DNA from: Tenacibaculum sp. MAR_2010_89
Lineage (GTDB): Bacteria > Bacteroidota > Bacteroidia > Flavobacteriales > Flavobacteriaceae
Direction of reading: 5' to 3'
Assembly: GCF_900105985.1 (NCBI RefSeq)
Contig: NZ_FNUB01000005.1
Coordinates: forward strand, 2,976,001-3,040,000
Length of the DNA: 64,000 bases
Each line of letters starts with the position of its first letter. The first letter of the stretch is position 1. This document shows positions 1 through 64,000 of the stretch, piece by piece. Both the position numbers and the translations under genes were made by a program. The notes beneath the pieces were generated by a model. It ran no database searches. It was not told where the DNA came from and saw only the letters and a list, made by a program, of their open reading frames with translations.

Positions 1-1136
1 TTTTTTTGATTTATATATGAAATTGTCATTCTATAATACGAATTACATAAACCTAACTGATAACCAAATTTTAAACTAATTACTTCAGCTTTTTCAAAAC
101 ACCTAATAGCTTTAATTTCATTTTTTAATTCTCCATAAACTCTACCAATGTTATTTAAATATCTAGTTTGTCCAATTTTATCATTAATTTCTTCACTAAT
201 TAGTAATGCTTCTTTATGATAATTAAGTGCAGTTTTATAATCTTTTTTATTTATATAAATAACCCCTATATTATTTAAAGCTTTTGAAATATTTTTTTTG
301 TTTCCAATCTTTCTTTGGTATTCTAATGATTTCTTATAATTCTCAATCGCTTTGTCATAATTTTCGTAATTCTTATAAACTAACCCTAAATTATTTAACA
401 CTTTTGAGACCCCTAGCGAATCTTTAATTTTTTCTGAAGTTTCAAGTGACTTGTTGTAATTTTTTAAAGCAAAAGGATAATTTGCTTTTTTTAAAAAGAT
501 ACTTCCTATACTTAAATAACAATTAGATAATTCTAATTCATTATTAAGTTTAATATTTAAACTTTTCGCTTTATTATAGTATAAAAGTGCTTCATTATAT
601 TTTCCAGTATCAAAAAAAGAATGTCCTACATATTTTAATTTAATTGCAGTTTTATTAGTGTTTCTTGTTTGATTATCTAAAGCTATAGATCTTTTAAAAT
701 TTAATATTGCATTATTAAAATCATAATTATAAAAAAACATAAACCCCATTTTTGCATAACATTCAGAGACTTTATTCTTACGATTTATTTTTTCATACAA
801 TAAAAGTGCTTCATTATAATAATTTATAGATTCATTAAAATTTGACTTTTTTGATTCTATTAGCCCCTTAATAAAAAAACTACGTGCTTGACCTTTAATA
901 AATTCTATTTCAACAGCTAATCTTTTTGCTTCTTTGACATATGTTAATGCTTGAGTTGGATTCTTTTTATAATAATAAAAAGCTAAATCGTTTAATGTTT
1001 TTACACGGTTTGAATCTTTTTTAATATTATTATTTAGTTCATTTTTTAAACTATCTCTTTTAAAATTTTGAGCTTGTATACTTCCTATAAAAAGAAATAA
1101 TAATAAGTAAATAAAACGTGAATTTGAGTAACTCAT
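1..1136 (-). CDS. TPR-repeat exported protein, 3' end outside window
   Basis: The reading frame opens at an ATG at 1136 and stays open to the left edge, giving 378 codons with no stop. The first 20 or so residues form a signal peptide (charged start, Leu-rich core, IQAQ end). From about residue 30 the protein is tetratricopeptide repeats: I count about eight units of 34-40 residues, with recurring blocks such as LNNIGVIY and KALNYHKEAL. In Bacteroidota such exported TPR arrays often precede a transmembrane segment and a histidine kinase or a LuxR-type helix-turn-helix. That part would lie beyond base 1, so the class is undecided. The TPR call is firm; a sensory role is inference. Confidence 0.8.
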   Translation of the reverse strand, partial: MSYSNSRFIYLLLFLFIGSIQAQNFKRDSLKNELNNNIKKDSNRVKTLNDLAFYYYKKNPTQALTYVKEAKRLAVEIEFIKGQARSFFIKGLIESKKSNFNESINYYNEALLLYEKINRKNKVSECYAKMGFMFFYNYDFNNAILNFKRSIALDNQTRNTNKTAIKLKYVGHSFFDTGKYNEALLYYNKAKSLNIKLNNELELSNCYLSIGSIFLKKANYPFALKNYNKSLETSEKIKDSLGVSKVLNNLGLVYKNYENYDKAIENYKKSLEYQRKIGNKKNISKALNNIGVIYINKKDYKTALNYHKEALLISEEINDKIGQTRYLNNIGRVYGELKNEIKAIRCFEKAEVISLKFGYQLGLCNSYYRMTISYINQK

Positions 1137-1385
1137 TTAAAATGAATGTTTTTTGATTTTAATATTTCCTATAAAAGTCAAATAAATTATGAATATAATT
1201 ACTACACTTTTTATTCTAAAAAATAATAAACGCTAAAACTACTGATTTTAAAATTAAAAAAACTTGATGTTTTTTACGCTACTTTTCATTTTAAAAAACC
1301 TAATAACTAATTTTACCACTTCTTATTTCTTTAAAAATAAAGAAGCATATTTGTATACTCTTTTTTGTCAAAATACTACTAAACA

Positions 1386-1946
1386 ATGCATATACTTAGA
1401 AAGCATATAGAAGAAATAATTTCACTTACAGATGACGAATTTGATTTTATTTTAAGTCATTTTGAGCAAGTAAAAAAACGTAAACATCAATATATTTTAC
1501 AAGAAGGAGAGGTTGCGAATAAAGAATATTGGATAATTAAAGGTTGTTTAAAAAGTTATTTTTTTGATGAAAAAGGGAAAGAACATATACTTCAATTTGG
1601 TATGGAAAATTGGTGGATTACAGATTATGAATCATTTGTAAAACAAACCTCCTCTAAAATTTATATCGATTGCATAGAAGATAGTCAGTTATTATATATT
1701 ACCTATGAAAATAGAGAAAAACTAACTGCAGAAATGCATAAAATGGAACGCTTTTGGGCTAAAAAAAGCAAATATGGTAGAATTGCCTTACAAAATAGAA
1801 TTCTATCATTGTTAAAAAACTCATCTAAAGAACGATACGAACTACTCTTAGAGCAACACCCCACATTATTTCAACGAGTACCTAAAAAACTAATTGCGGC
1901 TTACCTTGGTGTTTCTAGGGAAACATTAAGTAGGTTAAACTCTTAA
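1386..1946 (+). CDS. Crp/Fnr-family transcriptional regulator
   Basis: A 186-residue protein with the Crp/Fnr layout: a cyclic-nucleotide-binding-type beta-roll (about residues 20-115), a dimer helix, then a C-terminal winged-helix HTH whose recognition helix is seen near residues 168-184 (AAYLGVSRETLSRL). The protein stops directly after this helix, as is common in Bacteroidota members. There are no clustered N-terminal cysteines of the FNR iron-sulfur type, so oxygen sensing through a cluster is unlikely. The effector is unknown. It lies 119 bp upstream of a DoxX gene, and a perfect Crp-type palindrome sits in that gap, so direct control of the DoxX gene is a reasonable inference. Confidence 0.85.
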   Translation: MHILRKHIEEIISLTDDEFDFILSHFEQVKKRKHQYILQEGEVANKEYWIIKGCLKSYFFDEKGKEHILQFGMENWWITDYESFVKQTSSKIYIDCIEDSQLLYITYENREKLTAEMHKMERFWAKKSKYGRIALQNRILSLLKNSSKERYELLLEQHPTLFQRVPKKLIAAYLGVSRETLSRLNS

Positions 1947-1965
1947 CTAAACTTCTTTTATAAAA

Positions 1966-1981
1966 TGTGATATTAATCACA
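1966..1981. promoter_or_regulatory. Crp/Fnr-type operator, TGTGA-N6-TCACA
   Basis: The 16-bp sequence TGTGATATTAATCACA matches the Crp half-site consensus (TGTGA and TCACA, six bases apart) without a mismatch. It lies between the Crp/Fnr regulator and the DoxX gene, 84 bp before the DoxX ATG. A weak promoter -7 box (GAATTTTG, one mismatch to TAnnTTTG) follows at about 2026-2033, which would place the site where an activator normally binds. Binding by the neighbouring regulator is inference. Confidence 0.6.
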
Positions 1982-2065
1982 AATTAATAGTGACTTTAGT
2001 CCTGTTTAATGTCTTTTAATACCTTGAATTTTGTATCACAATAATTCATTAAAAATTAAAAAGAC

Positions 2066-2482
2066 ATGAGCATTTTAGAAAAAATTCAAAACAAAGAAAT
2101 TGGAACATTAATTCAAAGAGTTAGTATAGGCTTACTTATATTATTTCACGGTATTGCAAACATGAATTCTAATTATTTATTTATTAAAAGTTTATTGAAT
2201 GGCTTGAGCTTACCTGAATTCTTTTCTTATGGTGTTTTCATTGGAGAGGTAGTTGCCCCTGTACTTATAATTATAGGTTACAGAGCTAAATTAGCTAGTT
2301 TGTTTTTAACCTTAAACATGTTCATTGCCATTTTAATGGCACATGCTTCTGAAATATTTTCCATTAACCAATATGGTGGCTGGGCTATAGAATTACAAGC
2401 ATTATATTTATTTGGAGCATTAGTTATAGTGTTTTTAGGTGCAGGAAAATATGCCATATCAACAAATTCTAAATGGGATTAG
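2066..2482 (+). CDS. DoxX family membrane protein
   Basis: A 138-residue integral membrane protein with four predicted hydrophobic helices, starting with the typical DoxX N-terminus (IGTLIQRVSIGLLILFHGI) and containing the GEVVAPVLIIIGYRAKLASL segment seen in DoxX/YphA-like proteins. DoxX proteins are found in thiosulfate:quinone oxidoreductase and in redox-linked membrane complexes, but most family members have no known activity. The gene stands alone, flanked by a Crp-type site upstream and a bidirectional terminator downstream. Control by the adjacent Crp/Fnr regulator would fit a respiratory or redox-stress role; that is inference. Confidence 0.85.
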   Translation: MSILEKIQNKEIGTLIQRVSIGLLILFHGIANMNSNYLFIKSLLNGLSLPEFFSYGVFIGEVVAPVLIIIGYRAKLASLFLTLNMFIAILMAHASEIFSINQYGGWAIELQALYLFGALVIVFLGAGKYAISTNSKWD

Positions 2483-2562
2483 TGTCTTTACAAAAAAGTC
2501 AAATTAATATGCTTAAAATTTTTGAATAGTTAGGTATAAAACCTTCTATTTATTTTAAATAA

Positions 2563-2590
2563 AAAGGCAACTAATAAATTAGTTGCCTTT
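2563..2590. terminator. Bidirectional intrinsic terminator
   Basis: A perfect 13-bp inverted repeat (AAAGGCAACTAAT with its complement) with a two-base centre lies between the convergent DoxX and nuclease genes. A and T runs flank both sides, so it can end transcription from either strand. Confidence 0.8.
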
Positions 2591-2628
2591 ACTATGATCA
2601 AAATATTTTGATTTTATTTATTAAGTGA

Positions 2629-5600
2629 TTAACGTTTCATTATACATCTAACCTTCTTAACTTTTCCATCAACAATTACTTTTAAATAATAAAAACCTCT
2701 TCTTAAATTAGATAATTGTAATTTGTTCTTTGTTTGTCCTTCAGTAACAGAAATAGTTTTTTCAAATACTTTTCTACCTCTAAAGCTATAAATAGCTATT
2801 GTAGCATCTGTATCAGCTGTACTATTAAATTGAACATTCAAATTATTTCTAAAAGGGTTAGGAAATACATTTAATCTAGTAATTCGAACTGGTTGATTAG
2901 TAGTACCGTCACAATCGCCTAAAGTACTTCCTCTTTTTAAGTAATACTTCACTGCCCAAGTTGGAACACAAATTGTACGTCTTCCTTTAAAGCAAATCTT
3001 TACACGATTGTAGTGCCCAAATTTCCCACAAGTTACATCTTCTACATTTACTACTGTTTCTGATGCTATTGAACATCCTCTTGCATCAGTAATAGTTACT
3101 GAATATGTTGTTGTTTCAGTAGGGCAAACATTGATAGTTTCAGTTGTTTCTCCTGTACTCCATTCGTAACTATAAGGAGCTTCTCCTCCAAGTACCTCAA
3201 GTACACCGATAGAAGTACATGATTTTGGAGCATATCCTAAATACACTTTTGCTCCTTTTGTTAATGCAGCAGTCATTGGTGTTCCTTCAGTAATTGTAAA
3301 ATTTTCTACTACTGAATTATTTAATGCATCCGTTACTACTACATTATAGGTACCTGCAACTAATCCTGCTAAACTATTTTCTGTAATAGCTATACCGTTA
3401 TTTAATGTATAGGTATATGGCATACAACCTCCTGAAACATTTATCACAGCAGTTCCATCGGCAGTTCCATTACATGTTACATCTGTAGTTCTTACACTAT
3501 CTAAAGTAAGCGCTTTTAATTGTAATTGTACAGAAACTGGGAAGTGATCAGAAGATGTTTTTGTATAATCGCTATCATAAAACTCATAATGTACACGAGC
3601 AGAAGCATTAATATACTCATCAAATAATTCATTTGAAAGAGTAATATGATCAATCATATTTTCTCTAAATGCATATGATCTGTATCCTTGAGCGCTTAAT
3701 GTTGATGATACTACATTATAATTTGTAGAATCACTTACATATGCTTGATATGTTGAAGCAGTACTTGAAACTCCATCAGCAACAGTAACATCTACATCAT
3801 CATTATAATCTCCTAATACAATTAAATTTTTGTCTGCGTATTGAGTATCTAATGAATCTTTTAATACTTCAACATCAAATTTACGCATATCATATCGTTG
3901 CTGAGCCCCAGTTCCTCTATTCGCTCTAGCATGTAAGTTAACAACATTAACTTGTTGTGTGCTACCATTTACAGTAACGTTTGCCGTTAACATAAACGGT
4001 AAACGACCACTTGCATAAAAACGAGTTTTATCTGCTTCAGGGTATCCTGATAATGCTGAATCATTACCTCCATTATAATAAGGATGAATTGATTTTAATA
4101 ACACTTTAGTATCAACTACTTCAACAGTTTGTGTTTTATAAATAAAACCTATTTGTTGTTTTGTTCCTGAAGTATCATTTGGATACGATGTTGCATCAGA
4201 TAAAATAAAACTATACCCAGGTAATTCACTTACCATTTGAGTAAACAAAGCTGCATCTGCAATTTCTTGCACTGCATAAATATCTGCATTTAAAGTTTTT
4301 ATTACCGTTTTTACACTATCCTTTTGGATTGCATCTGAATTTGTATTTCCTGCAGCTGGAGAATTTTTTTCATCTCCAAACCATTCTATATTCCAAGTTA
4401 CAACATCTAATGCCTTTTCTTTATCAACTTCTACTACCGTATCTGGAGTTGTATATTCACCAGCACATGACAAGTCTTCTCTAATTCTTGGTAATAATTG
4501 ATATGTTGTAAAAAATCTTCCAACTACACCAGTAATTCCAGAACATGTTTCTGGTTGCCCTAAACCTACTAATGAGGTAACATCATTGTCAATACGTAAT
4601 TGTGCAGTACCACTCGTATCTGTTAGTGTATAGTTAGAATTTCCAAAAAGAATTCCTCCTGGTGTTGGGAAACTTGGGTTAATAACACGAACTAACTCAG
4701 CTGGATGATCAGCTAATTGGCTCAAAGTAACCGTTGCTGGCACTATTGGATTATTAGGTAATCCGTTATTTGTAGCCTCAGTTACAGGGTTAATTTGAAT
4801 TTGATCATTAAATGCGCTACGAGTTCCTGTTACAGTAATTGAATCTCCAATCGCAAAATTACCATTACCATGAACTAACTCATCAAAAATAGCAATACCA
4901 CCGGTAGCATCTTGAATATAAGCAGAACCTCTAAATTGATCTGATACTGTTAAAACTCCACTTACAGTAACTAACTCTCCAGTTGCTGTAGTACGAGCAG
5001 CTGCAATTGAAATAGGATCTGGTGCTGGTATCACTGCTCCATTTTCTGTTCCAGGTGTTGGTGTTGCTTGTGTATAAGTACTTGTGTTTCTTACTCCTCC
5101 ATCTCCGTTTGGAATTCTTTGCGAAGAATGACCATCTTTATCACCTAACTGGTCTTCATTAATTTGTGCTTGTCCAGTATTTAATAATACTAAAAGTTCA
5201 GCATCATCCGAATCATTTGTATCATATACTAAAGCATCTATTAAATCGGTGGTAGTTACTGATGTTCCATTTGCAAATGAAGTTGCATTTCCTCTATATA
5301 AAGCTACTGCATCTGCTCCATTTTGTAATCCATTACTTGGAAGAGTCATATTCACATTAACTACTGCAGTATTTCCTAATACAAAATATCCTTCAGCATT
5401 TGTTGTTTGACCAGCTAAATCATAAGCACCATAGCTTAAATTATTTGAACCATTATACATTACAATTACAAAACCATCTAAAGAAGTATTTCCTTTTCCT
5501 CCATCATAGATTTCAACAAACTCTAAAGTATCTGATCCAGCTGTATCTGCATCTACTTCATTTATTACTAAATTAACTTGTTCAGTTGCATTTGTATTTG

Positions 5601-7587
5601 CACTTCCTGGTGTAGGAATTGCTTGTGTATAAGTTGATGTATTTCTTAAACCTCCAGATCCATTAATATAACGCTGTAAAGAATGTGCATTTTTATTTCC
5701 TTTAGCATCTTCATTAATTTGTACTTGTCCACTATTCATTAACACTGCTAACTCAGCATCATCAGAATCATTTGTATCATATACTAAAGCATCTATAATA
5801 TTAGTGGTAGTAACAGATGATCCATTAGGGAAATCTGATGCATTCCCTGAATATAGCGCTACTCCATCTGCTCCATTTTGTAATCCATTACTAGGAAAAG
5901 TAATTGACGAAACATTTGGTACAGCAACATTTCCTGCAACAAAATATCCATTAGCATTAGTTGTTTGTCCATCTAAATCATATGCCGCATAACTAGTATT
6001 ATTTGATCCATTATAGAATACTAATACCAACCCATCTAATGAAGTATTTCCTACTCCTCCATCAAATAATTCAACAAACTCTTGTACATCTGTACCTTCA
6101 GTATCAGCATCTACTTCATTAATTAAAACAGTAGGAGCTGCTACTACTTCTCCATTTTGCTCACCTGGTGTTGGTGCTAATTGAGCATATGTAGCTGTAT
6201 TTCTTGCACCACCTTGTCCATTAGGAATACGTTGAGAAGAATGACCATCTTTATTTCCTGCTCCACCTTCATTAACTTGAGCCTCACCAGCATTTAACAA
6301 TACTAAAAGTTCAGCATCATCCGAATCATTTGTATCATAAACAAAAGCATCTACTAAATTATCAGTTACAATGGCTGAGCTATTAGGGAAATCTGACGCA
6401 TCTCCTGTATATAAAGCTACTGCATCAGCTCCATTTTGTAAACCATTACTAGCAAAAGTCATTGATGAAACATTAGGTACCGCTACATTTCCTATTACAA
6501 AATACCCATTAGCATTTGTTGTTTGACCATCTAAATCATAGGCTGCATAACTAGTATTATTAGATCCATTATAAAATACTAATACCAATCCGTCTAAAGA
6601 AGTATTTCCTGCTCCACCATCATATAATTCAACAAATTCTTGAGTATCAGTACCAGCAGTATCAGCATCAACTTCATTAATTATAATAGAAGATGTAGTT
6701 GCTATAGTTTTACCTGTAAGTTGAATATCATCAATTCCAGCGTAATCACTACCTCCGTTTTGTTTAACAGCAATAGTTATTGAAACTTTTTTAACAGTGT
6801 TAGGAACTGTTTTTGAAACGGTAATCCAACCAGCTGTACTAAAAGGACTAGCATCAGTTACTGTAACAACTCCTTGTGAAGTTGTATCATGGAAAATTTC
6901 ATAACTCAATGTATCTCCATTTGCTACATCATAACCTACTATATTTAATTTAAAAGATAAAACAACATCTTCATAAGATTCTATATCAATAGAATTAAAA
7001 GTAAGCGTACCACCATCAGCAGTACCACAATTACCATTAAGATCTCTTACTCCAAAAAAATTAGATCCAGTACCTGCTTGGCTAATAGAACCAACACTAG
7101 AAACTACATCCCATACATCATTACCTCCATCATTACATACTACTGGTGAAACTGAATAATTCCAAGTATCTGTAGCACTAGTTTCGTACCCTTGAAAAGC
7201 AATAACTCCATCTGTTGGACCAGGGTTTGTTGTATCATCTAAAGTTGTTATACTAACTGCATTACTAATTACTGATACATTACTAGTAGCATCAATAGCT
7301 TTTACTGTAAATGTATATGCAGTACTTGCTGTTAAACCAGTTACATTATATGTTGTTCCAGTTACAGAAGCTATTTGTGTAGTTCCGTTAAATACTTGGT
7401 ATGCTAAAACACCTACGTTATCAGTAGAAGCATTCCATCCAAGAGTTGTACCTGTTTTAGTTGTACTTGTTGCTAAAAGATTTGCTGGAGCAGTTGGCGC
7501 CTCTGTATCAGTGGTTCCTGAATTAAAACGATTAGCAGCTTGCGGACCTCCCCAAATAGAAGTTGCAAAAGCAGGATTATCAATAAA
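2629..7587 (-). CDS. Giant secreted nuclease, 3' portion: FnIII, LTD x3, OB-fold, EEP, SprB repeats, T9SS tail
   Basis: This frame continues the EndoI fragment (7580-8317) after a one-base shift, with no stop from 7587 to 2629 (1652 codons); the first ATG-like codon is far inside, so it is not a separate gene. Order: linker and fibronectin type III domain (about 7480-7230), a jelly-roll-like domain (7200-6710), three near-identical lamin-tail-type repeats of about 559 bp (6695-5030; each starts INEVDADT), an OB-fold nucleic-acid-binding domain (about 5010-4700), an endonuclease/exonuclease/phosphatase domain (4415-3525) with TWNIEWF, VQEI, GDYND and the catalytic SDHFPV, two SprB-like repeats, and a T9SS type A sorting domain (FPNPF to the end). 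Likely role: degradation of extracellular DNA for phosphate or nucleotides, cell-surface bound or released. Joined across the shift the product is 1895 residues. Confidence 0.85.
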   Translation of the reverse strand, partial: FIDNPAFATSIWGGPQAANRFNSGTTDTEAPTAPANLLATSTTKTGTTLGWNASTDNVGVLAYQVFNGTTQIASVTGTTYNVTGLTASTAYTFTVKAIDATSNVSVISNAVSITTLDDTTNPGPTDGVIAFQGYETSATDTWNYSVSPVVCNDGGNDVWDVVSSVGSISQAGTGSNFFGVRDLNGNCGTADGGTLTFNSIDIESYEDVVLSFKLNIVGYDVANGDTLSYEIFHDTTSQGVVTVTDASPFSTAGWITVSKTVPNTVKKVSITIAVKQNGGSDYAGIDDIQLTGKTIATTSSIIINEVDADTAGTDTQEFVELYDGGAGNTSLDGLVLVFYNGSNNTSYAAYDLDGQTTNANGYFVIGNVAVPNVSSMTFASNGLQNGADAVALYTGDASDFPNSSAIVTDNLVDAFVYDTNDSDDAELLVLLNAGEAQVNEGGAGNKDGHSSQRIPNGQGGARNTATYAQLAPTPGEQNGEVVAAPTVLINEVDADTEGTDVQEFVELFDGGVGNTSLDGLVLVFYNGSNNTSYAAYDLDGQTTNANGYFVAGNVAVPNVSSITFPSNGLQNGADGVALYSGNASDFPNGSSVTTTNIIDALVYDTNDSDDAELAVLMNSGQVQINEDAKGNKNAHSLQRYINGSGGLRNTSTYTQAIPTPGSANTNATEQVNLVINEVDADTAGSDTLEFVEIYDGGKGNTSLDGFVIVMYNGSNNLSYGAYDLAGQTTNAEGYFVLGNTAVVNVNMTLPSNGLQNGADAVALYRGNATSFANGTSVTTTDLIDALVYDTNDSDDAELLVLLNTGQAQINEDQLGDKDGHSSQRIPNGDGGVRNTSTYTQATPTPGTENGAVIPAPDPISIAAARTTATGELVTVSGVLTVSDQFRGSAYIQDATGGIAIFDELVHGNGNFAIGDSITVTGTRSAFNDQIQINPVTEATNNGLPNNPIVPATVTLSQLADHPAELVRVINPSFPTPGGILFGNSNYTLTDTSGTAQLRIDNDVTSLVGLGQPETCSGITGVVGRFFTTYQLLPRIREDLSCAGEYTTPDTVVEVDKEKALDVVTWNIEWFGDEKNSPAAGNTNSDAIQKDSVKTVIKTLNADIYAVQEIADAALFTQMVSELPGYSFILSDATSYPNDTSGTKQQIGFIYKTQTVEVVDTKVLLKSIHPYYNGGNDSALSGYPEADKTRFYASGRLPFMLTANVTVNGSTQQVNVVNLHARANRGTGAQQRYDMRKFDVEVLKDSLDTQYADKNLIVLGDYNDDVDVTVADGVSSTASTYQAYVSDSTNYNVVSSTLSAQGYRSYAFRENMIDHITLSNELFDEYINASARVHYEFYDSDYTKTSSDHFPVSVQLQLKALTLDSVRTTDVTCNGTADGTAVINVSGGCMPYTYTLNNGIAITENSLAGLVAGTYNVVVTDALNNSVVENFTITEGTPMTAALTKGAKVYLGYAPKSCTSIGVLEVLGGEAPYSYEWSTGETTETINVCPTETTTYSVTITDARGCSIASETVVNVEDVTCGKFGHYNRVKICFKGRRTICVPTWAVKYYLKRGSTLGDCDGTTNQPVRITRLNVFPNPFRNNLNVQFNSTADTDATIAIYSFRGRKVFEKTISVTEGQTKNKLQLSNLRRGFYYLKVIVDGKVKKVRCIMKR
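5030..6695 (-). repeat. Three tandem LTD-domain coding repeats, about 559 bp each
   Basis: Three successive in-frame copies begin at about 6695, 6135 and 5576. Each encodes INEVDADT near its start, then YNGSNN, GLQNGAD, VYDTNDSDDAEL and a final TPG. Copies are highly similar in protein and DNA, including long identical stretches around the VYDTNDSDD block. They are part of the nuclease gene, not a mobile element, but could support copy-number change by recombination. Confidence 0.85.
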
Positions 7588-8317
7588 AAGGATTTCTATT
7601 TCCTTGTATTCCTTCTAATAACGTATTTCTATTTATTTCATATTGAGATACTGGATCTTGTGCGTTCCATTCTAAAAAAATATCCATCATATCTGGATGG
7701 TAATTTTTTGTTCCTGTACCTACTGCAGTTGCTAAACATTGGTTTCCATAACGTAAATACATATACATCATCATACGAGCTACATCACCTTTCCATTCAT
7801 CTCCTGGATACCAGTTTCCACTTACATTTCCAGCTGTTCCTGAACCATTTCCAAAACGAAGGTTTCCTCTATTTGAATTCATACGTACATCACTTGATCG
7901 TACATGGTGGGCATCTGATCCAGGGCCTGTACTTCCTAAATTTGGGTTTCCTAAAGATCTTGGATATGTATGCTCTCTATTCCAATCTCCCTGATTACCA
8001 CCATTCATAGTTTTAGAGCGAGTACGATCTGTTGTAGAGTTATTATCACCATCATTATAACCATATATCAACAAAACATTATTATTATTTGTTGGATCTA
8101 AATCTGTTTGACGTAAAGCATCCCAAACTCCTGGAGTATAACTAAGGTTGGTAGTTTGTGTATTAGTTATTAATACTGCTAAGTCAGTTTTTAATGCATC
8201 TCCTGTTTTAGTCAGGTCAAATCCATTATAATAAGTTGGCACTTGTGAAAATGACAAACAACTCATTAGTAAAAAAATAGACAATAAAAATTGCCTTTGA
8301 AGGATATTTTTTTTCAT
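7580..8317 (-). CDS. Giant secreted nuclease, 5' portion: signal peptide and endonuclease I domain
   Basis: A 245-residue frame starting at ATG 8317 with a signal peptide (MKKNILQ to LSFSQ) and an EndA/EndoI-type nuclease domain. The catalytic region reads GDWNREHTYPRSLG, followed by DAHHVRSSD, RGNLRFG and WYPGDEWKGDVARMMMYMYLRY, all hallmarks of extracellular endonuclease I. It stops at NPFY just after EGIQGNRNP, where relatives continue NPFIDNP. Removing one A from the five-A run 7585-7589 restores exactly that continuation into the downstream frame. A GTG at 8347 would give ten more residues, but it overlaps the -7 promoter box and is rejected as the start. Either the gene is frameshifted or the base is a sequencing error. 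Confidence 0.85.
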   Translation of the reverse strand: MKKNILQRQFLLSIFLLMSCLSFSQVPTYYNGFDLTKTGDALKTDLAVLITNTQTTNLSYTPGVWDALRQTDLDPTNNNNVLLIYGYNDGDNNSTTDRTRSKTMNGGNQGDWNREHTYPRSLGNPNLGSTGPGSDAHHVRSSDVRMNSNRGNLRFGNGSGTAGNVSGNWYPGDEWKGDVARMMMYMYLRYGNQCLATAVGTGTKNYHPDMMDIFLEWNAQDPVSQYEINRNTLLEGIQGNRNPFY

Positions 8318-8346
8318 GAAAAAAATTGTGTTTAAATTAATCCTCA

Positions 8347-8354
8347 CAAAGATA
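8347..8354 (-). promoter_or_regulatory. Promoter -7 box of the nuclease gene
   Basis: On the minus strand this reads TATCTTTG, a full match to the Bacteroidota -7 element TAnnTTTG, 29 bp before the ATG at 8317. I see no well-spaced TTG -33 element. Two direct copies of ATTAATTGTTAA lie upstream. Confidence 0.55.
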
Positions 8355-8694
8355 GTGTAACCAAAACATTAATTGTTAACACAATATTAATTGTTAAAAG
8401 ACTCTTTCTTTTCAAGAAAAAACTTATTAACAATCATCAAAACAAAATATAAACAATTAATAATCAGCAACTTAAAACCATAGATATTTATACAAACACA
8501 AGTAATAAATCTTCAAAAAGCTTAAGGAGTTTTATGTTTTTTACCTGTTTAAAAAAACAACAAAAACCTAATTTTTGTTAAAATTTTACATTTTAAATGT
8601 TTTTTTTATTAATTTTTTGGGATAAGTTATTTTAAACTATATATTTGGCGACGAATTAATCAATCGCACAAACCTTTCTAAACCTTCTAAAAAA
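8355..8694. other. Non-coding divergent intergenic region with promoters
   Basis: About 340 bp of AT-rich DNA between the divergent nuclease and metalloprotease genes. It holds two direct 12-bp copies of ATTAATTGTTAA (8368-8379 and 8386-8397, 18 bp apart) just upstream of the nuclease -7 box, and a strong promoter for the protease gene at 8617-8647. I find no small reading frame with support. Confidence 0.6.
8617..8647 (+). promoter_or_regulatory. Bacteroidota-type promoter of the metalloprotease gene
   Basis: TTG at 8617-8619 (in a T-rich run) and TATATTTG at 8640-8647 are separated by 20 bp, a full match to TTG-N17-23-TAnnTTTG. The predicted transcript start is near 8654, leaving a leader of about 40 nt before the ATG at 8695. 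Confidence 0.7.
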
Positions 8695-9570
8695 ATGAAA
8701 CAAGTTTTAAGATTAATGACGTTGGCTATTTTAGTCTCGTTACAAAGTTGTGACAACAATGAAATAGACAAAAACACAGCAAAAGACCCAAATTCTCCAG
8801 AAATTGGACTTTTACCTAGTCATTTAAACAACGCTGGTACAGCACATGATTGTGCTACAGTATCACAATTTGGACCAAATTCTTACTGGTCAAATACTAT
8901 TGTAAATAGTACAGAAACAAACTTTTTAAAACAACAAAATAATAGTGCATCTAGCCTTTTTGGTTTAAATAATGTGCCACTTTATTTTGCCGCAGGAAGC
9001 GGTACTTTCAATGCACTTTCTTACGGACCTCCAGCAAATTATATTATATGGGGTGAAGAAATGTTAAGTGGAGCTTTAAACTACGGAAGAATTGCAGTAG
9101 GATATATTGCAGCTCATGAAGTAGCTCATCAAGTACAATTTAGACAAGGATATCCTTCAGTAACTGGAGCTTCTAATACTGAATTAGAGGCTGATGGATT
9201 TGCTGGATATTACTTAAGAAAAAGATATACTACTAACTGGACTGAAGTTGACCCAGCATATAGATTTGCTCAATCAATTGCAGGAGCTAGTGGTTCTTCT
9301 CATGGTAGTGCGCCACAAAGACGTTCTGCTTTAAGGTTAGGATGGTTATTAGGTCAATATAACTTATCAAATAGTAACCTTGATTATTATTTCTTTTATT
9401 ACTATAACAGTTATGTTCTTCCTGGTAATGGAAAATCTACTAACATGGTAAAACCAAAAGATATAGATAGTAATGTACATAAATACATGTTATCAAAAAT
9501 GGATGAGTTAAAAGATATCAATTCAGGTAAAATATCTGAAGATGAATTCGCTAACTTAAGCAACAACTAA
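8695..9570 (+). CDS. Putative zinc metalloprotease lipoprotein (YpfJ-like)
   Basis: A 291-residue protein with a lipoprotein signal peptide ending in a lipobox (SLQSC, Cys about residue 19), so it is probably anchored in the membrane facing the periplasm or surface. Residues about 142-146 form the zinc-binding HEVAH motif, and ELEADGFAGYYLRKR some 25 residues later supplies the third ligand. This spacing matches the neutral zinc metallopeptidase (YpfJ/PF04228-type) pattern, where the later block is ELQADCFAG. The remaining ends are low in known domains. It has its own strong promoter and terminator, so it is a single-gene unit. The substrate is unknown. Protease activity is likely from the motif; the exact family is less certain. 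Confidence 0.75.
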   Translation: MKQVLRLMTLAILVSLQSCDNNEIDKNTAKDPNSPEIGLLPSHLNNAGTAHDCATVSQFGPNSYWSNTIVNSTETNFLKQQNNSASSLFGLNNVPLYFAAGSGTFNALSYGPPANYIIWGEEMLSGALNYGRIAVGYIAAHEVAHQVQFRQGYPSVTGASNTELEADGFAGYYLRKRYTTNWTEVDPAYRFAQSIAGASGSSHGSAPQRRSALRLGWLLGQYNLSNSNLDYYFFYYYNSYVLPGNGKSTNMVKPKDIDSNVHKYMLSKMDELKDINSGKISEDEFANLSNN

Positions 9571-9604
9571 TAATACACATTAAATAGCGATTGATTATTT
9601 ATAA

Positions 9605-9640
9605 AAGAGAGGCTCTAATCAAGCCTCTCTTATTTTTTTT
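9605..9640 (+). terminator. Intrinsic terminator after the metalloprotease gene
   Basis: A 10-bp stem (AAGAGAGGCT with its complement), 7-nt loop and a run of T lie 35 bp after the stop codon at 9570. It may also serve the convergent gene ending at 9682. Confidence 0.8.
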
Positions 9641-9681
9641 AATATATATCTAATGTTTATTTCTTATTATCTATTAATTAT

Positions 9682-10833
9682 TTAAACAGTTTTACCTCTA
9701 TATCCAAAAAATATTTGACCTAATTGAAAAACAATTTTTATCGAATCTTTCATTGACAATTTAGAACCATCAACATGAACCCATCTTTTTAAAGGCATTT
9801 CTGATATCATTTGTTTTGCTTTTGCTAATGTAAATTTTTTCCTCATTCTCATAAATATTTCTACATCAAACAACCATTTAGTCATAAATTTTTTACCAAA
9901 GAGTAACTGAACAACATCCTTATCAAAAATTTTAGCACCGCATTGAGTATCTTTAAAGTCCATTGACAATATTTTTCTTATTATAAAATTGATAGTCATA
10001 CTTATAATTGCCCTAGCTGAATCTTTAGCTATATTAGCTCCCATTCTCTGAATTCTTGACCCACTAACAATTTTAAAGTCAGACCCTTCAATACTAGCTA
10101 CCAGATCTTCAAAATCATTAAAATCTGTTGATAAATCAGCATCTAAGAATCCAATATAATCTAACGATTTATTTTCAGACAGATACAACATTCCTTGTCT
10201 TACTGCTTCTGCTTTACCTCCATTTTGTTCACAATTATATACAGTTATATAGTCTTCTCTTCCTACTTTTAACCTTTCTAATGCCTCTAATGTTTTATCA
10301 GTGCTACCATCGTTTACAAAACATAAATAATACCCCGTATACTCATCTATAAAACTTAAAAATTCTTCTTTTAAAAGTCTTTCTTCTTCATTGTAACACG
10401 GAATTACAACTCCTACTCCTCTTTTTTGAATAATAACTCTATTGCTATATGTAACTTCTTTTTTATTTATTTGTGGAGCTCCAATTAAATGCTTAGTTCT
10501 TGCACAAATTTCATTTAAACTTAATGGTTTTTTCATATAATCATTAATTCCTAACTCAAACCCTTTGATTATATTATTATCATCTACACTACCTGATAAA
10601 ACCATTATTGGTGTTGCTGATCTTGCTTCTTCTCTTATGTACTCAACAATATCTAACCCTGAAATCTCAGGCATATTAATATCTATAATTACTAAATCAG
10701 GATTAAAAGAATCAAATAGTTTTTTACCTTCTATTCCATTAGTTTCAACCTTTACATTATACCCCATTGCTGTTAACCTCTTTTCTATAGGGAGCAACAC
10801 TAATTCTTGATCATCTATTACTAGTACTTTCAT
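9682..10833 (-). CDS. Response regulator receiver domain fused to GT2 glycosyltransferase
   Basis: A 383-residue cytoplasmic-type protein of two parts. Residues 1-118 are a complete receiver domain: acidic pair D7-D8, phospho-acceptor D51 in VIIDINMP, S80, and K102 before a proline (KKP). After a short linker, residues about 138-360 form a family 2 glycosyltransferase of the dolichyl-phosphate mannose synthase type, with VVIPCYNEE, VNDGSTDKT, the DAD metal motif at 231-233 and DTQCGAKIF. No membrane helix follows. Receiver domains normally join DNA-binding or cyclase outputs, so phosphorylation-controlled sugar transfer is the natural hypothesis. No histidine kinase is adjacent. Domain calls are firm; acceptor, donor and control are unknown. 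Confidence 0.85.
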   Translation of the reverse strand: MKVLVIDDQELVLLPIEKRLTAMGYNVKVETNGIEGKKLFDSFNPDLVIIDINMPEISGLDIVEYIREEARSATPIMVLSGSVDDNNIIKGFELGINDYMKKPLSLNEICARTKHLIGAPQINKKEVTYSNRVIIQKRGVGVVIPCYNEEERLLKEEFLSFIDEYTGYYLCFVNDGSTDKTLEALERLKVGREDYITVYNCEQNGGKAEAVRQGMLYLSENKSLDYIGFLDADLSTDFNDFEDLVASIEGSDFKIVSGSRIQRMGANIAKDSARAIISMTINFIIRKILSMDFKDTQCGAKIFDKDVVQLLFGKKFMTKWLFDVEIFMRMRKKFTLAKAKQMISEMPLKRWVHVDGSKLSMKDSIKIVFQLGQIFFGYRGKTV

Positions 10834-11037
10834 TTTATAAGTTTTTGGAGTTTTGATATAACAAAAATAGATTACAAGTCTATATTAAAGCTTCGTATAT
10901 CGTTGGTTCTCTAAACACTTACGTTTAATCGTTGTTTTTTATAGATAAATGGTCAATCGTATGTTTTCAAAAAAACTAAAAATACTTCTATTAGTTATTT
11001 TTCAACCATAACTAAAAAAGTAACTTTACTTCTTTAA

Positions 11038-11406
<369 letters not shown>

Positions 11407-11802
11407 ATGAATACGATGCAATGTCCATGTAATCCATCTATAAAATATAAAAATTGCTGTCAAAAAGCACATCAAAATATTAACTTAGCTATATCTGCTG
11501 AAAATTTAATGCGCTCAAGATACAGTGCTTTTGTACTAGGTAATATTGATTATCTACAAAAGAGTCATCATAGCAGTACAAGACCAAATAAAAAAGAGAA
11601 AAAAGAAATTTTAAAATGGTCTAAATCGGTTCAATGGATTAAACTTGAAGTTTTAAAAACATTTAGAGGTACTTCTATCGATAGTGTTGGAAATGTAGAA
11701 TTCAAAGCTTTTTTTATGGAAAATGGGAAAATAGAAGTTATCCATGAAAACTCTCTTTTCCATAAAGAAAATAATCATTGGGTTTATGTAGAGGCTATAT
11801 AA
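11407..11802 (+). CDS. YchJ/UPF0225-family SEC-C motif protein
   Basis: A 131-residue protein beginning with a SEC-C-type zinc knuckle (CPCNPSIKYKNCC, residues 6-18), followed by the YchJ signature ENLMRSRYSAFVLGNIDYL and a C-terminal NTF2-like beta-sheet domain with W-I-K-L-E-V and HWVYVEA. This is the YchJ (UPF0225) arrangement, though shorter than E. coli YchJ, which carries a second SEC-C knuckle at its C-terminus; that second knuckle is absent here. Function is unknown; SEC-C knuckles bind zinc and sometimes mediate protein contacts. Second gene of a likely two-gene unit with the preceding 119-residue protein. Confidence 0.8.
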   Translation: MNTMQCPCNPSIKYKNCCQKAHQNINLAISAENLMRSRYSAFVLGNIDYLQKSHHSSTRPNKKEKKEILKWSKSVQWIKLEVLKTFRGTSIDSVGNVEFKAFFMENGKIEVIHENSLFHKENNHWVYVEAI

Positions 11803-11901
11803 AACACTCATTTACAAAAATTTTAACATAATTTAACATTTTAATTTGTAACAAGATCAAGTTTTATTCTTCTTAATTATATATACGTATTACAATATAG
11901 T

Positions 11902-11953
11902 GTTGAGAGGAGAGGTTTTCTTATTGAAGTTGGCCTTTCCTCTTTCCCTTTTT
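11902..11953 (+). ncRNA. Putative small RNA with terminator hairpin, copy 1
   Basis: Stem AGAGGAGAGG (11906-11915) pairs with CCTTTCCTCT (11934-11943), nine Watson-Crick pairs plus one G-U, around an 18-nt loop, followed by a pyrimidine tail ending in five T. The orientation with a T-tract is the plus strand. Loop differs by one base (G for A) from copies 2 and 3. Transcription is inferred, not seen; the true 5' end could be further upstream. Confidence 0.5.
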
Positions 11954-12129
11954 AATATTTTCATATTAACTAAAAAACTACAACTATCTAGTTAACCACA
12001 TTTAACTTTACATGGATAAAAACAATCATAAACACTATTAAATCAACTACTTATACTAATTTTAACATTTAAGTTGTAACAATTTTAAGTTTCAATCTTC
12101 TAACTTATATATACGTGTTACAATATAGC

Positions 12130-12181
12130 GTTGAGAGGAGAGGTTTTCTTATTAAAGTTGGCCTTTCCTCTTTCCCTTTTT
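12130..12181 (+). ncRNA. Putative small RNA with terminator hairpin, copy 2
   Basis: Same fold as copy 1: arms 12134-12143 and 12162-12171, 18-nt loop, then TTCCC and five T. The upstream 65 bp, including TTGTAAC and GTTACAA opposing elements and TATATATACGTG, is conserved with the other copies and may be its promoter or its 5' region. Confidence 0.5.
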
Positions 12182-12354
12182 AATATAGTCATATTAACTA
12201 AAAAACTACAACTGTCTATTCAATCACTTTTAAATTTACAAGCAGAAAAAAAACATAAACACTATTAAATCAACTACTTATATTAATTTTAACATTTAAG
12301 TTGTAACAATTTTAAGTTTCAATCTTCTAATATATATACGTATTACAATATAGC

Positions 12355-12406
12355 GTTGAGAGGAGAGGTTTTCTTATTAAAGTTGGCCTTTCCTCTTCCC
12401 CTTTTT
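12355..12406 (+). ncRNA. Putative small RNA with terminator hairpin, copy 3
   Basis: Arms 12359-12368 and 12387-12396 with the same 18-nt loop as copy 2 and a tail with four C and five T. This copy lacks the downstream spacer found after copies 1 and 2, so it marks the end of the array. Confidence 0.5.
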
Positions 12407-12461
12407 AATATGTAATGTTTATTGAAAAAGTAACAGCCAATTATTTTATAATTATAAATTA

Positions 12462-12496
12462 AAAAAGCTGAATAATTTTAAATTATTCAGCTTTTT
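12462..12496. terminator. Intrinsic terminator after the porin-like gene
   Basis: A perfect 16-bp stem (AAAAAGCTGAATAATT with its complement) and 3-nt loop, with A/T runs on both sides, lies 45 bp beyond the stop at 12541 of the minus-strand gene. Confidence 0.8.
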
Positions 12497-12540
12497 ATAA
12501 AAATTCTATATTTCAGTTAAAGAGAGTTTTTTTGTGCTCT

Positions 12541-13152
12541 TTAAAACCTATATGATAATCCAACTATAATTTGGTTTACTCTTGTATCAAAATTAACATT
12601 TGGAGCTCCATTACTATTAATTAATTGTGATTCAGTATCTGAAAAAGCTCTTTCCCATCTTACATCTAATCCTATCTTACCTAATTCAACACCAGCACCT
12701 AATTGAAGTCCAACTGTAAAACCACTTACATCAGTTTTTACATCGTTTAAACTTTTTAAACTAAAATCCCCATCAATAATGTATTGAAAAGATGGACCTA
12801 CAAAAACATGGGCTACCTTTAAAAATTTTTTACCTAATAATACAGGTATATCAATTTTTTGAAAATTATAACTAGCTATTTCATCTGAATTTTTAGCTGA
12901 TATTTCACTTTTTAAAGATGTATATACCAACTCAGGCTGAACATACAAACCAATTACAGGAATTTTTATACGTGATAAAACCCCAATATGAAATCCAGTT
13001 TTACTCTTAGCACCGTCTAAAACATCTGTTTTTACCTCTTGAAAAGAATCAGAATTGTAATTAATCCCCCCTTTAATACCAAACTGTATTTGTGATTGAG
13101 AAACTTGAACAACTCCTAATAAAAACAAAACTAATATTGCTATTTTTTTCAT
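12541..13152 (-). CDS. Outer membrane beta-barrel (porin family) protein
   Basis: A 203-residue protein with a cleavable signal peptide (MKKIAILVLFLLGV to SQS) and an eight-stranded barrel pattern: IQFGIKGGINYN at the start, alternating strands such as GLYVQPELVYTSL and FTVGLQLGAGVEL, and a C-terminal aromatic strand IIVGLSYRF. This is the small PorT/OmpA-like 'outer membrane beta-barrel' family common in Bacteroidota. It lies 46 bp downstream of the transketolase half and may be transcribed with it. No specific transport role can be read from the sequence. Confidence 0.85.
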   Translation of the reverse strand: MKKIAILVLFLLGVVQVSQSQIQFGIKGGINYNSDSFQEVKTDVLDGAKSKTGFHIGVLSRIKIPVIGLYVQPELVYTSLKSEISAKNSDEIASYNFQKIDIPVLLGKKFLKVAHVFVGPSFQYIIDGDFSLKSLNDVKTDVSGFTVGLQLGAGVELGKIGLDVRWERAFSDTESQLINSNGAPNVNFDTRVNQIIVGLSYRF

Positions 13153-13198
13153 AATCTAAATAATTTAAATTTATTTGTTTAACGAATTTTAATTTATA

Positions 13199-14149
13199 TT
13201 ATTTTCTTTTAATTACTTTTTCTACGGCAGCAATGATAGCCACATCATTTAATCCGTACTTCGCCATTAACTGATCTGGTGTTGCAGATTCACCAAAACT
13301 ATCATTAACAGCTACAAATTCTTGAGGTGAAGGATTATTTGTAGCTAAACAACGTGCTACACTCTCTCCCAAGCCTCCATATTTATTATGTTCTTCTGCA
13401 GTTACTACACAACCAGTTTTAGCTACAGATTCTAAAATAGCTTCTTCATCTAAAGGCTTTATAGTATGTATGTTTATAACTTCAGCAGATATTCCTTTTT
13501 CTTCTAGTTGTTCTGCAGCTTGTAATGCTTCCCATACTAAATGACCTGTAGCTACTATTGTAACATCAGTACCTTCAGTAAGCTTAATTGCTTTCCCAAT
13601 AACAAATGGTTCATCTGTCATAAATACAGGTACTTTTGGTCGTCCAAAACGTAAATATACAGGGCCTTCATGCTCAGCTATAGCAAGAGTAGCTGCTTTA
13701 GTTTGACTATAATCACAAGTATTAATTACTGTCATACCTGGTAACATTTTCATTAATCCAATATCTTCTAATATTTGGTGTGTAGCTCCGTCTTCTCCTA
13801 AAGTAAGACCTGCATGCGATGCACATACTTTTACATTTTTATCAGAATACGCTATAGATTGACGAATTTGATCGTATACACGACCTGTTGAAAAGTTAGC
13901 AAAGGTTCCTGTAAATGGAATTTTTCCTCCAATAGTAAGCCCAGCTGCGATTCCCATCATATTTGCTTCAGCAATTCCAACTTGATAAAAACGTTCTGGA
14001 TGATTTTTTTCAAAATCATTCATCTTTAACGAACCGGTTAAATCGGCACATAGAGCTACGACATTAGGATTTGTTTTTCCTAATTCAGTTAACCCATCGC
14101 CAAATCCTGAACGGGTATCTTTTTTTTCAGTGTAAGTATATTTCTTCAT
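13199..14149 (-). CDS. Transketolase, C-terminal subunit
   Basis: A 316-residue protein matching the pyrimidine-binding and C-terminal domains of transketolase: FYQVGIAEANMMGIAAGLTIGGKIPFTGTF split around the catalytic Glu region, HAGLTLGEDGATHQ, PVYLRFGRPKVP, and the C-terminal ThDP-enzyme domain (VTIVATGHLVWEAL, TVIN). It catalyses two-carbon transfer in the pentose phosphate pathway only together with an N-terminal subunit that binds the ThDP diphosphate. In related flavobacteria the two halves are often adjacent genes; here the upstream gene is Maf and no N-terminal half occurs anywhere in the window. The product is full length for a C-subunit and looks intact. Confidence 0.9.
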   Translation of the reverse strand: MKKYTYTEKKDTRSGFGDGLTELGKTNPNVVALCADLTGSLKMNDFEKNHPERFYQVGIAEANMMGIAAGLTIGGKIPFTGTFANFSTGRVYDQIRQSIAYSDKNVKVCASHAGLTLGEDGATHQILEDIGLMKMLPGMTVINTCDYSQTKAATLAIAEHEGPVYLRFGRPKVPVFMTDEPFVIGKAIKLTEGTDVTIVATGHLVWEALQAAEQLEEKGISAEVINIHTIKPLDEEAILESVAKTGCVVTAEEHNKYGGLGESVARCLATNNPSPQEFVAVNDSFGESATPDQLMAKYGLNDVAIIAAVEKVIKRK

Positions 14150-14201
14150 TAGTATGTGTTGTAAATACGGTTCAAAAATAATCTTTTAAAAAATAATTAA
14201 G

Positions 14202-14783
14202 TTATAATTTCATTAATTCTTTATAAAGTTTATGAACAGGGAACCCCATAACAGTAAAATAACTACCTTCAATTTTAGTTATTCCTATTTTTCCTATCCA
14301 TTCTTGAATCCCATAAGCTCCTGCTTTATCATACGGTTTGTATGTAGTAATGTAATAATCAATCTCTTCTTTTGTTAATTTTTTAAAATATACTTTTACT
14401 GAATCGTTAATTACTTTCTTAAAATTTTTATTTAAAATACAAACAGATGTAATTACCTCGTGCACGTTATTTGATAACCTGCTAAGCATATCAAAAGCAT
14501 CTTCATAATTTTTAGGTTTCCCTAGTGCAATATCATCTATCCATACAATAGTATCAGAAGTAATAATTAATTCATCTTTTTCTATACTTTTCTCAAAAGC
14601 TTTAGACTTCAATTCAGCTAAAAAATCAGTAATTTCATACGATTTTAAATTATTTGGATACACTTCATCTACCTCTTTAAGTTTAATTGTAAAATCGACA
14701 TCCAAATCTTTCAAAAGCTCGTGCCTTCTAGGTGAACCTGAAGCTAAAATAACTTTATAGTTTTTTAATTTATTTGATAACAT
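14202..14783 (-). CDS. maf: Maf family nucleotide pyrophosphatase
   Basis: A 193-residue Maf/HAM1-fold protein. Hallmarks: VILASGSPRRHELL near the N-terminus, KAFEKS, SDTIVWIDDIALGKPKN in the middle and DKAGAYGIQEWIG near the C-terminus. Maf proteins hydrolyse non-canonical or modified nucleoside triphosphates (dTTP/UTP or m7GTP types) and affect septum formation. I chose ATG 14783; the longer frame to 14801 starts with TTG and lacks support. The start overlaps the end of the prenyltransferase gene by 14 bp, so the two are translationally coupled in a run smpB, prenyltransferase, maf, transketolase half. Confidence 0.9.
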   Translation of the reverse strand: MLSNKLKNYKVILASGSPRRHELLKDLDVDFTIKLKEVDEVYPNNLKSYEITDFLAELKSKAFEKSIEKDELIITSDTIVWIDDIALGKPKNYEDAFDMLSRLSNNVHEVITSVCILNKNFKKVINDSVKVYFKKLTKEEIDYYITTYKPYDKAGAYGIQEWIGKIGITKIEGSYFTVMGFPVHKLYKELMKL

Positions 14784-15669
14784 ATTTAAAATAGTAAGCA
14801 ATAATAGGAATACTCATAACAGCTAAAGTGTAAACTATATTAGATTTTTTTAGCAAAGCCTTATAGTCATTATCACTTCTTGCACTTAATAAATAATAAA
14901 TGAAGTATAATTCAGGAAAGGTACCTAATAATAAAATTGTTGAGAGTATAAATTTATTTTGAATAAATGAAATTGCAAATCCCAATACAACTATACTTGT
15001 TAAAATTGAAATAATTAAAATCATTGTTTTTGTTCTTCTTCTCCCTAAAACTATTGGAATTGTTTGGTGATTATAAGTATAATCATGATTAATATTTATA
15101 ATATCTTTTATACTTTCCCTAACAATATTCCCCATAAATGATAGCGAAATATAGAATATCGTTATAAGTTGAAATTTAAATAATAACTCCCATTGTTCTG
15201 TTGTTAAATTCACGGGTAAATCACACCACCATACTAAAAGTACACTATATGCCTTAATAAATGAATTTATAATGTTGGTGAAAATTGTTTTTTTTAAAAC
15301 ATACAAAGAATATAAAGCTATTACACACATATTAAAAACACCAATAAAACCATAATAAGGTTTATTGATATTAAAAGACAATATAAAACCTATAAAAACA
15401 CTAGTAAGAGCTATAATAACCCCTATTTTTTTTGCCTTCTGAATTGGATACTTTGGAAATTTAACTTCCTTCTTTCTTGCGTAATAGTTTATTAAAAAAC
15501 CGGCAGCTAATACTCCAACTGTAGATAATTGTAGTAAAAATAAATCAAAAAAAGAAAGTTTGGTTTTAAAACCATAACCATGTAAAAAAAACATTTTAAA
15601 TAAAAACTGAATAAATGCTATGTACAATAGATTTTTCCATTTTATAATATTTAAAAAAATTTTAGTCAT
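14770..15669 (-). CDS. UbiA-like prenyltransferase with degraded first Asp-rich motif
   Basis: A 299-residue polytopic protein with eight or nine hydrophobic helices, aligned by eye with the flavobacterial geranylgeranylglycerol-phosphate geranylgeranyltransferase type of UbiA protein: start KWKNLLYIAFIQF, then STVGVLAAGFLIN, later a second Asp region (ESIKDIININHDYTYNHQTIP) and VLGRRRT. The first motif, normally N-D-x-x-D-x-x-x-D, reads NYYARKKEV here and carries no Asp. That motif binds Mg-diphosphate in the family, so the enzyme may be inactive or altered. Its ATG overlaps the SmpB stop by one base and its end overlaps maf, so it sits in a compact operon. Confidence 0.75.
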   Translation of the reverse strand: MTKIFLNIIKWKNLLYIAFIQFLFKMFFLHGYGFKTKLSFFDLFLLQLSTVGVLAAGFLINYYARKKEVKFPKYPIQKAKKIGVIIALTSVFIGFILSFNINKPYYGFIGVFNMCVIALYSLYVLKKTIFTNIINSFIKAYSVLLVWWCDLPVNLTTEQWELLFKFQLITIFYISLSFMGNIVRESIKDIININHDYTYNHQTIPIVLGRRRTKTMILIISILTSIVVLGFAISFIQNKFILSTILLLGTFPELYFIYYLLSARSDNDYKALLKKSNIVYTLAVMSIPIIAYYFKYVIK

Positions 15670-16127
15670 TAATTAAAATTCTTTTTTATTCTAGCTAAAT
15701 CTCTTTTGCTATCACGATCTTTCATCGTTTCCCTTTTATCATGTGTCTTCTTACCTTTTGCTAAAGCTACGTCTAATTTAGCCCAGCCATTTTCATTAAT
15801 AAAAAGTCTTAAAGGAACAATTGTATTCCCTTTAGCTTCAACTTCTCTAGCTAATTTTTTCAACTCTCTTTTATTCAATAACAAACGCCTTTCACTTTTA
15901 GGATTGTGATTAAATTGATTACCGAAAGCATACTCTTCAATATACATATTAATAACAAAAAGTTCTCCTTTATCATTAAATTCACAAAAACTTTCTGTAA
16001 TTCTTGCTTTGCTATGACGTATCGACTTTATTTCCGTTCCAGTAAGCTGAATTCCTGCAGTATATTTATCTATAATCTCGTATTCAAAACGAGCTTTTTT
16101 ATTCTGTATGTTTATATTTTTTTGCAT
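15669..16127 (-). CDS. smpB: SsrA-binding protein SmpB
   Basis: A 152-residue SmpB, the tmRNA partner in ribosome rescue. Recognised by NKKARFEYEIIDKYTAGIQLTGTEIKSIR, presented here in parts as the N-terminal ARFEYEI, AGIQLTGTEIKSIR, and C-terminal KGKKTHDKRETMKDRD with a basic tail (SKRDLARIKKNFN). ATG 16127 is chosen: the upstream TTG at 16139 is the final part of the -7 promoter box TATATTTG (16144-16137). The transcript would therefore start only a few bases before the ATG. First gene of the smpB, prenyltransferase, maf unit. No ssrA gene is seen nearby. Confidence 0.95.
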   Translation of the reverse strand: MQKNINIQNKKARFEYEIIDKYTAGIQLTGTEIKSIRHSKARITESFCEFNDKGELFVINMYIEEYAFGNQFNHNPKSERRLLLNKRELKKLAREVEAKGNTIVPLRLFINENGWAKLDVALAKGKKTHDKRETMKDRDSKRDLARIKKNFN

Positions 16128-16136
16128 AATCAAAAA

Positions 16137-16144
16137 CAAATATA
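16137..16144 (-). promoter_or_regulatory. Promoter -7 box of smpB
   Basis: Minus strand TATATTTG fits TAnnTTTG and ends 9 bp before the ATG at 16127, implying a leader of only a few nucleotides. No clear TTG -33 element at the usual spacing. Confidence 0.5.
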
Positions 16145-16271
16145 CTTATAAATTTAAGGTTTAAAGTAAAAATAATAAACTATGGTTAATAGGCACATTT
16201 TAAGTATTCTTTTTCGTTTTTTTTTAATTAAAAATAAATAATTATAATAAATCTTATTTTAAAAGCACAAA

Positions 16272-16302
16272 AAAATGCTCTGAAATAAATTCAGAGCATT
16301 TT
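16272..16302 (-). terminator. Intrinsic terminator after the alpha-oxoamine synthase gene
   Basis: Thirteen-base arms (AAAATGCTCTGAA and its complement) around a 5-nt loop, followed on the minus strand by a T-rich tract; lies 24 bp after the stop of the gene ending at 16326. Confidence 0.8.
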
Positions 16303-16325
16303 AGATATTCACATATGTTTTATGC

Positions 16326-17579
16326 TTATTCAGCCATTATAGCTTCAGCTACTTTTTTATAAGTACCATTTTCAAGTTTCTCTCTAATTGCAGAAAAAGC
16401 TATTATAGTTTCTTCTACATCTTCTACTGTATGACGAGCTGTTGGTATTAATCGTAATATAATCAATCCTTTTGGTATTACTGGATACACTACTATTGAA
16501 CAAAATACTCCATGATTTTCACGTAAATCTTGAACCATAGCCATAGCTTCTGGTATTTCTCCTTTTAAATACACAGGAGTAATACATGTTTGAGTAGTAC
16601 CTAAATCGAAACCAGCGTTACGTAAGCCAGATTGTAATGCATTCGTTATTTTCCATAAGTTCTCTTTCAACTCTGGCATTGTACGAATCATATCTAAACG
16701 TTTTAATGCTCCTTTTACCATTGGCATTGGTAATGATTTTGCAAACATTTGAGATCGCATATTGTATTGAAGATATTGAATTACATCTTTATCTCCTGCA
16801 AAAAATGCACCTATACCCGCCATAGATTTTGCAAATGTTGCAAAATAAACATCAATACCATCTTGTACACCTTGTTCAAAACCAGTACCTCGACCTCCTT
16901 CTCCTAAGGTTCCAAAACCATGAGCATCATCTACTAATAAACGGAAATTATATTTTTCTTTTAAGGCAACTATCTCTGCTAAACGACCTTGTTCTCCTCT
17001 CATTCCAAATACACCTTCAGAAACTAACAAAATTCCTCCTCCAGTCTTTTCTGCCATTTTAGTTGCTCTCATCAAATTCTTTTCGCAACTCTCAATATCA
17101 TTATGTCTATATACAAAACGTTTTCCTGCATGTAAACGAACTCCGTCAATAATACAAGCATGAGTATCCATATCATACACAATAATATCATCTTTTGATA
17201 CTAAAGCATCAATAGCTGAAACCATACCTTGATATCCAAAATTCACTAAATAAGAAGATTCTTTCCCTACAAATTCAGCACACTCTTGCTCTAATTGCTC
17301 ATGATATTTTGTATGCCCAGACATCATACGCGCTCCCATAGGGTATGCCATTCCGTCTTTAGCTGCAGAATCACCATCTACTTTCAATACATCAGGATGA
17401 TTTGCTAAACCTAAATAATCGTTAATACTCCAAGTAATTACTTTTTTTCCATTGAAAGACATTCGGTTTGATATTGGCCCTTCTAATTTAGGAAACACAT
17501 AATATCCTTCTGCAATATCAGCCCATTTTCCTAAAGGTCCTTTATCCCCTTTTATTCTTTCAAATAAATCTTTAATCAT
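16326..17579 (-). CDS. PLP-dependent alpha-oxoamine synthase family enzyme
   Basis: A 417-residue fold-type I PLP enzyme of the alpha-oxoamine synthase group (serine palmitoyltransferase, glycine C-acetyltransferase, KAPA synthase). Seen: WSINDYLGLANHP, GARMMSGHTKYHEQLE, the DDAHGFGTLGEGGRG cofactor region and the lysine in FATFAKSMAGIG that would bind PLP. Such enzymes condense an amino acid with an acyl-CoA with loss of CO2. In Bacteroidota candidates are sphingolipid or sulfonolipid base synthesis; sequence alone does not choose between these. It has its own promoter and terminator and no biotin or threonine-degradation neighbours, which disfavours KAPA synthase and KBL roles. Confidence 0.8.
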   Translation of the reverse strand: MIKDLFERIKGDKGPLGKWADIAEGYYVFPKLEGPISNRMSFNGKKVITWSINDYLGLANHPDVLKVDGDSAAKDGMAYPMGARMMSGHTKYHEQLEQECAEFVGKESSYLVNFGYQGMVSAIDALVSKDDIIVYDMDTHACIIDGVRLHAGKRFVYRHNDIESCEKNLMRATKMAEKTGGGILLVSEGVFGMRGEQGRLAEIVALKEKYNFRLLVDDAHGFGTLGEGGRGTGFEQGVQDGIDVYFATFAKSMAGIGAFFAGDKDVIQYLQYNMRSQMFAKSLPMPMVKGALKRLDMIRTMPELKENLWKITNALQSGLRNAGFDLGTTQTCITPVYLKGEIPEAMAMVQDLRENHGVFCSIVVYPVIPKGLIILRLIPTARHTVEDVEETIIAFSAIREKLENGTYKKVAEAIMAE

Positions 17580-17603
17580 TTTTACCTTTTGTTTTATATG
17601 TTG

Positions 17604-17633
17604 CGAAAGTAAACTTTTTTAAGACCATATCAA
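17604..17633 (-). promoter_or_regulatory. Promoter of the alpha-oxoamine synthase gene
   Basis: Minus strand TTG (17633-17631), 19 bp, then TACTTTCG (17611-17604), one mismatch to TAnnTTTG. It sits 25 bp before the ATG at 17579, inside the 72-bp gap after pyc. Confidence 0.55.
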
Positions 17634-17651
17634 AAAAACTTAACTTATCTC

Positions 17652-20600
17652 TTACTTCAGTTTCACTACTAAATCACTAGCATCAACCAAGGATCCTGCT
17701 TCTAATAGAACTTTATCAATAATACCTGAAGAAATAGCTGTTACTGTTGTTTCCATTTTCATGGCTTCAATAATAAATAACGGCTGATTTTCTTTTACTT
17801 CTTCTCCGTTTTTAACTAATACTGTTGACAATAAACCTTGCAAAGGAGCTCCTATTTGTTTTTCATCTTCTGCATCTGCTTTCACATTTTCTATTTTATC
17901 AACTTTTACGGAATTATCTTTAATAGATACATTTCTCATTTGTCCGTTAATCTTAAAGAAAACATTTATAAAGCCATTCTCATCTGGCTCGCTCTTTTGC
18001 ATTAATGAAATTAACACTTTCTTTCCTGATTCAATATCAACCATAATTTCTTCCCCTACTTCCATTCCAAATAAAAAGTTTTTAGTTGGAATATTCATTA
18101 CGTTACCAAATTTTAAATGGTTGTTATAGGCATCAGTAAACACTTTTGGATACAATTTAAATGATAAGAAATCAGTAATTTCTAACTCTCTTCCCATTCC
18201 TTTTCCAAATTGTCTTTTGAAATCTTTAAATTCTTTTTCAAAATCAATTGGCTCTAAATGTGCGTTTGGCCTATCTGTATACGGTTCTTCATTTTTTAAA
18301 ATGATTTTTTGAAGTTTATCAGGAAAACCACCAACTGGCTGTCCTAAATCTCCTTTAAAAAAACTAATTACAGATTGTGGGAATGAAATAGTATCTCCTC
18401 TTTCCATTACATCTTTAACTGTTAAATCATTACTTATCATATATTGAGCCATATCACCTACCACTTTTGAACTAGGTGTTACTTTTACAATATCTCCAAA
18501 CATTGTATTTACCTCTCCATACATTTTCGTTACCTCTGTAAACTTATCTTCCAACCCTAAAGCAATAGCTTGCCCTTTTAAATTTGAATATTGCCCTCCT
18601 GGAATTTCATGTTCATAAACTTCACCAGTTCCTGATTTTAATCCTGATTCGAAAGGATAGTAATATCCTCTTACTGCTTCCCAATAGTTCGAGTACTCTG
18701 ATAATTTCTCGGTGTTTAAAAGATTTTCTCTTTCATTAAATCGTAACATTTCAACCATTGAGTTAAAATTTGGTTGTGATGTTAATCCAGACAATCCTCC
18801 TAATGCTACATCAACAACATCTACACCAGCTTCTATAGCCTTTAAATACGTTGCAGATTGAACCGAAGATGTATCGTGAGTATGTAAATGGATAGGAATA
18901 TTAATTTCTGATTTTAATGCACTTATTAATTCATATGCTGCTTGTGGCTTTAATAACCCAGCCATATCTTTTACTCCTAAAATATGTGCTCCTGCGTTTT
19001 CTATATCTTTTGCTAATTGCAAGTAATATTTTAAATCATACTTAGTTTTATTTGGATTCAAAATATCCCCAGTATAACAAATAGAAGCTTCTGCTAATCC
19101 ATTGGTTCTATTTCTTACATGTTTAATACATGGTTCTATAGATTTCATCCAGTTTAATGAATCAAAAATTCTAAAAACATCTACTCCAGTTTCCCATGAT
19201 TTTTCTACAAATTTTTCAACTAAATTATCTGGATACGCTGTATATCCAACTCCATTAGACCCTCTAATTAACATTTGTAATAAAACATTAGGCATTGCTT
19301 TTCTTAATAATGCTAATCGTTCCCATGGATTTTCCTGTAAAAATCGTAAACAAACATCAAAAGTTGCACCTCCCCATACTTCCATACTAAATATCTCTGG
19401 ATGATTCTTTGCATATCCTTCAGCTACTTTTAGCATATCTGTAGTTCTCATTCGTGTTGCCAACAAACTTTGATGTGCATCACGCATAGTTGTATCTGTA
19501 AAATGAATTTTCTTTTCATTCTTTAACCACTGTGCAAACTTTTCAGGTCCCAGCTCAGTTAATAAATCTTTGGTTCCTTTCGCATAATTTTCTGTTTTTG
19601 AAAACTTAGGAACCTTAGGTACAGTAAACTGATGACTTTTATTTATTTTTTTAACATCTGGGTTTCCATTTACAATTACCTCTCCTAAAAAATTAATGAG
19701 CTTATTAGCTCTGTTTTTAGGTTCTTTAAATTCAAATAGTTTAGGTTCATTTTTTATAAAATTAACTGTAACCTCTCCTTTTCTAAATGTTTCGTGATGT
19801 AATATATTTTCAAGAAAAGCTATATTTGTTTTTACACCTCTTACTCTAAACTCGACTAAAGCTCTTAACATCTTCCTACAAGCACCATCTAATGTTCTAC
19901 TTCTTGCAGAAACTTTCACTAACATAGAATCAAAGAATGGCGATATTTTCACCCCTTGATATATACTTCCAGCATCTAATCTAATTCCAAATCCAGATGC
20001 ACTTCTATACGTTGAAACTGTTCCATAATCTGGTTTGAAATCATTTGCAGGGTCTTCCGTTGTAACTCTACATTGTAATGCATATCCTGTAATTACAATT
20101 GACTCTTGACTTGGGATTTTTATTTGTTTATCTGCTAATTTATAACCTCCAGCTATAAACAGTTGCGTTTTCACTAAATCAATATTCGTTACCATTTCAG
20201 TAACAGTATGCTCTACCTGAATACGTGGATTTACTTCTATAAAATATACACTACCATCGTCATCTACCAAAAATTCAACAGTACCTATATTGTTATAGTT
20301 TACTGCTTTACAAATATCAATAGCATAAGTATATAAATCATTTTTAATTTTATCTGTTAAACCAAATGAAGGGGCAAATTCTATAACTTTTTGGTACCGT
20401 CTTTGAACAGAGCAATCTCTTTCATATAAATGCACAATGTTTCCATAAGTATCTGCAACTATTTGGATTTCTATATGCTTTGGGTTTTCAACATATTTTT
20501 CCAAGAAAACAGTATCATCTCCAAAAGCATTTAATGATTCTCTTCTTGCCTCTGGAAAAGATTTTTTCAACTCTTCATCACTTCTAATAACACGCATACC

Positions 20601-21104
20601 TCTACCTCCACCTCCAGAAGCTGCTTTTAACATAATTGGATATCCAATTTTTTTTGCTTCAGATAAAGCTATATCAATTGAGTTTAAATCTTCTTGACTG
20701 CTTTGAATAATTGGCACATTATTAGCAACTGCAACTTCTTTTGCTGTGATTTTATCTCCTAAAGCTTTTAATACCGACACTTTTGGTCCAATGAAAATAA
20801 TTCCATTCTCTTCACATTTCTGGGCAAATTCAGCATTTTCAGATAAAAAACCATATCCAGGATGAATAGCATCTACATTATTTTCTACAGCTACTTTAAT
20901 AATAGCCTCAATATCTAAATAAGGCTTTAAGGGCTCATTATCTTCACCTATTTGATAACATTCATCTGCCTTATAACGGTGTAAAGAATACCTATCTTCA
21001 TAAGTATAAATACCAACAGTTTTTATTCCTACCTCAACGCAGGCTCTAAATACTCTAATAGCTATTTCTCCCCTGTTAGCTACTAGTACTTTTTGAATTT
21101 TCAT
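17652..21104 (-). CDS. pyc: Pyruvate carboxylase
   Basis: A 1150-residue single-chain pyruvate carboxylase, the usual length. Residues 1-450 are biotin carboxylase (VLVANRGEIAIRVFRA at the start, GGGGRGMR glycine loop, VEFLVDDDGSVYFIEVNPRIQVEHT region). Residues about 530-800 are the carboxyltransferase TIM barrel (FTDTTMRDAHQSLLATRMRT, HTHDTSS), then the PYC_OADA tetramer part, and a C-terminal biotinyl domain with the biotin lysine in EAMKMET. It makes oxaloacetate from pyruvate, ATP and bicarbonate to refill the TCA cycle, in the cytoplasm. Monocistronic by spacing. All catalytic blocks are present. Confidence 0.97.
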   Translation of the reverse strand: MKIQKVLVANRGEIAIRVFRACVEVGIKTVGIYTYEDRYSLHRYKADECYQIGEDNEPLKPYLDIEAIIKVAVENNVDAIHPGYGFLSENAEFAQKCEENGIIFIGPKVSVLKALGDKITAKEVAVANNVPIIQSSQEDLNSIDIALSEAKKIGYPIMLKAASGGGGRGMRVIRSDEELKKSFPEARRESLNAFGDDTVFLEKYVENPKHIEIQIVADTYGNIVHLYERDCSVQRRYQKVIEFAPSFGLTDKIKNDLYTYAIDICKAVNYNNIGTVEFLVDDDGSVYFIEVNPRIQVEHTVTEMVTNIDLVKTQLFIAGGYKLADKQIKIPSQESIVITGYALQCRVTTEDPANDFKPDYGTVSTYRSASGFGIRLDAGSIYQGVKISPFFDSMLVKVSARSRTLDGACRKMLRALVEFRVRGVKTNIAFLENILHHETFRKGEVTVNFIKNEPKLFEFKEPKNRANKLINFLGEVIVNGNPDVKKINKSHQFTVPKVPKFSKTENYAKGTKDLLTELGPEKFAQWLKNEKKIHFTDTTMRDAHQSLLATRMRTTDMLKVAEGYAKNHPEIFSMEVWGGATFDVCLRFLQENPWERLALLRKAMPNVLLQMLIRGSNGVGYTAYPDNLVEKFVEKSWETGVDVFRIFDSLNWMKSIEPCIKHVRNRTNGLAEASICYTGDILNPNKTKYDLKYYLQLAKDIENAGAHILGVKDMAGLLKPQAAYELISALKSEINIPIHLHTHDTSSVQSATYLKAIEAGVDVVDVALGGLSGLTSQPNFNSMVEMLRFNERENLLNTEKLSEYSNYWEAVRGYYYPFESGLKSGTGEVYEHEIPGGQYSNLKGQAIALGLEDKFTEVTKMYGEVNTMFGDIVKVTPSSKVVGDMAQYMISNDLTVKDVMERGDTISFPQSVISFFKGDLGQPVGGFPDKLQKIILKNEEPYTDRPNAHLEPIDFEKEFKDFKRQFGKGMGRELEITDFLSFKLYPKVFTDAYNNHLKFGNVMNIPTKNFLFGMEVGEEIMVDIESGKKVLISLMQKSEPDENGFINVFFKINGQMRNVSIKDNSVKVDKIENVKADAEDEKQIGAPLQGLLSTVLVKNGEEVKENQPLFIIEAMKMETTVTAISSGIIDKVLLEAGSLVDASDLVVKLK

Positions 21105-21156
21105 TGTGCTTTGTGTTTGTTAATGTGTTTGTTAGCGTGTTTTATAAATTGCTCTC

Positions 21157-21164
21157 CAAATTTA
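21157..21164 (-). promoter_or_regulatory. Promoter -7 box of pyc
   Basis: Minus strand TAAATTTG, a match to TAnnTTTG, 53 bp before the pyc ATG at 21104. No TTG at 17-23 bp upstream. Confidence 0.45.
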
Positions 21165-21349
21165 GTTTTTAATTTACATTTTTATAAGTAAAATCGATAT
21201 TTTACTTATAAAAAAACATTAATTTAACACATTATCAAAATAAGTGTAATAAAAAACTACTTTATCATTTTTTTATTAAATAATTATCAATTTAACAATT
21301 AAAATCAGATACTATTTTAACAATCTTCCCAAATTCTTTTTTACACAAA

Positions 21350-21379
21350 AAAAAGGAAGCTTGATTAAGCTTCCTTTTT
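21350..21379 (-). terminator. Intrinsic terminator after the molybdenum hydroxylase operon
   Basis: Thirteen-base arms (AAAAAGGAAGCTT and its complement) around a 4-nt loop with flanking A/T runs, 8 bp after the stop of the gene ending at 21387. Confidence 0.85.
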
Positions 21380-21386
21380 AAATATT

Positions 21387-23546
21387 CTATCCTAGAACTT
21401 TTCTTTTTTCTCCAACTTCATCTATAAATGGTTGTTTATATAATCTGGTATTTAATGCTCTATAAATCGCATTAGAAACCGCACCTCCAGCCGGAGGTAA
21501 CCCAGGCTCTCCCAATCCAGTTGGAGACAACTCATTTTGAACAAAATGCACTTCTACTTTTGGCGTTTCATTCATTCTTATTAAACGATAAGTATCGAAG
21601 TTTTTATTTGATGGTTTTCCATTTTCAAAAGTCAAATTTCCATACATAGCATGTCCAATTCCATCTATAACTCCTCCTTGAATTTGGTTAATTGCTCCTG
21701 TTGGGTTTACAATTATACCACAATCTACAGCTGCAACAACTTTAGTAACAACAGGCACACCATTTTTCAGCTCTACTTCTGCCAATTCTGCTACATGGGT
21801 ATTATGGCTATAATAAGCCGAAAAACCTTGAAAAACACCTTCTTTAGACTTTCCCCAACCACCTTTTTCAGCAGCTAATTTAATCGTGTTCTCCATCCTT
21901 TCTCCAGAATACTCTATTTTTTCATCTGCATTATCTTTTACATTCTGCAATAGTTCAATTCTTAACTGAACTGGATCTTTCCCCATTTCTTGTGCTAATT
22001 CATCGAAAAAACTTTGTTCTGCAAATGCTAAAAAGTTAGTGTAAGGAGCCCTCCATGCACCTGTAGTAATATTACTTTTATAATTACCACTAGACACTTT
22101 ATAATTTGAAATACACCCTGCAGGAAAAAAATGTGGAATTAATCCATACATATTACTGTTTATCGCTGCTTCTTTTAAATGATATCCAGTAATTTCTCCA
22201 TCCTTTAAAGAAGCTGAAATTCTATATTTTATTGCTGGTCGATAAATACCATCTGTCATATCATCTTCTCTAGAAAAAATAACCTTTACAGGTTTTTTAG
22301 CCAAACTAGAAACTTCAGCAGCCTCTAAAGCAAAATCTCCATATAAGCGACGTCCAAATCCACCCCCCATTCTTGTCATTTCTAATTCAATTTCCTCTTC
22401 TTTTCTTTTTAGTAAATTAGCAACTCTTCCTGCCGTCCATTGTGGAGTTTGAATTGGCCCTACTAAATGTACTTTTTCATCAGTTACATCTGCATAAAAA
22501 TTCATTGGTTCTAAACAATTATGGGGCAAAAAAGGAGAATGATAAGTTCTTTCTATTACTTTATCAGCCTCTGAAAAAGCTTTTTTAACATTCCCATCTT
22601 CTCTACGAACATCTAACTTTTCATTATCAAGAATTCCATTTAAAATCTTATCATGTTCTAAAGTGCTTTCTAACTCTCCAGCATCTTTCCAAACAGCTTT
22701 AATTGCTTTTTTTCCTTTCATTGCTGCCCAAGTATTTTTACCCAAAACTGCAACTTTATCACCAAACCTTAAAACTTCAAGTACTCCTGTTACTTTTTTT
22801 GCTTCACTGTCATCAAAACTTTCTAATTTTTGACCAAAAGCAGGTGGACGCAAAACTGATGCATATAACATATTTTCAGCTTTATAATCTAATCCGAAAA
22901 GTGGTTTCCCTGTTGTGATCTTATCTAAGTCTACATTTACAGCATCAGTACCTATAATTGTATATTCAGAAGGTTTCTTTAATTCTACTTTTTCAGGTAC
23001 TTCCAATAGAGCTGCTTCTTTAACAACCTCTCCATAACCTATAGTTTCTCCTTTATCATTTGTAATAATTCCTTTAGATGCTTTACAAGTAGAAGAATCA
23101 ACTCCCCACTTTGTAGCAGCTGCATTTATTAACATCTGTTTTGTAGTAGCTCCTGTTTGTCGTAAAGCATCCCAACCTTTACGTATAGATTGGCTCCCGC
23201 CTGCTACTTGGCGTGTATATTCCTTTTTATTATATTTTGCTTGAACTACATGTACTTTATCCCACTCAACATCTAATTCCTCTGCAATAATCATTGGCAT
23301 TGATGTTTTTACACCCTGGCCTATTTCTGGATTAGGAGAATAGATTGTGACATAACCATTATCTGATATTTTTATAAATGCATTAAAGTCATTAAAATTT
23401 AGATTTTCTATATCAATAGAAGGCTTTACATTTGGTTTACACGCTGTAAATAAATTAAAGCCTATCATAATCCCTCCACTTGCTAAAGCAGATGTTCTTA
23501 AAAAATTCCTTCTACTAAATGTTAGTTTATTTTCTTTTGAGTTCAT
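21387..23546 (-). CDS. Molybdopterin-binding subunit of xanthine dehydrogenase/IorB-type hydroxylase
   Basis: A 719-residue large subunit of the molybdenum hydroxylase family, closest by layout to isoquinoline 1-oxidoreductase beta subunit. A twin-arginine signal (SRRNFLRTSALASGG) with a following hydrophobic stretch and a Cys (FTAC) points to Tat export, possibly as a lipoprotein. Cofactor regions: GGSQSIRKGWDALRQTGAT, MGGGFGRRLYGDF, WRAPYTN and the active-site Glu in GEPGLPPAGGA. It follows the 2Fe-2S subunit by 11 bp. The usual third partner (cytochrome c or FAD subunit) and MoCo-insertion genes are absent here. Substrate is unknown; an aldehyde or N-heterocycle is likely from the family. 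Confidence 0.88.
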   Translation of the reverse strand: MNSKENKLTFSRRNFLRTSALASGGIMIGFNLFTACKPNVKPSIDIENLNFNDFNAFIKISDNGYVTIYSPNPEIGQGVKTSMPMIIAEELDVEWDKVHVVQAKYNKKEYTRQVAGGSQSIRKGWDALRQTGATTKQMLINAAATKWGVDSSTCKASKGIITNDKGETIGYGEVVKEAALLEVPEKVELKKPSEYTIIGTDAVNVDLDKITTGKPLFGLDYKAENMLYASVLRPPAFGQKLESFDDSEAKKVTGVLEVLRFGDKVAVLGKNTWAAMKGKKAIKAVWKDAGELESTLEHDKILNGILDNEKLDVRREDGNVKKAFSEADKVIERTYHSPFLPHNCLEPMNFYADVTDEKVHLVGPIQTPQWTAGRVANLLKRKEEEIELEMTRMGGGFGRRLYGDFALEAAEVSSLAKKPVKVIFSREDDMTDGIYRPAIKYRISASLKDGEITGYHLKEAAINSNMYGLIPHFFPAGCISNYKVSSGNYKSNITTGAWRAPYTNFLAFAEQSFFDELAQEMGKDPVQLRIELLQNVKDNADEKIEYSGERMENTIKLAAEKGGWGKSKEGVFQGFSAYYSHNTHVAELAEVELKNGVPVVTKVVAAVDCGIIVNPTGAINQIQGGVIDGIGHAMYGNLTFENGKPSNKNFDTYRLIRMNETPKVEVHFVQNELSPTGLGEPGLPPAGGAVSNAIYRALNTRLYKQPFIDEVGEKRKVLG

Positions 23547-23557
23547 CTTGGTAGTAT

Positions 23558-24019
23558 TTATGACATTTTTTCTGCTGCTATAGCAATTGCTTTTTCTATT
23601 CTATTGTAAGAAGCACACCTGCAAATATTTCCATGCATTGCTTCGCGAATTTCTTGTGTATTGGGGCTTGGGTTTTCTTTTAAAAAAGAAGCGGCTGTCA
23701 TTATTTGACCTGCTTGACAATAACCACACTGAGGTACATCAACTTCTTTCCATGCATTTTGCAAAGGATGAGTTCCTTCTTTAGAAAGCCCTTCAATAGT
23801 TGTTATCTCTTCTTTATCTATAGCAGAAACTTGTAATTGACAACTTCTCATAGCTTTGCCATCAACATGAATTGTACAAGCGCCACATTGAGCTATTCCA
23901 CAACCAAATTTGGTTCCTACCATATTTAATTCATCACGCAATATCCAGAGTAAAGGTGTATCAGAATCGGCTGTAACAGTAACCAATTCTTCATTAATTT
24001 TTAGAGTATAAGTTGGCAT
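23558..24019 (-). CDS. (2Fe-2S)-binding subunit of molybdenum hydroxylase (IorA-type)
   Basis: A 153-residue small subunit with two iron-sulfur clusters. The N-terminal plant-type ferredoxin domain binds through CGIAQCGACTIHVDG and a later Cys (MRSC); the C-terminal helical domain through CGYCQAGQ and ICRCASYNRI. It passes electrons from the molybdenum site of the partner encoded 11 bp downstream. It carries no signal peptide, so co-export with the Tat-tagged large subunit is expected, as in other such pairs. First gene of the two-gene operon. Confidence 0.92.
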   Translation of the reverse strand: MPTYTLKINEELVTVTADSDTPLLWILRDELNMVGTKFGCGIAQCGACTIHVDGKAMRSCQLQVSAIDKEEITTIEGLSKEGTHPLQNAWKEVDVPQCGYCQAGQIMTAASFLKENPSPNTQEIREAMHGNICRCASYNRIEKAIAIAAEKMS

Positions 24020-24160
24020 TTTTAAGTAGTTTTTGTTTCGTTGAGTGTAAGTTACAAAAAAATTGCTGTTTTATATTTAAATGCATAATTTTAAGAAAAC
24101 TTTAATCTACTTATATAAATAATATCTTTTTTTACAAGAAGCTAGTACTATTATAAGTTA

Positions 24161-24168
24161 TAAATTTG
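24161..24168 (+). promoter_or_regulatory. Promoter -7 box of the MscS gene
   Basis: TAAATTTG matches TAnnTTTG and ends 18 bp before ATG 24187. The TTG at 24166-24168, which could be mistaken for a start codon, is part of this box. Confidence 0.55.
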
Positions 24169-24186
24169 CAACTTACTTTTATTATC

Positions 24187-25425
24187 ATGAGTTTAAACAA
24201 GCATTTATTTTATAATTATTTACAGGAACTTGGTTTTTCAATTAATACTTCTAAATACTTAAATCTATTTATTTTACTAATTTTATTTTTAATTGCTATT
24301 TATGTTATTGATATAATTACCAGAAAAGTATTTCAAAGTATTTCAGTTCGAATTGCTAAAACATCAAAAACAAATTTTGATGATATATTATTAGCTAACA
24401 AGCTTCCTACTAATATTGCACATCTTATTCCTGTCTTTTTATTTTTTGAATTGATTCCTATTCTTTTTTATGATTTTGAATACATCAGAAACCTAATTAT
24501 TAAATCTGTTCAAATAATTAGTATCGTTTTAGTTATTAAAATTGTTAGAAGTATTTTAAACTCTATAAAAGATTACTTAAAAACATTACCAAAATTTAAA
24601 GACAAACCAATTGATAGTTACATACAAGTATTTATGATATTTGCTTGGTTTAGTGGTTTCATTTTGTCTTTTGCTATTATAACCAATCAGTCTATTTTAG
24701 CCTTTTTTACAGCTCTAGGTGCCGCTTCTGCAATTATAATATTAATTTTCAAAGACACTATTTTGGGGTTTGTTGCCAGCATTCAAGTTTCTGTAAACGA
24801 TATGGTTCGAATTGGCGATTGGATTACTTTTGAAAAATTTGGAGCAGATGGTGATGTTATAGAAATTTCACTTGCCACAGTAAAGGTTCAAAATTTTGAC
24901 AAAACAATTACTACAATTCCTACATATGCCTTAATTTCTGACTCTTTCAAAAACTGGAGAGGAATGGTAAACTCTCAAGGAAGAAGGATTAAAAGAGCTT
25001 TAAACATTAAAATAAACAGTATTAAACACTTGTCGAATGAAGATATCGATAAATTAAAATCTGTTCAATTGATTGAAGAGTATTTAACTATGCGTCAAAA
25101 AAAGATTAACAACTTTAATAAAGAATACAATATTAATAAAGGCCTTCTTTTAAACGGACGTAATTTAACTAATATTGGTGTTTTTAGAAAATACGCTCAA
25201 ACCTATATTGAAATGCATCCCGCTATCAACAATGATATGATGATTATGGTTAGACAGTTAGCACCTACTTCTCAAGGTTTACCTTTAGAAATATATGCTT
25301 TTAGTGCTGATAAAAACTGGAAGAACTACGAATATATTGTATCCGATATTTTTGATCATTTACTGGCTTCAATTAAACATTTTGATTTAGAAATATTTGA
25401 ATTACCAACAAACACAAACTTTTAG
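24187..25425 (+). CDS. MscS-family mechanosensitive channel
   Basis: A 412-residue inner-membrane protein with three to four N-terminal helices (LNLFILLILFLIAIYVIDI, IIKSVQIISIVLVIKIV, VFMIFAWFSGFILSFAI) and the pore-lining helix ALGAASAIIILIFKDTILGFVAS cut here only for length: A-L-G-A-A-S-A then the IFKDTILGF bend. The beta domain follows (VRIGDWITFEKFGADGDVIEISLATVKVQNFDKTITTIPT region) and then a cytoplasmic alpha-beta part. It resembles YbdG-type members. It opens under membrane tension to release osmolytes. ATG 24187 is chosen over an upstream TTG inside the promoter box. It ends one base from the convergent gene at 25427 with no terminator between. Confidence 0.9.
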   Translation: MSLNKHLFYNYLQELGFSINTSKYLNLFILLILFLIAIYVIDIITRKVFQSISVRIAKTSKTNFDDILLANKLPTNIAHLIPVFLFFELIPILFYDFEYIRNLIIKSVQIISIVLVIKIVRSILNSIKDYLKTLPKFKDKPIDSYIQVFMIFAWFSGFILSFAIITNQSILAFFTALGAASAIIILIFKDTILGFVASIQVSVNDMVRIGDWITFEKFGADGDVIEISLATVKVQNFDKTITTIPTYALISDSFKNWRGMVNSQGRRIKRALNIKINSIKHLSNEDIDKLKSVQLIEEYLTMRQKKINNFNKEYNINKGLLLNGRNLTNIGVFRKYAQTYIEMHPAINNDMMIMVRQLAPTSQGLPLEIYAFSADKNWKNYEYIVSDIFDHLLASIKHFDLEIFELPTNTNF

Positions 25426-25426
25426 G

Positions 25427-25903
25427 TTATAAGTCAAGTTCTATTAGTTTCTCATTGTAATCAAATTGTAGATCTTCATGTAACTTATCAATACCTTTAC
25501 GTATTAACCTTACTTGAGTTATCAGTACATTTTGTATGCGAGGACTCTTCTTTATCGACGGTTTAACATTTTTTAGCTGTAAACAGAAGTACAATAATAA
25601 CTCAATTTCTGTTTCTTTATTTTTTGAATACCGAATATACCTCTTTGTTGTTGTAAGTATTTTCCGAACACTTTTTCTTATATAAAAATAACTCTTTGTA
25701 TTAACCTCACTAAACAAAACATCTATTTCCTTTTTCACAGTTTCTCTATACTGTTCTTCATTATGCGCCTCAAACAACAAATAAGTTAACAACTCTTTAT
25801 TTTCTTTTTTAAACCTAATTAACTTTAAGCATAACTCTAATAATTCTTTAGAATTCTGATGCTCCAACTCATCCTTTAAAACTTTAATTGTAGCTGTTTT
25901 CAT
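25427..25903 (-). CDS. Conserved hypothetical helical protein
   Basis: A 158-residue, mostly helical, highly charged protein (many Lys, Glu, Leu), without signal peptide or membrane helix. Helical repeats such as ELLELCLKLIRFKKENKELLTYLLFE would fit an alpha-solenoid. It may be the family labelled DUF6155 in flavobacteria; I am not certain. It is transcribed towards mscS, stop codons one base apart, and is separated from fabV downstream only by about 80 bp including a terminator on the fabV side. No function can be assigned. Confidence 0.6.
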   Translation of the reverse strand: MKTATIKVLKDELEHQNSKELLELCLKLIRFKKENKELLTYLLFEAHNEEQYRETVKKEIDVLFSEVNTKSYFYIRKSVRKILTTTKRYIRYSKNKETEIELLLYFCLQLKNVKPSIKKSPRIQNVLITQVRLIRKGIDKLHEDLQFDYNEKLIELDL

Positions 25904-25933
25904 ACATTATTAATCTATGGATGGAATATAAAT

Positions 25934-25968
25934 AAAAACCTCATAGATTCAGAATCTATGAGGTTTTT
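25934..25968 (-). terminator. Intrinsic terminator after fabV
   Basis: Nearly perfect palindrome with 17-base arms (AAAAACCTCATAGATTC and complement) and one central base, T-run on the minus strand; 20 bp after the fabV stop. Confidence 0.85.
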
Positions 25969-25987
25969 ATTTATCTATATTTTTTAT

Positions 25988-27175
25988 CTATGAAATACTA
26001 GGCACTTTTACTACTTCATTTACATCTGCATTATAATCAACTCCTTCAACTTTAAATCCGAATAAATTAAAGAAATCATTACTATACCCTTCTAAATCTC
26101 CTATTTCTGATAAGTTTTCAGAAGTTGCTGTTTTCCATAATTCAGCGATTTCAGATTGAACATCTTCTCGCATTTCCCAATCATCAATACGAATTCTACC
26201 TTTATCATCTAGAGCTATATCTCCTCCATATAGTCTTTCACTATATAAACGTTGAATTTGCTCAATACAACCTTCATGAATTCCTTTTTCTTTCATTACT
26301 TTAAACAACAATGAAATATATAATGGAATTACTGGAATAGCAGAACTAGCCTGTGTTACTAAAGCCTTATTTACAGAAACATAAGCTTTACCTCCTATAG
26401 ATTTTAAATCATCTGAAATTGTAAAAGCAGTTGCTTCTAAATGATCTTTAGCAGCTCCAATTGTACCTTTTCTATAAACAGCCTCTGTTAAAGATGGCCC
26501 TATATATGAATAGGCTACTGTTGTTGCTCCTTCAGATAATAAGTTTTCTGCTTTTAAAGCATCCATCCACATTTTCCAATCTTCTCCTCCCATTACAGTT
26601 ATTGTATTTTCAATATCATCACCCTCAGCTGGCTTTATAGATATTTCAGATACCTTACCTGTATGGAAATCTACTGTTTTATTTGAAAACTCTCCACCTA
26701 TCGGTTTTAATACCGATTTAAATCTTTTTCCACTAACTGGATGTGTTCTTACCGGAGATGCTAAACTATAAATAACCAAATCAATTTGACCTAAATCTTC
26801 TTTTATCAAATTAATAACTTCTTCTTTTATTTCATTTGAAAAAGCATCTCCATTTATACTTTTTGCATACAAACCGGCAGCATGGGCTTCTTTTTCAAAA
26901 GCTGCTGTATTATAAAACCCTGGTGAACCTGGTCTACCTTCAGTTCCTGGCTTATCAAAAAACACTCCAATTGTAGCTGCATCTGATCCAAATGCACTTG
27001 TTATTCTTGACGCTAAACCAAAACCAGTTGAAGAACCTATTACTAATACTTTTTTAGCTCCTTCTATTTTACCTTTTGACTTTATATATTCAATTTGATT
27101 TTTTACATTCTCCTCACAACCTATTGGATGTGATGTTAAACAAATAAACCCTCTTGTTCTTGGTTCTATAATCAT
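25988..27175 (-). CDS. fabV: trans-2-enoyl-ACP/CoA reductase FabV
   Basis: A 395-residue FabV/TER enzyme, family length about 400. N-terminal IIEPRTRGFICLTSHPIGC is diagnostic; the extended Rossmann motif reads VIGSSTGFGLASR, with NAD(P)H binding; the catalytic Tyr-x8-Lys region is seen as YSYIGPSLTEAVYRKGTIG. It reduces trans-2-enoyl thioesters in the last step of fatty-acid elongation and is naturally resistant to triclosan compared with FabI. It could be the main enoyl reductase or a second one; the window has no fabI. Downstream of a 122-residue hypothetical gene by 19 bp, probably in one transcript with purC. Confidence 0.93.
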   Translation of the reverse strand: MIIEPRTRGFICLTSHPIGCEENVKNQIEYIKSKGKIEGAKKVLVIGSSTGFGLASRITSAFGSDAATIGVFFDKPGTEGRPGSPGFYNTAAFEKEAHAAGLYAKSINGDAFSNEIKEEVINLIKEDLGQIDLVIYSLASPVRTHPVSGKRFKSVLKPIGGEFSNKTVDFHTGKVSEISIKPAEGDDIENTITVMGGEDWKMWMDALKAENLLSEGATTVAYSYIGPSLTEAVYRKGTIGAAKDHLEATAFTISDDLKSIGGKAYVSVNKALVTQASSAIPVIPLYISLLFKVMKEKGIHEGCIEQIQRLYSERLYGGDIALDDKGRIRIDDWEMREDVQSEIAELWKTATSENLSEIGDLEGYSNDFFNLFGFKVEGVDYNADVNEVVKVPSIS

Positions 27176-27194
27176 TATTGTTTGTTTTAAAATT

Positions 27195-27563
27195 TTATAT
27201 TTCTGATTGGTTATCTTTTATTCTTTGACCAATCATTGTTAAAATTCGTTTGTTTACTTCTGAATCATTTTCTTTATAAAACTCAAATTCTTTTACTGTA
27301 AATTGACCAATAATTAAACCTAATAACTGATTTCTTAAAGTTATATTTTTTCTAGTTATTGTATTTACTGTCTTATTGAACTTTTCTCTTTTTATGTTTA
27401 AAATATCTATTTTTTGTTTAGCACAAAAAAACATAAATAGTTCTACTATTAATTCATTTTGTAATTTTAAGATTGGACGTACAGTTCTATTTTGAAAATC
27501 TTCAATAGGAATTGATGATGACAAATTTAAAACGGGTCTAATACTTATTTTTTTACTATCCAT
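27195..27563 (-). CDS. Conserved hypothetical protein downstream of purC
   Basis: A 122-residue protein, no signal or membrane helix. It begins with a strand-like [21 protein letters not shown] region in which RPVLNL and RPILKL repeat, and then becomes a helical domain ([32 protein letters not shown]). Its ATG overlaps the purC stop by 8 bp, so translation is coupled. I do not recognise the family; the tight coupling suggests a conserved flavobacterial neighbour rather than a spurious frame. Confidence 0.65.
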
Positions 27564-28503
27564 TTAAGAAATCAACTACATTATCATTTATACGCTTTAA
27601 TACATTATCTGTATTTGCTTTGATAAAAGTTTCTCCAGTAATTTGCTCAAATAACTCTATATATCTATTAGATATTTCAATAATTTTATCATCTGACATT
27701 TCAGGAATTTGTTGTCCTTCTTTTCCTTGAAAACCATTTTCAATTAACCATTGACGTACAAATTCTTTAGATAATTGCTTTTGCTTTTCACCTTTTTCTT
27801 GACGCTCAGCATACCCTTCTTCATAAAAATAACGAGATGAATCTGGAGTATGAATTTCATCAATCAGTACAATTTTTCCTTCTTTAGTTTTTCCAAATTC
27901 ATATTTAGTATCAACTAATATCAATCCACGTTTTTTAGCTATTTCAGTACCTCTTTGAAATAATTTACGTGTATAATCTTCTAATACTAAATAATCTTCT
28001 TCAGAAACAATTCCTTTAGCTAAAATATCTTCTCTTGAAATATCTTCGTCATGTTCTCCATTATCAGCTTTTGTAGAAGGTGTTATAATTGCTGAAGGAA
28101 ACTTATCGTTTTCTTTCATCCCTTCAGGCATATCTACACCACAAAGTGTTCTTTTACCAGTGTTATATTCACGAGCTGCATGACCTGACAAATATCCTCG
28201 GATTACCATTTCAACCTTAAAAGGTTCACATAAATGACCAACAGCTACATTTTCATCAGGGTTTGCTATCAACCAGTTTGGAACAATATCCGCAGTATCA
28301 TTCATCATTTTAGTTGCAATCTGATTCAATATTTGCCCTTTAAAAGGAATTTGACGTGGTAAAATAACATCAAATGCTGATAATCTATCTGAAGCTATCA
28401 TCACTAATAAATCATTATTAATGTTGTATACCTCTCTTACTTTACCTTTATAAACTGCTTTTTGATTAGGAAACTGAAAACTAGTTTCGTTAATTGTATT
28501 CAT
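27556..28503 (-). CDS. purC: Phosphoribosylaminoimidazole-succinocarboxamide synthase
   Basis: A 315-residue SAICAR synthase of the longer type found in Bacteroidota and eukaryotes (compared with about 240 in E. coli). Seen: [14 protein letters not shown] at the N-terminus, [47 protein letters not shown] with the metal-binding Glu/Asp, and TPDSSRY. It condenses CAIR with aspartate using ATP in de novo purine synthesis. A -7 promoter box lies 27 bp upstream of the ATG, so it has its own promoter although phoH and a membrane gene precede it on the same strand. Confidence 0.95.
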
Positions 28504-28529
28504 TATAGTTATTGTTGTGTTGTAGTGTG

Positions 28530-28537
28530 CAAATGTA
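28530..28537 (-). promoter_or_regulatory. Promoter -7 box of purC
   Basis: Minus strand TACATTTG, a full match to TAnnTTTG, in the 40-bp gap between the upstream membrane-protein gene and purC. No standard -33 TTG. Confidence 0.5.
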
Positions 28538-28543
28538 AGTTTT

Positions 28544-29143
28544 TTACTTTTCTTTTTTTATTCTTTTTATTTGTTTAATATTATCTAAAATTGGTGTTGC
28601 AGTTACAACACTATCTTTTTCTTCCACATAAAAGATATAAGCACTGTTCTGACCTATTTTCTTAACCTTTAATTTACTATTATCTTTAAAAATTAATAAG
28701 CAATCACTTTTAAATTTAATATTGGTCAATTTCTTTTTATAATTAATTCCTGCACCTAATCTAAACCCTAAAAGTAAAGCAAACAAAAAGTACAAAACAA
28801 CAAATACAAAACCACTTTTCTTACTTACCTTAATTCCTTTTTTATTAGCATCTTCTTTATATAATTTACGATACCATTTTTTATCTTTATTTTTTTCATG
28901 AATTTTAGGAAATCTAACAATCCAGAAAAAGGTTAATAACATAAAAAAAATAAAAACTCCAAATAACAATTTATTATTAATTAATAAGGAAATAGGAGAA
29001 AAAAGAGCATCTAAAATAGATACATATTCTAAATAATTAATATCTAAAAACCCATAAAAAATCGCTTCAGAAACAAGACCTAAAACAACTAAAAATAAGT
29101 ACCCTAAAGATAAATGTTCTTGAAAACTTAATTTATTTAACAT
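28544..29143 (-). CDS. Hypothetical membrane protein
   Basis: A 199-residue protein with three clear hydrophobic helices ([56 protein letters not shown]) and a lysine-rich loop between the second and third. The C-terminal 65 residues are beta-rich and probably cytoplasmic ([20 protein letters not shown]). No family is recognised. It begins one base after the phoH stop on the same strand, so it is co-transcribed with phoH. Confidence 0.65.
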
Positions 29144-29144
29144 C

Positions 29145-30095
29145 TTATTCTGTTTCTATACTTTTATAAGCCTTAATAATTTTTTTTATTAAACGATGAC
29201 GTACAACATCTTTATCATCTAGGTATACTTGCGCTATTCCATTAATATCTTTTAAAGCCAATAATGCTTGCTTTAAACCTGATATCTGCTTACGGGGTAA
29301 ATCTATTTGTCCAGGATCTCCAGTAATAATAAACTTAGCATGCACTCCCATTCTTGTTAAAAACATTTTCATTTGGGCATGTGTAGTATTTTGTGCTTCA
29401 TCTAATATAACAAAAGCATTATCTAATGTTCTTCCACGCATAAAGGCCAAAGGTGCAATTTGAATTATTCCTTTTTCTAAATGAGACTCTAATCGTTCAT
29501 GCGGAATCATATCCCTTAATGCATCATATAACGGTTGCATATAAGGGTCTAGTTTCTCTTTTAAATCACCTGGAAGAAATCCTAAATTCTCACCAGATTC
29601 TACCGCTGGTCTTGTTAAAATTATTCTACGAACTTCTTTCTCCTTTAATGCTCTAACAGCTAATGCTACTGCTGTATACGTTTTTCCTGTTCCTGCTGGA
29701 CCAACAGCAAACAACATGTCATTTTTCGTCATTAACGAAACCATTTTACGTTGATTTTCTGTTTGAGCTTTAATTTGTTTACCACTAACTCCATGTACCA
29801 ATACATCAGATACTTTTCCTGACTGTGGCTTATCTTCTTTTCCTGTAGAGGTTATTAAACGTTCTATAACATTTTCATCAAGTTTGTTATACTTCATATA
29901 GTATTTGATTAGCATACCAACACGCTTTTCAAATTCATCTAAAATTTCGGGTTCTCCATAAATTTTTAATTTATTTCCTCTAGCAACAATTTTTATTTTT
30001 GGGAAGTATGTTTTTAATTGACTTATGGTGCTGTTTTGAGCTCCAAAAAAGTCGTTTGGATTAATTTCTGTTAATTCAATAATACGTTCGTTCAA
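29145..30095 (-). CDS. phoH: PhoH family ATPase
   Basis: A 316-residue PhoH-like protein. N-terminal KH-like region (about residues 1-90), then a P-loop ATPase domain with Walker A GPAGTGKT (about 137-144), Walker B region FVILDEAQNTT and the terminal RHRLIKKIIKAY. Family members are cytoplasmic ATPases tied to RNA metabolism, often next to ybeY, which is not present here. The name comes from phosphate-starvation induction of the E. coli homologue; that regulation cannot be assumed. First gene of a unit with the 199-residue membrane protein. Confidence 0.92.
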   Translation of the reverse strand: MNERIIELTEINPNDFFGAQNSTISQLKTYFPKIKIVARGNKLKIYGEPEILDEFEKRVGMLIKYYMKYNKLDENVIERLITSTGKEDKPQSGKVSDVLVHGVSGKQIKAQTENQRKMVSLMTKNDMLFAVGPAGTGKTYTAVALAVRALKEKEVRRIILTRPAVESGENLGFLPGDLKEKLDPYMQPLYDALRDMIPHERLESHLEKGIIQIAPLAFMRGRTLDNAFVILDEAQNTTHAQMKMFLTRMGVHAKFIITGDPGQIDLPRKQISGLKQALLALKDINGIAQVYLDDKDVVRHRLIKKIIKAYKSIETE

Positions 30096-30154
30096 ATGAT
30101 ATAAGTTTTAATATTATTCACACTAAAAATAATGATTATTTTTATTGAATTGCT

Positions 30155-30162
30155 TAGTTTTG
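30155..30162 (+). promoter_or_regulatory. Putative -7 box for the 30216 operon
   Basis: TAGTTTTG fits TAnnTTTG and lies 53 bp before the ATG at 30216; no well-spaced TTG was found, so support is partial. Confidence 0.4.
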
Positions 30163-30215
30163 CTATAATTTTCAATATAATTTTTCACAATTTAATTAAC
30201 AAGTAACTAATATTA

Positions 30216-31082
30216 ATGTCTCTTATTACATTAACTACTGATTTTGGAACTAAAGACCACTTTGTAGGGGCTGTAAAAGGAGCTATTTACTCAGAGCTAC
30301 CAAATGCTATTATAGTAGATATAACTCACGACATATCTCCTTTTAACATTACTGAAACTGCATATATTTTAAAAAATGCTTACAAGAGTTTCCCTGACAA
30401 CACCATACATATTATTGGTGTAGATTCAGAGCTAAGTATTGATAATAAACATATAGCTATTGAATTAGATAATCAGTTTTTTATTTGTCCTGATAATGGA
30501 TTAATTTCCATGATTGCATCAGAGGTAAACCCTACTCGAATTGTTGAAATAAACATCCATAATCATACAAATAGCAGCTTTCCTGTTTTAGATATATTTG
30601 TTAAAGTAGCTTCACATATTGCTCGTGGTGGTAATTTAAATGTTATAGGTAAAGAAATTTCAAACTATAAAAAGATTACTGAAATTCAACCAAAAGTAAA
30701 TCAACAACAAACTATTATTAAAGGTGGTGTTATTTATATTGATAATTATGGTAATGCAATTACAAATATTAATAAGAAGTTATTTAGCTCAATTGGTAAG
30801 GGACGTAACTTTATTATAAACGCTAGTAGGTATCAATTTAAAAAAGTATTGAATGGTTATAATGAAATTGTTGACTATACATTACCTGAAGAAAAAAGAC
30901 AATACGATGGAGATAAGCTAGCTCTTTTTAATTCAGCTGACTTTCTTGAAATTGCTATTTACAGAAGCAACTTAAAAACTGTTGGAGGAGCCTCTACCCT
31001 TCTTGGCTTAAAGTATCGAGATACTATTACTATTGAATTTGAAGATGTTGTTAAGCCTGAATTTGTAACAATAAACCAATAA
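30216..31082 (+). CDS. SAM hydrolase/hydroxide adenosyltransferase (DUF62) family protein
   Basis: A 288-residue protein of the DUF62 family, related to fluorinase and chlorinase but using water to split S-adenosylmethionine into adenosine and methionine. Seen: ITLTTDFGTKDHFVGAVKGAI at the N-terminus (the DFG and DH positions that bind and activate substrate), FICPDNGLISMI, and GNAITNI in the C-terminal domain. Physiological role of the family is unsettled. First gene of a tightly packed unit with an ABM protein (2-bp gap), GNAT, gldF and gldG. Confidence 0.88.
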   Translation: MSLITLTTDFGTKDHFVGAVKGAIYSELPNAIIVDITHDISPFNITETAYILKNAYKSFPDNTIHIIGVDSELSIDNKHIAIELDNQFFICPDNGLISMIASEVNPTRIVEINIHNHTNSSFPVLDIFVKVASHIARGGNLNVIGKEISNYKKITEIQPKVNQQQTIIKGGVIYIDNYGNAITNINKKLFSSIGKGRNFIINASRYQFKKVLNGYNEIVDYTLPEEKRQYDGDKLALFNSADFLEIAIYRSNLKTVGGASTLLGLKYRDTITIEFEDVVKPEFVTINQ

Positions 31083-31084
31083 TT

Positions 31085-31381
31085 ATGTTTGTACGTATTG
31101 TAAAAATGAGTTTTCATTCCGAAAAAATTGAAGAATTTCTTGCTAATTTTAATGAAAAGAAAGAATACATACGAAAATCATCAGGTTGTCGTTTATTAGA
31201 GTTGTATAGAGACAAAACGAACCCTAATATATTTTTTACCTATAGTTACTGGGAAACAGAAGAAGATTTAGAAAATTACAGAAACTCTGAACTGTTTAAA
31301 GGAGTTTGGGCAAAAACTAAAATTCTTTTTAATGATAAACCAGTTGCATGGAGTGTTGATAAATTAGCATCTTTGCTTTAA
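31085..31381 (+). CDS. Antibiotic biosynthesis monooxygenase (ABM) domain protein
   Basis: A 98-residue dimeric ferredoxin-like protein. ABM signature: FVRIVKMSFHSEKIEEFL at the start, SGCRLLELYRDKTNP, then SYWETEEDLENYRNSELFKGVW. Members are small oxygenases or stress proteins that oxidise quinone-like compounds without a metal, but many have no known substrate. Its stop shares one base with the ATG of the GNAT gene that follows. Confidence 0.85.
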   Translation: MFVRIVKMSFHSEKIEEFLANFNEKKEYIRKSSGCRLLELYRDKTNPNIFFTYSYWETEEDLENYRNSELFKGVWAKTKILFNDKPVAWSVDKLASLL

Positions 31382-31923
31382 TGAAAGAATTATTTAATCC
31401 TTTTCCTATTTTAAAAACCGAACGTTTAGTTTTAAGGAAGCTTGTTGATAGTGATCAAAAAGCTACTTTTGAGATACGTTCTAACAAAGAAGTAAATAAA
31501 TTTATTGACAGACCTGTTCCTAAAAGGATTTCGGATATAGAAGACTTTATAAAAATGATTGACCAATTAATTAACGCCAACAAAGGTGTGTATTGGGCTA
31601 TTGAGTACAATAATATTTTAATAGGCTCTATTGGGTTGCGTCATTTTAATGAAGACTTTACCTATGCCGAAGTTGGCTATGAATTACAAACTGATTTTCA
31701 AGGAAAAGGCTTTATGAGTGAAGCTTTAAAAGAAGTTTTAAACTATGGTTTCAACAAACTCCTTTTAAATGAAATTGAAGCTTATACGCACAAAAAAAAC
31801 AAGAACTCTATAAGCTTATTAAAGAAACATAATTTTAACATTCGATCTGAAAAAAAAGATGTAGATTTTGAAAATAATATTATTTTAGGATTAATAAAAA
31901 CAGATTATAATCATATATGTTAG
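31381..31923 (+). CDS. GNAT family N-acetyltransferase (RimJ/RimL-like)
   Basis: A 180-residue acetyltransferase. Starts with FPILKTERLVLRKLVDSD typical of the RimJ/RimL group; the acetyl-CoA loop is seen around TDFQGKGFMSEALKEVL (Q/R-x-x-G-K/R-G), followed by NEIEAYTHKKNKNSISLLKKHNF. Target unknown: ribosomal protein N-termini or small amines are possible. It overlaps the ABM stop by one base and gldF by 7 bases, so it is translated together with gldF. Confidence 0.85.
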   Translation: MKELFNPFPILKTERLVLRKLVDSDQKATFEIRSNKEVNKFIDRPVPKRISDIEDFIKMIDQLINANKGVYWAIEYNNILIGSIGLRHFNEDFTYAEVGYELQTDFQGKGFMSEALKEVLNYGFNKLLLNEIEAYTHKKNKNSISLLKKHNFNIRSEKKDVDFENNIILGLIKTDYNHIC

Positions 31924-32636
31924 CCATACTAAAAAAAGAATTCAACTCATTTTTTTCCTCACCCATAGCTTATTTAGTTATTGGTGTATTTTTACTCGTA
32001 AACGGATTGTTTTTATGGGTGTTTAATGACAATTTAAATATCTTAAATGCTGGCTTTGCTGATCTTAACAGCTTTTTTTACTTGGCTCCCTGGTTACTAT
32101 TATTTTTAATTCCTGCTATCACCATGAAAAGTTTTGCAGATGAATTTAGCAACGGAACTATTGAAATATTAAAAACAAGACCTTTGACAGACTGGCAAAT
32201 TGTACTTGGAAAATTCTTTGCTTCTTTATTATTAGTTAGTATTGCTTTAATACCTACAATAACGTATGTATACACAATTCACAACCTAGGCAAACCTATT
32301 GGTAATATCGATATGGGTAGCACACTAGGTTCCTATATTGGAATATTCTTTTTAGCAGCTACATACACTTCAATTGGTTTATTTACCTCAACACTTTCAA
32401 AAAATCAAATAGTAGCTTTTATCATAAGTGTATTTATCACTTTTATTTTATTTTTTGGGTTTGAATCTATAAGTAGTTCTTTAGGAAAATCTGGATACAC
32501 GCTACAACAATTCGGAATTAATGAACACTATAAAAGTATTAGTCGCGGTGTAATAGACACTCGTGATATTATTTACTTTATTTGTGTTACTTTTTTCTTT
32601 TTATTCATTACTAAACAACAATTAAAAAATGAGTAA
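31917..32636 (+). CDS. gldF: Gliding motility ABC transporter permease GldF
   Basis: A 239-residue permease with six hydrophobic helices. The start LAILKKEFNSFFSSPIAYLVI and the later MKSFADEFSNGTIEILKTRPLTDWQIVLGKF (given across the two conserved blocks MKSFADEF and EILKTRPL) are typical of GldF and related ABC-2 permeases. With GldG and the ATPase GldA it forms a transporter needed for gliding in Flavobacterium johnsoniae. gldA is not in the window; in several flavobacteria it is unlinked. Overlaps gldG by 8 bp. Confidence 0.92.
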   Translation: MLAILKKEFNSFFSSPIAYLVIGVFLLVNGLFLWVFNDNLNILNAGFADLNSFFYLAPWLLLFLIPAITMKSFADEFSNGTIEILKTRPLTDWQIVLGKFFASLLLVSIALIPTITYVYTIHNLGKPIGNIDMGSTLGSYIGIFFLAATYTSIGLFTSTLSKNQIVAFIISVFITFILFFGFESISSSLGKSGYTLQQFGINEHYKSISRGVIDTRDIIYFICVTFFFLFITKQQLKNE

Positions 32637-34269
32637 AAAAATTCAACACATACTATTCGTTTTTATAGGTATATTAGTTATAAACTATATAAGTAAAAGT
32701 GTATATAAACGTTTTGACATCACTCACAACAAACGTTATTCTTTATCAAAAGTAAGTACAACACTAATCAATAAATTTGAAAATCCTTTATTAATAAATG
32801 TATATTTAGAAGGTAATTTTCCTTTAGAATTTAAACGTTTACAAATAGAAACTCGTCAGTTTTTAGAAGAGCTACAAGCTGAAAACTCAAACATACGATT
32901 TCGTTTTATAAATCCTGATAATATCAGAGAGGAACTTATTAAAAAAGGAATGCTTCCTAGCAGACTAACTGTTGATGAAAATGGAAACTTATCTGAAGCT
33001 ATTATTTTTCCTTGGGCTGAAATAAGTTATGGTAACAAAACAGAATTAGTTTCTTTATTACCAGATTCAGCTTTAAAAACTCAAGAAGCTCAATTACAAA
33101 ATGCTATTGAAAAACTAGAATATTCGTTTGCTAGTGCTTTTAGTTTAATTTCTAAAAAAGCTAAACAAAAAATAGCAGTTATTTCTGGAAATGGAGAATT
33201 GAGTGATATGTATTTGTATAGTATTCTATCTAAACTGAAAAACAAATACAGACTTGCTAAATTCACATTAGACAGTACCGAAAATAATCCTCAAAAAACA
33301 TTAACTGATTTAACTAAATACGACTTAGCTTTTATAGCTAAACCTACTCAACGTTTTACTGAAAAAGAAAAATTAGTTTTAGATCAATACATTAATAATG
33401 GAGGTAGAAGTTTATGGATGGTAGACACAAACTATGCTGACACTGATAGTTTATACAATGAAGGTAAAATGTTAGCTTTTCCTCGTGATTTAAATTTAAC
33501 CGACTTACTTTTTAGCTACCAAGTTAGAATTAACAATAAACTTATTCAAGATTTATATAGCGCTAAAATCCCGCTAGCTACAGGAAACATAGGTAATCAA
33601 GCACAATTTCAACATCTCAATTGGTTTTATCACCCATTAGTTAATGGAAACCCTAATCATCCAATCACAAAAAACATTGCACCAGTTCGTTTTCAATTTA
33701 CCACTCAAATTGACACTTTAAAAGGAAATATTAAAAAAACACCTTTATTTATATCATCAGTACTAACAAAAAAAATTGGTACACCTAATTTTGTTGAACT
33801 ACAAAGTATTAGTAAACAACCAAAACAGAATGAATATAATGGTGGTCCACAATTATTGGCTGTTTTATTAGAAGGGAAATTTACTTCTGCTTATAAAAAT
33901 CGTGTCAAACCATTTAACACTCCAAGCTTTTCTTCTGATACCAAAGAAAATAAAATGATTGTTATAGCAGATGGTGATATTGCTAAAAATCAACTTTTAA
34001 AAGGAAAACCTTATGATTTATCAAAAGACAAATGGACAGGTGCATATTACGGAAACAAAGAGTTTTTATTAAATGCCGTTGATTACTTATTAGATGACAC
34101 AGGACTCATTCAACTTAGAAATAAAACTATCCAAATTAATCTTTTAGATAAACAAAGAGCCTATACAGAAAAACGTTTTTGGCAATTTTTAAACATTGGA
34201 ATTCCACTTATACTATTAACATTATTTGGTTTTTCTTTTAATTATTGGAGAAAGAAAAAATATAGTTAA
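32629..34269 (+). CDS. gldG: Gliding motility ABC transporter component GldG
   Basis: A 546-residue protein with an N-terminal membrane anchor (ILFVFIGILVINYIS), a large periplasmic part of the ABC-type auxiliary (DUF4350/IFT52-like) kind containing RFDITHNKRYSLS and KIAVISGNGELSD, and a C-terminal anchor (FLNIGIPLILLTLFGFSF). This matches GldG in length and layout, and the coupling to gldF confirms it. It ends convergently with the gene at 34266: the stop codons overlap by three bases with no terminator between. Confidence 0.92.
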   Translation: MSKKIQHILFVFIGILVINYISKSVYKRFDITHNKRYSLSKVSTTLINKFENPLLINVYLEGNFPLEFKRLQIETRQFLEELQAENSNIRFRFINPDNIREELIKKGMLPSRLTVDENGNLSEAIIFPWAEISYGNKTELVSLLPDSALKTQEAQLQNAIEKLEYSFASAFSLISKKAKQKIAVISGNGELSDMYLYSILSKLKNKYRLAKFTLDSTENNPQKTLTDLTKYDLAFIAKPTQRFTEKEKLVLDQYINNGGRSLWMVDTNYADTDSLYNEGKMLAFPRDLNLTDLLFSYQVRINNKLIQDLYSAKIPLATGNIGNQAQFQHLNWFYHPLVNGNPNHPITKNIAPVRFQFTTQIDTLKGNIKKTPLFISSVLTKKIGTPNFVELQSISKQPKQNEYNGGPQLLAVLLEGKFTSAYKNRVKPFNTPSFSSDTKENKMIVIADGDIAKNQLLKGKPYDLSKDKWTGAYYGNKEFLLNAVDYLLDDTGLIQLRNKTIQINLLDKQRAYTEKRFWQFLNIGIPLILLTLFGFSFNYWRKKKYS

Positions 34270-35024
34270 ATACTCAATAAGTTATCATGAGTAAAAGTAT
34301 ATTCTAATACTTTTTGTATTTTTTCCGAATTTATAATTTTGTACTGTAAAGGCATAGAGTTATCAAAAACTGGTAGCTCCTTTCCCAATATCTTTCTTGC
34401 ATTTTTATAAAATTCTTCACGAGTTGGATGATGATTTGAACAAACATTAAATACCTCACCAAAGGCATCTTGAATTATCACTTCCTTTATAACTGATATA
34501 CAATCGTCTAGATGTACCATATTCACAAAACCTTTAGGATATGGTATTGCTTTGTTTTTAAACCAATTTCCTGGTTGCCTATCATAACCAAAAAGACCTG
34601 CAAATCGAATAATAGTAGTTTTAAAACTTCTGTTTTTTAAAAATAGTCCCTCTATTTCAACTAAAGGAGAATTAACAGTTTTATCTTCTTCAGTCATTTC
34701 TTTATTTAAACTAGGATACACAGAAGTAGAACTAATAAACAACACCTTTTTCACAGGTGATTTCTCTATCCTTGAAATCAAATTACTAAAGTCTTCTATA
34801 TTTTTAGAGGTAATAGCTATAACTAGAATTTCAGAATTTAAAAAATCACTAATATCATTATCTAAAGAAATATCTACTAAAAAAGGAATGATTTTTAAAG
34901 CTCTAAAAACATCCATTTTTTGTTTAGAAGTAGTTGACCCTTTTACTCCGTATCCATTATTTATTAAATCAATTGCTAATGGTTTTCCTAACCATCCGCA
35001 TCCCAAAATACTAACACGCTCCAT
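34266..35024 (-). CDS. NAD(P)-dependent epimerase/SDR (YeeZ-like)
   Basis: A 252-residue extended short-chain dehydrogenase-like protein. The dinucleotide motif is VSILGCGWLGKPLA (G-x-G-x-x-G), followed by VLFISSTSVYPSL with the Ser-Thr-x-x-Tyr region and FAGLFGYDRQPG. This combination with GCGWLG is typical of YeeZ-type uncharacterised epimerases. Substrate unknown. ATG 35024 is preferred over GTG 35027; either way the start overlaps the aquaporin 3' end (stop 35011-35013), suggesting coupled expression. Confidence 0.82.
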   Translation of the reverse strand: MERVSILGCGWLGKPLAIDLINNGYGVKGSTTSKQKMDVFRALKIIPFLVDISLDNDISDFLNSEILVIAITSKNIEDFSNLISRIEKSPVKKVLFISSTSVYPSLNKEMTEEDKTVNSPLVEIEGLFLKNRSFKTTIIRFAGLFGYDRQPGNWFKNKAIPYPKGFVNMVHLDDCISVIKEVIIQDAFGEVFNVCSNHHPTREEFYKNARKILGKELPVFDNSMPLQYKIINSEKIQKVLEYTFTHDNLLSI

Positions 35025-35676
35025 CACAACAACTATCGTCTTTTACCAATTTGCATGAAACTACTGCTAGTAATGCACCTAAAATTGGTGCTAAAATATA
35101 TAACCATAAATGCTCAAAATGTCCAGATACTATAGCAGGAGCTATAGAACGAACTGGGTTCATAGATGCTTTAGTCATTGGACCTGCAAACATAGCTTCT
35201 AATAAAACTACTCCTCCAATTGCTATACCGGCCATTACTCCTACTTCTTTACTTCCTGTAGAAACATTAATAATCGTAAGCATTAAAAAGAACGTTAACA
35301 ATAGCTCTAATACAAAAGCTCTCCAAGGCTCTAAAACAGGTATTGTTGCTCCATAATATTCACTATCTGGAAATATAATCCATAATAGTATACTTGCCAA
35401 TAAAGCCCCCAATAATTGAGCTATAATATACTTAGGAACTTCTTTCCATGAAAACTTTTTAGCATATGCAAAAGCAATAGTTACCGCAGGATTAAAATGT
35501 GCTCCTGAAATTTCTCCAAAAGCATAAATCATAGCCATTACTATTAACCCCCAAGTTATTGCAACACCAACATGAGTTAAATCAGCTCCTCCAGTTATTT
35601 CGTTTACAGTCATTGCTCCTGTTCCACAAAAAACAAGTGAAAACGTACCTATTAATTCAGAAATATATTTTTTCAT
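35011..35676 (-). CDS. MIP family aquaporin with NPA/NPV motifs
   Basis: A 221-residue six-helix channel. The first pore motif is SGAHFNPAVT; the second reads SMNPVRSIAP, so NPA has become NPV while the selectivity-filter Arg is kept. Size and lack of the GlpF-type loop insert point to the AqpZ-like water channel group, though the altered second motif allows other small solutes. The C-terminus ends in a cysteine cluster (SCCDGAC). A -7 promoter box lies just upstream. It is followed by the overlapping epimerase gene. Confidence 0.88.
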   Translation of the reverse strand: MKKYISELIGTFSLVFCGTGAMTVNEITGGADLTHVGVAITWGLIVMAMIYAFGEISGAHFNPAVTIAFAYAKKFSWKEVPKYIIAQLLGALLASILLWIIFPDSEYYGATIPVLEPWRAFVLELLLTFFLMLTIINVSTGSKEVGVMAGIAIGGVVLLEAMFAGPMTKASMNPVRSIAPAIVSGHFEHLWLYILAPILGALLAVVSCKLVKDDSCCDGAC

Positions 35677-35681
35677 GACTG

Positions 35682-35689
35682 CAAATATA
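35682..35689 (-). promoter_or_regulatory. Promoter -7 box of the aquaporin gene
   Basis: Minus strand TATATTTG matches TAnnTTTG and ends 5 bp before the ATG at 35676, implying a leaderless or near-leaderless transcript. Confidence 0.5.
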
Positions 35690-35778
35690 CGCTTCGTTAT
35701 TTTAAGCTTTTGTTAACATTTTCCATTTATTTTCGTTGTAATTTTAGCAAACTAATTAAAAACAAACCCATTCATATC

Positions 35779-36621
35779 ATGAAAAAAATATTATTAAGTT
35801 TGTTTGTTGTAGCTTTATCAACAAACATAAATGCTCAAGTAAAAACCCCAGCTCCGAGTCCTTCTTCAAAACTTGAACAAAAAGTAGGTTTATCTGATGT
35901 TTCTGTAGAGTATTCTAGACCAGGAATGAGAGGTAGAACTATTTTTGGAGACTTAGTTCCTTATGATAAATTATGGAGAACTGGTGCTAATGCTAATACA
36001 AAAGTTACATTTAGTGATAATGTTACTATTGACGGAAAAGAATTAAAAAAAGGTACCTATGCATTATACACTAAACCAGGTAAAACTTCTTGGGAAGTGA
36101 TTTTTTATGCTGACTCTAATAACTGGGGAACTCCTCAAAAGTGGGACGATAAAAAAGCTGCGCTTACAACTACTGCTAAAGTAGTGCCAATGCCAATGAA
36201 AATAGAATCATTTACAATTACTATTGATGATCTTACTAACAATTCTGCAGTTTTAGGTATCTTATGGGAAAACGTTTATGTAGGTGTTAAATTTAATACT
36301 CCTACTGACAAAGGTGTTGAAGCTAGTATTGCTAAAGTTATGCAAGGTCCTAGTGCTGGTGACTATTTTTCTTCTGCTGTATATTACTTACAAGAAGGTA
36401 AAGATATAAACAAAGCTAGAACATGGATTAACAAAGCAATCAATATGACTAAAGATCAACCTCGTTTTTGGTATTTACGTCAACAATCATTAATCTTAGC
36501 AAAAGCAGGAGATAAAAAAGGAGCTATTAAAGCTGCTAAAGCTTCTTTAGCTGGTGCTGAAAAAAGAGGGAATGCTGACTATATTAAAATGAACAAAGAC
36601 TTTTTAGCTAAAATGAAATAA
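35779..36621 (+). CDS. DUF2911 domain exported protein
   Basis: A 280-residue protein with a signal peptide (MKKILLSLFVVALSTNINAQ) and a DUF2911 domain (about residues 25-190): PSPSSKLEQKVGLSDVSVEYSRPGMRGR across its start, FGDLVPYDKLWRTGANANT, and KKGTYALYTKPGK. The C-terminal 90 residues carry a TPR-like helical stretch (ARTWINKAINMTKDQPRFWYL). The family is common in Bacteroidota and has no known function. ATG 35779 is used because the upstream TTG at 35710 precedes no credible signal peptide. Confidence 0.88.
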   Translation: MKKILLSLFVVALSTNINAQVKTPAPSPSSKLEQKVGLSDVSVEYSRPGMRGRTIFGDLVPYDKLWRTGANANTKVTFSDNVTIDGKELKKGTYALYTKPGKTSWEVIFYADSNNWGTPQKWDDKKAALTTTAKVVPMPMKIESFTITIDDLTNNSAVLGILWENVYVGVKFNTPTDKGVEASIAKVMQGPSAGDYFSSAVYYLQEGKDINKARTWINKAINMTKDQPRFWYLRQQSLILAKAGDKKGAIKAAKASLAGAEKRGNADYIKMNKDFLAKMK

Positions 36622-36638
36622 TTTCATTTTAAAACAAT

Positions 36639-36676
36639 AAAAAAGCCTGGAAATTTAATTATTTCCAGGCTTTTTT
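36639..36676 (+). terminator. Intrinsic terminator after the DUF2911 gene
   Basis: Sixteen-base arms (AAAAAAGCCTGGAAAT and its complement) around TTAATT, ending in a T-run, 18 bp beyond the stop at 36621; possibly also used by the convergent gene ending at 36712. Confidence 0.85.
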
Positions 36677-36711
36677 ATTTGTTAACTTTAATTAATTTTC
36701 TTGATACTTAA

Positions 36712-37179
36712 TTACAATATATTTCTTAAATCAACTCGCATGTTTAACAAATTCTTTTTAAAACCTGCTTTTTCATAAGCTTTAATAGCCCCTATATTTT
36801 CAGTATAAACATCAAGCCGTACTTCATGAATTTTTTTTGACTTAACCCAATCAAATAAAGCCTGTACAACAATTTTATTTATCCCTCTTCCTCTGTGTGA
36901 TGGACTTGTATACATAAAACCTAAATAAGCAAACTTATCAAACTTAAAATATTTTTTTGGCGTTACTATACTTGCATAACCTGAACTTACAGGTATATCA
37001 TTATCAACAACTACTATCACTTCAATATCATCAGCTAAAATCATTGCTTTAATGTCATAATAAGATATTTTTTCTTCCTTTAAAGTTACATCAAAAGGAC
37101 GCTCAGCCTTAATTATCTCTTGTTCAAACTCTAATAACACTGGTAAATCTTCCAATGTTGCTTTTCTAGTCGTTATCAT
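36712..37179 (-). CDS. GNAT family N-acetyltransferase
   Basis: A 155-residue acetyltransferase with the acetyl-CoA motif SPSHRGRGINKIVVQALFDW and the C-terminal ENIGAIKAYEKAGFKKN typical of GNAT. Substrate unknown. Its ATG overlaps the end of the SSS transporter gene by 14 bp, so it is the last gene of that operon. Confidence 0.88.
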   Translation of the reverse strand: MITTRKATLEDLPVLLEFEQEIIKAERPFDVTLKEEKISYYDIKAMILADDIEVIVVVDNDIPVSSGYASIVTPKKYFKFDKFAYLGFMYTSPSHRGRGINKIVVQALFDWVKSKKIHEVRLDVYTENIGAIKAYEKAGFKKNLLNMRVDLRNIL

Positions 37180-38839
37180 TTATAAATATATTCTTATCTA
37201 ATATTTGAATTAAAACAGCTATTAACATTACTAATCCGCAACCTAAAGCATTTAACCACAAATATGGTAACCAATCTAGATACCATACAGTAACAATCAA
37301 TATTTGAGTTATAATTGCTGCTATAAACACTGCATTTCCTTTTACAGCTTTTATAAAAAAGGCTAATAAAAATACTCCTAAAACATTCCCATAAAATATA
37401 GATCCGATAATATTTACCAATTGTATAAGGTTATCAAATAAATTAGCTACACAGGCTACTATAATAGCTAAAATACCCCAACCTAAAGTAAACCATTTAG
37501 ACATTTTTACATAATGAGCATCAGAATATTCTTTAGTAACATTTCTTTTATATAAATCCATCGCTGTTGTTGAAGCTAAGGCATTTAATTCAGAGGCTGT
37601 AGACGACATAGCAGCTGATAATATTACAGCTAACAATAAACCAATTAATCCTTTTGGTAAATTATTTAATATGAATTGAATAAATACATAATCTTTATCA
37701 TTGGTTTCAACCTTAGAATCAGCTTTTTCTATAATTTCTTTTGCTTTTTCTTTAAGCTCTTTGTCCTGTTCATTTAGTTTTTGAATTTGTTTTTTATTTT
37801 CAACAGTTAATCCTTCAAAAATTAATGTTTTCTTTTCGTTTTCAATTCTTTGATGTTGAGTTTCTAACTGCTTATATTCCAAAGAATATTTAGATTTAAC
37901 AACTGCTTCTTGTGCTTTAGGGTTAAAATTCAAAGGAGAACTATTAAACTGGTAAAATACAAATACCATTACCCCAACCAACAAAATAAAAAACTGCATA
38001 GGTACTTTTAATAATCCGTTAAAAATTAATCCTAACTGACTTTCTCTTACTGATTTCCCAGATAAATATCTTTGAACCTGACTTTGATCAGTTCCAAAAT
38101 ACGAAAGCATTAAAAATGTTCCTCCTAAAATACCTGTCCAAACTGTATATCTATTATTTAAATCCCAAGAAAAATCTAGCACTTTCATTTTATCACTTGC
38201 ACCGGCTATTTCAAGAGCTTTTGTAAACGTTATTCCGTCTGGTAAGTAATCTAAAATAATATAAAAAGCAATAAACATCCCTGCAAAAATGACGCCCATC
38301 TGTTGCTTTTGAGTTACACTTACTGCTTTAGTTCCACCAGAAACTGTATAAATAATAACTAATAATCCTATTATTACGTTTAAAGTAATCAAATCCCAAC
38401 CTAAAACAGCCGATAATATAATAGCAGGTGCAAAAATGGTAATTCCAGCAGCTAAACCTCTTTGAATAAGAAATAATATTGCTGTTAATGTTCTTGTTTT
38501 TTTATCAAATCGCCCTTCTAAAAACTCATAAGCAGTATATACTTTTAATTTATGGTAAATAGGAATAAAAACTAAACAGATAATTACCATTGCTATAGGT
38601 AACCCAAAATAAAATTGAACAAACCCCATTCCACTATGAAAAGCTTGTCCTGGTGTGGATAAAAAAGTTATCGCGCTTGCTTGTGTTGCCATTACTGACA
38701 ACCCAATAGTCCACCATTTACTATCATTGCCCCCTTTTATATACTCTTCAACATTTTTACTACCTTTAGTTTTCCATGCTCCATAAATTACAATAAACGC
38801 TAACGTTAACGAAAGAACTATCCAATCAATACTTTGCAT
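37166..38839 (-). CDS. Sodium:solute symporter (SSS family)
   Basis: A 557-residue symporter with about 13 hydrophobic helices. Family signs: GGNDSKWWTIGLSVMATQASAITFLSTPGQAF region near helix 2, which lines the Na+ and substrate site, and QKQQMGVIFAG. Between two helices (about residues 305-375) lies a charged, Lys/Glu/Gln-rich coiled-coil-like insert (for example LETQHQRIENEKK, LNEQDKELKEKAKEII) not usual for SSS proteins. The substrate is unknown. It starts 3 bp after a 35-residue membrane peptide gene and overlaps the GNAT gene downstream. Confidence 0.9.
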   Translation of the reverse strand: MQSIDWIVLSLTLAFIVIYGAWKTKGSKNVEEYIKGGNDSKWWTIGLSVMATQASAITFLSTPGQAFHSGMGFVQFYFGLPIAMVIICLVFIPIYHKLKVYTAYEFLEGRFDKKTRTLTAILFLIQRGLAAGITIFAPAIILSAVLGWDLITLNVIIGLLVIIYTVSGGTKAVSVTQKQQMGVIFAGMFIAFYIILDYLPDGITFTKALEIAGASDKMKVLDFSWDLNNRYTVWTGILGGTFLMLSYFGTDQSQVQRYLSGKSVRESQLGLIFNGLLKVPMQFFILLVGVMVFVFYQFNSSPLNFNPKAQEAVVKSKYSLEYKQLETQHQRIENEKKTLIFEGLTVENKKQIQKLNEQDKELKEKAKEIIEKADSKVETNDKDYVFIQFILNNLPKGLIGLLLAVILSAAMSSTASELNALASTTAMDLYKRNVTKEYSDAHYVKMSKWFTLGWGILAIIVACVANLFDNLIQLVNIIGSIFYGNVLGVFLLAFFIKAVKGNAVFIAAIITQILIVTVWYLDWLPYLWLNALGCGLVMLIAVLIQILDKNIFINDND

Positions 38840-38842
38840 ACT

Positions 38843-38950
38843 CTAGTTATTAAAAATATTAGTAATTATATAAAACAGTACTAAGTACACTAAATTGGCT
38901 ACTAAAACAAGTGTGTATTCACGTTTCCATGTATATTTTTGGGGACTCAT
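38843..38950 (-). CDS. Small single-span membrane peptide upstream of the SSS transporter
   Basis: A 35-residue frame, ATG 38950 to TAG 38843: MSPQKYTWKREYTLVLVANL then a hydrophobic stretch to ITNIFNN. One transmembrane helix with a basic N-terminal face. It fits exactly between the preceding lipoprotein gene (9-bp gap) and the symporter (3-bp gap) on the same strand, which is strong context for a real gene. It could be a small accessory subunit of the symporter; that is inference. Confidence 0.65.
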   Translation of the reverse strand: MSPQKYTWKREYTLVLVANLVYLVLFYIITNIFNN

Positions 38951-38959
38951 AATATTATT

Positions 38960-39703
38960 TTATTGTTTTGGTTTTTCAAAAAAACTATCAGCTAATGGTG
39001 CTTTACTTAACAATGCTGAAGAAAATTGAGTAGGTTCTCTAGTAGGTTCTAGTGGATTACCATCTTCATTTTTCTTGTACCAAGTTATTGATTTTGGTAA
39101 TACTAAACCGTTAACATTTTCCCAATCATTATATCTAATAATATTAAATTTACTAGATGGTTTTTTAGAAAAATAAGTAACAGTGTACCCTAACCATTCC
39201 ATTTGATATGTTTCAGGATGGTAATATATAAAATAATTATCATCAGGAGAAGTTCCTACATTTGCTTTATATGATATTTTTATACCTGGATAAGATACTC
39301 CCTCAAATTCTAGAGGTTTAGTTTCTGAATATGTTATTCCATCATCTGCCAATACAAAAGGCATTGCATAGAAATAAAAATACAAATTATAATAAAATTC
39401 AGGATTCCCTTTAAAAGCAGCAGAATCTTGTTCTTTCAACCAAACATTTTCTCCATCAAATCCTAATGAATATTTATCTGTACTCACAACTGCTTTTCTT
39501 GAATTTAATTCAGTGGTATGTTCTTCATTTTTTACAGTAAAAGATAATGTTTTATAGCTTTTCCAAACATCAATTCCTCCATGCTTTTCTATAACCTTAT
39601 CCAAATTCTCTGGATAACTTTTTTTGATTTTTTGTTTTTTAACAGACTTATTACACGATATGAATACTACTAAAACTAGTATTACTAAAATTATTTTTTT
39701 CAT
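38960..39703 (-). CDS. Putative lipoprotein, DUF6503-like
   Basis: A 247-residue protein with a lipoprotein signal peptide (LVLVVFISC, Cys about residue 17). The mature part begins with the block LDKVIEKHGGIDVWKSYKTLSFTV in two parts, then beta strands, resembling the LolA/LolB-like outer-membrane proteins grouped as DUF6503 in flavobacteria; the family label is from memory and tentative. It is the first gene of the operon with the 35-residue peptide, symporter and GNAT. Confidence 0.75.
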   Translation of the reverse strand: MKKIILVILVLVVFISCNKSVKKQKIKKSYPENLDKVIEKHGGIDVWKSYKTLSFTVKNEEHTTELNSRKAVVSTDKYSLGFDGENVWLKEQDSAAFKGNPEFYYNLYFYFYAMPFVLADDGITYSETKPLEFEGVSYPGIKISYKANVGTSPDDNYFIYYHPETYQMEWLGYTVTYFSKKPSSKFNIIRYNDWENVNGLVLPKSITWYKKNEDGNPLEPTREPTQFSSALLSKAPLADSFFEKPKQ

Positions 39704-39769
39704 TTTATAAAACGGTTTATAAGTTTTTGTCGAAAATATTTTTTGAAATTACGATTTTTTAAAACAAAA

Positions 39770-39795
39770 AAATCCTGAGCAAAAACTCAGGATTT
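39770..39795 (-). terminator. Intrinsic terminator after the ferredoxin gene
   Basis: Ten-base arms (AAATCCTGAG and complement) with a 6-nt loop, followed on the minus strand by a T-run, 21 bp beyond the stop at 39816. Confidence 0.8.
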
Positions 39796-39815
39796 AAATT
39801 TATTTTCAAAAAAAA

Positions 39816-40166
39816 TTATTCGTTATGCATAAAACGTTGTTTTCCTAACAACTCTTCTTCAGTTTCAACATTATCATCATCAGGCACACAACAATCAACA
39901 GGACAAACAGCCGCACATTGAGGCTCTTCATGAAATCCTTTACATTCTGTACACTTATCTGCAACAATATAATAAATTTCATCTGAAATTGGCTCTTGCT
40001 CTTCTTCAGCATTTGCGTTATTTCCGTTTGGTAATACAATATCACCCTCTAAATCGGTACCATCAGCATAACGCCAATCATCAGCACCTTCATATATAGC
40101 TGTATTTGGGCACTCAGGTTCACAAGCACCACAATTTATACATTCATCTGTTATTATAATTGCCAT
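39816..40166 (-). CDS. 4Fe-4S dicluster ferredoxin
   Basis: A 116-residue ferredoxin. The first cluster motif is [12 protein letters not shown]; the second is [20 protein letters not shown] with the longer spacing of Allochromatium-type (Alvin) ferredoxins. An acidic insert of about 35 residues ([16 protein letters not shown]) separates the two halves. A cytoplasmic electron carrier; partner unknown. It is divergent from the acyl-CoA reductase/serine cluster, an arrangement that recurs in flavobacteria. Confidence 0.92.
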
Positions 40167-40187
40167 AATAAATCACTTTCAGTTTTG

Positions 40188-40195
40188 TAACTTTG
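40188..40195 (+). promoter_or_regulatory. Promoter -7 box upstream of the acyl-CoA reductase gene
   Basis: TAACTTTG matches TAnnTTTG and lies 42 bp before ATG 40238. A TTG occurs 25 bp upstream, slightly beyond the usual spacing. Confidence 0.5.
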
Positions 40196-40237
40196 CAATC
40201 GCAAAAATAGTTCCAATTTAATTTAGAACCAAAATAA

Positions 40238-41299
40238 ATGGATAACATAAAAGGTAGAATAAAAGCTTTTAGTGAATTAGGGAGCTTTTTAAGTCAGTTT
40301 TCTTCAGAAAAAATGGCACAAAAAGAAAATGTACTTCATAATGATTTATTTTTTGAAGGCTTCAAGCATCAGTTAAAAATAGCAGGTGAAAACAATACAT
40401 GGTTTACTAGTGATAATTTATTTTTTGCAACTCAAAGTTGGGCAGAAGCATTGACTTTTGATAACTTAACTCAATGGACTAAAAATGAACAACTAGGCAA
40501 AGGGATCTCTAAAAATGTAGCAGTAATAATGGCAGGAAATATTCCTTTAGTTGGGTTTCATGATTTTTTATCTGTACTTATTGCTGGCCACTCTATAACA
40601 GTAAAACAATCGTCAAACGACAAACATTTACTTCCTTTTTTAGCTAAATATCTAGAGTATGTTTCTCCTGAGCTAAAAGGAAAAATAGTTTTTACAAATG
40701 AAAAACTAACTACTTTTGATGCTGTAATTGCTACTGGAAGTAATAATACTGCTAGATATTTTGAGTATTATTTTAAAAACAAGCCTAATATTATTAGAAA
40801 AAGTAGAAATTCTGTTGCTGTTATTACTGGAAACGAAACTGAAGGTGATTTAGAAAGTTTAAGTGATGATATTTTTAAATATTTTGGTTTAGGTTGCCGT
40901 TCAGTTTCTAAGCTTTTTGTTCCTAAAAATTATAATTTTGACAGTTTTTTTAAAGGAATGTATAAGCGTCATGAAATTATCAATAATGCAAAATATGCTA
41001 ATAACTATGATTATAATAAAGCAGTATATTTAATGAGCGAATTTGATATACTTGAAAACGGTTTTTTAATGATTAAAGAAGATAAAAGCTATGCTTCACC
41101 AATTGCTTCTGTTTTTTATGAATATTATGATAATTCAGATGATTTGAAAATAAAATTATTTCAAGATAAAGAACAAATACAATGTATTACTTCTAATAAC
41201 TTTATTGAAAATGAAATACCTTTTGGACATACTCAAAAGCCTAAGTTATGGGACTATGCTGATGGAATTAACACTCTAGACTTTTTAACTAATTTATAA
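40238..41299 (+). CDS. Acyl-CoA reductase (LuxC-like) family protein
   Basis: A 353-residue protein with the LuxC/acyl-CoA reductase pattern: VAVIMAGNIPLVGFHDFLSVLIAGH, VKQSSNDKHLLP, ATGSNNTARYFEYYF and GLGCRSVSKLFVP, the last carrying the cysteine that would form the acyl-thioester. The family reduces acyl-CoA or acyl-ACP to aldehydes with NAD(P)H. No luciferase or fatty-acid genes are adjacent, so the physiological substrate is open. It lies between a divergent ferredoxin and serC. Confidence 0.85.
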   Translation: MDNIKGRIKAFSELGSFLSQFSSEKMAQKENVLHNDLFFEGFKHQLKIAGENNTWFTSDNLFFATQSWAEALTFDNLTQWTKNEQLGKGISKNVAVIMAGNIPLVGFHDFLSVLIAGHSITVKQSSNDKHLLPFLAKYLEYVSPELKGKIVFTNEKLTTFDAVIATGSNNTARYFEYYFKNKPNIIRKSRNSVAVITGNETEGDLESLSDDIFKYFGLGCRSVSKLFVPKNYNFDSFFKGMYKRHEIINNAKYANNYDYNKAVYLMSEFDILENGFLMIKEDKSYASPIASVFYEYYDNSDDLKIKLFQDKEQIQCITSNNFIENEIPFGHTQKPKLWDYADGINTLDFLTNL

Positions 41300-41351
41300 G
41301 GTTTAAATTCGTATAATTTGCATCTTTGCTTAACAACACACAAGTAAAAAA

Positions 41352-42416
41352 ATGAAAAAACATAACTTTAGCGCAGGTCCATGTATTTTACCTGAAGAAG
41401 TACTTCAAAAAGCTTCTGAAGCTGTTATTAATTTTAACAATGACAATTTATCATTAATTGAAATTTCACACAGAAGTAAACCTTTTGTTGATGTTATTGA
41501 AAATGCTAGAAGTTTAGCTTTAGAATTATTAGGCTTACAAAACAAAGGATATAAAGCTCTTTTTTTACACGGAGGAGCTAGCTCTCAATTTTTAATGACA
41601 GCGTATAATTTATTAAATAAAAAAGCAGCTTATTTAAATACAGGAACATGGAGTAGTAAAGCTATAAAAGAAGCTAAATTATTTGGAGAATTAAACGAAG
41701 TAGCTTCTTCTATAGATAAAAACTTTAATTATATTCCAAAAAATTATAAAATCCCTAGCGACGCTGATTATTTTCACTGTACAAGTAACAACACTATTTA
41801 CGGAACTCAAATGAAAAGTTTTCCTGAAACTACAGTTCCAATGATATGCGATATGAGTTCTGATATTTTTTCTCGTCAATTGGATTTTTCTCAATTTGAC
41901 TTAATTTACGCAGGAGCTCAAAAAAATATGGGGCCTGCAGGAACAACATTGGTTATTATTAAAGAAGACATATTAGGAAAAGTTGAACGAGTAATTCCAT
42001 CTATGCTCAACTACCAAACTCATATAGAAAAAGATAGTATGTTTAATACACCTGCTGTTTTTCCTATATATGTATCTATGCTAACATTAGAGTGGTTAAA
42101 AGATTTAGGAGGAATAGACTTTATAGAAAGTGTTAATAAACAAAAATCAGCACTTTTATACAATGAAATAGATAGAAACCCTTTATTTAAAGGACTTGTT
42201 GAAGAAGATGATAGAAGTCATATGAACGCTACTTTTACATTAACTAATAAAGACTTAAAAGAAAAGTTTGATTTCATGTGGCAAGAAGCTAACATTAATG
42301 GATTGCACGGTCATAGAAGTGTTGGAGGATATAGAGCAAGCATGTACAATGCATTACCACTATATAGCGTTCAAGCTTTAGTTGATGTAATGCAAGAATT
42401 AGAAAGAAAAGCATAA
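41352..42416 (+). CDS. serC: Phosphoserine aminotransferase
   Basis: A 354-residue PLP enzyme of the SerC family. Seen: NFSAGPCILPEEVL at the start, SLIEISHRSK, LFLHGGASSQF, NTGTWSSKAIKEAK and the PLP lysine in YAGAQKNMGPAGTT; HGHRSVGGYRASMYNALP closes the active site. It converts 3-phosphohydroxypyruvate to phosphoserine with glutamate. All active-site blocks are conserved, unlike in the SerA-like protein encoded 70 bp downstream. A poorly matched -7 box (CATCTTTG) lies upstream. Confidence 0.95.
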   Translation: MKKHNFSAGPCILPEEVLQKASEAVINFNNDNLSLIEISHRSKPFVDVIENARSLALELLGLQNKGYKALFLHGGASSQFLMTAYNLLNKKAAYLNTGTWSSKAIKEAKLFGELNEVASSIDKNFNYIPKNYKIPSDADYFHCTSNNTIYGTQMKSFPETTVPMICDMSSDIFSRQLDFSQFDLIYAGAQKNMGPAGTTLVIIKEDILGKVERVIPSMLNYQTHIEKDSMFNTPAVFPIYVSMLTLEWLKDLGGIDFIESVNKQKSALLYNEIDRNPLFKGLVEEDDRSHMNATFTLTNKDLKEKFDFMWQEANINGLHGHRSVGGYRASMYNALPLYSVQALVDVMQELERKA

Positions 42417-42423
42417 AAATAAC

Positions 42424-42471
42424 GTCATCATTCATTTAAAAAAAGCTTCTCTTTTTCAGATGAATGATGTC
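42424..42471 (+). other. Intergenic inverted repeat between serC and serA
   Basis: Arms GTCATCATTCAT (42424-42435) and ATGAATGATGTC (42460-42471) pair over 12 bp with one mismatch; the loop contains AAAAAG and CTTTTT that can extend the fold. No T-run follows on the plus strand, so it is not a simple terminator. It may act on RNA stability or as an attenuator between the two genes. Confidence 0.5.
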
Positions 42472-42486
42472 AAACTGAATTAAAAA

Positions 42487-43440
42487 ATGAAAATATTAGC
42501 AAACGATGGTATTTCTCAAAGCGGAATTGACGCTTTAGAAGAAAAAGGTTTTGAAGTTTTGACTGTTAAAGTAGCACAAGAGCAACTTATAAACTATATA
42601 AATGATAACAATATAGATGCAATACTAGTTAAAGGAATTACACAAATACAAGAAGAATTAATTGAAGCTTGCCCTAGTATTAAATTAATTGGTTGTGGTG
42701 GTTTAGATATGGACTCTATTGATGTTGATTTTGCAAAAGAAAATGGAGTGCATGTTATTAATACTCCTGAAGCTACTTCACAAGCTATAGCCGAACTTGT
42801 TTTTGCTCACTTATTTGGTATGGTTCGTTTTTTACATCAAGCCAACAGAGAAATGCCACTAGAAGGAGAAACAAGATTTAATGCGTTAAAAAGGGAGTTT
42901 GCTGCTGGAACTGAACTTAAAGGTAAAACATTAGGTATTATTGGTAATGACCCTTCAGGCAAAGATGTCGCTAAAATAGCGCTTGCAACAGGTATGAAAG
43001 TTATATTCTCAGGAAATTATTCAGATGAAAACACTATAACTGTACCTTTTTACAACGGTCAGTCTATAGATATTGAAGTAGAAACTGAGCCCTTAAAGGA
43101 ATTATTAAAAAGTGCCGATTTCATTACTTTTCATACTACTTCTAATGAAGGATATATTATAGGTAATAATCAATTTAAAGACATGAAAGATGGTGTAGGT
43201 ATAGTTAATACTTCACAAGGAGGTGTTTTAGATGAAGTTGCTTTGGTTAATTACATTGAAAGTGGCAAAGTGAAATATGCTGCTTTAGATGTTTTTGAAA
43301 ATGAACCAACACCTGAAATTCAACTATTAATGAATACTGACTTGTCATTATCTCCTCATATTGGCTCATCTACTCTTGAAGCTCAAAATAGAATAGGTAC
43401 TGAATTAGCAAAACAAATTATTGAACTACTTTCTGAATAA
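42487..43440 (+). CDS. serA: SerA-like D-3-phosphoglycerate dehydrogenase with altered motifs
   Basis: A 317-residue short-type (no ACT domain) PGDH homologue, by context the serA of this cluster. N-terminal KILANDGISQSGIDALEEKG and REMPLEG are as in flavobacterial SerA. However key motifs differ: the Rossmann glycine motif reads GIIGNDPSGKD rather than G-F-G-R-I-G; the catalytic arginine region reads NTSQGG instead of N-A-(A/S)-R-G-G; the substrate-binding R-S-A-T segment reads KGIT; and GRGGVGMDNID reads GCGGLDMDSID. The catalytic Glu (VFENEP) and His (SPHIGSS) are retained. The frame is intact. It may have low or changed activity; a second PGDH elsewhere is possible. Confidence 0.75.
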   Translation: MKILANDGISQSGIDALEEKGFEVLTVKVAQEQLINYINDNNIDAILVKGITQIQEELIEACPSIKLIGCGGLDMDSIDVDFAKENGVHVINTPEATSQAIAELVFAHLFGMVRFLHQANREMPLEGETRFNALKREFAAGTELKGKTLGIIGNDPSGKDVAKIALATGMKVIFSGNYSDENTITVPFYNGQSIDIEVETEPLKELLKSADFITFHTTSNEGYIIGNNQFKDMKDGVGIVNTSQGGVLDEVALVNYIESGKVKYAALDVFENEPTPEIQLLMNTDLSLSPHIGSSTLEAQNRIGTELAKQIIELLSE

Positions 43441-43443
43441 TAT

Positions 43444-44682
43444 ATGGCAATTGTAAAACCTTTTAAAGCTGTTAGGGCTACACGTGATAAAATAGCATTG
43501 GTATCTTCAAAATCTTATGAAGCTTATCCTGCAGAACAATTAGATGCTAAATTAGCATTTAACCCTTTTTCATTTTTACATGTTGTAAATCCTGGCTACA
43601 AATATCACCAACAAGAAATATCTGGTGATCAACGCTTTAAACTGGTTCATAATCGTTACCTTGAATTTAAAGAGGATGGTTATTTTACTCAAGATGAAAT
43701 TCCAGCTTTTTATATTTATAAAAAGATAACCCCCACTGATTCTTTTTGTGGAATTATTTCAGCTACTTCCGTTAATGATTATCATAATGATGTAATAAAA
43801 AAACATGAAGGTACCTTACGAAAAAGAGAATTACTGTTTGAAGATTACCTTAGAAACACTGGATTCAATGCTGAACCTGTTTTATTAACTTATCCTGATA
43901 ATGATGAAATTACTTCTATAATAAATAAGTATCAAGAAAACAGAGCTGAATATGAATTCACCACAACTGATAAAGAAACTCACTTACTTTGGATTATAAG
44001 TAATAAAGTTGATATTGAAAAAATTACATCCGCATTTGAAAAAGTAGATACTTTATATATTGCAGACGGACACCATCGCTCTACTTCTTCATGTATGCTT
44101 GCTGAACATTTAGCTAAAGAAAATCCAGATCATACAGGTAATGAAAATTATAACTTTTTTATGAGTTATTTATTACCAGAAAGTCAACTAAATATTTATG
44201 AATTTAATCGATTTATAAAGGACTTAAACGGATTAACTGTTGATGGTTTTCTAATTGAATTAGATACTATTTTCAAAATAGAGAATAAGGGCTTAGAATT
44301 ATACAAACCAAAAGAAAAGCATAATTTTAGCATGTACTTAAATGGTGATTTCTATTCTTTAAGTTTACGTAAATCTGCTTATGAATTCACTAATGAATTA
44401 AGTAAATTAGATGCTCAAATTTTATATCAAACAGTGTTAAAGCCTATTCTAGGTATTGATGATATTAGAAATGATTCTAAAATAATTTACTCACAAAACA
44501 AATCTGGAGGGTTAGAATTGAAAACTAAAGTAGATGAAGGTTCTTTTAAAGTATCTTTCGGAATGTTACCTACCAATATTGACGAATTAAAAGGGATTGT
44601 TGATATCGGCTTATTAATGCCTCCTAAAACTACATACATTGAACCTAAACTAAGAAGTGCATTAACCATTTATGAGTTTTAA
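43444..44682 (+). CDS. DUF1015 family protein
   Basis: A 412-residue DUF1015 protein, starting IVKPFKAVRATRDKI and with FLHVVNPG, the ADGHHRSTSS block and C-terminal FGMLPTNIDELKGIVDIG. The DGHHR motif resembles the ParB/sulfiredoxin-type phosphate-handling signature also found in free serine kinases. It lies 3 bp after serA and 14 bp before yggS. A role in serine metabolism is suggested by the position next to serC and serA in this and related genomes, but no activity is established by sequence. Confidence 0.88.
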   Translation: MAIVKPFKAVRATRDKIALVSSKSYEAYPAEQLDAKLAFNPFSFLHVVNPGYKYHQQEISGDQRFKLVHNRYLEFKEDGYFTQDEIPAFYIYKKITPTDSFCGIISATSVNDYHNDVIKKHEGTLRKRELLFEDYLRNTGFNAEPVLLTYPDNDEITSIINKYQENRAEYEFTTTDKETHLLWIISNKVDIEKITSAFEKVDTLYIADGHHRSTSSCMLAEHLAKENPDHTGNENYNFFMSYLLPESQLNIYEFNRFIKDLNGLTVDGFLIELDTIFKIENKGLELYKPKEKHNFSMYLNGDFYSLSLRKSAYEFTNELSKLDAQILYQTVLKPILGIDDIRNDSKIIYSQNKSGGLELKTKVDEGSFKVSFGMLPTNIDELKGIVDIGLLMPPKTTYIEPKLRSALTIYEF

Positions 44683-44696
44683 ATTATATCGTTATA

Positions 44697-45356
44697 ATGA
44701 TAAAAGAAAGTTTACAAAAAATAAAAAACTTATTACCTAAACATGTTACGCTAGTGGCTGTTTCTAAAACTAAGCCTATTTCAGATATTCAAGAAGCATA
44801 TGATGCTGGTCAAAGAATATTTGGAGAAAATAAAATTCAAGAAATGGCTTCCAAATTTGAGGCACTTCCTAAAGATATTGAATGGCACATGATTGGGCAT
44901 TTACAAAGAAACAAAGTAAAATACATGGCTCATTTTGTAAACTTAATTCATGGTGTTGATAGCTTAAAAACTTTACAAGAAATAAACAAACAAGCAAAAA
45001 AACACCATAGAATAATTAATTGTTTACTTCAAATAAAAATTGCCAAGGAAGATTCTAAATTTGGTTTATCATTTGATCAAGCAAAAGAAATAATAGCCTC
45101 AGAAGAATTTAAAAGTTTACAGAACATAAAAATTACTGGACTTATGGGAATGGCAACATTTACTGATAATGAACAACAGTTATCTGAGGAATTTTCATCA
45201 CTACATACATTCTTTTTACAAGAAAGAATAAATAAACCAGAGCTAACTACACTTTCAATGGGAATGAGTGGTGATTATGAACTAGCTATAAAAAATGGTA
45301 GTAATATGGTTAGGATTGGTAGCTCTATATTTGGTCATAGAAATTATATTGCTTAG
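44697..45356 (+). CDS. YggS family PLP homeostasis protein
   Basis: A 219-residue YggS/PROSC protein: a fold-type III PLP-binding TIM barrel with no catalytic domain. Seen: VTLVAVSKTKP with the PLP lysine, RIFGENKIQEM, EWHMIGHLQRNKVKY, GLMGMATFTDN, LSMGMSGDYELAIKNGSNMVRIGSSIFG in parts. It controls free pyridoxal phosphate and amino-acid balance. Its neighbour SerC is a PLP enzyme. It is followed at 29 bp by the exonuclease gene. Confidence 0.93.
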   Translation: MIKESLQKIKNLLPKHVTLVAVSKTKPISDIQEAYDAGQRIFGENKIQEMASKFEALPKDIEWHMIGHLQRNKVKYMAHFVNLIHGVDSLKTLQEINKQAKKHHRIINCLLQIKIAKEDSKFGLSFDQAKEIIASEEFKSLQNIKITGLMGMATFTDNEQQLSEEFSSLHTFFLQERINKPELTTLSMGMSGDYELAIKNGSNMVRIGSSIFGHRNYIA

Positions 45357-45385
45357 ATTTACATTAACCGCTTAAAGAGAAAGAA

Positions 45386-46483
45386 TTGTACGCAGTTGTA
45401 GATATTGAAACCACAGGAGGAAAATTTAACGAAGAAGGTATTACTGAAATAGCCATTTATAAATATGATGGCCATCAAATTGTAGATCAATTTATTAGTT
45501 TAGTTAATCCTGAAAGAGAAATTCAAGAATTTGTTGCCAAACTTACAGGTATTAACAATAAAATGCTTAAAAACGCTCCTAAATTTTATGAAGTAGCCAA
45601 ACGTATCATAGAAATAACTCAAGATTGTATTTTAATTGCTCATAATGCTAATTTTGATTACAGAATTTTACGAACAGAATTTGGTCGTTTAGGCTATGAC
45701 TACAATAAAAATACTTTATGTACAGTTGCACTTAGTAAAAAATTAATTATTGATTCTCCTTCTTATAGCTTAGGAAAACTTTGTAGACATCTAGGAATAC
45801 CTGTTACTGATAGGCATAGAGCTAATGGTGATGCGCTTGCTACCGTTAAACTTTTTAAACTTTTATTAGATAAAGATATTGATAAAGAGATCATACAACA
45901 ATCTGTAAAATACTTTGATAACAGGCATGAAAAACAACGTATTTTAAACATATTAAACAAACTTCCTGAAGCTCAAGGTGTTTTTTATATTCACAACCAA
46001 GAAGGAACTATTATCTTTATAGGTAGAGGTAATAACATAAAGCTAGAAGTTAATAAACAGTTTTTAAAGAAAACCTCTAAAGCTGAAAAAGTGTTTAAGA
46101 GAGTACATGAAGTAACTTATGAAGAAACTGGAAACTCTTTGCTTACTCGCTTAAAATATCATTTAGATTTAGACAGTGTACGTCCGAAATACAATATTAT
46201 TCGTAAACGTAAAAAAAACAATACGAATTTTAATAACAATACTTTTTTAATAATTGATAAAGGAAGAATTCCTGAAGAACATGCTGTAATTTTAATAGAA
46301 AATAATACTGTACTTGGTTATGCATTTACCAATTTGGCTTTTCAAGAAAACCAAATAAGTATTTTAAAATCAATGCTAACACCTATTGAAAACAAAGAAC
46401 TAGCTAAAACAATTATTAAAAATTATTTATTAAGAAATAAAGTTCAAAAAATCGTTCGATTAGAAACTGAAGAAAATATTTAA
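45386..46483 (+). CDS. DnaQ-type 3'-5' exonuclease with GIY-YIG domain
   Basis: A 365-residue fusion. Residues 1-170 are a DEDDh exonuclease (VVDIETTG with D5 and E7, HNANFDYRIL, HRANGDALAT). Residues about 195-275 are a degraded UvrC-type GIY-YIG module (GVFYIHNQEGTIIFIGRG) and the rest is unassigned, an arrangement known as the DNA polymerase III epsilon/UvrC-like or Cho-like family. The start is TTG 45386: no in-frame ATG lies between the preceding gene's stop and the VVDIETTG core, and relatives start at the same residue. An AAAGAGAAAG stretch precedes it. A role in DNA repair or excision is likely. Confidence 0.88.
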   Translation: MYAVVDIETTGGKFNEEGITEIAIYKYDGHQIVDQFISLVNPEREIQEFVAKLTGINNKMLKNAPKFYEVAKRIIEITQDCILIAHNANFDYRILRTEFGRLGYDYNKNTLCTVALSKKLIIDSPSYSLGKLCRHLGIPVTDRHRANGDALATVKLFKLLLDKDIDKEIIQQSVKYFDNRHEKQRILNILNKLPEAQGVFYIHNQEGTIIFIGRGNNIKLEVNKQFLKKTSKAEKVFKRVHEVTYEETGNSLLTRLKYHLDLDSVRPKYNIIRKRKKNNTNFNNNTFLIIDKGRIPEEHAVILIENNTVLGYAFTNLAFQENQISILKSMLTPIENKELAKTIIKNYLLRNKVQKIVRLETEENI

Positions 46484-46496
46484 TATTTATTTTCTA

Positions 46497-46530
46497 AAAA
46501 AAAGCCGAAGTTTAAACTTCGGCTTTTTTT
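46497..46530. terminator. Bidirectional terminator between exonuclease and carB genes
   Basis: A perfect palindrome (AAAGCCGAAGTTTAAACTTC continuing to GGCTTT) flanked by A- and T-runs, between convergent genes ending at 46483 and 46532. Confidence 0.9.
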
Positions 46531-46531
46531 A

Positions 46532-49381
46532 TTATTTACTTAAATACATTTTTCTACGTGAATATAAATCGTAAAATTGATCATCTCGTAAATTATCTAT
46601 AAATAAAATGCTTTCTCCTGTACTCTTCATTTCTGGTCCTAACTTTTTGTTCACATTAGGAAACTTATTGAAAGAAAAAACTGGTTGTTTGATAGCAAAA
46701 CCTTCTAATTGAGGATTAAAATTAAAGTCAGTTACTTTATTTTTACCTAACATTATTTTTGTAGCATAATTTACATATGGTTCTTTATAAGCTTTGGCTA
46801 TAAAAGGCACAGTACGTGATGCACGTGGATTAGCTTCAATTATATAAACTTTATCATCTTTAATAGCAAATTGAATATTTATTAATCCAACTGTATTTAA
46901 TGCTAAAGCTATTTTTTTAGTATACTCTCTAATTTGTTCAAGAATTAACTCTCCTAAATTAAACGGTGGTAAGGTTGAATTTGAATCACCTGAATGAATT
47001 CCACATGGTTCAATATGTTCCATAATACCTATTATATAAACATTTTCACCATCACATATTGCATCAGCTTCAGCTTCTATTGCTCCTTCTAAATAATGAT
47101 CTAATAATAATTGGTTTCCTGGCATTTGGCTTAATAAAGAAACTACATGTTTTTCTAACTCTTCTTTATTAATTACAATTTTCATTCCCTGCCCTCCAAG
47201 TACATATGAAGGTCTTACTAAAATTGGAAAATCTAATACTTCTGCTATTGCAGCTGCTTCATCTGCAGTAGTTGCAATATCAAATTGTGGATAAGGAATA
47301 TCATTTTCTTTTAATAAGTTAGAAAACAACCCTCTATCTTCAGCTAAATCTAAAGCTTCATAACTAGTACCTAAAATCTTAATTCCATATCTAGATAATT
47401 TTTCAGCTAACTTTAATGCAGTTTGTCCACCTAATTGAACAATAACACCTTCAGGTTTTTCATGCTTAATAATATCGTAAATATGCTCCCAAAAAACAGG
47501 TTCAAAATATAACTTATCAGCTGTATCAAAATCAGTAGAAACTGTTTCCGGGTTACAGTTAATCATAATAGTTTCATAATCGCATTCAGCTGCAGCTAAA
47601 ACACCATGAACACAACAATAATCAAACTCAATCCCTTGTCCAATTCTATTTGGTCCAGAACCTAAAACTATAACTTTTTTCTTATCAGATACTACACTTT
47701 CATTTCCTGTAAAGCGTTCACCGTTAACCTCCATATCACTTTCAAATGTTGAATAGTAATATGGTGTTTTTGCTTCGAATTCAGCAGCACAAGTATCTAC
47801 TAATTTGTATACACGGTTGATACCTAATTCTTCACGCTTATTATATACTTGACTTTCTAAACAACCTAACATATGAGCTATCTGACGATCTCCATATCCT
47901 TTTTGTTTAGCTTCTAATAATAACTCTCTATCTAAATTCTCTATAGTATAAGTAGAAATCTCATTTTTAAGCAAGTGTAATTCTTCATATTGCTTTAAGA
48001 ACCACATATCTATTTTTGTGATTTCATGAATTCTACTTAATGGAATTCCCATTGCAATTGCATCGTAAATAATAAATACACGATCCCAAGAAGCATTTGT
48101 TAACTTCTCAATAATTTCATCGTAATTTTTATTCTCTTTTGCATCAGCTCCTAATCCATTACGTTTAATTTCTAACGATTGAGTGGCTTTATGTAAAGCT
48201 TCTTGGAACGAACGTCCAATTCCCATAACCTCTCCTACCGATTTCATTTGTAAACCTAAGGTACGATCAGATCCTTCAAATTTATCAAAGTTCCAACGTG
48301 GTATCTTCACGATTACATAATCTAATGTAGGCTCAAATAAAGCTGAAGTTGATTTTGTTATTTGGTTTTGTAACTCATCTAAATGATACCCCATAGCTAA
48401 CTTAGCAGCAACTTTTGCAATAGGATAACCAGTTGCCTTACTTGCTAAAGCTGAAGAACGAGATACACGAGGATTAATTTCAATTGCTATAATCTCTTCT
48501 TTTTCATCTGGGCTCACAGCAAACTGTACATTACAACCTCCTGCAAAATCACCTATAGAACGCATCATATGTATAGCCATATCACGCATTTTTTGATATG
48601 TCTTATCACTTAAAGTCATTGCAGGTGCAACAGTAATAGAATCACCAGTATGAATTCCAATTGGGTCCATGTTTTCAATAGAACAAATAATAACTACATT
48701 ATCATTTGAATCTCTCAATAACTCTAACTCGTATTCTTTCCAACCAATTAACGCTTTATCAATCATTACTTCATGAACTGGCGAAACCTCTAATCCACGT
48801 CTTAATAATTCGTCAAAATCTTCTTCTTTATATACAAAAGATGCTCCTTCACCTCCTAAAGTAAATGAAGCTCTAATAATTAAAGGAAATCCAAATTCTT
48901 GAGCAATTTCTTTACCTTTTAAGAAAGAAGTTGCTGCAGCTTGAGGTGCCATAGGAATACCTATGTCATCCATTAAAAGTCTAAATTTATCACGATCTTC
49001 AGTAATATTAATGGCATCAATATTAACCCCAATAATATCTACATTAAAATCATCCCAAATACCTTTCTCATCAGCTTCAATACATAAATTTAATGCTGTT
49101 TGTCCACCCATTGTAGGTAAAACAGCATCAATATGAGGATGTTCTTTTAATATTTGAACAATAGACTTTGTATTTAATGGTAATAAATACACGTGATCCG
49201 CCATTGACGGGTCTGTCATAATTGTTGCTGGATTAGAATTGATTAAAATTGTTTCAATTCCATCTTCTCTAAGCGATCTTAATGCTTGTGTTCCTGAATA
49301 ATCAAACTCACATGCTTGACCAATAACGATAGGCCCAGATCCGATAATTAAAATTGACTTAAGGTCTTGTCTTTTAGGCAT
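46532..49381 (-). CDS. carB: Carbamoyl-phosphate synthase large subunit, short form
   Basis: A 949-residue CarB with both ATP-grasp synthetase halves: ILIIGSGPIVIGQACEFDYSG starts the first, VLGSGPNRIGQGIEFDYCC the second, and IIEANPRASRTVPFIAK the last metal site. The oligomerisation helical domain lies between. It ends shortly after GPEMKSTGESILFIDNL, so the C-terminal MGS-like allosteric domain of E. coli CarB (about 1073 residues) is absent; flavobacterial CarB proteins tend to be this short. It makes carbamoyl phosphate for pyrimidines and arginine. It is downstream of rpmH, beyond a terminator. Confidence 0.95.
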   Translation of the reverse strand: MPKRQDLKSILIIGSGPIVIGQACEFDYSGTQALRSLREDGIETILINSNPATIMTDPSMADHVYLLPLNTKSIVQILKEHPHIDAVLPTMGGQTALNLCIEADEKGIWDDFNVDIIGVNIDAINITEDRDKFRLLMDDIGIPMAPQAAATSFLKGKEIAQEFGFPLIIRASFTLGGEGASFVYKEEDFDELLRRGLEVSPVHEVMIDKALIGWKEYELELLRDSNDNVVIICSIENMDPIGIHTGDSITVAPAMTLSDKTYQKMRDMAIHMMRSIGDFAGGCNVQFAVSPDEKEEIIAIEINPRVSRSSALASKATGYPIAKVAAKLAMGYHLDELQNQITKSTSALFEPTLDYVIVKIPRWNFDKFEGSDRTLGLQMKSVGEVMGIGRSFQEALHKATQSLEIKRNGLGADAKENKNYDEIIEKLTNASWDRVFIIYDAIAMGIPLSRIHEITKIDMWFLKQYEELHLLKNEISTYTIENLDRELLLEAKQKGYGDRQIAHMLGCLESQVYNKREELGINRVYKLVDTCAAEFEAKTPYYYSTFESDMEVNGERFTGNESVVSDKKKVIVLGSGPNRIGQGIEFDYCCVHGVLAAAECDYETIMINCNPETVSTDFDTADKLYFEPVFWEHIYDIIKHEKPEGVIVQLGGQTALKLAEKLSRYGIKILGTSYEALDLAEDRGLFSNLLKENDIPYPQFDIATTADEAAAIAEVLDFPILVRPSYVLGGQGMKIVINKEELEKHVVSLLSQMPGNQLLLDHYLEGAIEAEADAICDGENVYIIGIMEHIEPCGIHSGDSNSTLPPFNLGELILEQIREYTKKIALALNTVGLINIQFAIKDDKVYIIEANPRASRTVPFIAKAYKEPYVNYATKIMLGKNKVTDFNFNPQLEGFAIKQPVFSFNKFPNVNKKLGPEMKSTGESILFIDNLRDDQFYDLYSRRKMYLSK

Positions 49382-49432
49382 TACTTATTTTGTTGTATAG
49401 TTGTGTGTAAAAATAATAAATTACTTGGGTAC

Positions 49433-49464
49433 AAAAAAAGGCGTTACTAATAAAAAGTAACACC
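49433..49464 (-). terminator. Intrinsic terminator after rpmH
   Basis: On the minus strand GGTGTTACT pairs with AGTAACGCC (one G-U) around a 7-nt loop and is followed by seven T, between rpmH and carB. Confidence 0.85.
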
Positions 49465-49487
49465 TCTATATGAATGACATTATATCA

Positions 49488-49649
49488 TTATTTTTTTGGT
49501 CTTGGAGCTGAAGAAACAGTTAAACTTTTTCTTCCTTTAGCTCTTCTTCTTGCTAATACTTTTCTACCATTAGCAGAAGCCATTCTTTCTCTGAAACCGT
49601 GTTTGTTTCTTCTCTTTCTCTTCGATGGTTGGTACGTTCTTTTTGGCAT
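49488..49649 (-). CDS. rpmH: 50S ribosomal protein L34
   Basis: A 53-residue protein, ATG 49649 to TAA 49488, reading [20 protein letters not shown] at the start and continuing with [16 protein letters not shown], the classic L34 sequence. The C-terminus is the long basic type ending in PRPKK. It is a component of the large ribosomal subunit. The gene is too short for simple frame finding and a 74-codon frame on the other strand is its shadow. Not next to rnpA or dnaA here. Confidence 0.97.
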
Positions 49650-49736
49650 TACTTATATTTTTAAAATATCTTCTTTAAATTATGTCTTGCTTTTGTGAAA
49701 TTCCGTCTGCTAAAAGCGTGGGCAAATATACAATAG

Positions 49737-51482
<1,746 letters not shown>

Positions 51483-51487
51483 CTTTT

Positions 51488-51516
51488 AAATCCTGCAAAA
51501 TTGACTTGCAGGATTT
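51488..51516 (+). terminator. Intrinsic terminator after pyrG
   Basis: Eleven-base arms (AAATCCTGCAA and complement) with a 7-nt loop and a T-run, 5 bp beyond the pyrG stop. Confidence 0.85.
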
Positions 51517-51602
51517 TTTATTTAAAAATGGAATAGCATTTGTGCTATACTGTATATCAAAATTAATCAACGTAAAACTCTTTAAAATAGATAGGGTTTT
51601 AC

Positions 51603-51610
51603 TACATTTG
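51603..51610 (+). promoter_or_regulatory. Promoter -7 box of yidC
   Basis: TACATTTG matches TAnnTTTG, 62 bp before ATG 51673; no well-spaced TTG. Confidence 0.45.
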
Positions 51611-51672
51611 TCGGGTTTTTCTTTGTACAAGAAAAACATTAACTGACAGGTTGACATTTATAAAATATATCA

Positions 51673-53559
51673 ATGGAACAAAAGAAATTCGATTTTAATT
51701 CCTTTATAGGAATGCTTTTATTAGGAGGTATTTTACTTTGGTGGATGAACACTCAAAAACCAGAAGAAACTCCAGAAACTAACACTAGCACTCAAACAGA
51801 ACAAGTTTCTGAAACTACTACTCCATCAGAGGATAACACAAGTACTGTTGTTTTAAACGACTCTTTAAAACAAATTGCTTTACAAAATAAATTAGGTGCT
51901 TTTTCTTACGGTGCTTTAAATAGTAAAGAAGGTGCCTCTATCATAGAAAATAGTTTATTAAAACTTACTATTGATAACAAAGGAGGTCAAATTACTGAAG
52001 CTCTAATTAAAAACTTTAAAACTCACGATTCTCTACCGTTATATTTAATTAAAAACAAGAATGCTTCTTTTAATGTTAATTTCGGGACTAATGATAATCG
52101 TATTTTAAATACTAAAGATTTATTATTTACTCCTGTTCTTACCAAAAATGGAGACACACAAGTGCTTTCTATGAAATTAAAAGTAGCGGAAGATAAATTT
52201 TTAGAGTACCGTTATGAAATAAAGAAAGACGATTACAGAATTAACTTTGCTATTCGTTCGCAAGGTTTAAGTAACGTAATTAATGCTTCTCAACAAATTA
52301 ATTTAGATTGGAACTTAAAAGCTTTTAGTCAAGAAAAAAGTTTAAAAACAGAGAATACCATGTATTCTTGGTTTTATTATAAAGCCGGTAGTGAAGTTGA
52401 TTATTTAAGTCCAGGAAATTCTGAAGTTGTAAATGATGTAAATTGGGTTTCTTATAAACAACACTTTTTCTCTTCAGCTTTACTTAGTGAAACAGCTTTT
52501 AATAATGCTACACTTACTTCTACTGATTTGGTTAAAGACCAAAAGAAAGATACCATTTTCACTAAAGCTTATGAATTAAAAGCTCCTTTAGCTTTGAAAA
52601 ATGGAGAATTAAATTATAACATGCAATGGTTTTATGGACCTACAGATTATAATTTACTTAAAACCTATAAAGGAACGGATTTAGATCAAACAGCAGATTT
52701 AGGTTGGGGTATATTCGGTACATTAAACCGTTATGTATTTTATCCAGTATTTAATATGCTTAAAGGTTTCATTGGTAACTATGGTCTAATCATTATTTTA
52801 ATGACAATAGTAGTTAGAATTATAATGTCTCCTGTATTATACAAGTCATATTTATCAAGTGCTAAGATGAAAGTGATTCGTCCAGAGATGGAAGAAATCA
52901 ACAAAAAGTATCCAGGTAAAGAAAATGCAATGAAGCGTCAACAAGAAATTATGGCTGTTCAGCGGAAAGCTGGAGTAAGTATGATGTCTGGTTGTATTCC
53001 TGCATTAATGCAAATGCCTGTTTTCTTTGCTTTATTTAAGTTTTTCCCAACCAACATTGACTTTAGACAAAAAAGTTTCTTATGGGCAAACGATTTATCA
53101 TCTTATGATACTATTTATAAGTTACCTTTTGATATTCCTTGGTATGGTAATCATGTTAGTTTATTCCCTATACTAGCCTCAATAGCTATTTTCTTTTATA
53201 TGAGAATGAACCAAAGTCAACAAGCAAACATGCAAGCTCCTCCGCAAGAAGGAATGCCTGACATGAGTAAAATGATGAAGTATATGATTTACTTCTCTCC
53301 TATTATGATGTTGTTTTTCTTTAATAACTATGCTAGTGGATTAAGTTTATATTACTTCATTTCTAACTTATTAACTATTGCAATTATGTTTGTAATTAAA
53401 AACTTTGTAATAGATGAAGCTAAGATTCATGCAAAAATTGAAGAAAACAAAAAACGTCCTGAAAAGAAAAAAAGTAAATTCCGTGAACGTTTAGATACAG
53501 CGATGAAGCAAGCTCAAGAACAACAAGCTGCTCAACAAAGAGGTAAAAACAAAAAATAA
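51673..53559 (+). CDS. yidC: Membrane protein insertase YidC
   Basis: A 628-residue YidC. N-terminal anchor (FIGMLLLGGILLWWMNT), a Thr/Glu-rich linker, a large periplasmic beta-sandwich (about residues 85-345), then the conserved five-helix insertase core starting at GLIIILMTIVVRIIMSPVLYKS, with the positively charged loop KMKVIRPEMEEINKKYPGKE and SMMSGCIPALMQMPVFFALF. A basic coiled tail (KKRPEKKKSKFRER) may contact ribosomes. It inserts inner-membrane proteins, with or without SecYEG. Single gene with its own promoter and terminator. Confidence 0.97.
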   Translation: MEQKKFDFNSFIGMLLLGGILLWWMNTQKPEETPETNTSTQTEQVSETTTPSEDNTSTVVLNDSLKQIALQNKLGAFSYGALNSKEGASIIENSLLKLTIDNKGGQITEALIKNFKTHDSLPLYLIKNKNASFNVNFGTNDNRILNTKDLLFTPVLTKNGDTQVLSMKLKVAEDKFLEYRYEIKKDDYRINFAIRSQGLSNVINASQQINLDWNLKAFSQEKSLKTENTMYSWFYYKAGSEVDYLSPGNSEVVNDVNWVSYKQHFFSSALLSETAFNNATLTSTDLVKDQKKDTIFTKAYELKAPLALKNGELNYNMQWFYGPTDYNLLKTYKGTDLDQTADLGWGIFGTLNRYVFYPVFNMLKGFIGNYGLIIILMTIVVRIIMSPVLYKSYLSSAKMKVIRPEMEEINKKYPGKENAMKRQQEIMAVQRKAGVSMMSGCIPALMQMPVFFALFKFFPTNIDFRQKSFLWANDLSSYDTIYKLPFDIPWYGNHVSLFPILASIAIFFYMRMNQSQQANMQAPPQEGMPDMSKMMKYMIYFSPIMMLFFFNNYASGLSLYYFISNLLTIAIMFVIKNFVIDEAKIHAKIEENKKRPEKKKSKFRERLDTAMKQAQEQQAAQQRGKNKK

Positions 53560-53594
53560 TAGTAGTTTATAACTACACTATAATTTTACTACAG

Positions 53595-53620
53595 ACCAGA
53601 AGATATTTAATTCTTCTGGT
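53595..53620 (+). terminator. Intrinsic terminator after yidC
   Basis: Nine-base arms (ACCAGAAGA and complement) with an 8-nt loop, followed by seven T, 36 bp after the stop at 53559. Confidence 0.85.
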
Positions 53621-53721
53621 TTTTTTATGATTATAATATAAAAATCACCCATAAAGGGTGAGTAAGCTGAACAAAAAATAATGTAGTTTTAAGAATAATA
53701 ATCTTTTAAAAATAAAATACC

Positions 53722-53895
53722 ATGCTAGAAATCTTAAAACTTAACGGAGTTCAAAAATTAGAAAGAAAACAACAAAAGAGTATTAATGGTGGAGTTTGCC
53801 CTCAACAAGGAGAATATTGTGTTCCTGGAATACCAATTCATTGTATTACAGCTGATCCTTATCTTTGTATCAACAATAAATGGGTGAAATTATAA
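53722..53895 (+). CDS. Double-glycine-leader small peptide (bacteriocin-type signal)
   Basis: A 57-residue frame, ATG 53722 to TAA 53893-53895. Residues 1-24 (MLEILKLNGVQKLERKQQKS then INGG) match the GG leader of bacteriocin-type signal peptides: a helical charged leader with conserved hydrophobic positions before Gly-Gly, the cleavage site of peptidase-containing ABC exporters. The mature 33 residues contain four cysteines (VCPQQGEYCVPGIPIHCIT and CI), which could form two disulfides. No exporter or modification gene is adjacent. The frame lies alone between terminators. Expression and activity are inferred only from the leader. Confidence 0.7.
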   Translation: MLEILKLNGVQKLERKQQKSINGGVCPQQGEYCVPGIPIHCITADPYLCINNKWVKL

Positions 53896-53902
53896 GCAAA
53901 AA

Positions 53903-53934
53903 AAGCCGATTAGAATTTATATACTAATCGGCTT
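53903..53934. terminator. Shared terminator of peptide gene and convergent T9SS gene
   Basis: Eleven-base arms (AAGCCGATTAG and complement) around a 10-nt loop; the T-run is on the minus strand, so it ends the gene at 53956, and it may also end the peptide transcript. Confidence 0.75.
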
Positions 53935-53955
53935 ACTATTTTTCAAATAAAATAT

Positions 53956-55674
53956 CTATTCAATTACTAATTTTTTAGATATTCTTTCTTTTAATGTTTT
54001 AATCAATACAATATAAACACCTTTATCTAAAGCTTTAACATTAATAGAACTTTCTTTTTTCCATCTAGTTCTATACACTATTTTCCCATATTTATTAGTT
54101 ATCTCTACCTCTACTCCTTCTAAACTTAAGTTACTCTTTAAATACACCTTTTCTCTTGAAGGATTAGGATAAAGCTGTACTAACTGAATTTTATCAGTGT
54201 TTAAATCCATCTCTTTTATCTTTTTCATATTTTCATTATGATTGTCATCAGAAACTTCATATTTTTTTTCTGCTATAAAATTATATTTCAACTTAGTTTT
54301 ATCTTCACTCAACATGCTTTCCTCTTCATATATAAAGAAAACTTTATCTGTATAACTAATTTGAGAACAGTTAGTTCTTGATATATGCCTTACTAAATAA
54401 TACATTCCATGCTGTACGTTTGGCACACTATAATTATGAGTTGGCGTAGTAGAATTTACTATTGTATGTAAACTCCAAGAAGAAAGGTTAGGATATGTAT
54501 TTACAGTATTTTTAAAAACAATCCAATTACTTACAGCATTTGTAGATACTGTTGCACTTACATTAAGACTAGATGATCCATTAGTAGGTGAATTAATAGA
54601 CCCGCTGAAATTAGAATTTACTACTCCGTTAAATGTATACGGTATTTTAAATACTTTCCTTTGTTCCTTCCAACTACAAGTAGAGGTCCATACACCATGC
54701 TTTACCATATAATATTTACCTCCAATATTAGGAACATTATACGAACCAGATATTGCATTTACATACCCCACTACACTAACAACATTAGCATCTGCAGTAC
54801 TAAAACTATTCATTTCCGATATTACATACTGATGTGCTGTTCCATTTGGATTTACCCCACTATTAACAACATTAATAGACACTGTATTAGATGATTCATT
54901 ACATGTAATACTTGTTGTAAATGCTGCATTCAAATTACACACTACTTTAGAAATACTTACATCATCAATTAAAATGGCTCTAGCATTATTGTTTCCCATC
55001 TTTTCAATAGGCCACATCTTTAATCTAATTTCAACTTTATCATAAATACTTGCTTCTCCTTGGCTTATTACAAATGTAGTTTTATACTCTTTCCATTGAA
55101 AATTAGTTACGCTTGGTGATGTATAAATAACCTTACTTTGCGTACAAGAATTACCTTTACGTAGCACCACTTCTACATTATAATAATTAACAGGATCAAA
55201 GAGTGGATTAGAAAGCATATAAAAGTTTTTAGCTCTTGCTAAATATAAAGACAAGTCATAACCTCCAGCTTGTAATGAGTTTTTTAATGTTCCTCTTATC
55301 CTCTCTTCACTTGCTGGGCTAGGTGGATAAATCGCTGTATATATTCCTGCATATCTATTTCTCCCTGATCTTTCTGGTAGTCCTGCTGATGTAGTAAATT
55401 TATTATTTGGCACCTTAATTTGAGCTGAAGGACTGTTTTTATCAAATAAATCTGAACTCGGAAATGTACTTTGAATATTAGAATTATAAGGAATACACTC
55501 CCCTTTATAATGACTCCAATAAGTTGCACGCTGAAGCTGCCCTTGATTATTAGGTATTGACCCTAGTTCAAAACTGGGATTTTCAACTAGATTTTGTGAC
55601 ATTCCTAATTGGGTAAAAAATATAGTTATTAAAAAGCATAAAATGCTTGACCTTTTATTGTTTTGATTCTTCAT
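53956..55674 (-). CDS. Secreted protein with T9SS type A sorting domain
   Basis: A 572-residue exported protein. Signal peptide (SSILCFLITIFFTQLGMSQ), then an N-terminal carbohydrate-binding-like jelly-roll domain beginning NLVENPSFELGSIPN and ending near AILIDDVSISKVVC. Two Ser/Asn-rich beta repeats follow, each with Y-(L/M)-V-(R/K)-H strands (YYMVKHGVW, YYLVRHISR). The last 80 residues are a T9SS type A sorting domain (VQLYPNPSREKVYLKSN, LDKGVYIVLIKT, KKLVIE). The protein is exported across the outer membrane by the gliding-linked T9SS and either attached or released. No catalytic motif is seen; a sugar- or surface-binding role is inference. Confidence 0.85.
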   Translation of the reverse strand: MKNQNNKRSSILCFLITIFFTQLGMSQNLVENPSFELGSIPNNQGQLQRATYWSHYKGECIPYNSNIQSTFPSSDLFDKNSPSAQIKVPNNKFTTSAGLPERSGRNRYAGIYTAIYPPSPASEERIRGTLKNSLQAGGYDLSLYLARAKNFYMLSNPLFDPVNYYNVEVVLRKGNSCTQSKVIYTSPSVTNFQWKEYKTTFVISQGEASIYDKVEIRLKMWPIEKMGNNNARAILIDDVSISKVVCNLNAAFTTSITCNESSNTVSINVVNSGVNPNGTAHQYVISEMNSFSTADANVVSVVGYVNAISGSYNVPNIGGKYYMVKHGVWTSTCSWKEQRKVFKIPYTFNGVVNSNFSGSINSPTNGSSSLNVSATVSTNAVSNWIVFKNTVNTYPNLSSWSLHTIVNSTTPTHNYSVPNVQHGMYYLVRHISRTNCSQISYTDKVFFIYEEESMLSEDKTKLKYNFIAEKKYEVSDDNHNENMKKIKEMDLNTDKIQLVQLYPNPSREKVYLKSNLSLEGVEVEITNKYGKIVYRTRWKKESSINVKALDKGVYIVLIKTLKERISKKLVIE

Positions 55675-56475
55675 CTTTTAATTGTTTTTTTGGGATTAAT
55701 CGTTAAATAGTACCTACTCTTTTTAGTAAAGGATTTTCGGTTTCCTCCATAATAATTAAAAATGATAATTACTCTAAAACTGAAATATTTACTTACAGCA
55801 TAGTAATTGCACATTGTGTTTCCTAAAAATAGCCTTTGAAAAAAAATGAGGAAATAGTATAATTTCTTTGAAAAATTATTAATAACAACTAGTAGTTTTA
55901 AAGTTTTATTTCAAAAACTAGCAGTACATTCATTAGTAGTAGGAATCTCCTTTTTTATTGTTTAATCATAAAATATGAGTTCTCGAATGTAAAAACTTTA
56001 GTGCATCATTTGGTTAACTAGTTTCCCTATTAAGTGTTTTTCTTTCCAAATGAAACAAATACTCTTATAGTTTATATATAAAATGCTGATTTAAATAAAC
56101 TAGAAAGGGCTTTAAAATAAACTCTCTCTATTTTTTTTAAAAAAAACTTCGAAATCATCATTTTTAACGTAATTAAAAAAATAAAAAACTTTATTTTTTT
56201 TAAAATTCTCTACTACAGAAAAACTATTCTAATGTTAAGTAATTGTTAATTTAACAACATAAGCACTCTTAATTTACATTTAAAATAGTAATCTTTTTTT
56301 AACTTCTAAAACTCTCTTTTTCTCAATGTTTACAATAGCAACACAGTTGCTTTAATAAATATAAGCACTTATTTTATACAATATAAAAACCTAAAAAACA
56401 AATACTTATGAATATTTTTAACATTTAATATTTTAGAAGATTTTATACTTTTGATTCAAATTAAAACCCTTCATT
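55675..56475. other. 801-bp non-coding, very AT-rich divergent intergenic region
   Basis: Between the divergent T9SS protein and the subtilase. All frames are short and interrupted. It holds the subtilase -7 box (56446-56453), many A and T runs, and a weak inverted repeat near 55888-55923 (CTAGTAGTTTT against AAAACTAG). No RNA gene or mobile element is recognised. Confidence 0.55.
56446..56453 (+). promoter_or_regulatory. Promoter -7 box of the subtilase gene
   Basis: TACTTTTG matches TAnnTTTG, 22 bp before ATG 56476; no TTG with usual spacing. Confidence 0.5.
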
Positions 56476-57741
56476 ATGAAAAAATTAAACAATTTTTTTG
56501 TGAGTGCACTTTCAATTGCATTCTTAATTACTTCTTGTCAGAACGAAAATGTTTCTGACCAAAGCACACAAAATGTAGAACCTATAGCGAGTGAGGGAAA
56601 AATCATTCCAGGCCAATACATTGTTGTATTTAAAAACTCAACCATTAATCCAGCCTCAAGGGTATTGTCAAAATCACCTATTGTCGGTAGAAAAGCGAAA
56701 GCTAGTTCGGTAAGAAAAATTTCAGAAAACTCAATTTCAGAAATCAACCGTATACTTACAGATCATAAGGTTGATCAATCAAGAGTTTTGAATTATTACA
56801 CTACCAAAATTTCTGGTATTGCCGTGAAATTAAACAAAGAAGAAGCTCTTGCTTTCTCGAAAGATGAAAACGTTGCTTCAATCGAGTTTGATCGTATTGT
56901 TGAAATACCAAAATTCGAAATTGAAGAAACTACTTCTTCAAATGGTTCACAAAGAATGGCTCAACAAACCCCTTGTGGTGTAAGTAGAGCTGGTGGTTTT
57001 GCAGATGGATCTGGAAAAAATCAATGGATTTGGGTAATTGATAGTGGTATTGACTTAGATCACCCAGATTTAAATGTTGTTACCAACACAACTTATGCAA
57101 AATCTTTTGTAGGTGGATCTGCAAATGACTGTAATGGACATGGTACACACGTAGCAGGAACTGCAGCTGCTAAAAACAATGGATTTGGTGTTGTTGGAGT
57201 TTCTGCAGGTGCTGCGGTAGTACCAGTACGTGTATTTGGTTGTAGCGGTGGTAGTAGTACATCTACCATTCTTGCAGGTATTAACCATGTTGGACAATAT
57301 GACATTCCTGGTGATGTTGTAAACCTAAGTTTAGGTGGTTATTATGGTAGTGGCTGTTCTAATAGTTCTGCTTACAAAAGCGCTTTATTATCACTTTCAA
57401 ACTCTGGAAGTTATATAGCTATTGCAGCAGGAAATGATAGTGATAATGCTGCATATTACAATCCTGCTTGTATAAGCGGAAGTAATATTTACACAGTTGC
57501 TTCTATGACTTGTAATCGTGGCTTTTCATCATTTTCTAATTACAACATGAATCCTATTGATGCTATTGCAACTGGAAGTAGTGTACGAAGCACTTATTTA
57601 AATGGTGGTTACGCTACCTTAAGTGGTACTTCAATGGCTTCTCCTCATGTTGCTGGTATTATGCATGCTAGAGGAAGAGGACCAAGATTTTCAGGTTCTG
57701 TAAGACATAGAGGTGAAAACTATCCTATTGCAGTAAGGTAA
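56476..57741 (+). CDS. S8 family serine peptidase (subtilase) lipoprotein
   Basis: A 421-residue subtilase. Lipoprotein signal (AFLITSC, Cys about 21), an inhibitor I9-type propeptide (IPGQYIVVFKN to VASIEFDRIVEIP), then the catalytic domain with Asp in VIDSGIDLDHPDL, His in NGHGTHVAGTAAA and Ser in SGTSMASPHVAG. The oxyanion Asn region (AIAAGNDSDNAAYYNPA) is also present. The domain ends about 25 residues after the Ser motif with RGRGPRFSGSVRHRG; this short ending is known in related flavobacterial peptidases, so I do not call it truncated. A surface or periplasmic proteinase K-like protease. Confidence 0.92.
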   Translation: MKKLNNFFVSALSIAFLITSCQNENVSDQSTQNVEPIASEGKIIPGQYIVVFKNSTINPASRVLSKSPIVGRKAKASSVRKISENSISEINRILTDHKVDQSRVLNYYTTKISGIAVKLNKEEALAFSKDENVASIEFDRIVEIPKFEIEETTSSNGSQRMAQQTPCGVSRAGGFADGSGKNQWIWVIDSGIDLDHPDLNVVTNTTYAKSFVGGSANDCNGHGTHVAGTAAAKNNGFGVVGVSAGAAVVPVRVFGCSGGSSTSTILAGINHVGQYDIPGDVVNLSLGGYYGSGCSNSSAYKSALLSLSNSGSYIAIAAGNDSDNAAYYNPACISGSNIYTVASMTCNRGFSSFSNYNMNPIDAIATGSSVRSTYLNGGYATLSGTSMASPHVAGIMHARGRGPRFSGSVRHRGENYPIAVR

Positions 57742-57770
57742 TTTGTTACTAAGTTTATTTTGAATTAAAT

Positions 57771-57798
57771 CCCACCTTTGAAGAAGAGCAAAGGTGGG
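57771..57798 (+). terminator. Intrinsic terminator after the subtilase gene
   Basis: Ten-base arms (CCCACCTTTG and complement) with an 8-nt loop and a T-run, 30 bp after the stop. Confidence 0.88.
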
Positions 57799-57954
57799 TT
57801 TTTAATAATATCTCTTTCTATTAAAACAACACGCTAACTTTAAAAACCTCTTCATTAAATAGTTTTACATCTTTTCTTATTTAACAAAGCTTTAACTAAA
57901 GTGTATTAAACCATTATAGACCTTCGTTGTCTAAAGTTTTTATAAACTAATTCA

Positions 57955-60429
57955 ATGAAAAAAATTACAATACTCTTAGTTTTTTTAAGTATCTCCCTTT
58001 ATGCTCAAAAACCTAAAACAAAACGAAATATTCCTAAAGTAAGATTAACAGGAAAAATTATAGAAACAAAATCTAAGCAACCATTAGAATATGCCACAGT
58101 TGTTTTAACACACTTAAAAAACAAAAGAGTTACCGGTGGTGTAACTGATGTTAAAGGGAATTTTGATATTCAAATCCCTAAAGGAATGTATGCTATAAAA
58201 ATTGAATTTATTGGCTTTAAAACTAAATCTCTTCCTAATAAAGAATTAACTCAAAATGTAAATTTAGGTACTATTACACTTAATGAAGATGCTGAAACTT
58301 TAGAAGAAGTTGAAATTATTGCAGAGAAATCTACTGTAGAAATACGCTTAGACAAAAAAATATACAATGTTGGAAAAGACATGACTGTTAAAGGTGGTAA
58401 TGCTAGTGATGTTTTAGATAATGTACCATCTGTAAATGTTGATGTAGCTGGAGCAGTTAGCCTTCGTGGAAATGAAAATGTTCGTATTTTAATAGATGGA
58501 AAACCTTCAGCTTTAGTAGGTTTAAATGGAACAGATGCTTTACGTAATCTTCCTGCAGATGCTATTGAAAAAGTAGAAGTTATTACATCTCCTTCCGCTA
58601 GATATGATGCTGAAGGAACCGCAGGTATTTTAAATATTATTTTACGCAAAGGAAAAATAACCGGTTTTAATGGTTCTGTGAACTTAACAGTAGGAAATCC
58701 TGATATGCTTAGAATATCTCCTAATTTAAATTTCAGAACAAAAAAATTAAACATCTTTTCAAACTTAGGTTACTCATACAGAAAAGGCCCTGGTAATTCT
58801 CAAAGTTTTTTTACAAATTTTGAAAGTGACGGAACTGTTAAAGATTATAGGAATGAAGACAGGGTTTTTGACCGAAAAAATAACAACTACAATGGTTCAT
58901 TAGGTCTTGAATACTACATATCTCAAAATAGTTCAATAACTGGTACTTATTTCTATAGAAAATCAAAAGGAGAAGATATTGCTACTAATATTACTAAAAA
59001 CTTTGATATTAATAGAGATTTGATTTCTACAGAAAATAGAATTGAAAATGAAAATGAGGATGGTAAAGACAATCAATTTTCTATAAATTACACGAATAAC
59101 TTTGATGGTAATGGTAAAAAACTAATTATGGATTTTCAGTATGGAGACAGCAAAGAAATAGAGGATTCTCCTGTGACAATCAACGATGTTTTATCTGAAC
59201 AAAATTCACAAATTACAGAATCAAAAGATAAGCTTTTTCAAATAGACTATATATTACCTATCGGTGAAAATAGCCAAGTTGAACTTGGACATAAAACCAC
59301 TTTACAAGATTTATATTCTGACTTCAAAGTTAGACTAAGACAACCTGATGGCTCTTTTGTTGAGAGTAGCTCTTCAAATGCAATAGATTTTAAACAAAAT
59401 ATATATGCCTTTTACGCACAGTACGGAAATAAAATTAACAAATTCTCTTATCTATTAGGTTTGCGTTCAGAAATTACAGACATTGATTTAAGAGTATTAA
59501 CAACAAATCAGTTTTCTGATAAAAACTATACAGAATGGTTTCCTACTGTTAACCTTGGTTATGAATTAAATGACTCTGACAACCTTACCTTAGGATATAG
59601 TAGAAGGTTACGAAGACCTCGTCATTGGTTTTTAAATCCTTTTGAATCTCGTAGTTCTGCTACAAATGTATTTAGAGGTAACCCTGATATCAATCCTACT
59701 TTTACTAGCTCTTTCGATTTAGGATACACAACAAAAATTAGAAAGTTAACTTTAAACTCTTCTATTTATTACCAATACTCAACAGATATAATGCAAGGTG
59801 TATCAATTATAGAGGAACGAATTATTAATGGTACACCTACAAATGTTTTTGTTCGACAACCTGTAAACCTTAGTGACCAAAGTCGCTACGGTTTTGAACT
59901 AACAACTAACTATTCTCCTGCTAAATGGGCAAAATTATCAGCTACTTTTAACTATTTCAAATTTAAAACTGATGCCTTTTCTTATGTATATACAGCTCCA
60001 AACGGAAGTAAAATCACAACCAATTTAGAAGAAGTTAATAACAGCAGTTGGTTTACACGTTTTAATGCTCGAATTACATTACCTGCAAAAATTCAATGGC
60101 AAACACGTATCATGTTCCGTGGTCCACAAGAAACTGCTCAAAGTGAAAGAAAAGGTATGTTTGTAGCCAACCTATCATTTAGTAAAGATATTTTTAAAGA
60201 AAAAGCTTCTTTAGTTTTAAATGCAAGTGATTTATTTAATACTCGTAAGAGAGAAACAACTACCTATAATGGAGACAGAGCCAATCCTAGTAATATAATT
60301 GATGGTAGCTTTCAATGGAGAGAACGTCAAATATCTTTAAGTTTTACGTATCGTTTTAATCAAAAGAAAAAACGAGAACGTCCACAAAGAGGCAACGATA
60401 ATGGCGGTGGTGGAGAATTTGGAGGATAA
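57955..60429 (+). CDS. TonB-dependent-receptor-like outer membrane beta-barrel protein
   Basis: An 824-residue outer-membrane protein. Signal peptide (ITILLVFLSISLYAQ), a carboxypeptidase-regulatory-like domain (LTGKIIETKSKQPLEYATVVL, residues about 30-115), a plug (NASDVLDNVPSVNVDVAGAVSLRGNENVRILIDGKPS region, about 150-235) and a long barrel ending in ISLSFTYRF. This is the OMP_b-brl_3 group of TonB-receptor-like proteins. The tail after the barrel is basic and Gly-rich (RPQRGNDNGGGGEFGG). No SusD partner lies next to it, so it is not a classic polysaccharide utilisation pair; ligand unknown. Confidence 0.9.
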   Translation: MKKITILLVFLSISLYAQKPKTKRNIPKVRLTGKIIETKSKQPLEYATVVLTHLKNKRVTGGVTDVKGNFDIQIPKGMYAIKIEFIGFKTKSLPNKELTQNVNLGTITLNEDAETLEEVEIIAEKSTVEIRLDKKIYNVGKDMTVKGGNASDVLDNVPSVNVDVAGAVSLRGNENVRILIDGKPSALVGLNGTDALRNLPADAIEKVEVITSPSARYDAEGTAGILNIILRKGKITGFNGSVNLTVGNPDMLRISPNLNFRTKKLNIFSNLGYSYRKGPGNSQSFFTNFESDGTVKDYRNEDRVFDRKNNNYNGSLGLEYYISQNSSITGTYFYRKSKGEDIATNITKNFDINRDLISTENRIENENEDGKDNQFSINYTNNFDGNGKKLIMDFQYGDSKEIEDSPVTINDVLSEQNSQITESKDKLFQIDYILPIGENSQVELGHKTTLQDLYSDFKVRLRQPDGSFVESSSSNAIDFKQNIYAFYAQYGNKINKFSYLLGLRSEITDIDLRVLTTNQFSDKNYTEWFPTVNLGYELNDSDNLTLGYSRRLRRPRHWFLNPFESRSSATNVFRGNPDINPTFTSSFDLGYTTKIRKLTLNSSIYYQYSTDIMQGVSIIEERIINGTPTNVFVRQPVNLSDQSRYGFELTTNYSPAKWAKLSATFNYFKFKTDAFSYVYTAPNGSKITTNLEEVNNSSWFTRFNARITLPAKIQWQTRIMFRGPQETAQSERKGMFVANLSFSKDIFKEKASLVLNASDLFNTRKRETTTYNGDRANPSNIIDGSFQWRERQISLSFTYRFNQKKKRERPQRGNDNGGGGEFGG

Positions 60430-60456
60430 TTTCTTTTAAATTTTAACACTAAAAAG

Positions 60457-60487
60457 AAACACGGAGAAACTATTTTTTTCCGTGTTT
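60457..60487 (+). terminator. Intrinsic terminator after the barrel protein gene
   Basis: Nine-base arms (AAACACGGA and complement) around a 13-nt loop, followed by a run of T. Confidence 0.8.
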
Positions 60488-60597
60488 TTTTTTATAGTTG
60501 AAAACATTTAACCACTAAAAAAATAGATGTCTTACATCTAACACTAAACTGTCACCCTCATGTCTACTGTATTTCATTAAAAAAAATACTCATTCGC

Positions 60598-60605
60598 TAT
60601 CTTTG
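60598..60605 (+). promoter_or_regulatory. Promoter -7 box of the XRE regulator gene
   Basis: TATCTTTG matches TAnnTTTG and lies 31 bp before ATG 60637; no clear -33 TTG. Confidence 0.5.
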
Positions 60606-60636
60606 CATTACAATTAATCTTAGAATCAAAACAACA

Positions 60637-61092
60637 ATGGAGTACGAAGCTATCAATTTAAAAGACATCAAAAAAATGCGGTTAGAACGCCATTGGTCAC
60701 AAGATCAACTAGCAGAAATGAGTGGCTTAAGCAAACGAACAATTCAACGAATTGAAAGTGGAGAAAATGCAGGGTTAGAATCAATAAAGTCATTAGCTGC
60801 TGTTTTTGAAATTAACATTACTAATTCTAATAAAAAAATTGAACAAATTAAACTAGAAGAAGAATACATTCAAAAAGTAAAAGGTTTTTATAAGCTTTTT
60901 TTTATTTCACTTTTAAGTTTAGTTCTACCTTTTATAATTGCAATTAATGATTCAAGCAATTGGCCTCTATTTTTATGGATACTCGCTTCTTGGTTAATTG
61001 TTTTAGGAATATACTCACTTAATTCTTTTGATTTTTTTGGAGAAGAATGGAAAAAGAAAATAATTAGTAAAAAGTTTAATAAGAACCAATAA
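60637..61092 (+). CDS. XRE-type HTH protein with two transmembrane segments
   Basis: A 151-residue protein. Residues 8-62 are an XRE/Cro HTH domain (MRLERHWSQDQLAEMSGLSKRTIQRIESG across helices 1-3). A linker follows, then two hydrophobic helices (LFFISLLSLVLPFIIAI and WPLFLWILASWLIVLGIYSL) like the 2TM domain found after HTH in Bacteroidota. A membrane-tethered regulator is the simplest reading. Target genes are unknown; the gene is alone between terminators. Confidence 0.85.
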   Translation: MEYEAINLKDIKKMRLERHWSQDQLAEMSGLSKRTIQRIESGENAGLESIKSLAAVFEINITNSNKKIEQIKLEEEYIQKVKGFYKLFFISLLSLVLPFIIAINDSSNWPLFLWILASWLIVLGIYSLNSFDFFGEEWKKKIISKKFNKNQ

Positions 61093-61135
61093 AAGCTTAA
61101 TTCAATTGTATACTAATATTCCATCTATACCAATT

Positions 61136-61168
61136 AAAAAAGCTCGTTCATGATGAACGAGCTTTTTT
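61136..61168. terminator. Bidirectional terminator
   Basis: Perfect palindrome (AGCTCGTTCAT, one base, ATGAACGAGCT) flanked by A- and T-runs between the XRE gene and the convergent small membrane protein gene. Confidence 0.85.
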
Positions 61169-61187
61169 TATATTTTGTAAAAACTAC

Positions 61188-61361
61188 CTACTTACCTTCA
61201 GCAGCTTTTTTAGCTTCTCTTTTTAATTTTATGTTTTCCCAGATAGTTCCACCAATCCAATAAGGAACTACAAATGTTAATAAGAAAATTAACAACCAAA
61301 ATCCAGCTGTAAAAATAAACATAAATAAAACTAAACCTGAGAATTCTGAAAAATCTAACAT
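61188..61361 (-). CDS. Small membrane protein
   Basis: A 57-residue protein starting at ATG 61361 (MLDFSEFSGL), with one long or two adjacent hydrophobic stretches (VLFMFIFTAGFWLLIFLLTF, then VVPYWIGGTIW) and a basic tail (IKLKREAKKAAEGK). A frame extending to TTG 61421 is rejected because that TTG is the promoter -33 element. The family is unknown. It is divergent from fumC. Confidence 0.7.
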   Translation of the reverse strand: MLDFSEFSGLVLFMFIFTAGFWLLIFLLTFVVPYWIGGTIWENIKLKREAKKAAEGK

Positions 61362-61390
61362 TTGTTTTTTATTAAAATTGTTACGAGCTA

Positions 61391-61421
61391 CAAAATTATA
61401 ACTATTTTTCGTTACTAGCAA
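61391..61421 (-). promoter_or_regulatory. Consensus promoter of the small membrane protein gene
   Basis: Minus strand TTG (61421-61419), 20 bp, TAATTTTG (61398-61391): full match to the flavobacterial promoter. The ATG at 61361 lies 30 bp downstream. Confidence 0.75.
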
Positions 61422-61463
61422 TAAAATCTGATAAAAATCAACTACTAAATCTATTAGAATTTG

Positions 61464-61471
61464 TAATTTTG
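61464..61471 (+). promoter_or_regulatory. Promoter -7 box of fumC
   Basis: TAATTTTG matches TAnnTTTG, 39 bp before ATG 61511; the -33 element is not clear. Confidence 0.5.
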
Positions 61472-61510
61472 GTCATCATTAATTTTTAGCATTTTAAAAA
61501 TCATTTACAA

Positions 61511-62908
61511 ATGAAATACAGAATCGAAAAAGATACTATGGGACAGGTAGAAGTACCTGCTGATAAATATTGGGGAGCTCAAACCGAGCGTTCTCGTAAT
61601 AATTTTAAAATCGGTCCTGCTGCGTCTATGCCTTTAGAAGTGGTATACGGATTTGCTTACTTAAAAAAAGCCGCAGCTTTTACAAACTGTGAATTAGGTG
61701 TATTGGCTCAAGAAAAAAGAGATTTAATAGCACAAGTATGTGATGAAATTTTAGAAGGTAAACACGACGATCAATTTCCTTTAGTAATTTGGCAAACAGG
61801 TTCAGGTACACAATCTAACATGAATGTGAATGAAGTTGTTGCAAATAGAGCGCATGAAATTGCAGGAAAAGTAATTGGTGAAGGAGAAAAAACAATCCAA
61901 CCTAATGACGATGTAAATAAATCACAATCATCTAACGATACTTTCCCTACAGGAATGCATATCGCAGCTTACAAAAAGATTGTAGAAGTTACCATTCCTG
62001 GAGTGGAGCAATTACGTGATACTTTACAAGCAAAATCAGAGGCTTTTAAAGATGTTGTAAAAATTGGCCGTACTCACTTAATGGATGCTACTCCCCTAAC
62101 CTTAGGACAAGAGTTTTCAGGGTATGTTGCTCAATTAAACTTCGGTTTAAAAGCATTAAAAAACTCATTAGCACATTTAGCTCAATTAGCTTTAGGTGGA
62201 ACTGCTGTAGGTACAGGTTTAAATACTCCTGCTGGATACGATGTATTAGTAGCTAAATATATTGCTGAGTTTACCAAACTTCCTTTTATTACTGCTGAAA
62301 ATAAGTTTGAGGCTTTGGCTGCACATGATGCTTTAGTTGAAACTCACGGATCTTTAAAACAATTAGCTGTTTCTTTAAACAAAATAGCAAATGATATTCG
62401 CTTAATGGCATCTGGACCTCGTTCAGGTATTGGAGAATTAATTATTCCTGCTAATGAACCTGGTTCTTCTATTATGCCTGGAAAAGTAAATCCAACCCAA
62501 GCTGAAGCTATTACTATGGTTTGTGCGCAAGTTATGGGGAATGATGTTGCCGTTACTGTTGGTGGAACTCAAGGTCATTACGAATTAAATGTTTTTAAAC
62601 CAATGATGGCTGCTAACGTATTACAATCTGCTCAATTAATTGGAGATGCTTGTGTCTCTTTTGATGTTAATTGTGCTGCTGGTATTGAACCAAATCATTC
62701 TAGAATTACTGAATTAGTGAATAATTCATTAATGTTAGTTACTGCTTTAAATACAAAAATCGGGTATTATAAAGCTGCTGAAATCGCTAATACAGCACAT
62801 CAAAATGGTACTACTTTAAAAGAAGAAGCTGTTCGTTTAGGATATGTAACCCCTGAACAATATGACGAATGGGTAAAACCTGAAGACATGACTGGAAGTT
62901 TAAAATAA
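61511..62908 (+). CDS. fumC: Class II fumarate hydratase
   Basis: A 465-residue FumC of normal length. Start [26 protein letters not shown] in two blocks ([17 protein letters not shown]), substrate-binding [14 protein letters not shown] and [11 protein letters not shown], and the fumarase/aspartase signature [16 protein letters not shown] with the catalytic Ser. It interconverts fumarate and malate in the TCA cycle, oxygen-stable and iron-free unlike class I. Single gene with its own promoter and terminator. Confidence 0.97.
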
Positions 62909-62932
62909 ACTTTTTAATAAACATATAAGTTT

Positions 62933-62963
62933 AAAAAGGTTGTAAATAAATTACAACCTTTTT
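62933..62963 (+). terminator. Intrinsic terminator after fumC
   Basis: Thirteen-base arms (AAAAAGGTTGTAA and complement) with an ATAAA loop, 24 bp beyond the fumC stop. Confidence 0.88.
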
Positions 62964-62993
62964 TCATCTCTACTATTTAAATAATTTCAAAAA

Positions 62994-63467
62994 ATGAATA
63001 AACACGAAGAATTTATGAGTGAAGCTGTAAAAGCAGCTTTAAGAGGAATGCAAAACAACGAAGGAGGACCATTTGGGTGTATTATTGTAAAAGACGGAGA
63101 AATTATAGGTCGTGGTAATAATAAAGTTACCTCAACAAATGACCCTACTGCTCATGCAGAAGTTACTGCTATTAGAAATGCATGTAAAAATTTAAGCTCT
63201 TTTCAACTAGAAGGCTGTATTATTTATACATCTTGTGAACCATGCCCTATGTGTTTAGGTGCTATTTATTGGGCTAGGCCTGAAAAAGTTTTTTATGGAA
63301 GTAATCAAGTAGATGCTGCAAACATTGGTTTTGATGATGAGTTTATTTACAAAGAAATTCCTTTACCTTATGAAAAACGTAGTATTCCGTTTGAACAAGT
63401 AGGCCGTGAAATAGCGCTAGAGCCTTTTGAAAAATGGACTGAAAAGCAAGATAAAACAGAATATTAA
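62994..63467 (+). CDS. guaD: Guanine deaminase (CDA fold)
   Basis: A 157-residue cytidine-deaminase-fold enzyme. Zinc site: HAEVTAIRNAC (His and the catalytic Glu) and SCEPCPMCLGAIYWARP (two Cys). The match to Bacillus GuaD over NNKVTSTNDPTAHAEVTAIR, FQLEGCIIYTSCEPCPMC and GFDDEFIYKEI, and the length, favour guanine deaminase over tRNA adenosine deaminase TadA. It converts guanine to xanthine in purine salvage. Own terminator at 63482. Confidence 0.88.
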   Translation: MNKHEEFMSEAVKAALRGMQNNEGGPFGCIIVKDGEIIGRGNNKVTSTNDPTAHAEVTAIRNACKNLSSFQLEGCIIYTSCEPCPMCLGAIYWARPEKVFYGSNQVDAANIGFDDEFIYKEIPLPYEKRSIPFEQVGREIALEPFEKWTEKQDKTEY

Positions 63468-63481
63468 ATTATGCTTTATCT

Positions 63482-63514
63482 AAAAACTCCACAACATTTT
63501 GTTGTGGAGTTTTT
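63482..63514 (+). terminator. Intrinsic terminator after guaD
   Basis: Fourteen-base arms (AAAAACTCCACAAC and complement) with an ATTTT loop, ending in a T-run, 15 bp after the stop. Confidence 0.88.
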
Positions 63515-63716
63515 CATTTATAAAAATCATGTGTATTTTTTACTTAGTCTTTTCTTATTTCACAACTCTGACAAATTTCTTAATAGACATAGTTTTACTA
63601 CATTTTCTTCTATACCCAAAATTAAAACGTTCATGATTTTTTTAAATTAACTACGCCATTTATTCCCTATTTTTAAAGGTATTTAACAATTTCACTAAGT
63701 AATAAACTAACTAACA

Positions 63717-64000
63717 ATGACAAAACCTCTAAATGAAAAGTCATCTTCTTGCTGGAACTGCGATGGAGATATTACCTTAGTTACACAACGTCTTAAAGAG
63801 ATGTTTGTAGAAATGGGACAAAAAACTAGAATTGAAAACGGTCAAAAACCTGCTGAAAGAGCTGTTTTCAGAAAGCAACATGGTATAGCCTATGGTCGTT
63901 TTGAAATAAATAAAAATATAGACGAGAAATTTAAAGTTGGAATATTTGCAGGAGATACTTATGAATGTGCCGTTCGCTTTTCAAGTGACACAGGACCAAC
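63717..64000 (+). CDS. Catalase-like haem protein, 3' end outside window
   Basis: A frame opening at ATG 63717 and open to the right edge (94 codons). It starts MTKPLNEKSSSCWNCDGDIT and contains RAVFRKQHGIAYGRFEI and KVGIFAGDTYECAVRFSSDTGP, where R-x-x-H-G and the W/V-R-F-S strand match the N-terminal part of the catalase-like haem domain (R-x-x-H-x-K-x-x-x, A-x-x-R-F-S). It may be one of the small catalase-related proteins sometimes paired with lipoxygenases rather than a true catalase. The haem Tyr ligand would be outside the window. Confidence 0.65.
   Translation, partial: MTKPLNEKSSSCWNCDGDITLVTQRLKEMFVEMGQKTRIENGQKPAERAVFRKQHGIAYGRFEINKNIDEKFKVGIFAGDTYECAVRFSSDTGP

Follow-up and report, generated by a model that had tools for sequence, protein, structure and literature searches.

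In Escherichia coli, the small RNAs MicA and RybB are single-copy, sigma-E-dependent and Hfq-dependent, and they have known OMP mRNA targets. AgrA drives RNAIII, an example of a LytTR-driven regulatory RNA, and CsrB and RsmZ follow a sponge logic in which an RNA-binding protein is titrated. ECF-driven sRNAs that trim the synthesis of envelope proteins are described for Proteobacteria and Fusobacteriota in the excerpted text of one source (PMC11005410). In F. psychrophilum, an ECF motif (SM6) with a CGT box in the −10 element has been mapped, and its selected list, as excerpted, includes the putative sRNA Rfp11, an ABC ATPase and an ECF/anti-sigma pair (PMC9723704). Among the matches listed for Bacteroidota, Rfp11 was the sole candidate for an sRNA with an ECF promoter, and the excerpt presents it as putative (PMC9723704). 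The matches listed contained no description of the RNA reported below or of any Tenacibaculum sRNA.

The locus studied here lies in a 64,000-nucleotide stretch of the Tenacibaculum sp. MAR_2010_89 genome (contig NZ_FNUB01000005.1; hereafter the window). Our analysis gives good support to a family of small-RNA genes that have an ECF-like promoter and occur as tandem copies; the family, apparently undescribed, has been seen so far in three genomes of a single genus. Like MicA and RybB, the predicted RNA is small and would have its own ECF-type promoter and a hairpin end, and we propose an envelope role for it; unlike them, it is arranged in tandem, matches no Rfam family and shows no sequence kinship. 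With RNAIII it shares, in two relatives, the location next to a LytTR regulator, but no regulator of this kind adjoins it in the window genome, and the promoter resembles the ECF class. FoxI and FoxJ of Fusobacterium nucleatum offer a further parallel, as ECF(sigma-E)-dependent sRNAs outside Proteobacteria that modulate envelope proteins; according to the excerpted source they belong to another phylum, FoxJ is about 156 nt long, and they were shown by experiment, whereas the window RNA is a prediction (PMC11005410). Rfp11, which we compared by its excerpted description only, is listed as a putative structured sRNA with an ECF-type (SM6) promoter ahead of it, in a member of this bacterial family (PMC9723704).

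A first-pass annotation had placed three units of about 228 bp between a ychJ-like and a porin gene. This arrangement holds: the units lie in tandem and in register at 11.80–12.41 kb, with start-to-start distances of 228 and 225–227 bp. Upstream there is a gene for a YchJ middle-domain protein (11407–11802, + strand; PF17775, E=7.8e-31), and downstream a convergent gene for an OMP beta-barrel protein (12541–13152, − strand; PF13568, E=6.6e-21). Between the array and the latter, a palindrome with A/T flanks (12462–12496, no strand assigned; the terminator scan lists the − strand) is a probable terminator. Within its own 4.17-Mb genome, the repeat is confined to the array, as three matches with E≤9.1e-44 are followed by one at 0.26. 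In a synteny sample of 29 related loci that excluded the genomes G044 and G109 and was read over about 1.5 kb of flank, the OMP gene neighboured transketolase in 29/29 and adjoined ychJ in 0/29. The segment 11047–12410 of the window, which comprises a 119-aa ORF, ychJ and the array, thus looks special to its own species.

In each unit, read on the + strand, two promoter-like boxes are followed by a leader and then by a 13-bp hairpin with a T-run. In copy 1 the predicted promoter (11846–11873) is formed by a −35-like box, TTGTAACA (11846–11853), a 14-nt spacer and a −10-like box, TCTTCT (11868–11873). The predicted sRNA extends over 11881–11953, with the start assumed 7 nt after the −10 and the end placed at the T-run. 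According to the fold and the stem alignment, its hairpin (11905–11944) has a 13-bp outer stem, GAGAGGAGAGGTT / GGCCTTTCCTCTT. Copies 2 and 3 repeat this plan, with TTGTAACA-N14-TCTTCT at 12074–12101 and 12301–12328, predicted sRNAs at 12109–12181 and 12336–12406 (the ends being set in the same manner) and hairpins, again from the fold and the stem alignment, at 12133–12172 and 12358–12397.

Copies 2 and 3 hardly differ, apart from the downstream spacer that is missing from copy 3, and copy 1 has diverged further. Between copies 1 and 2, differences are scarce in TTGTAACA (0/8), TCTTCT (0/6) and the hairpin plus tail (1/52), and more numerous upstream (18/43), between the boxes (5/14), in the leader (4/29) and downstream (13/76). 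Boxes plus hairpin therefore differ at 1/66 positions against 40/162 in the rest (Fisher p=5e-6, for zones drawn after seeing the sequence), which bears out the earlier remark that the spacers had drifted around nearly invariant elements. Zoning of this kind is characteristic of a promoter together with a selected RNA. The TTGTAAC...TTACAA pair, which had been read as one of those elements, fared less evenly: TTGTAACA is conserved as a promoter-like box, but the pair is not a conserved stem of the RNA, since the TTACAA partner occurs in the window copies only, is absent in the relatives, and engages in a 9-bp pairing only in copy 2.

The hairpin folds in 3/3 copies, with z-scores of −2.3, −5.2 and −3.2 for segments of 109–111 nt that include the promoter, and in each copy a UU/UU internal loop and a C-G pair lie inside the 13-bp stem. 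When the 11 copies of the three genomes are compared, GTTGRGAGGARAGG(T/C)TTTC...GTTGGCCTTTYCTCTT hardly varies, the terminal loop varies in length by single bases, and the core of the purine arm reads AGGAG, AGGAA or GGAGG depending on the species. In the alignment, pairing is kept in 140/140 cells of the stem. Four of the 14 stem pairs vary, on one side each and always as A-U/G-U, G-C/G-U or U-G/C-G, and the covariation test found compensatory double changes in 0/14, so the test, which the first-pass annotation had proposed, showed nothing beyond these one-sided, pair-keeping substitutions. As the wobble variants can pair only in RNA of the given strand, they fix the sense of the RNA.

All three window copies have one frame that is open through the hairpin, starting from a TTG and spanning 19–45 codons. 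In 5/5 copies of G044 that frame stops after 6 codons, and in the 3 copies of G109 it takes a different course. A conserved peptide is thus unlikely, and the array units are probably noncoding, with no reading frame common to the three species. The single-base shifts in loop length also agree with the original view that this is not a coding repeat. All three array hairpins were missing from the output of a simple terminator scan, for which its 3–8 limit on loop size is the probable reason, so we infer termination from the stem plus the T-run. Rfam yielded no family above the gathering cut-off at the locus (the best sub-threshold match, at 18.8 bits, fell far short of its cut-off of 100), in line with the early remark that no matching named RNA was known to the annotator.

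Homologues, for which the first-pass annotation had proposed a search, turned up in two of the 165 remaining genus genomes. They are G044 with five copies and G109 with three, and both have tandem arrays (4 and 2 copies, respectively). When 146 genus genomes were searched at the nucleotide level, 4 matched; the match in G119 (E=2e-4) was rejected, as it covers only promoter bases 12–47 of the query and no hairpin is present there. With a covariance model (R1), 16 of 166 genus genomes matched at E≤0.01. The window genome (G000), G044 and G109 were accepted (E≤1.2e-15), although these matches are so by construction, because the model was built from their copies. On visual inspection, the 13 other genus matches (E≥1.3e-5), as well as those in 17 other genomes out of 397 of the family (E≥1.0e-5), were put down to common terminators or coding sequence. 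Apart from the window genome, the 397 family genomes gave no strong match, and in 395 order genomes only the own genome matched at E≤1e-4 (1/395); the two samples share members. The genus, family and order searches all used strict filters, which may miss weak matches. The informative part of this search is that no other genome matches strongly. An exact scan of genome contigs for GAGAGGAGAGGTTTTC returned 108 stretches, none with the pyrimidine arm after the motif; one loose C-rich phytoplasma match after GAGAGGAGAGGTTTTC was rejected by eye. Plasmids and viral contigs gave no match.

In both relatives the array comes directly after a LytTR gene of the same orientation, and a single additional copy sits behind a paralogous LytTR gene, at a distance of about 1.5 kb. 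These two LytTR2-linked copies lie about 160 nt after a stop codon and have no promoter box. The paralogous pairs (L126:8147–11132 and L127:8092–10526), in which each gene is followed by the hairpin, encode proteins with a HYRP motif near the N terminus. By simple hydropathy, each of the four LytTR proteins has 3–4 hydrophobic segments, so they are probably membrane-anchored. Unlike in G044 and G109, no LytTR gene adjoins the window array; the window genome holds no orthologue of the array-linked LytTR, only a partial match to a LytTR domain elsewhere (E=5e-6). Distant LytTR homologues occur in G139 (genus), G242 and G299 (family), genomes that are not among the R1 matches, and a repeat search in G139 found no such array. 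A LytTR protein with 79% identity is on record for Tenacibaculum xiamenense.

The boxes themselves recur at constant spacing, as TGTWACA-N14-TCTTCT, in 9/9 array copies, six of them in G044 and G109. ECF sigma promoters are laid out with an AAC-bearing −35, and the array boxes look like such a promoter. The array pattern, which was defined from array conservation alone, had 73 matches with at most one mismatch in the three genomes (9 of them the array copies) against 40 for the reversed control, a mild excess. TCGTCT recurred as the −10 among these matches, and this variant was picked by eye as one of 39 single-base neighbours of the box. For TTGTAACA-N14-TCGTCT, from which the window boxes (TTGTAACA-N14-TCTTCT) differ by one base, there were 34 matches with at most one mismatch in the three genomes; 30 of these lie outside the arrays, and the reversed control gave 5. 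This excess is too large to come from the by-eye choice of the variant.

Thirty loci of this class were read, of which 15 have an ORF start 8–47 nt downstream and 4 lie inside ORFs of at least 100 aa. Genes recurring behind the pattern encode DUF456 and an ABC ATPase (three species each), DUF4870, DUF4407 and a 52-aa protein (two species each), and OEP/TolC (two species, with the promoter at 172 nt, and a third with a similar upstream region); Pfam was run on one member of each except the 52-aa protein. Class loci include L212, L213, L217, L214, L216, L218, L237, L241, L224, L235, L226 and L236. The Tenacibaculum class TTGTAACA-N14-TCGTCT apparently marks an ECF envelope regulon. Two DUF4407 genes start 8–9 nt past the −10, so transcription would start within that distance if the start codons are right, which supports the predicted 5′ ends of the RNA.

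A position weight matrix (PWM) was trained on 23 of the 30 class loci, with the arrays excluded. The array copy L219, the in-ORF loci L228, L229, L232 and L238 and, by eye, L222 and L225, which lack a convincing downstream gene, were dropped; L230, L231 and L233 were kept though the script reported no downstream ORF. The other four class matches outside the PWM are the three window arrays and one site inside a 358-aa ORF. Among 127902 window positions, the promoters of copies 1, 3 and 2 rank first to third (24.7, 23.0 and 21.6), and the next score is 12.7. The four G044 array promoters rank 1–4, and of the two in G109 one ranks first and the other scores 4.1. These ranks arise partly by construction, as the class was reached from the arrays. 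One −10 position is T in 9/9 array promoters and G in 23/23 training sites, so that a different ECF factor, perhaps a sister one, or another regulator may serve the arrays. Four of the nine array promoters (three in the window, one in G044) match the class pattern with one mismatch at most, and the other five differ also in the first −35 base.

Candidate sigma genes were drawn from 30 of the 59 sigma matches in the window genome and G044. At L300:1370–2991, an ECF sigma gene, a gene for a 158-aa protein and a DUF4252 gene stand in a row behind TGTAACA-N14-TCGTCG; another DUF4252 gene (L209) carries a perfect class promoter. L281/L283 are an orthologous ECF pair (88% identical) with TGTAACG-N14-TCTACT and GCTACA upstream, and L276/L277 a pair (75%) with TGTCACA-N14-TTGTC further upstream. 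The sigma genes of L300, L281/L283 and L276/L277 are candidates for driving the arrays.

Taken together, we lean, with modest confidence, towards reading each unit as an independent gene for an sRNA of about 60–75 nt, controlled by an ECF sigma factor and regulating in trans. The SM6 list with Rfp11 and an ABC ATPase, as excerpted, was counted in favour of this reading (PMC9723704). Envelope stress would release the ECF factor, which would transcribe all copies at once alongside the mRNAs of envelope proteins, and tandem duplication would serve gene dosage. Each transcript would comprise a short leader, the purine/pyrimidine hairpin and a U-rich end acting as a terminator. In trans, the conserved unpaired parts, GUUG at the stem's foot and the UUUUC...GUUGG loop, would most likely pair with mRNAs, protein binding being the less likely mode. 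Because the relatives have a different leader from the window copies, a shared seed must lie in the GUUG shoulder or the UUUUC/GUUGG loop, unless the RNA binds a protein. On this reading the sRNA is a candidate noncoding arm of the flavobacterial envelope response. A duplex scan of a limited set (50 window, 10 L126 and 11 L127 genes) gave no convincing target. The neighbouring OMP gene was outside the top six of the 50 window genes, and the best of the 10 L126 genes was LytTR1 (−8.8; mean −6.5, sd 1.6), which was not repeated in L127.

The near invariance of the arms and of the loop-proximal UUUUC/GUUGG, which goes beyond the needs of pairing and does not extend to the leader, might instead reflect a sponge, in which many rigid hairpins with a conserved UU/UU internal loop and GUUG shoulders titrate an RNA-binding protein. 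The multiplied copies fit this too, but each RNA has one hairpin and no repeated unpaired motif, and no candidate protein emerged, so we regard a sponge as unlikely. Control by LytTR, with TGTAACA...TCTTCT as an operator or part of one and the RNA as its effector, is suggested by the relatives, where each hairpin cluster comes directly after one of two paralogous LytTR genes whose products have 3–4 hydrophobic segments. Yet the window genome keeps the boxes with no orthologue of the regulator, the LytTR2-linked copies carry no such boxes, and boxes of an almost identical class stand ahead of many unlinked genes, which makes this quite unlikely.

Those LytTR2-linked copies, located downstream of a stop codon with no promoter box, are also what one would expect of passively duplicated tandem terminators or 3′-UTR hairpins of an upstream gene rather than sRNA genes, as is the hairpin plus T-run. 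The window boxes, which stay unchanged in each copy while their surroundings drift, speak against such an origin, and terminators need no cross-species sequence conservation, yet the hairpin is nearly invariant; we find this very unlikely. The first-pass annotation had also speculated about an anti-Shine-Dalgarno-like ribosome decoy on account of the purine arm, which in the window copies contains AGGAG. That idea is extremely improbable, because the arm is sequestered in the 13-bp stem, its core varies between species, and F. psychrophilum is reported, in the excerpt, to lack Shine-Dalgarno signals (PMC9723704). The other proposal made from the letters alone, namely a selected RNA in three copies, each under a promoter of its own and closed by a hairpin and T-run, is supported, with transcription and termination as predictions.

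The preferred reading, an ECF-driven sRNA acting in trans, can be extended, tentatively and with considerable doubt, to a noncoding sigma-ECF arm that Bacteroidota would have evolved independently of MicA/RybB and FoxI/FoxJ. It would be an amplified sRNA family that in some species is coupled to membrane-anchored LytTR pairs, with an ECF-driven array and a LytTR-linked copy lacking the ECF box forming a mixed ECF–LytTR–sRNA envelope circuit. Since the RNA family is compact and has a defined promoter, three copies in one species and named candidate sigma factors, the idea of a noncoding ECF arm in Bacteroidota is directly testable, and the LytTR link of the family can be tested as well. Even on their own, the consensus TTGTAACA-N14-TCGTCT and the recurring gene set are usable for annotating Tenacibaculum regulons.

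Elsewhere in the window, the − strand at 9682–10833 encodes a response-regulator receiver fused to a family-2 glycosyltransferase (PF00072 and PF00535), a candidate for an unusual phospho-controlled glycosyltransferase. Additionally, an Rfam DUF805b RNA (RF02914) was found at 55711–55750 on the − strand, with a score above the gathering cut-off.
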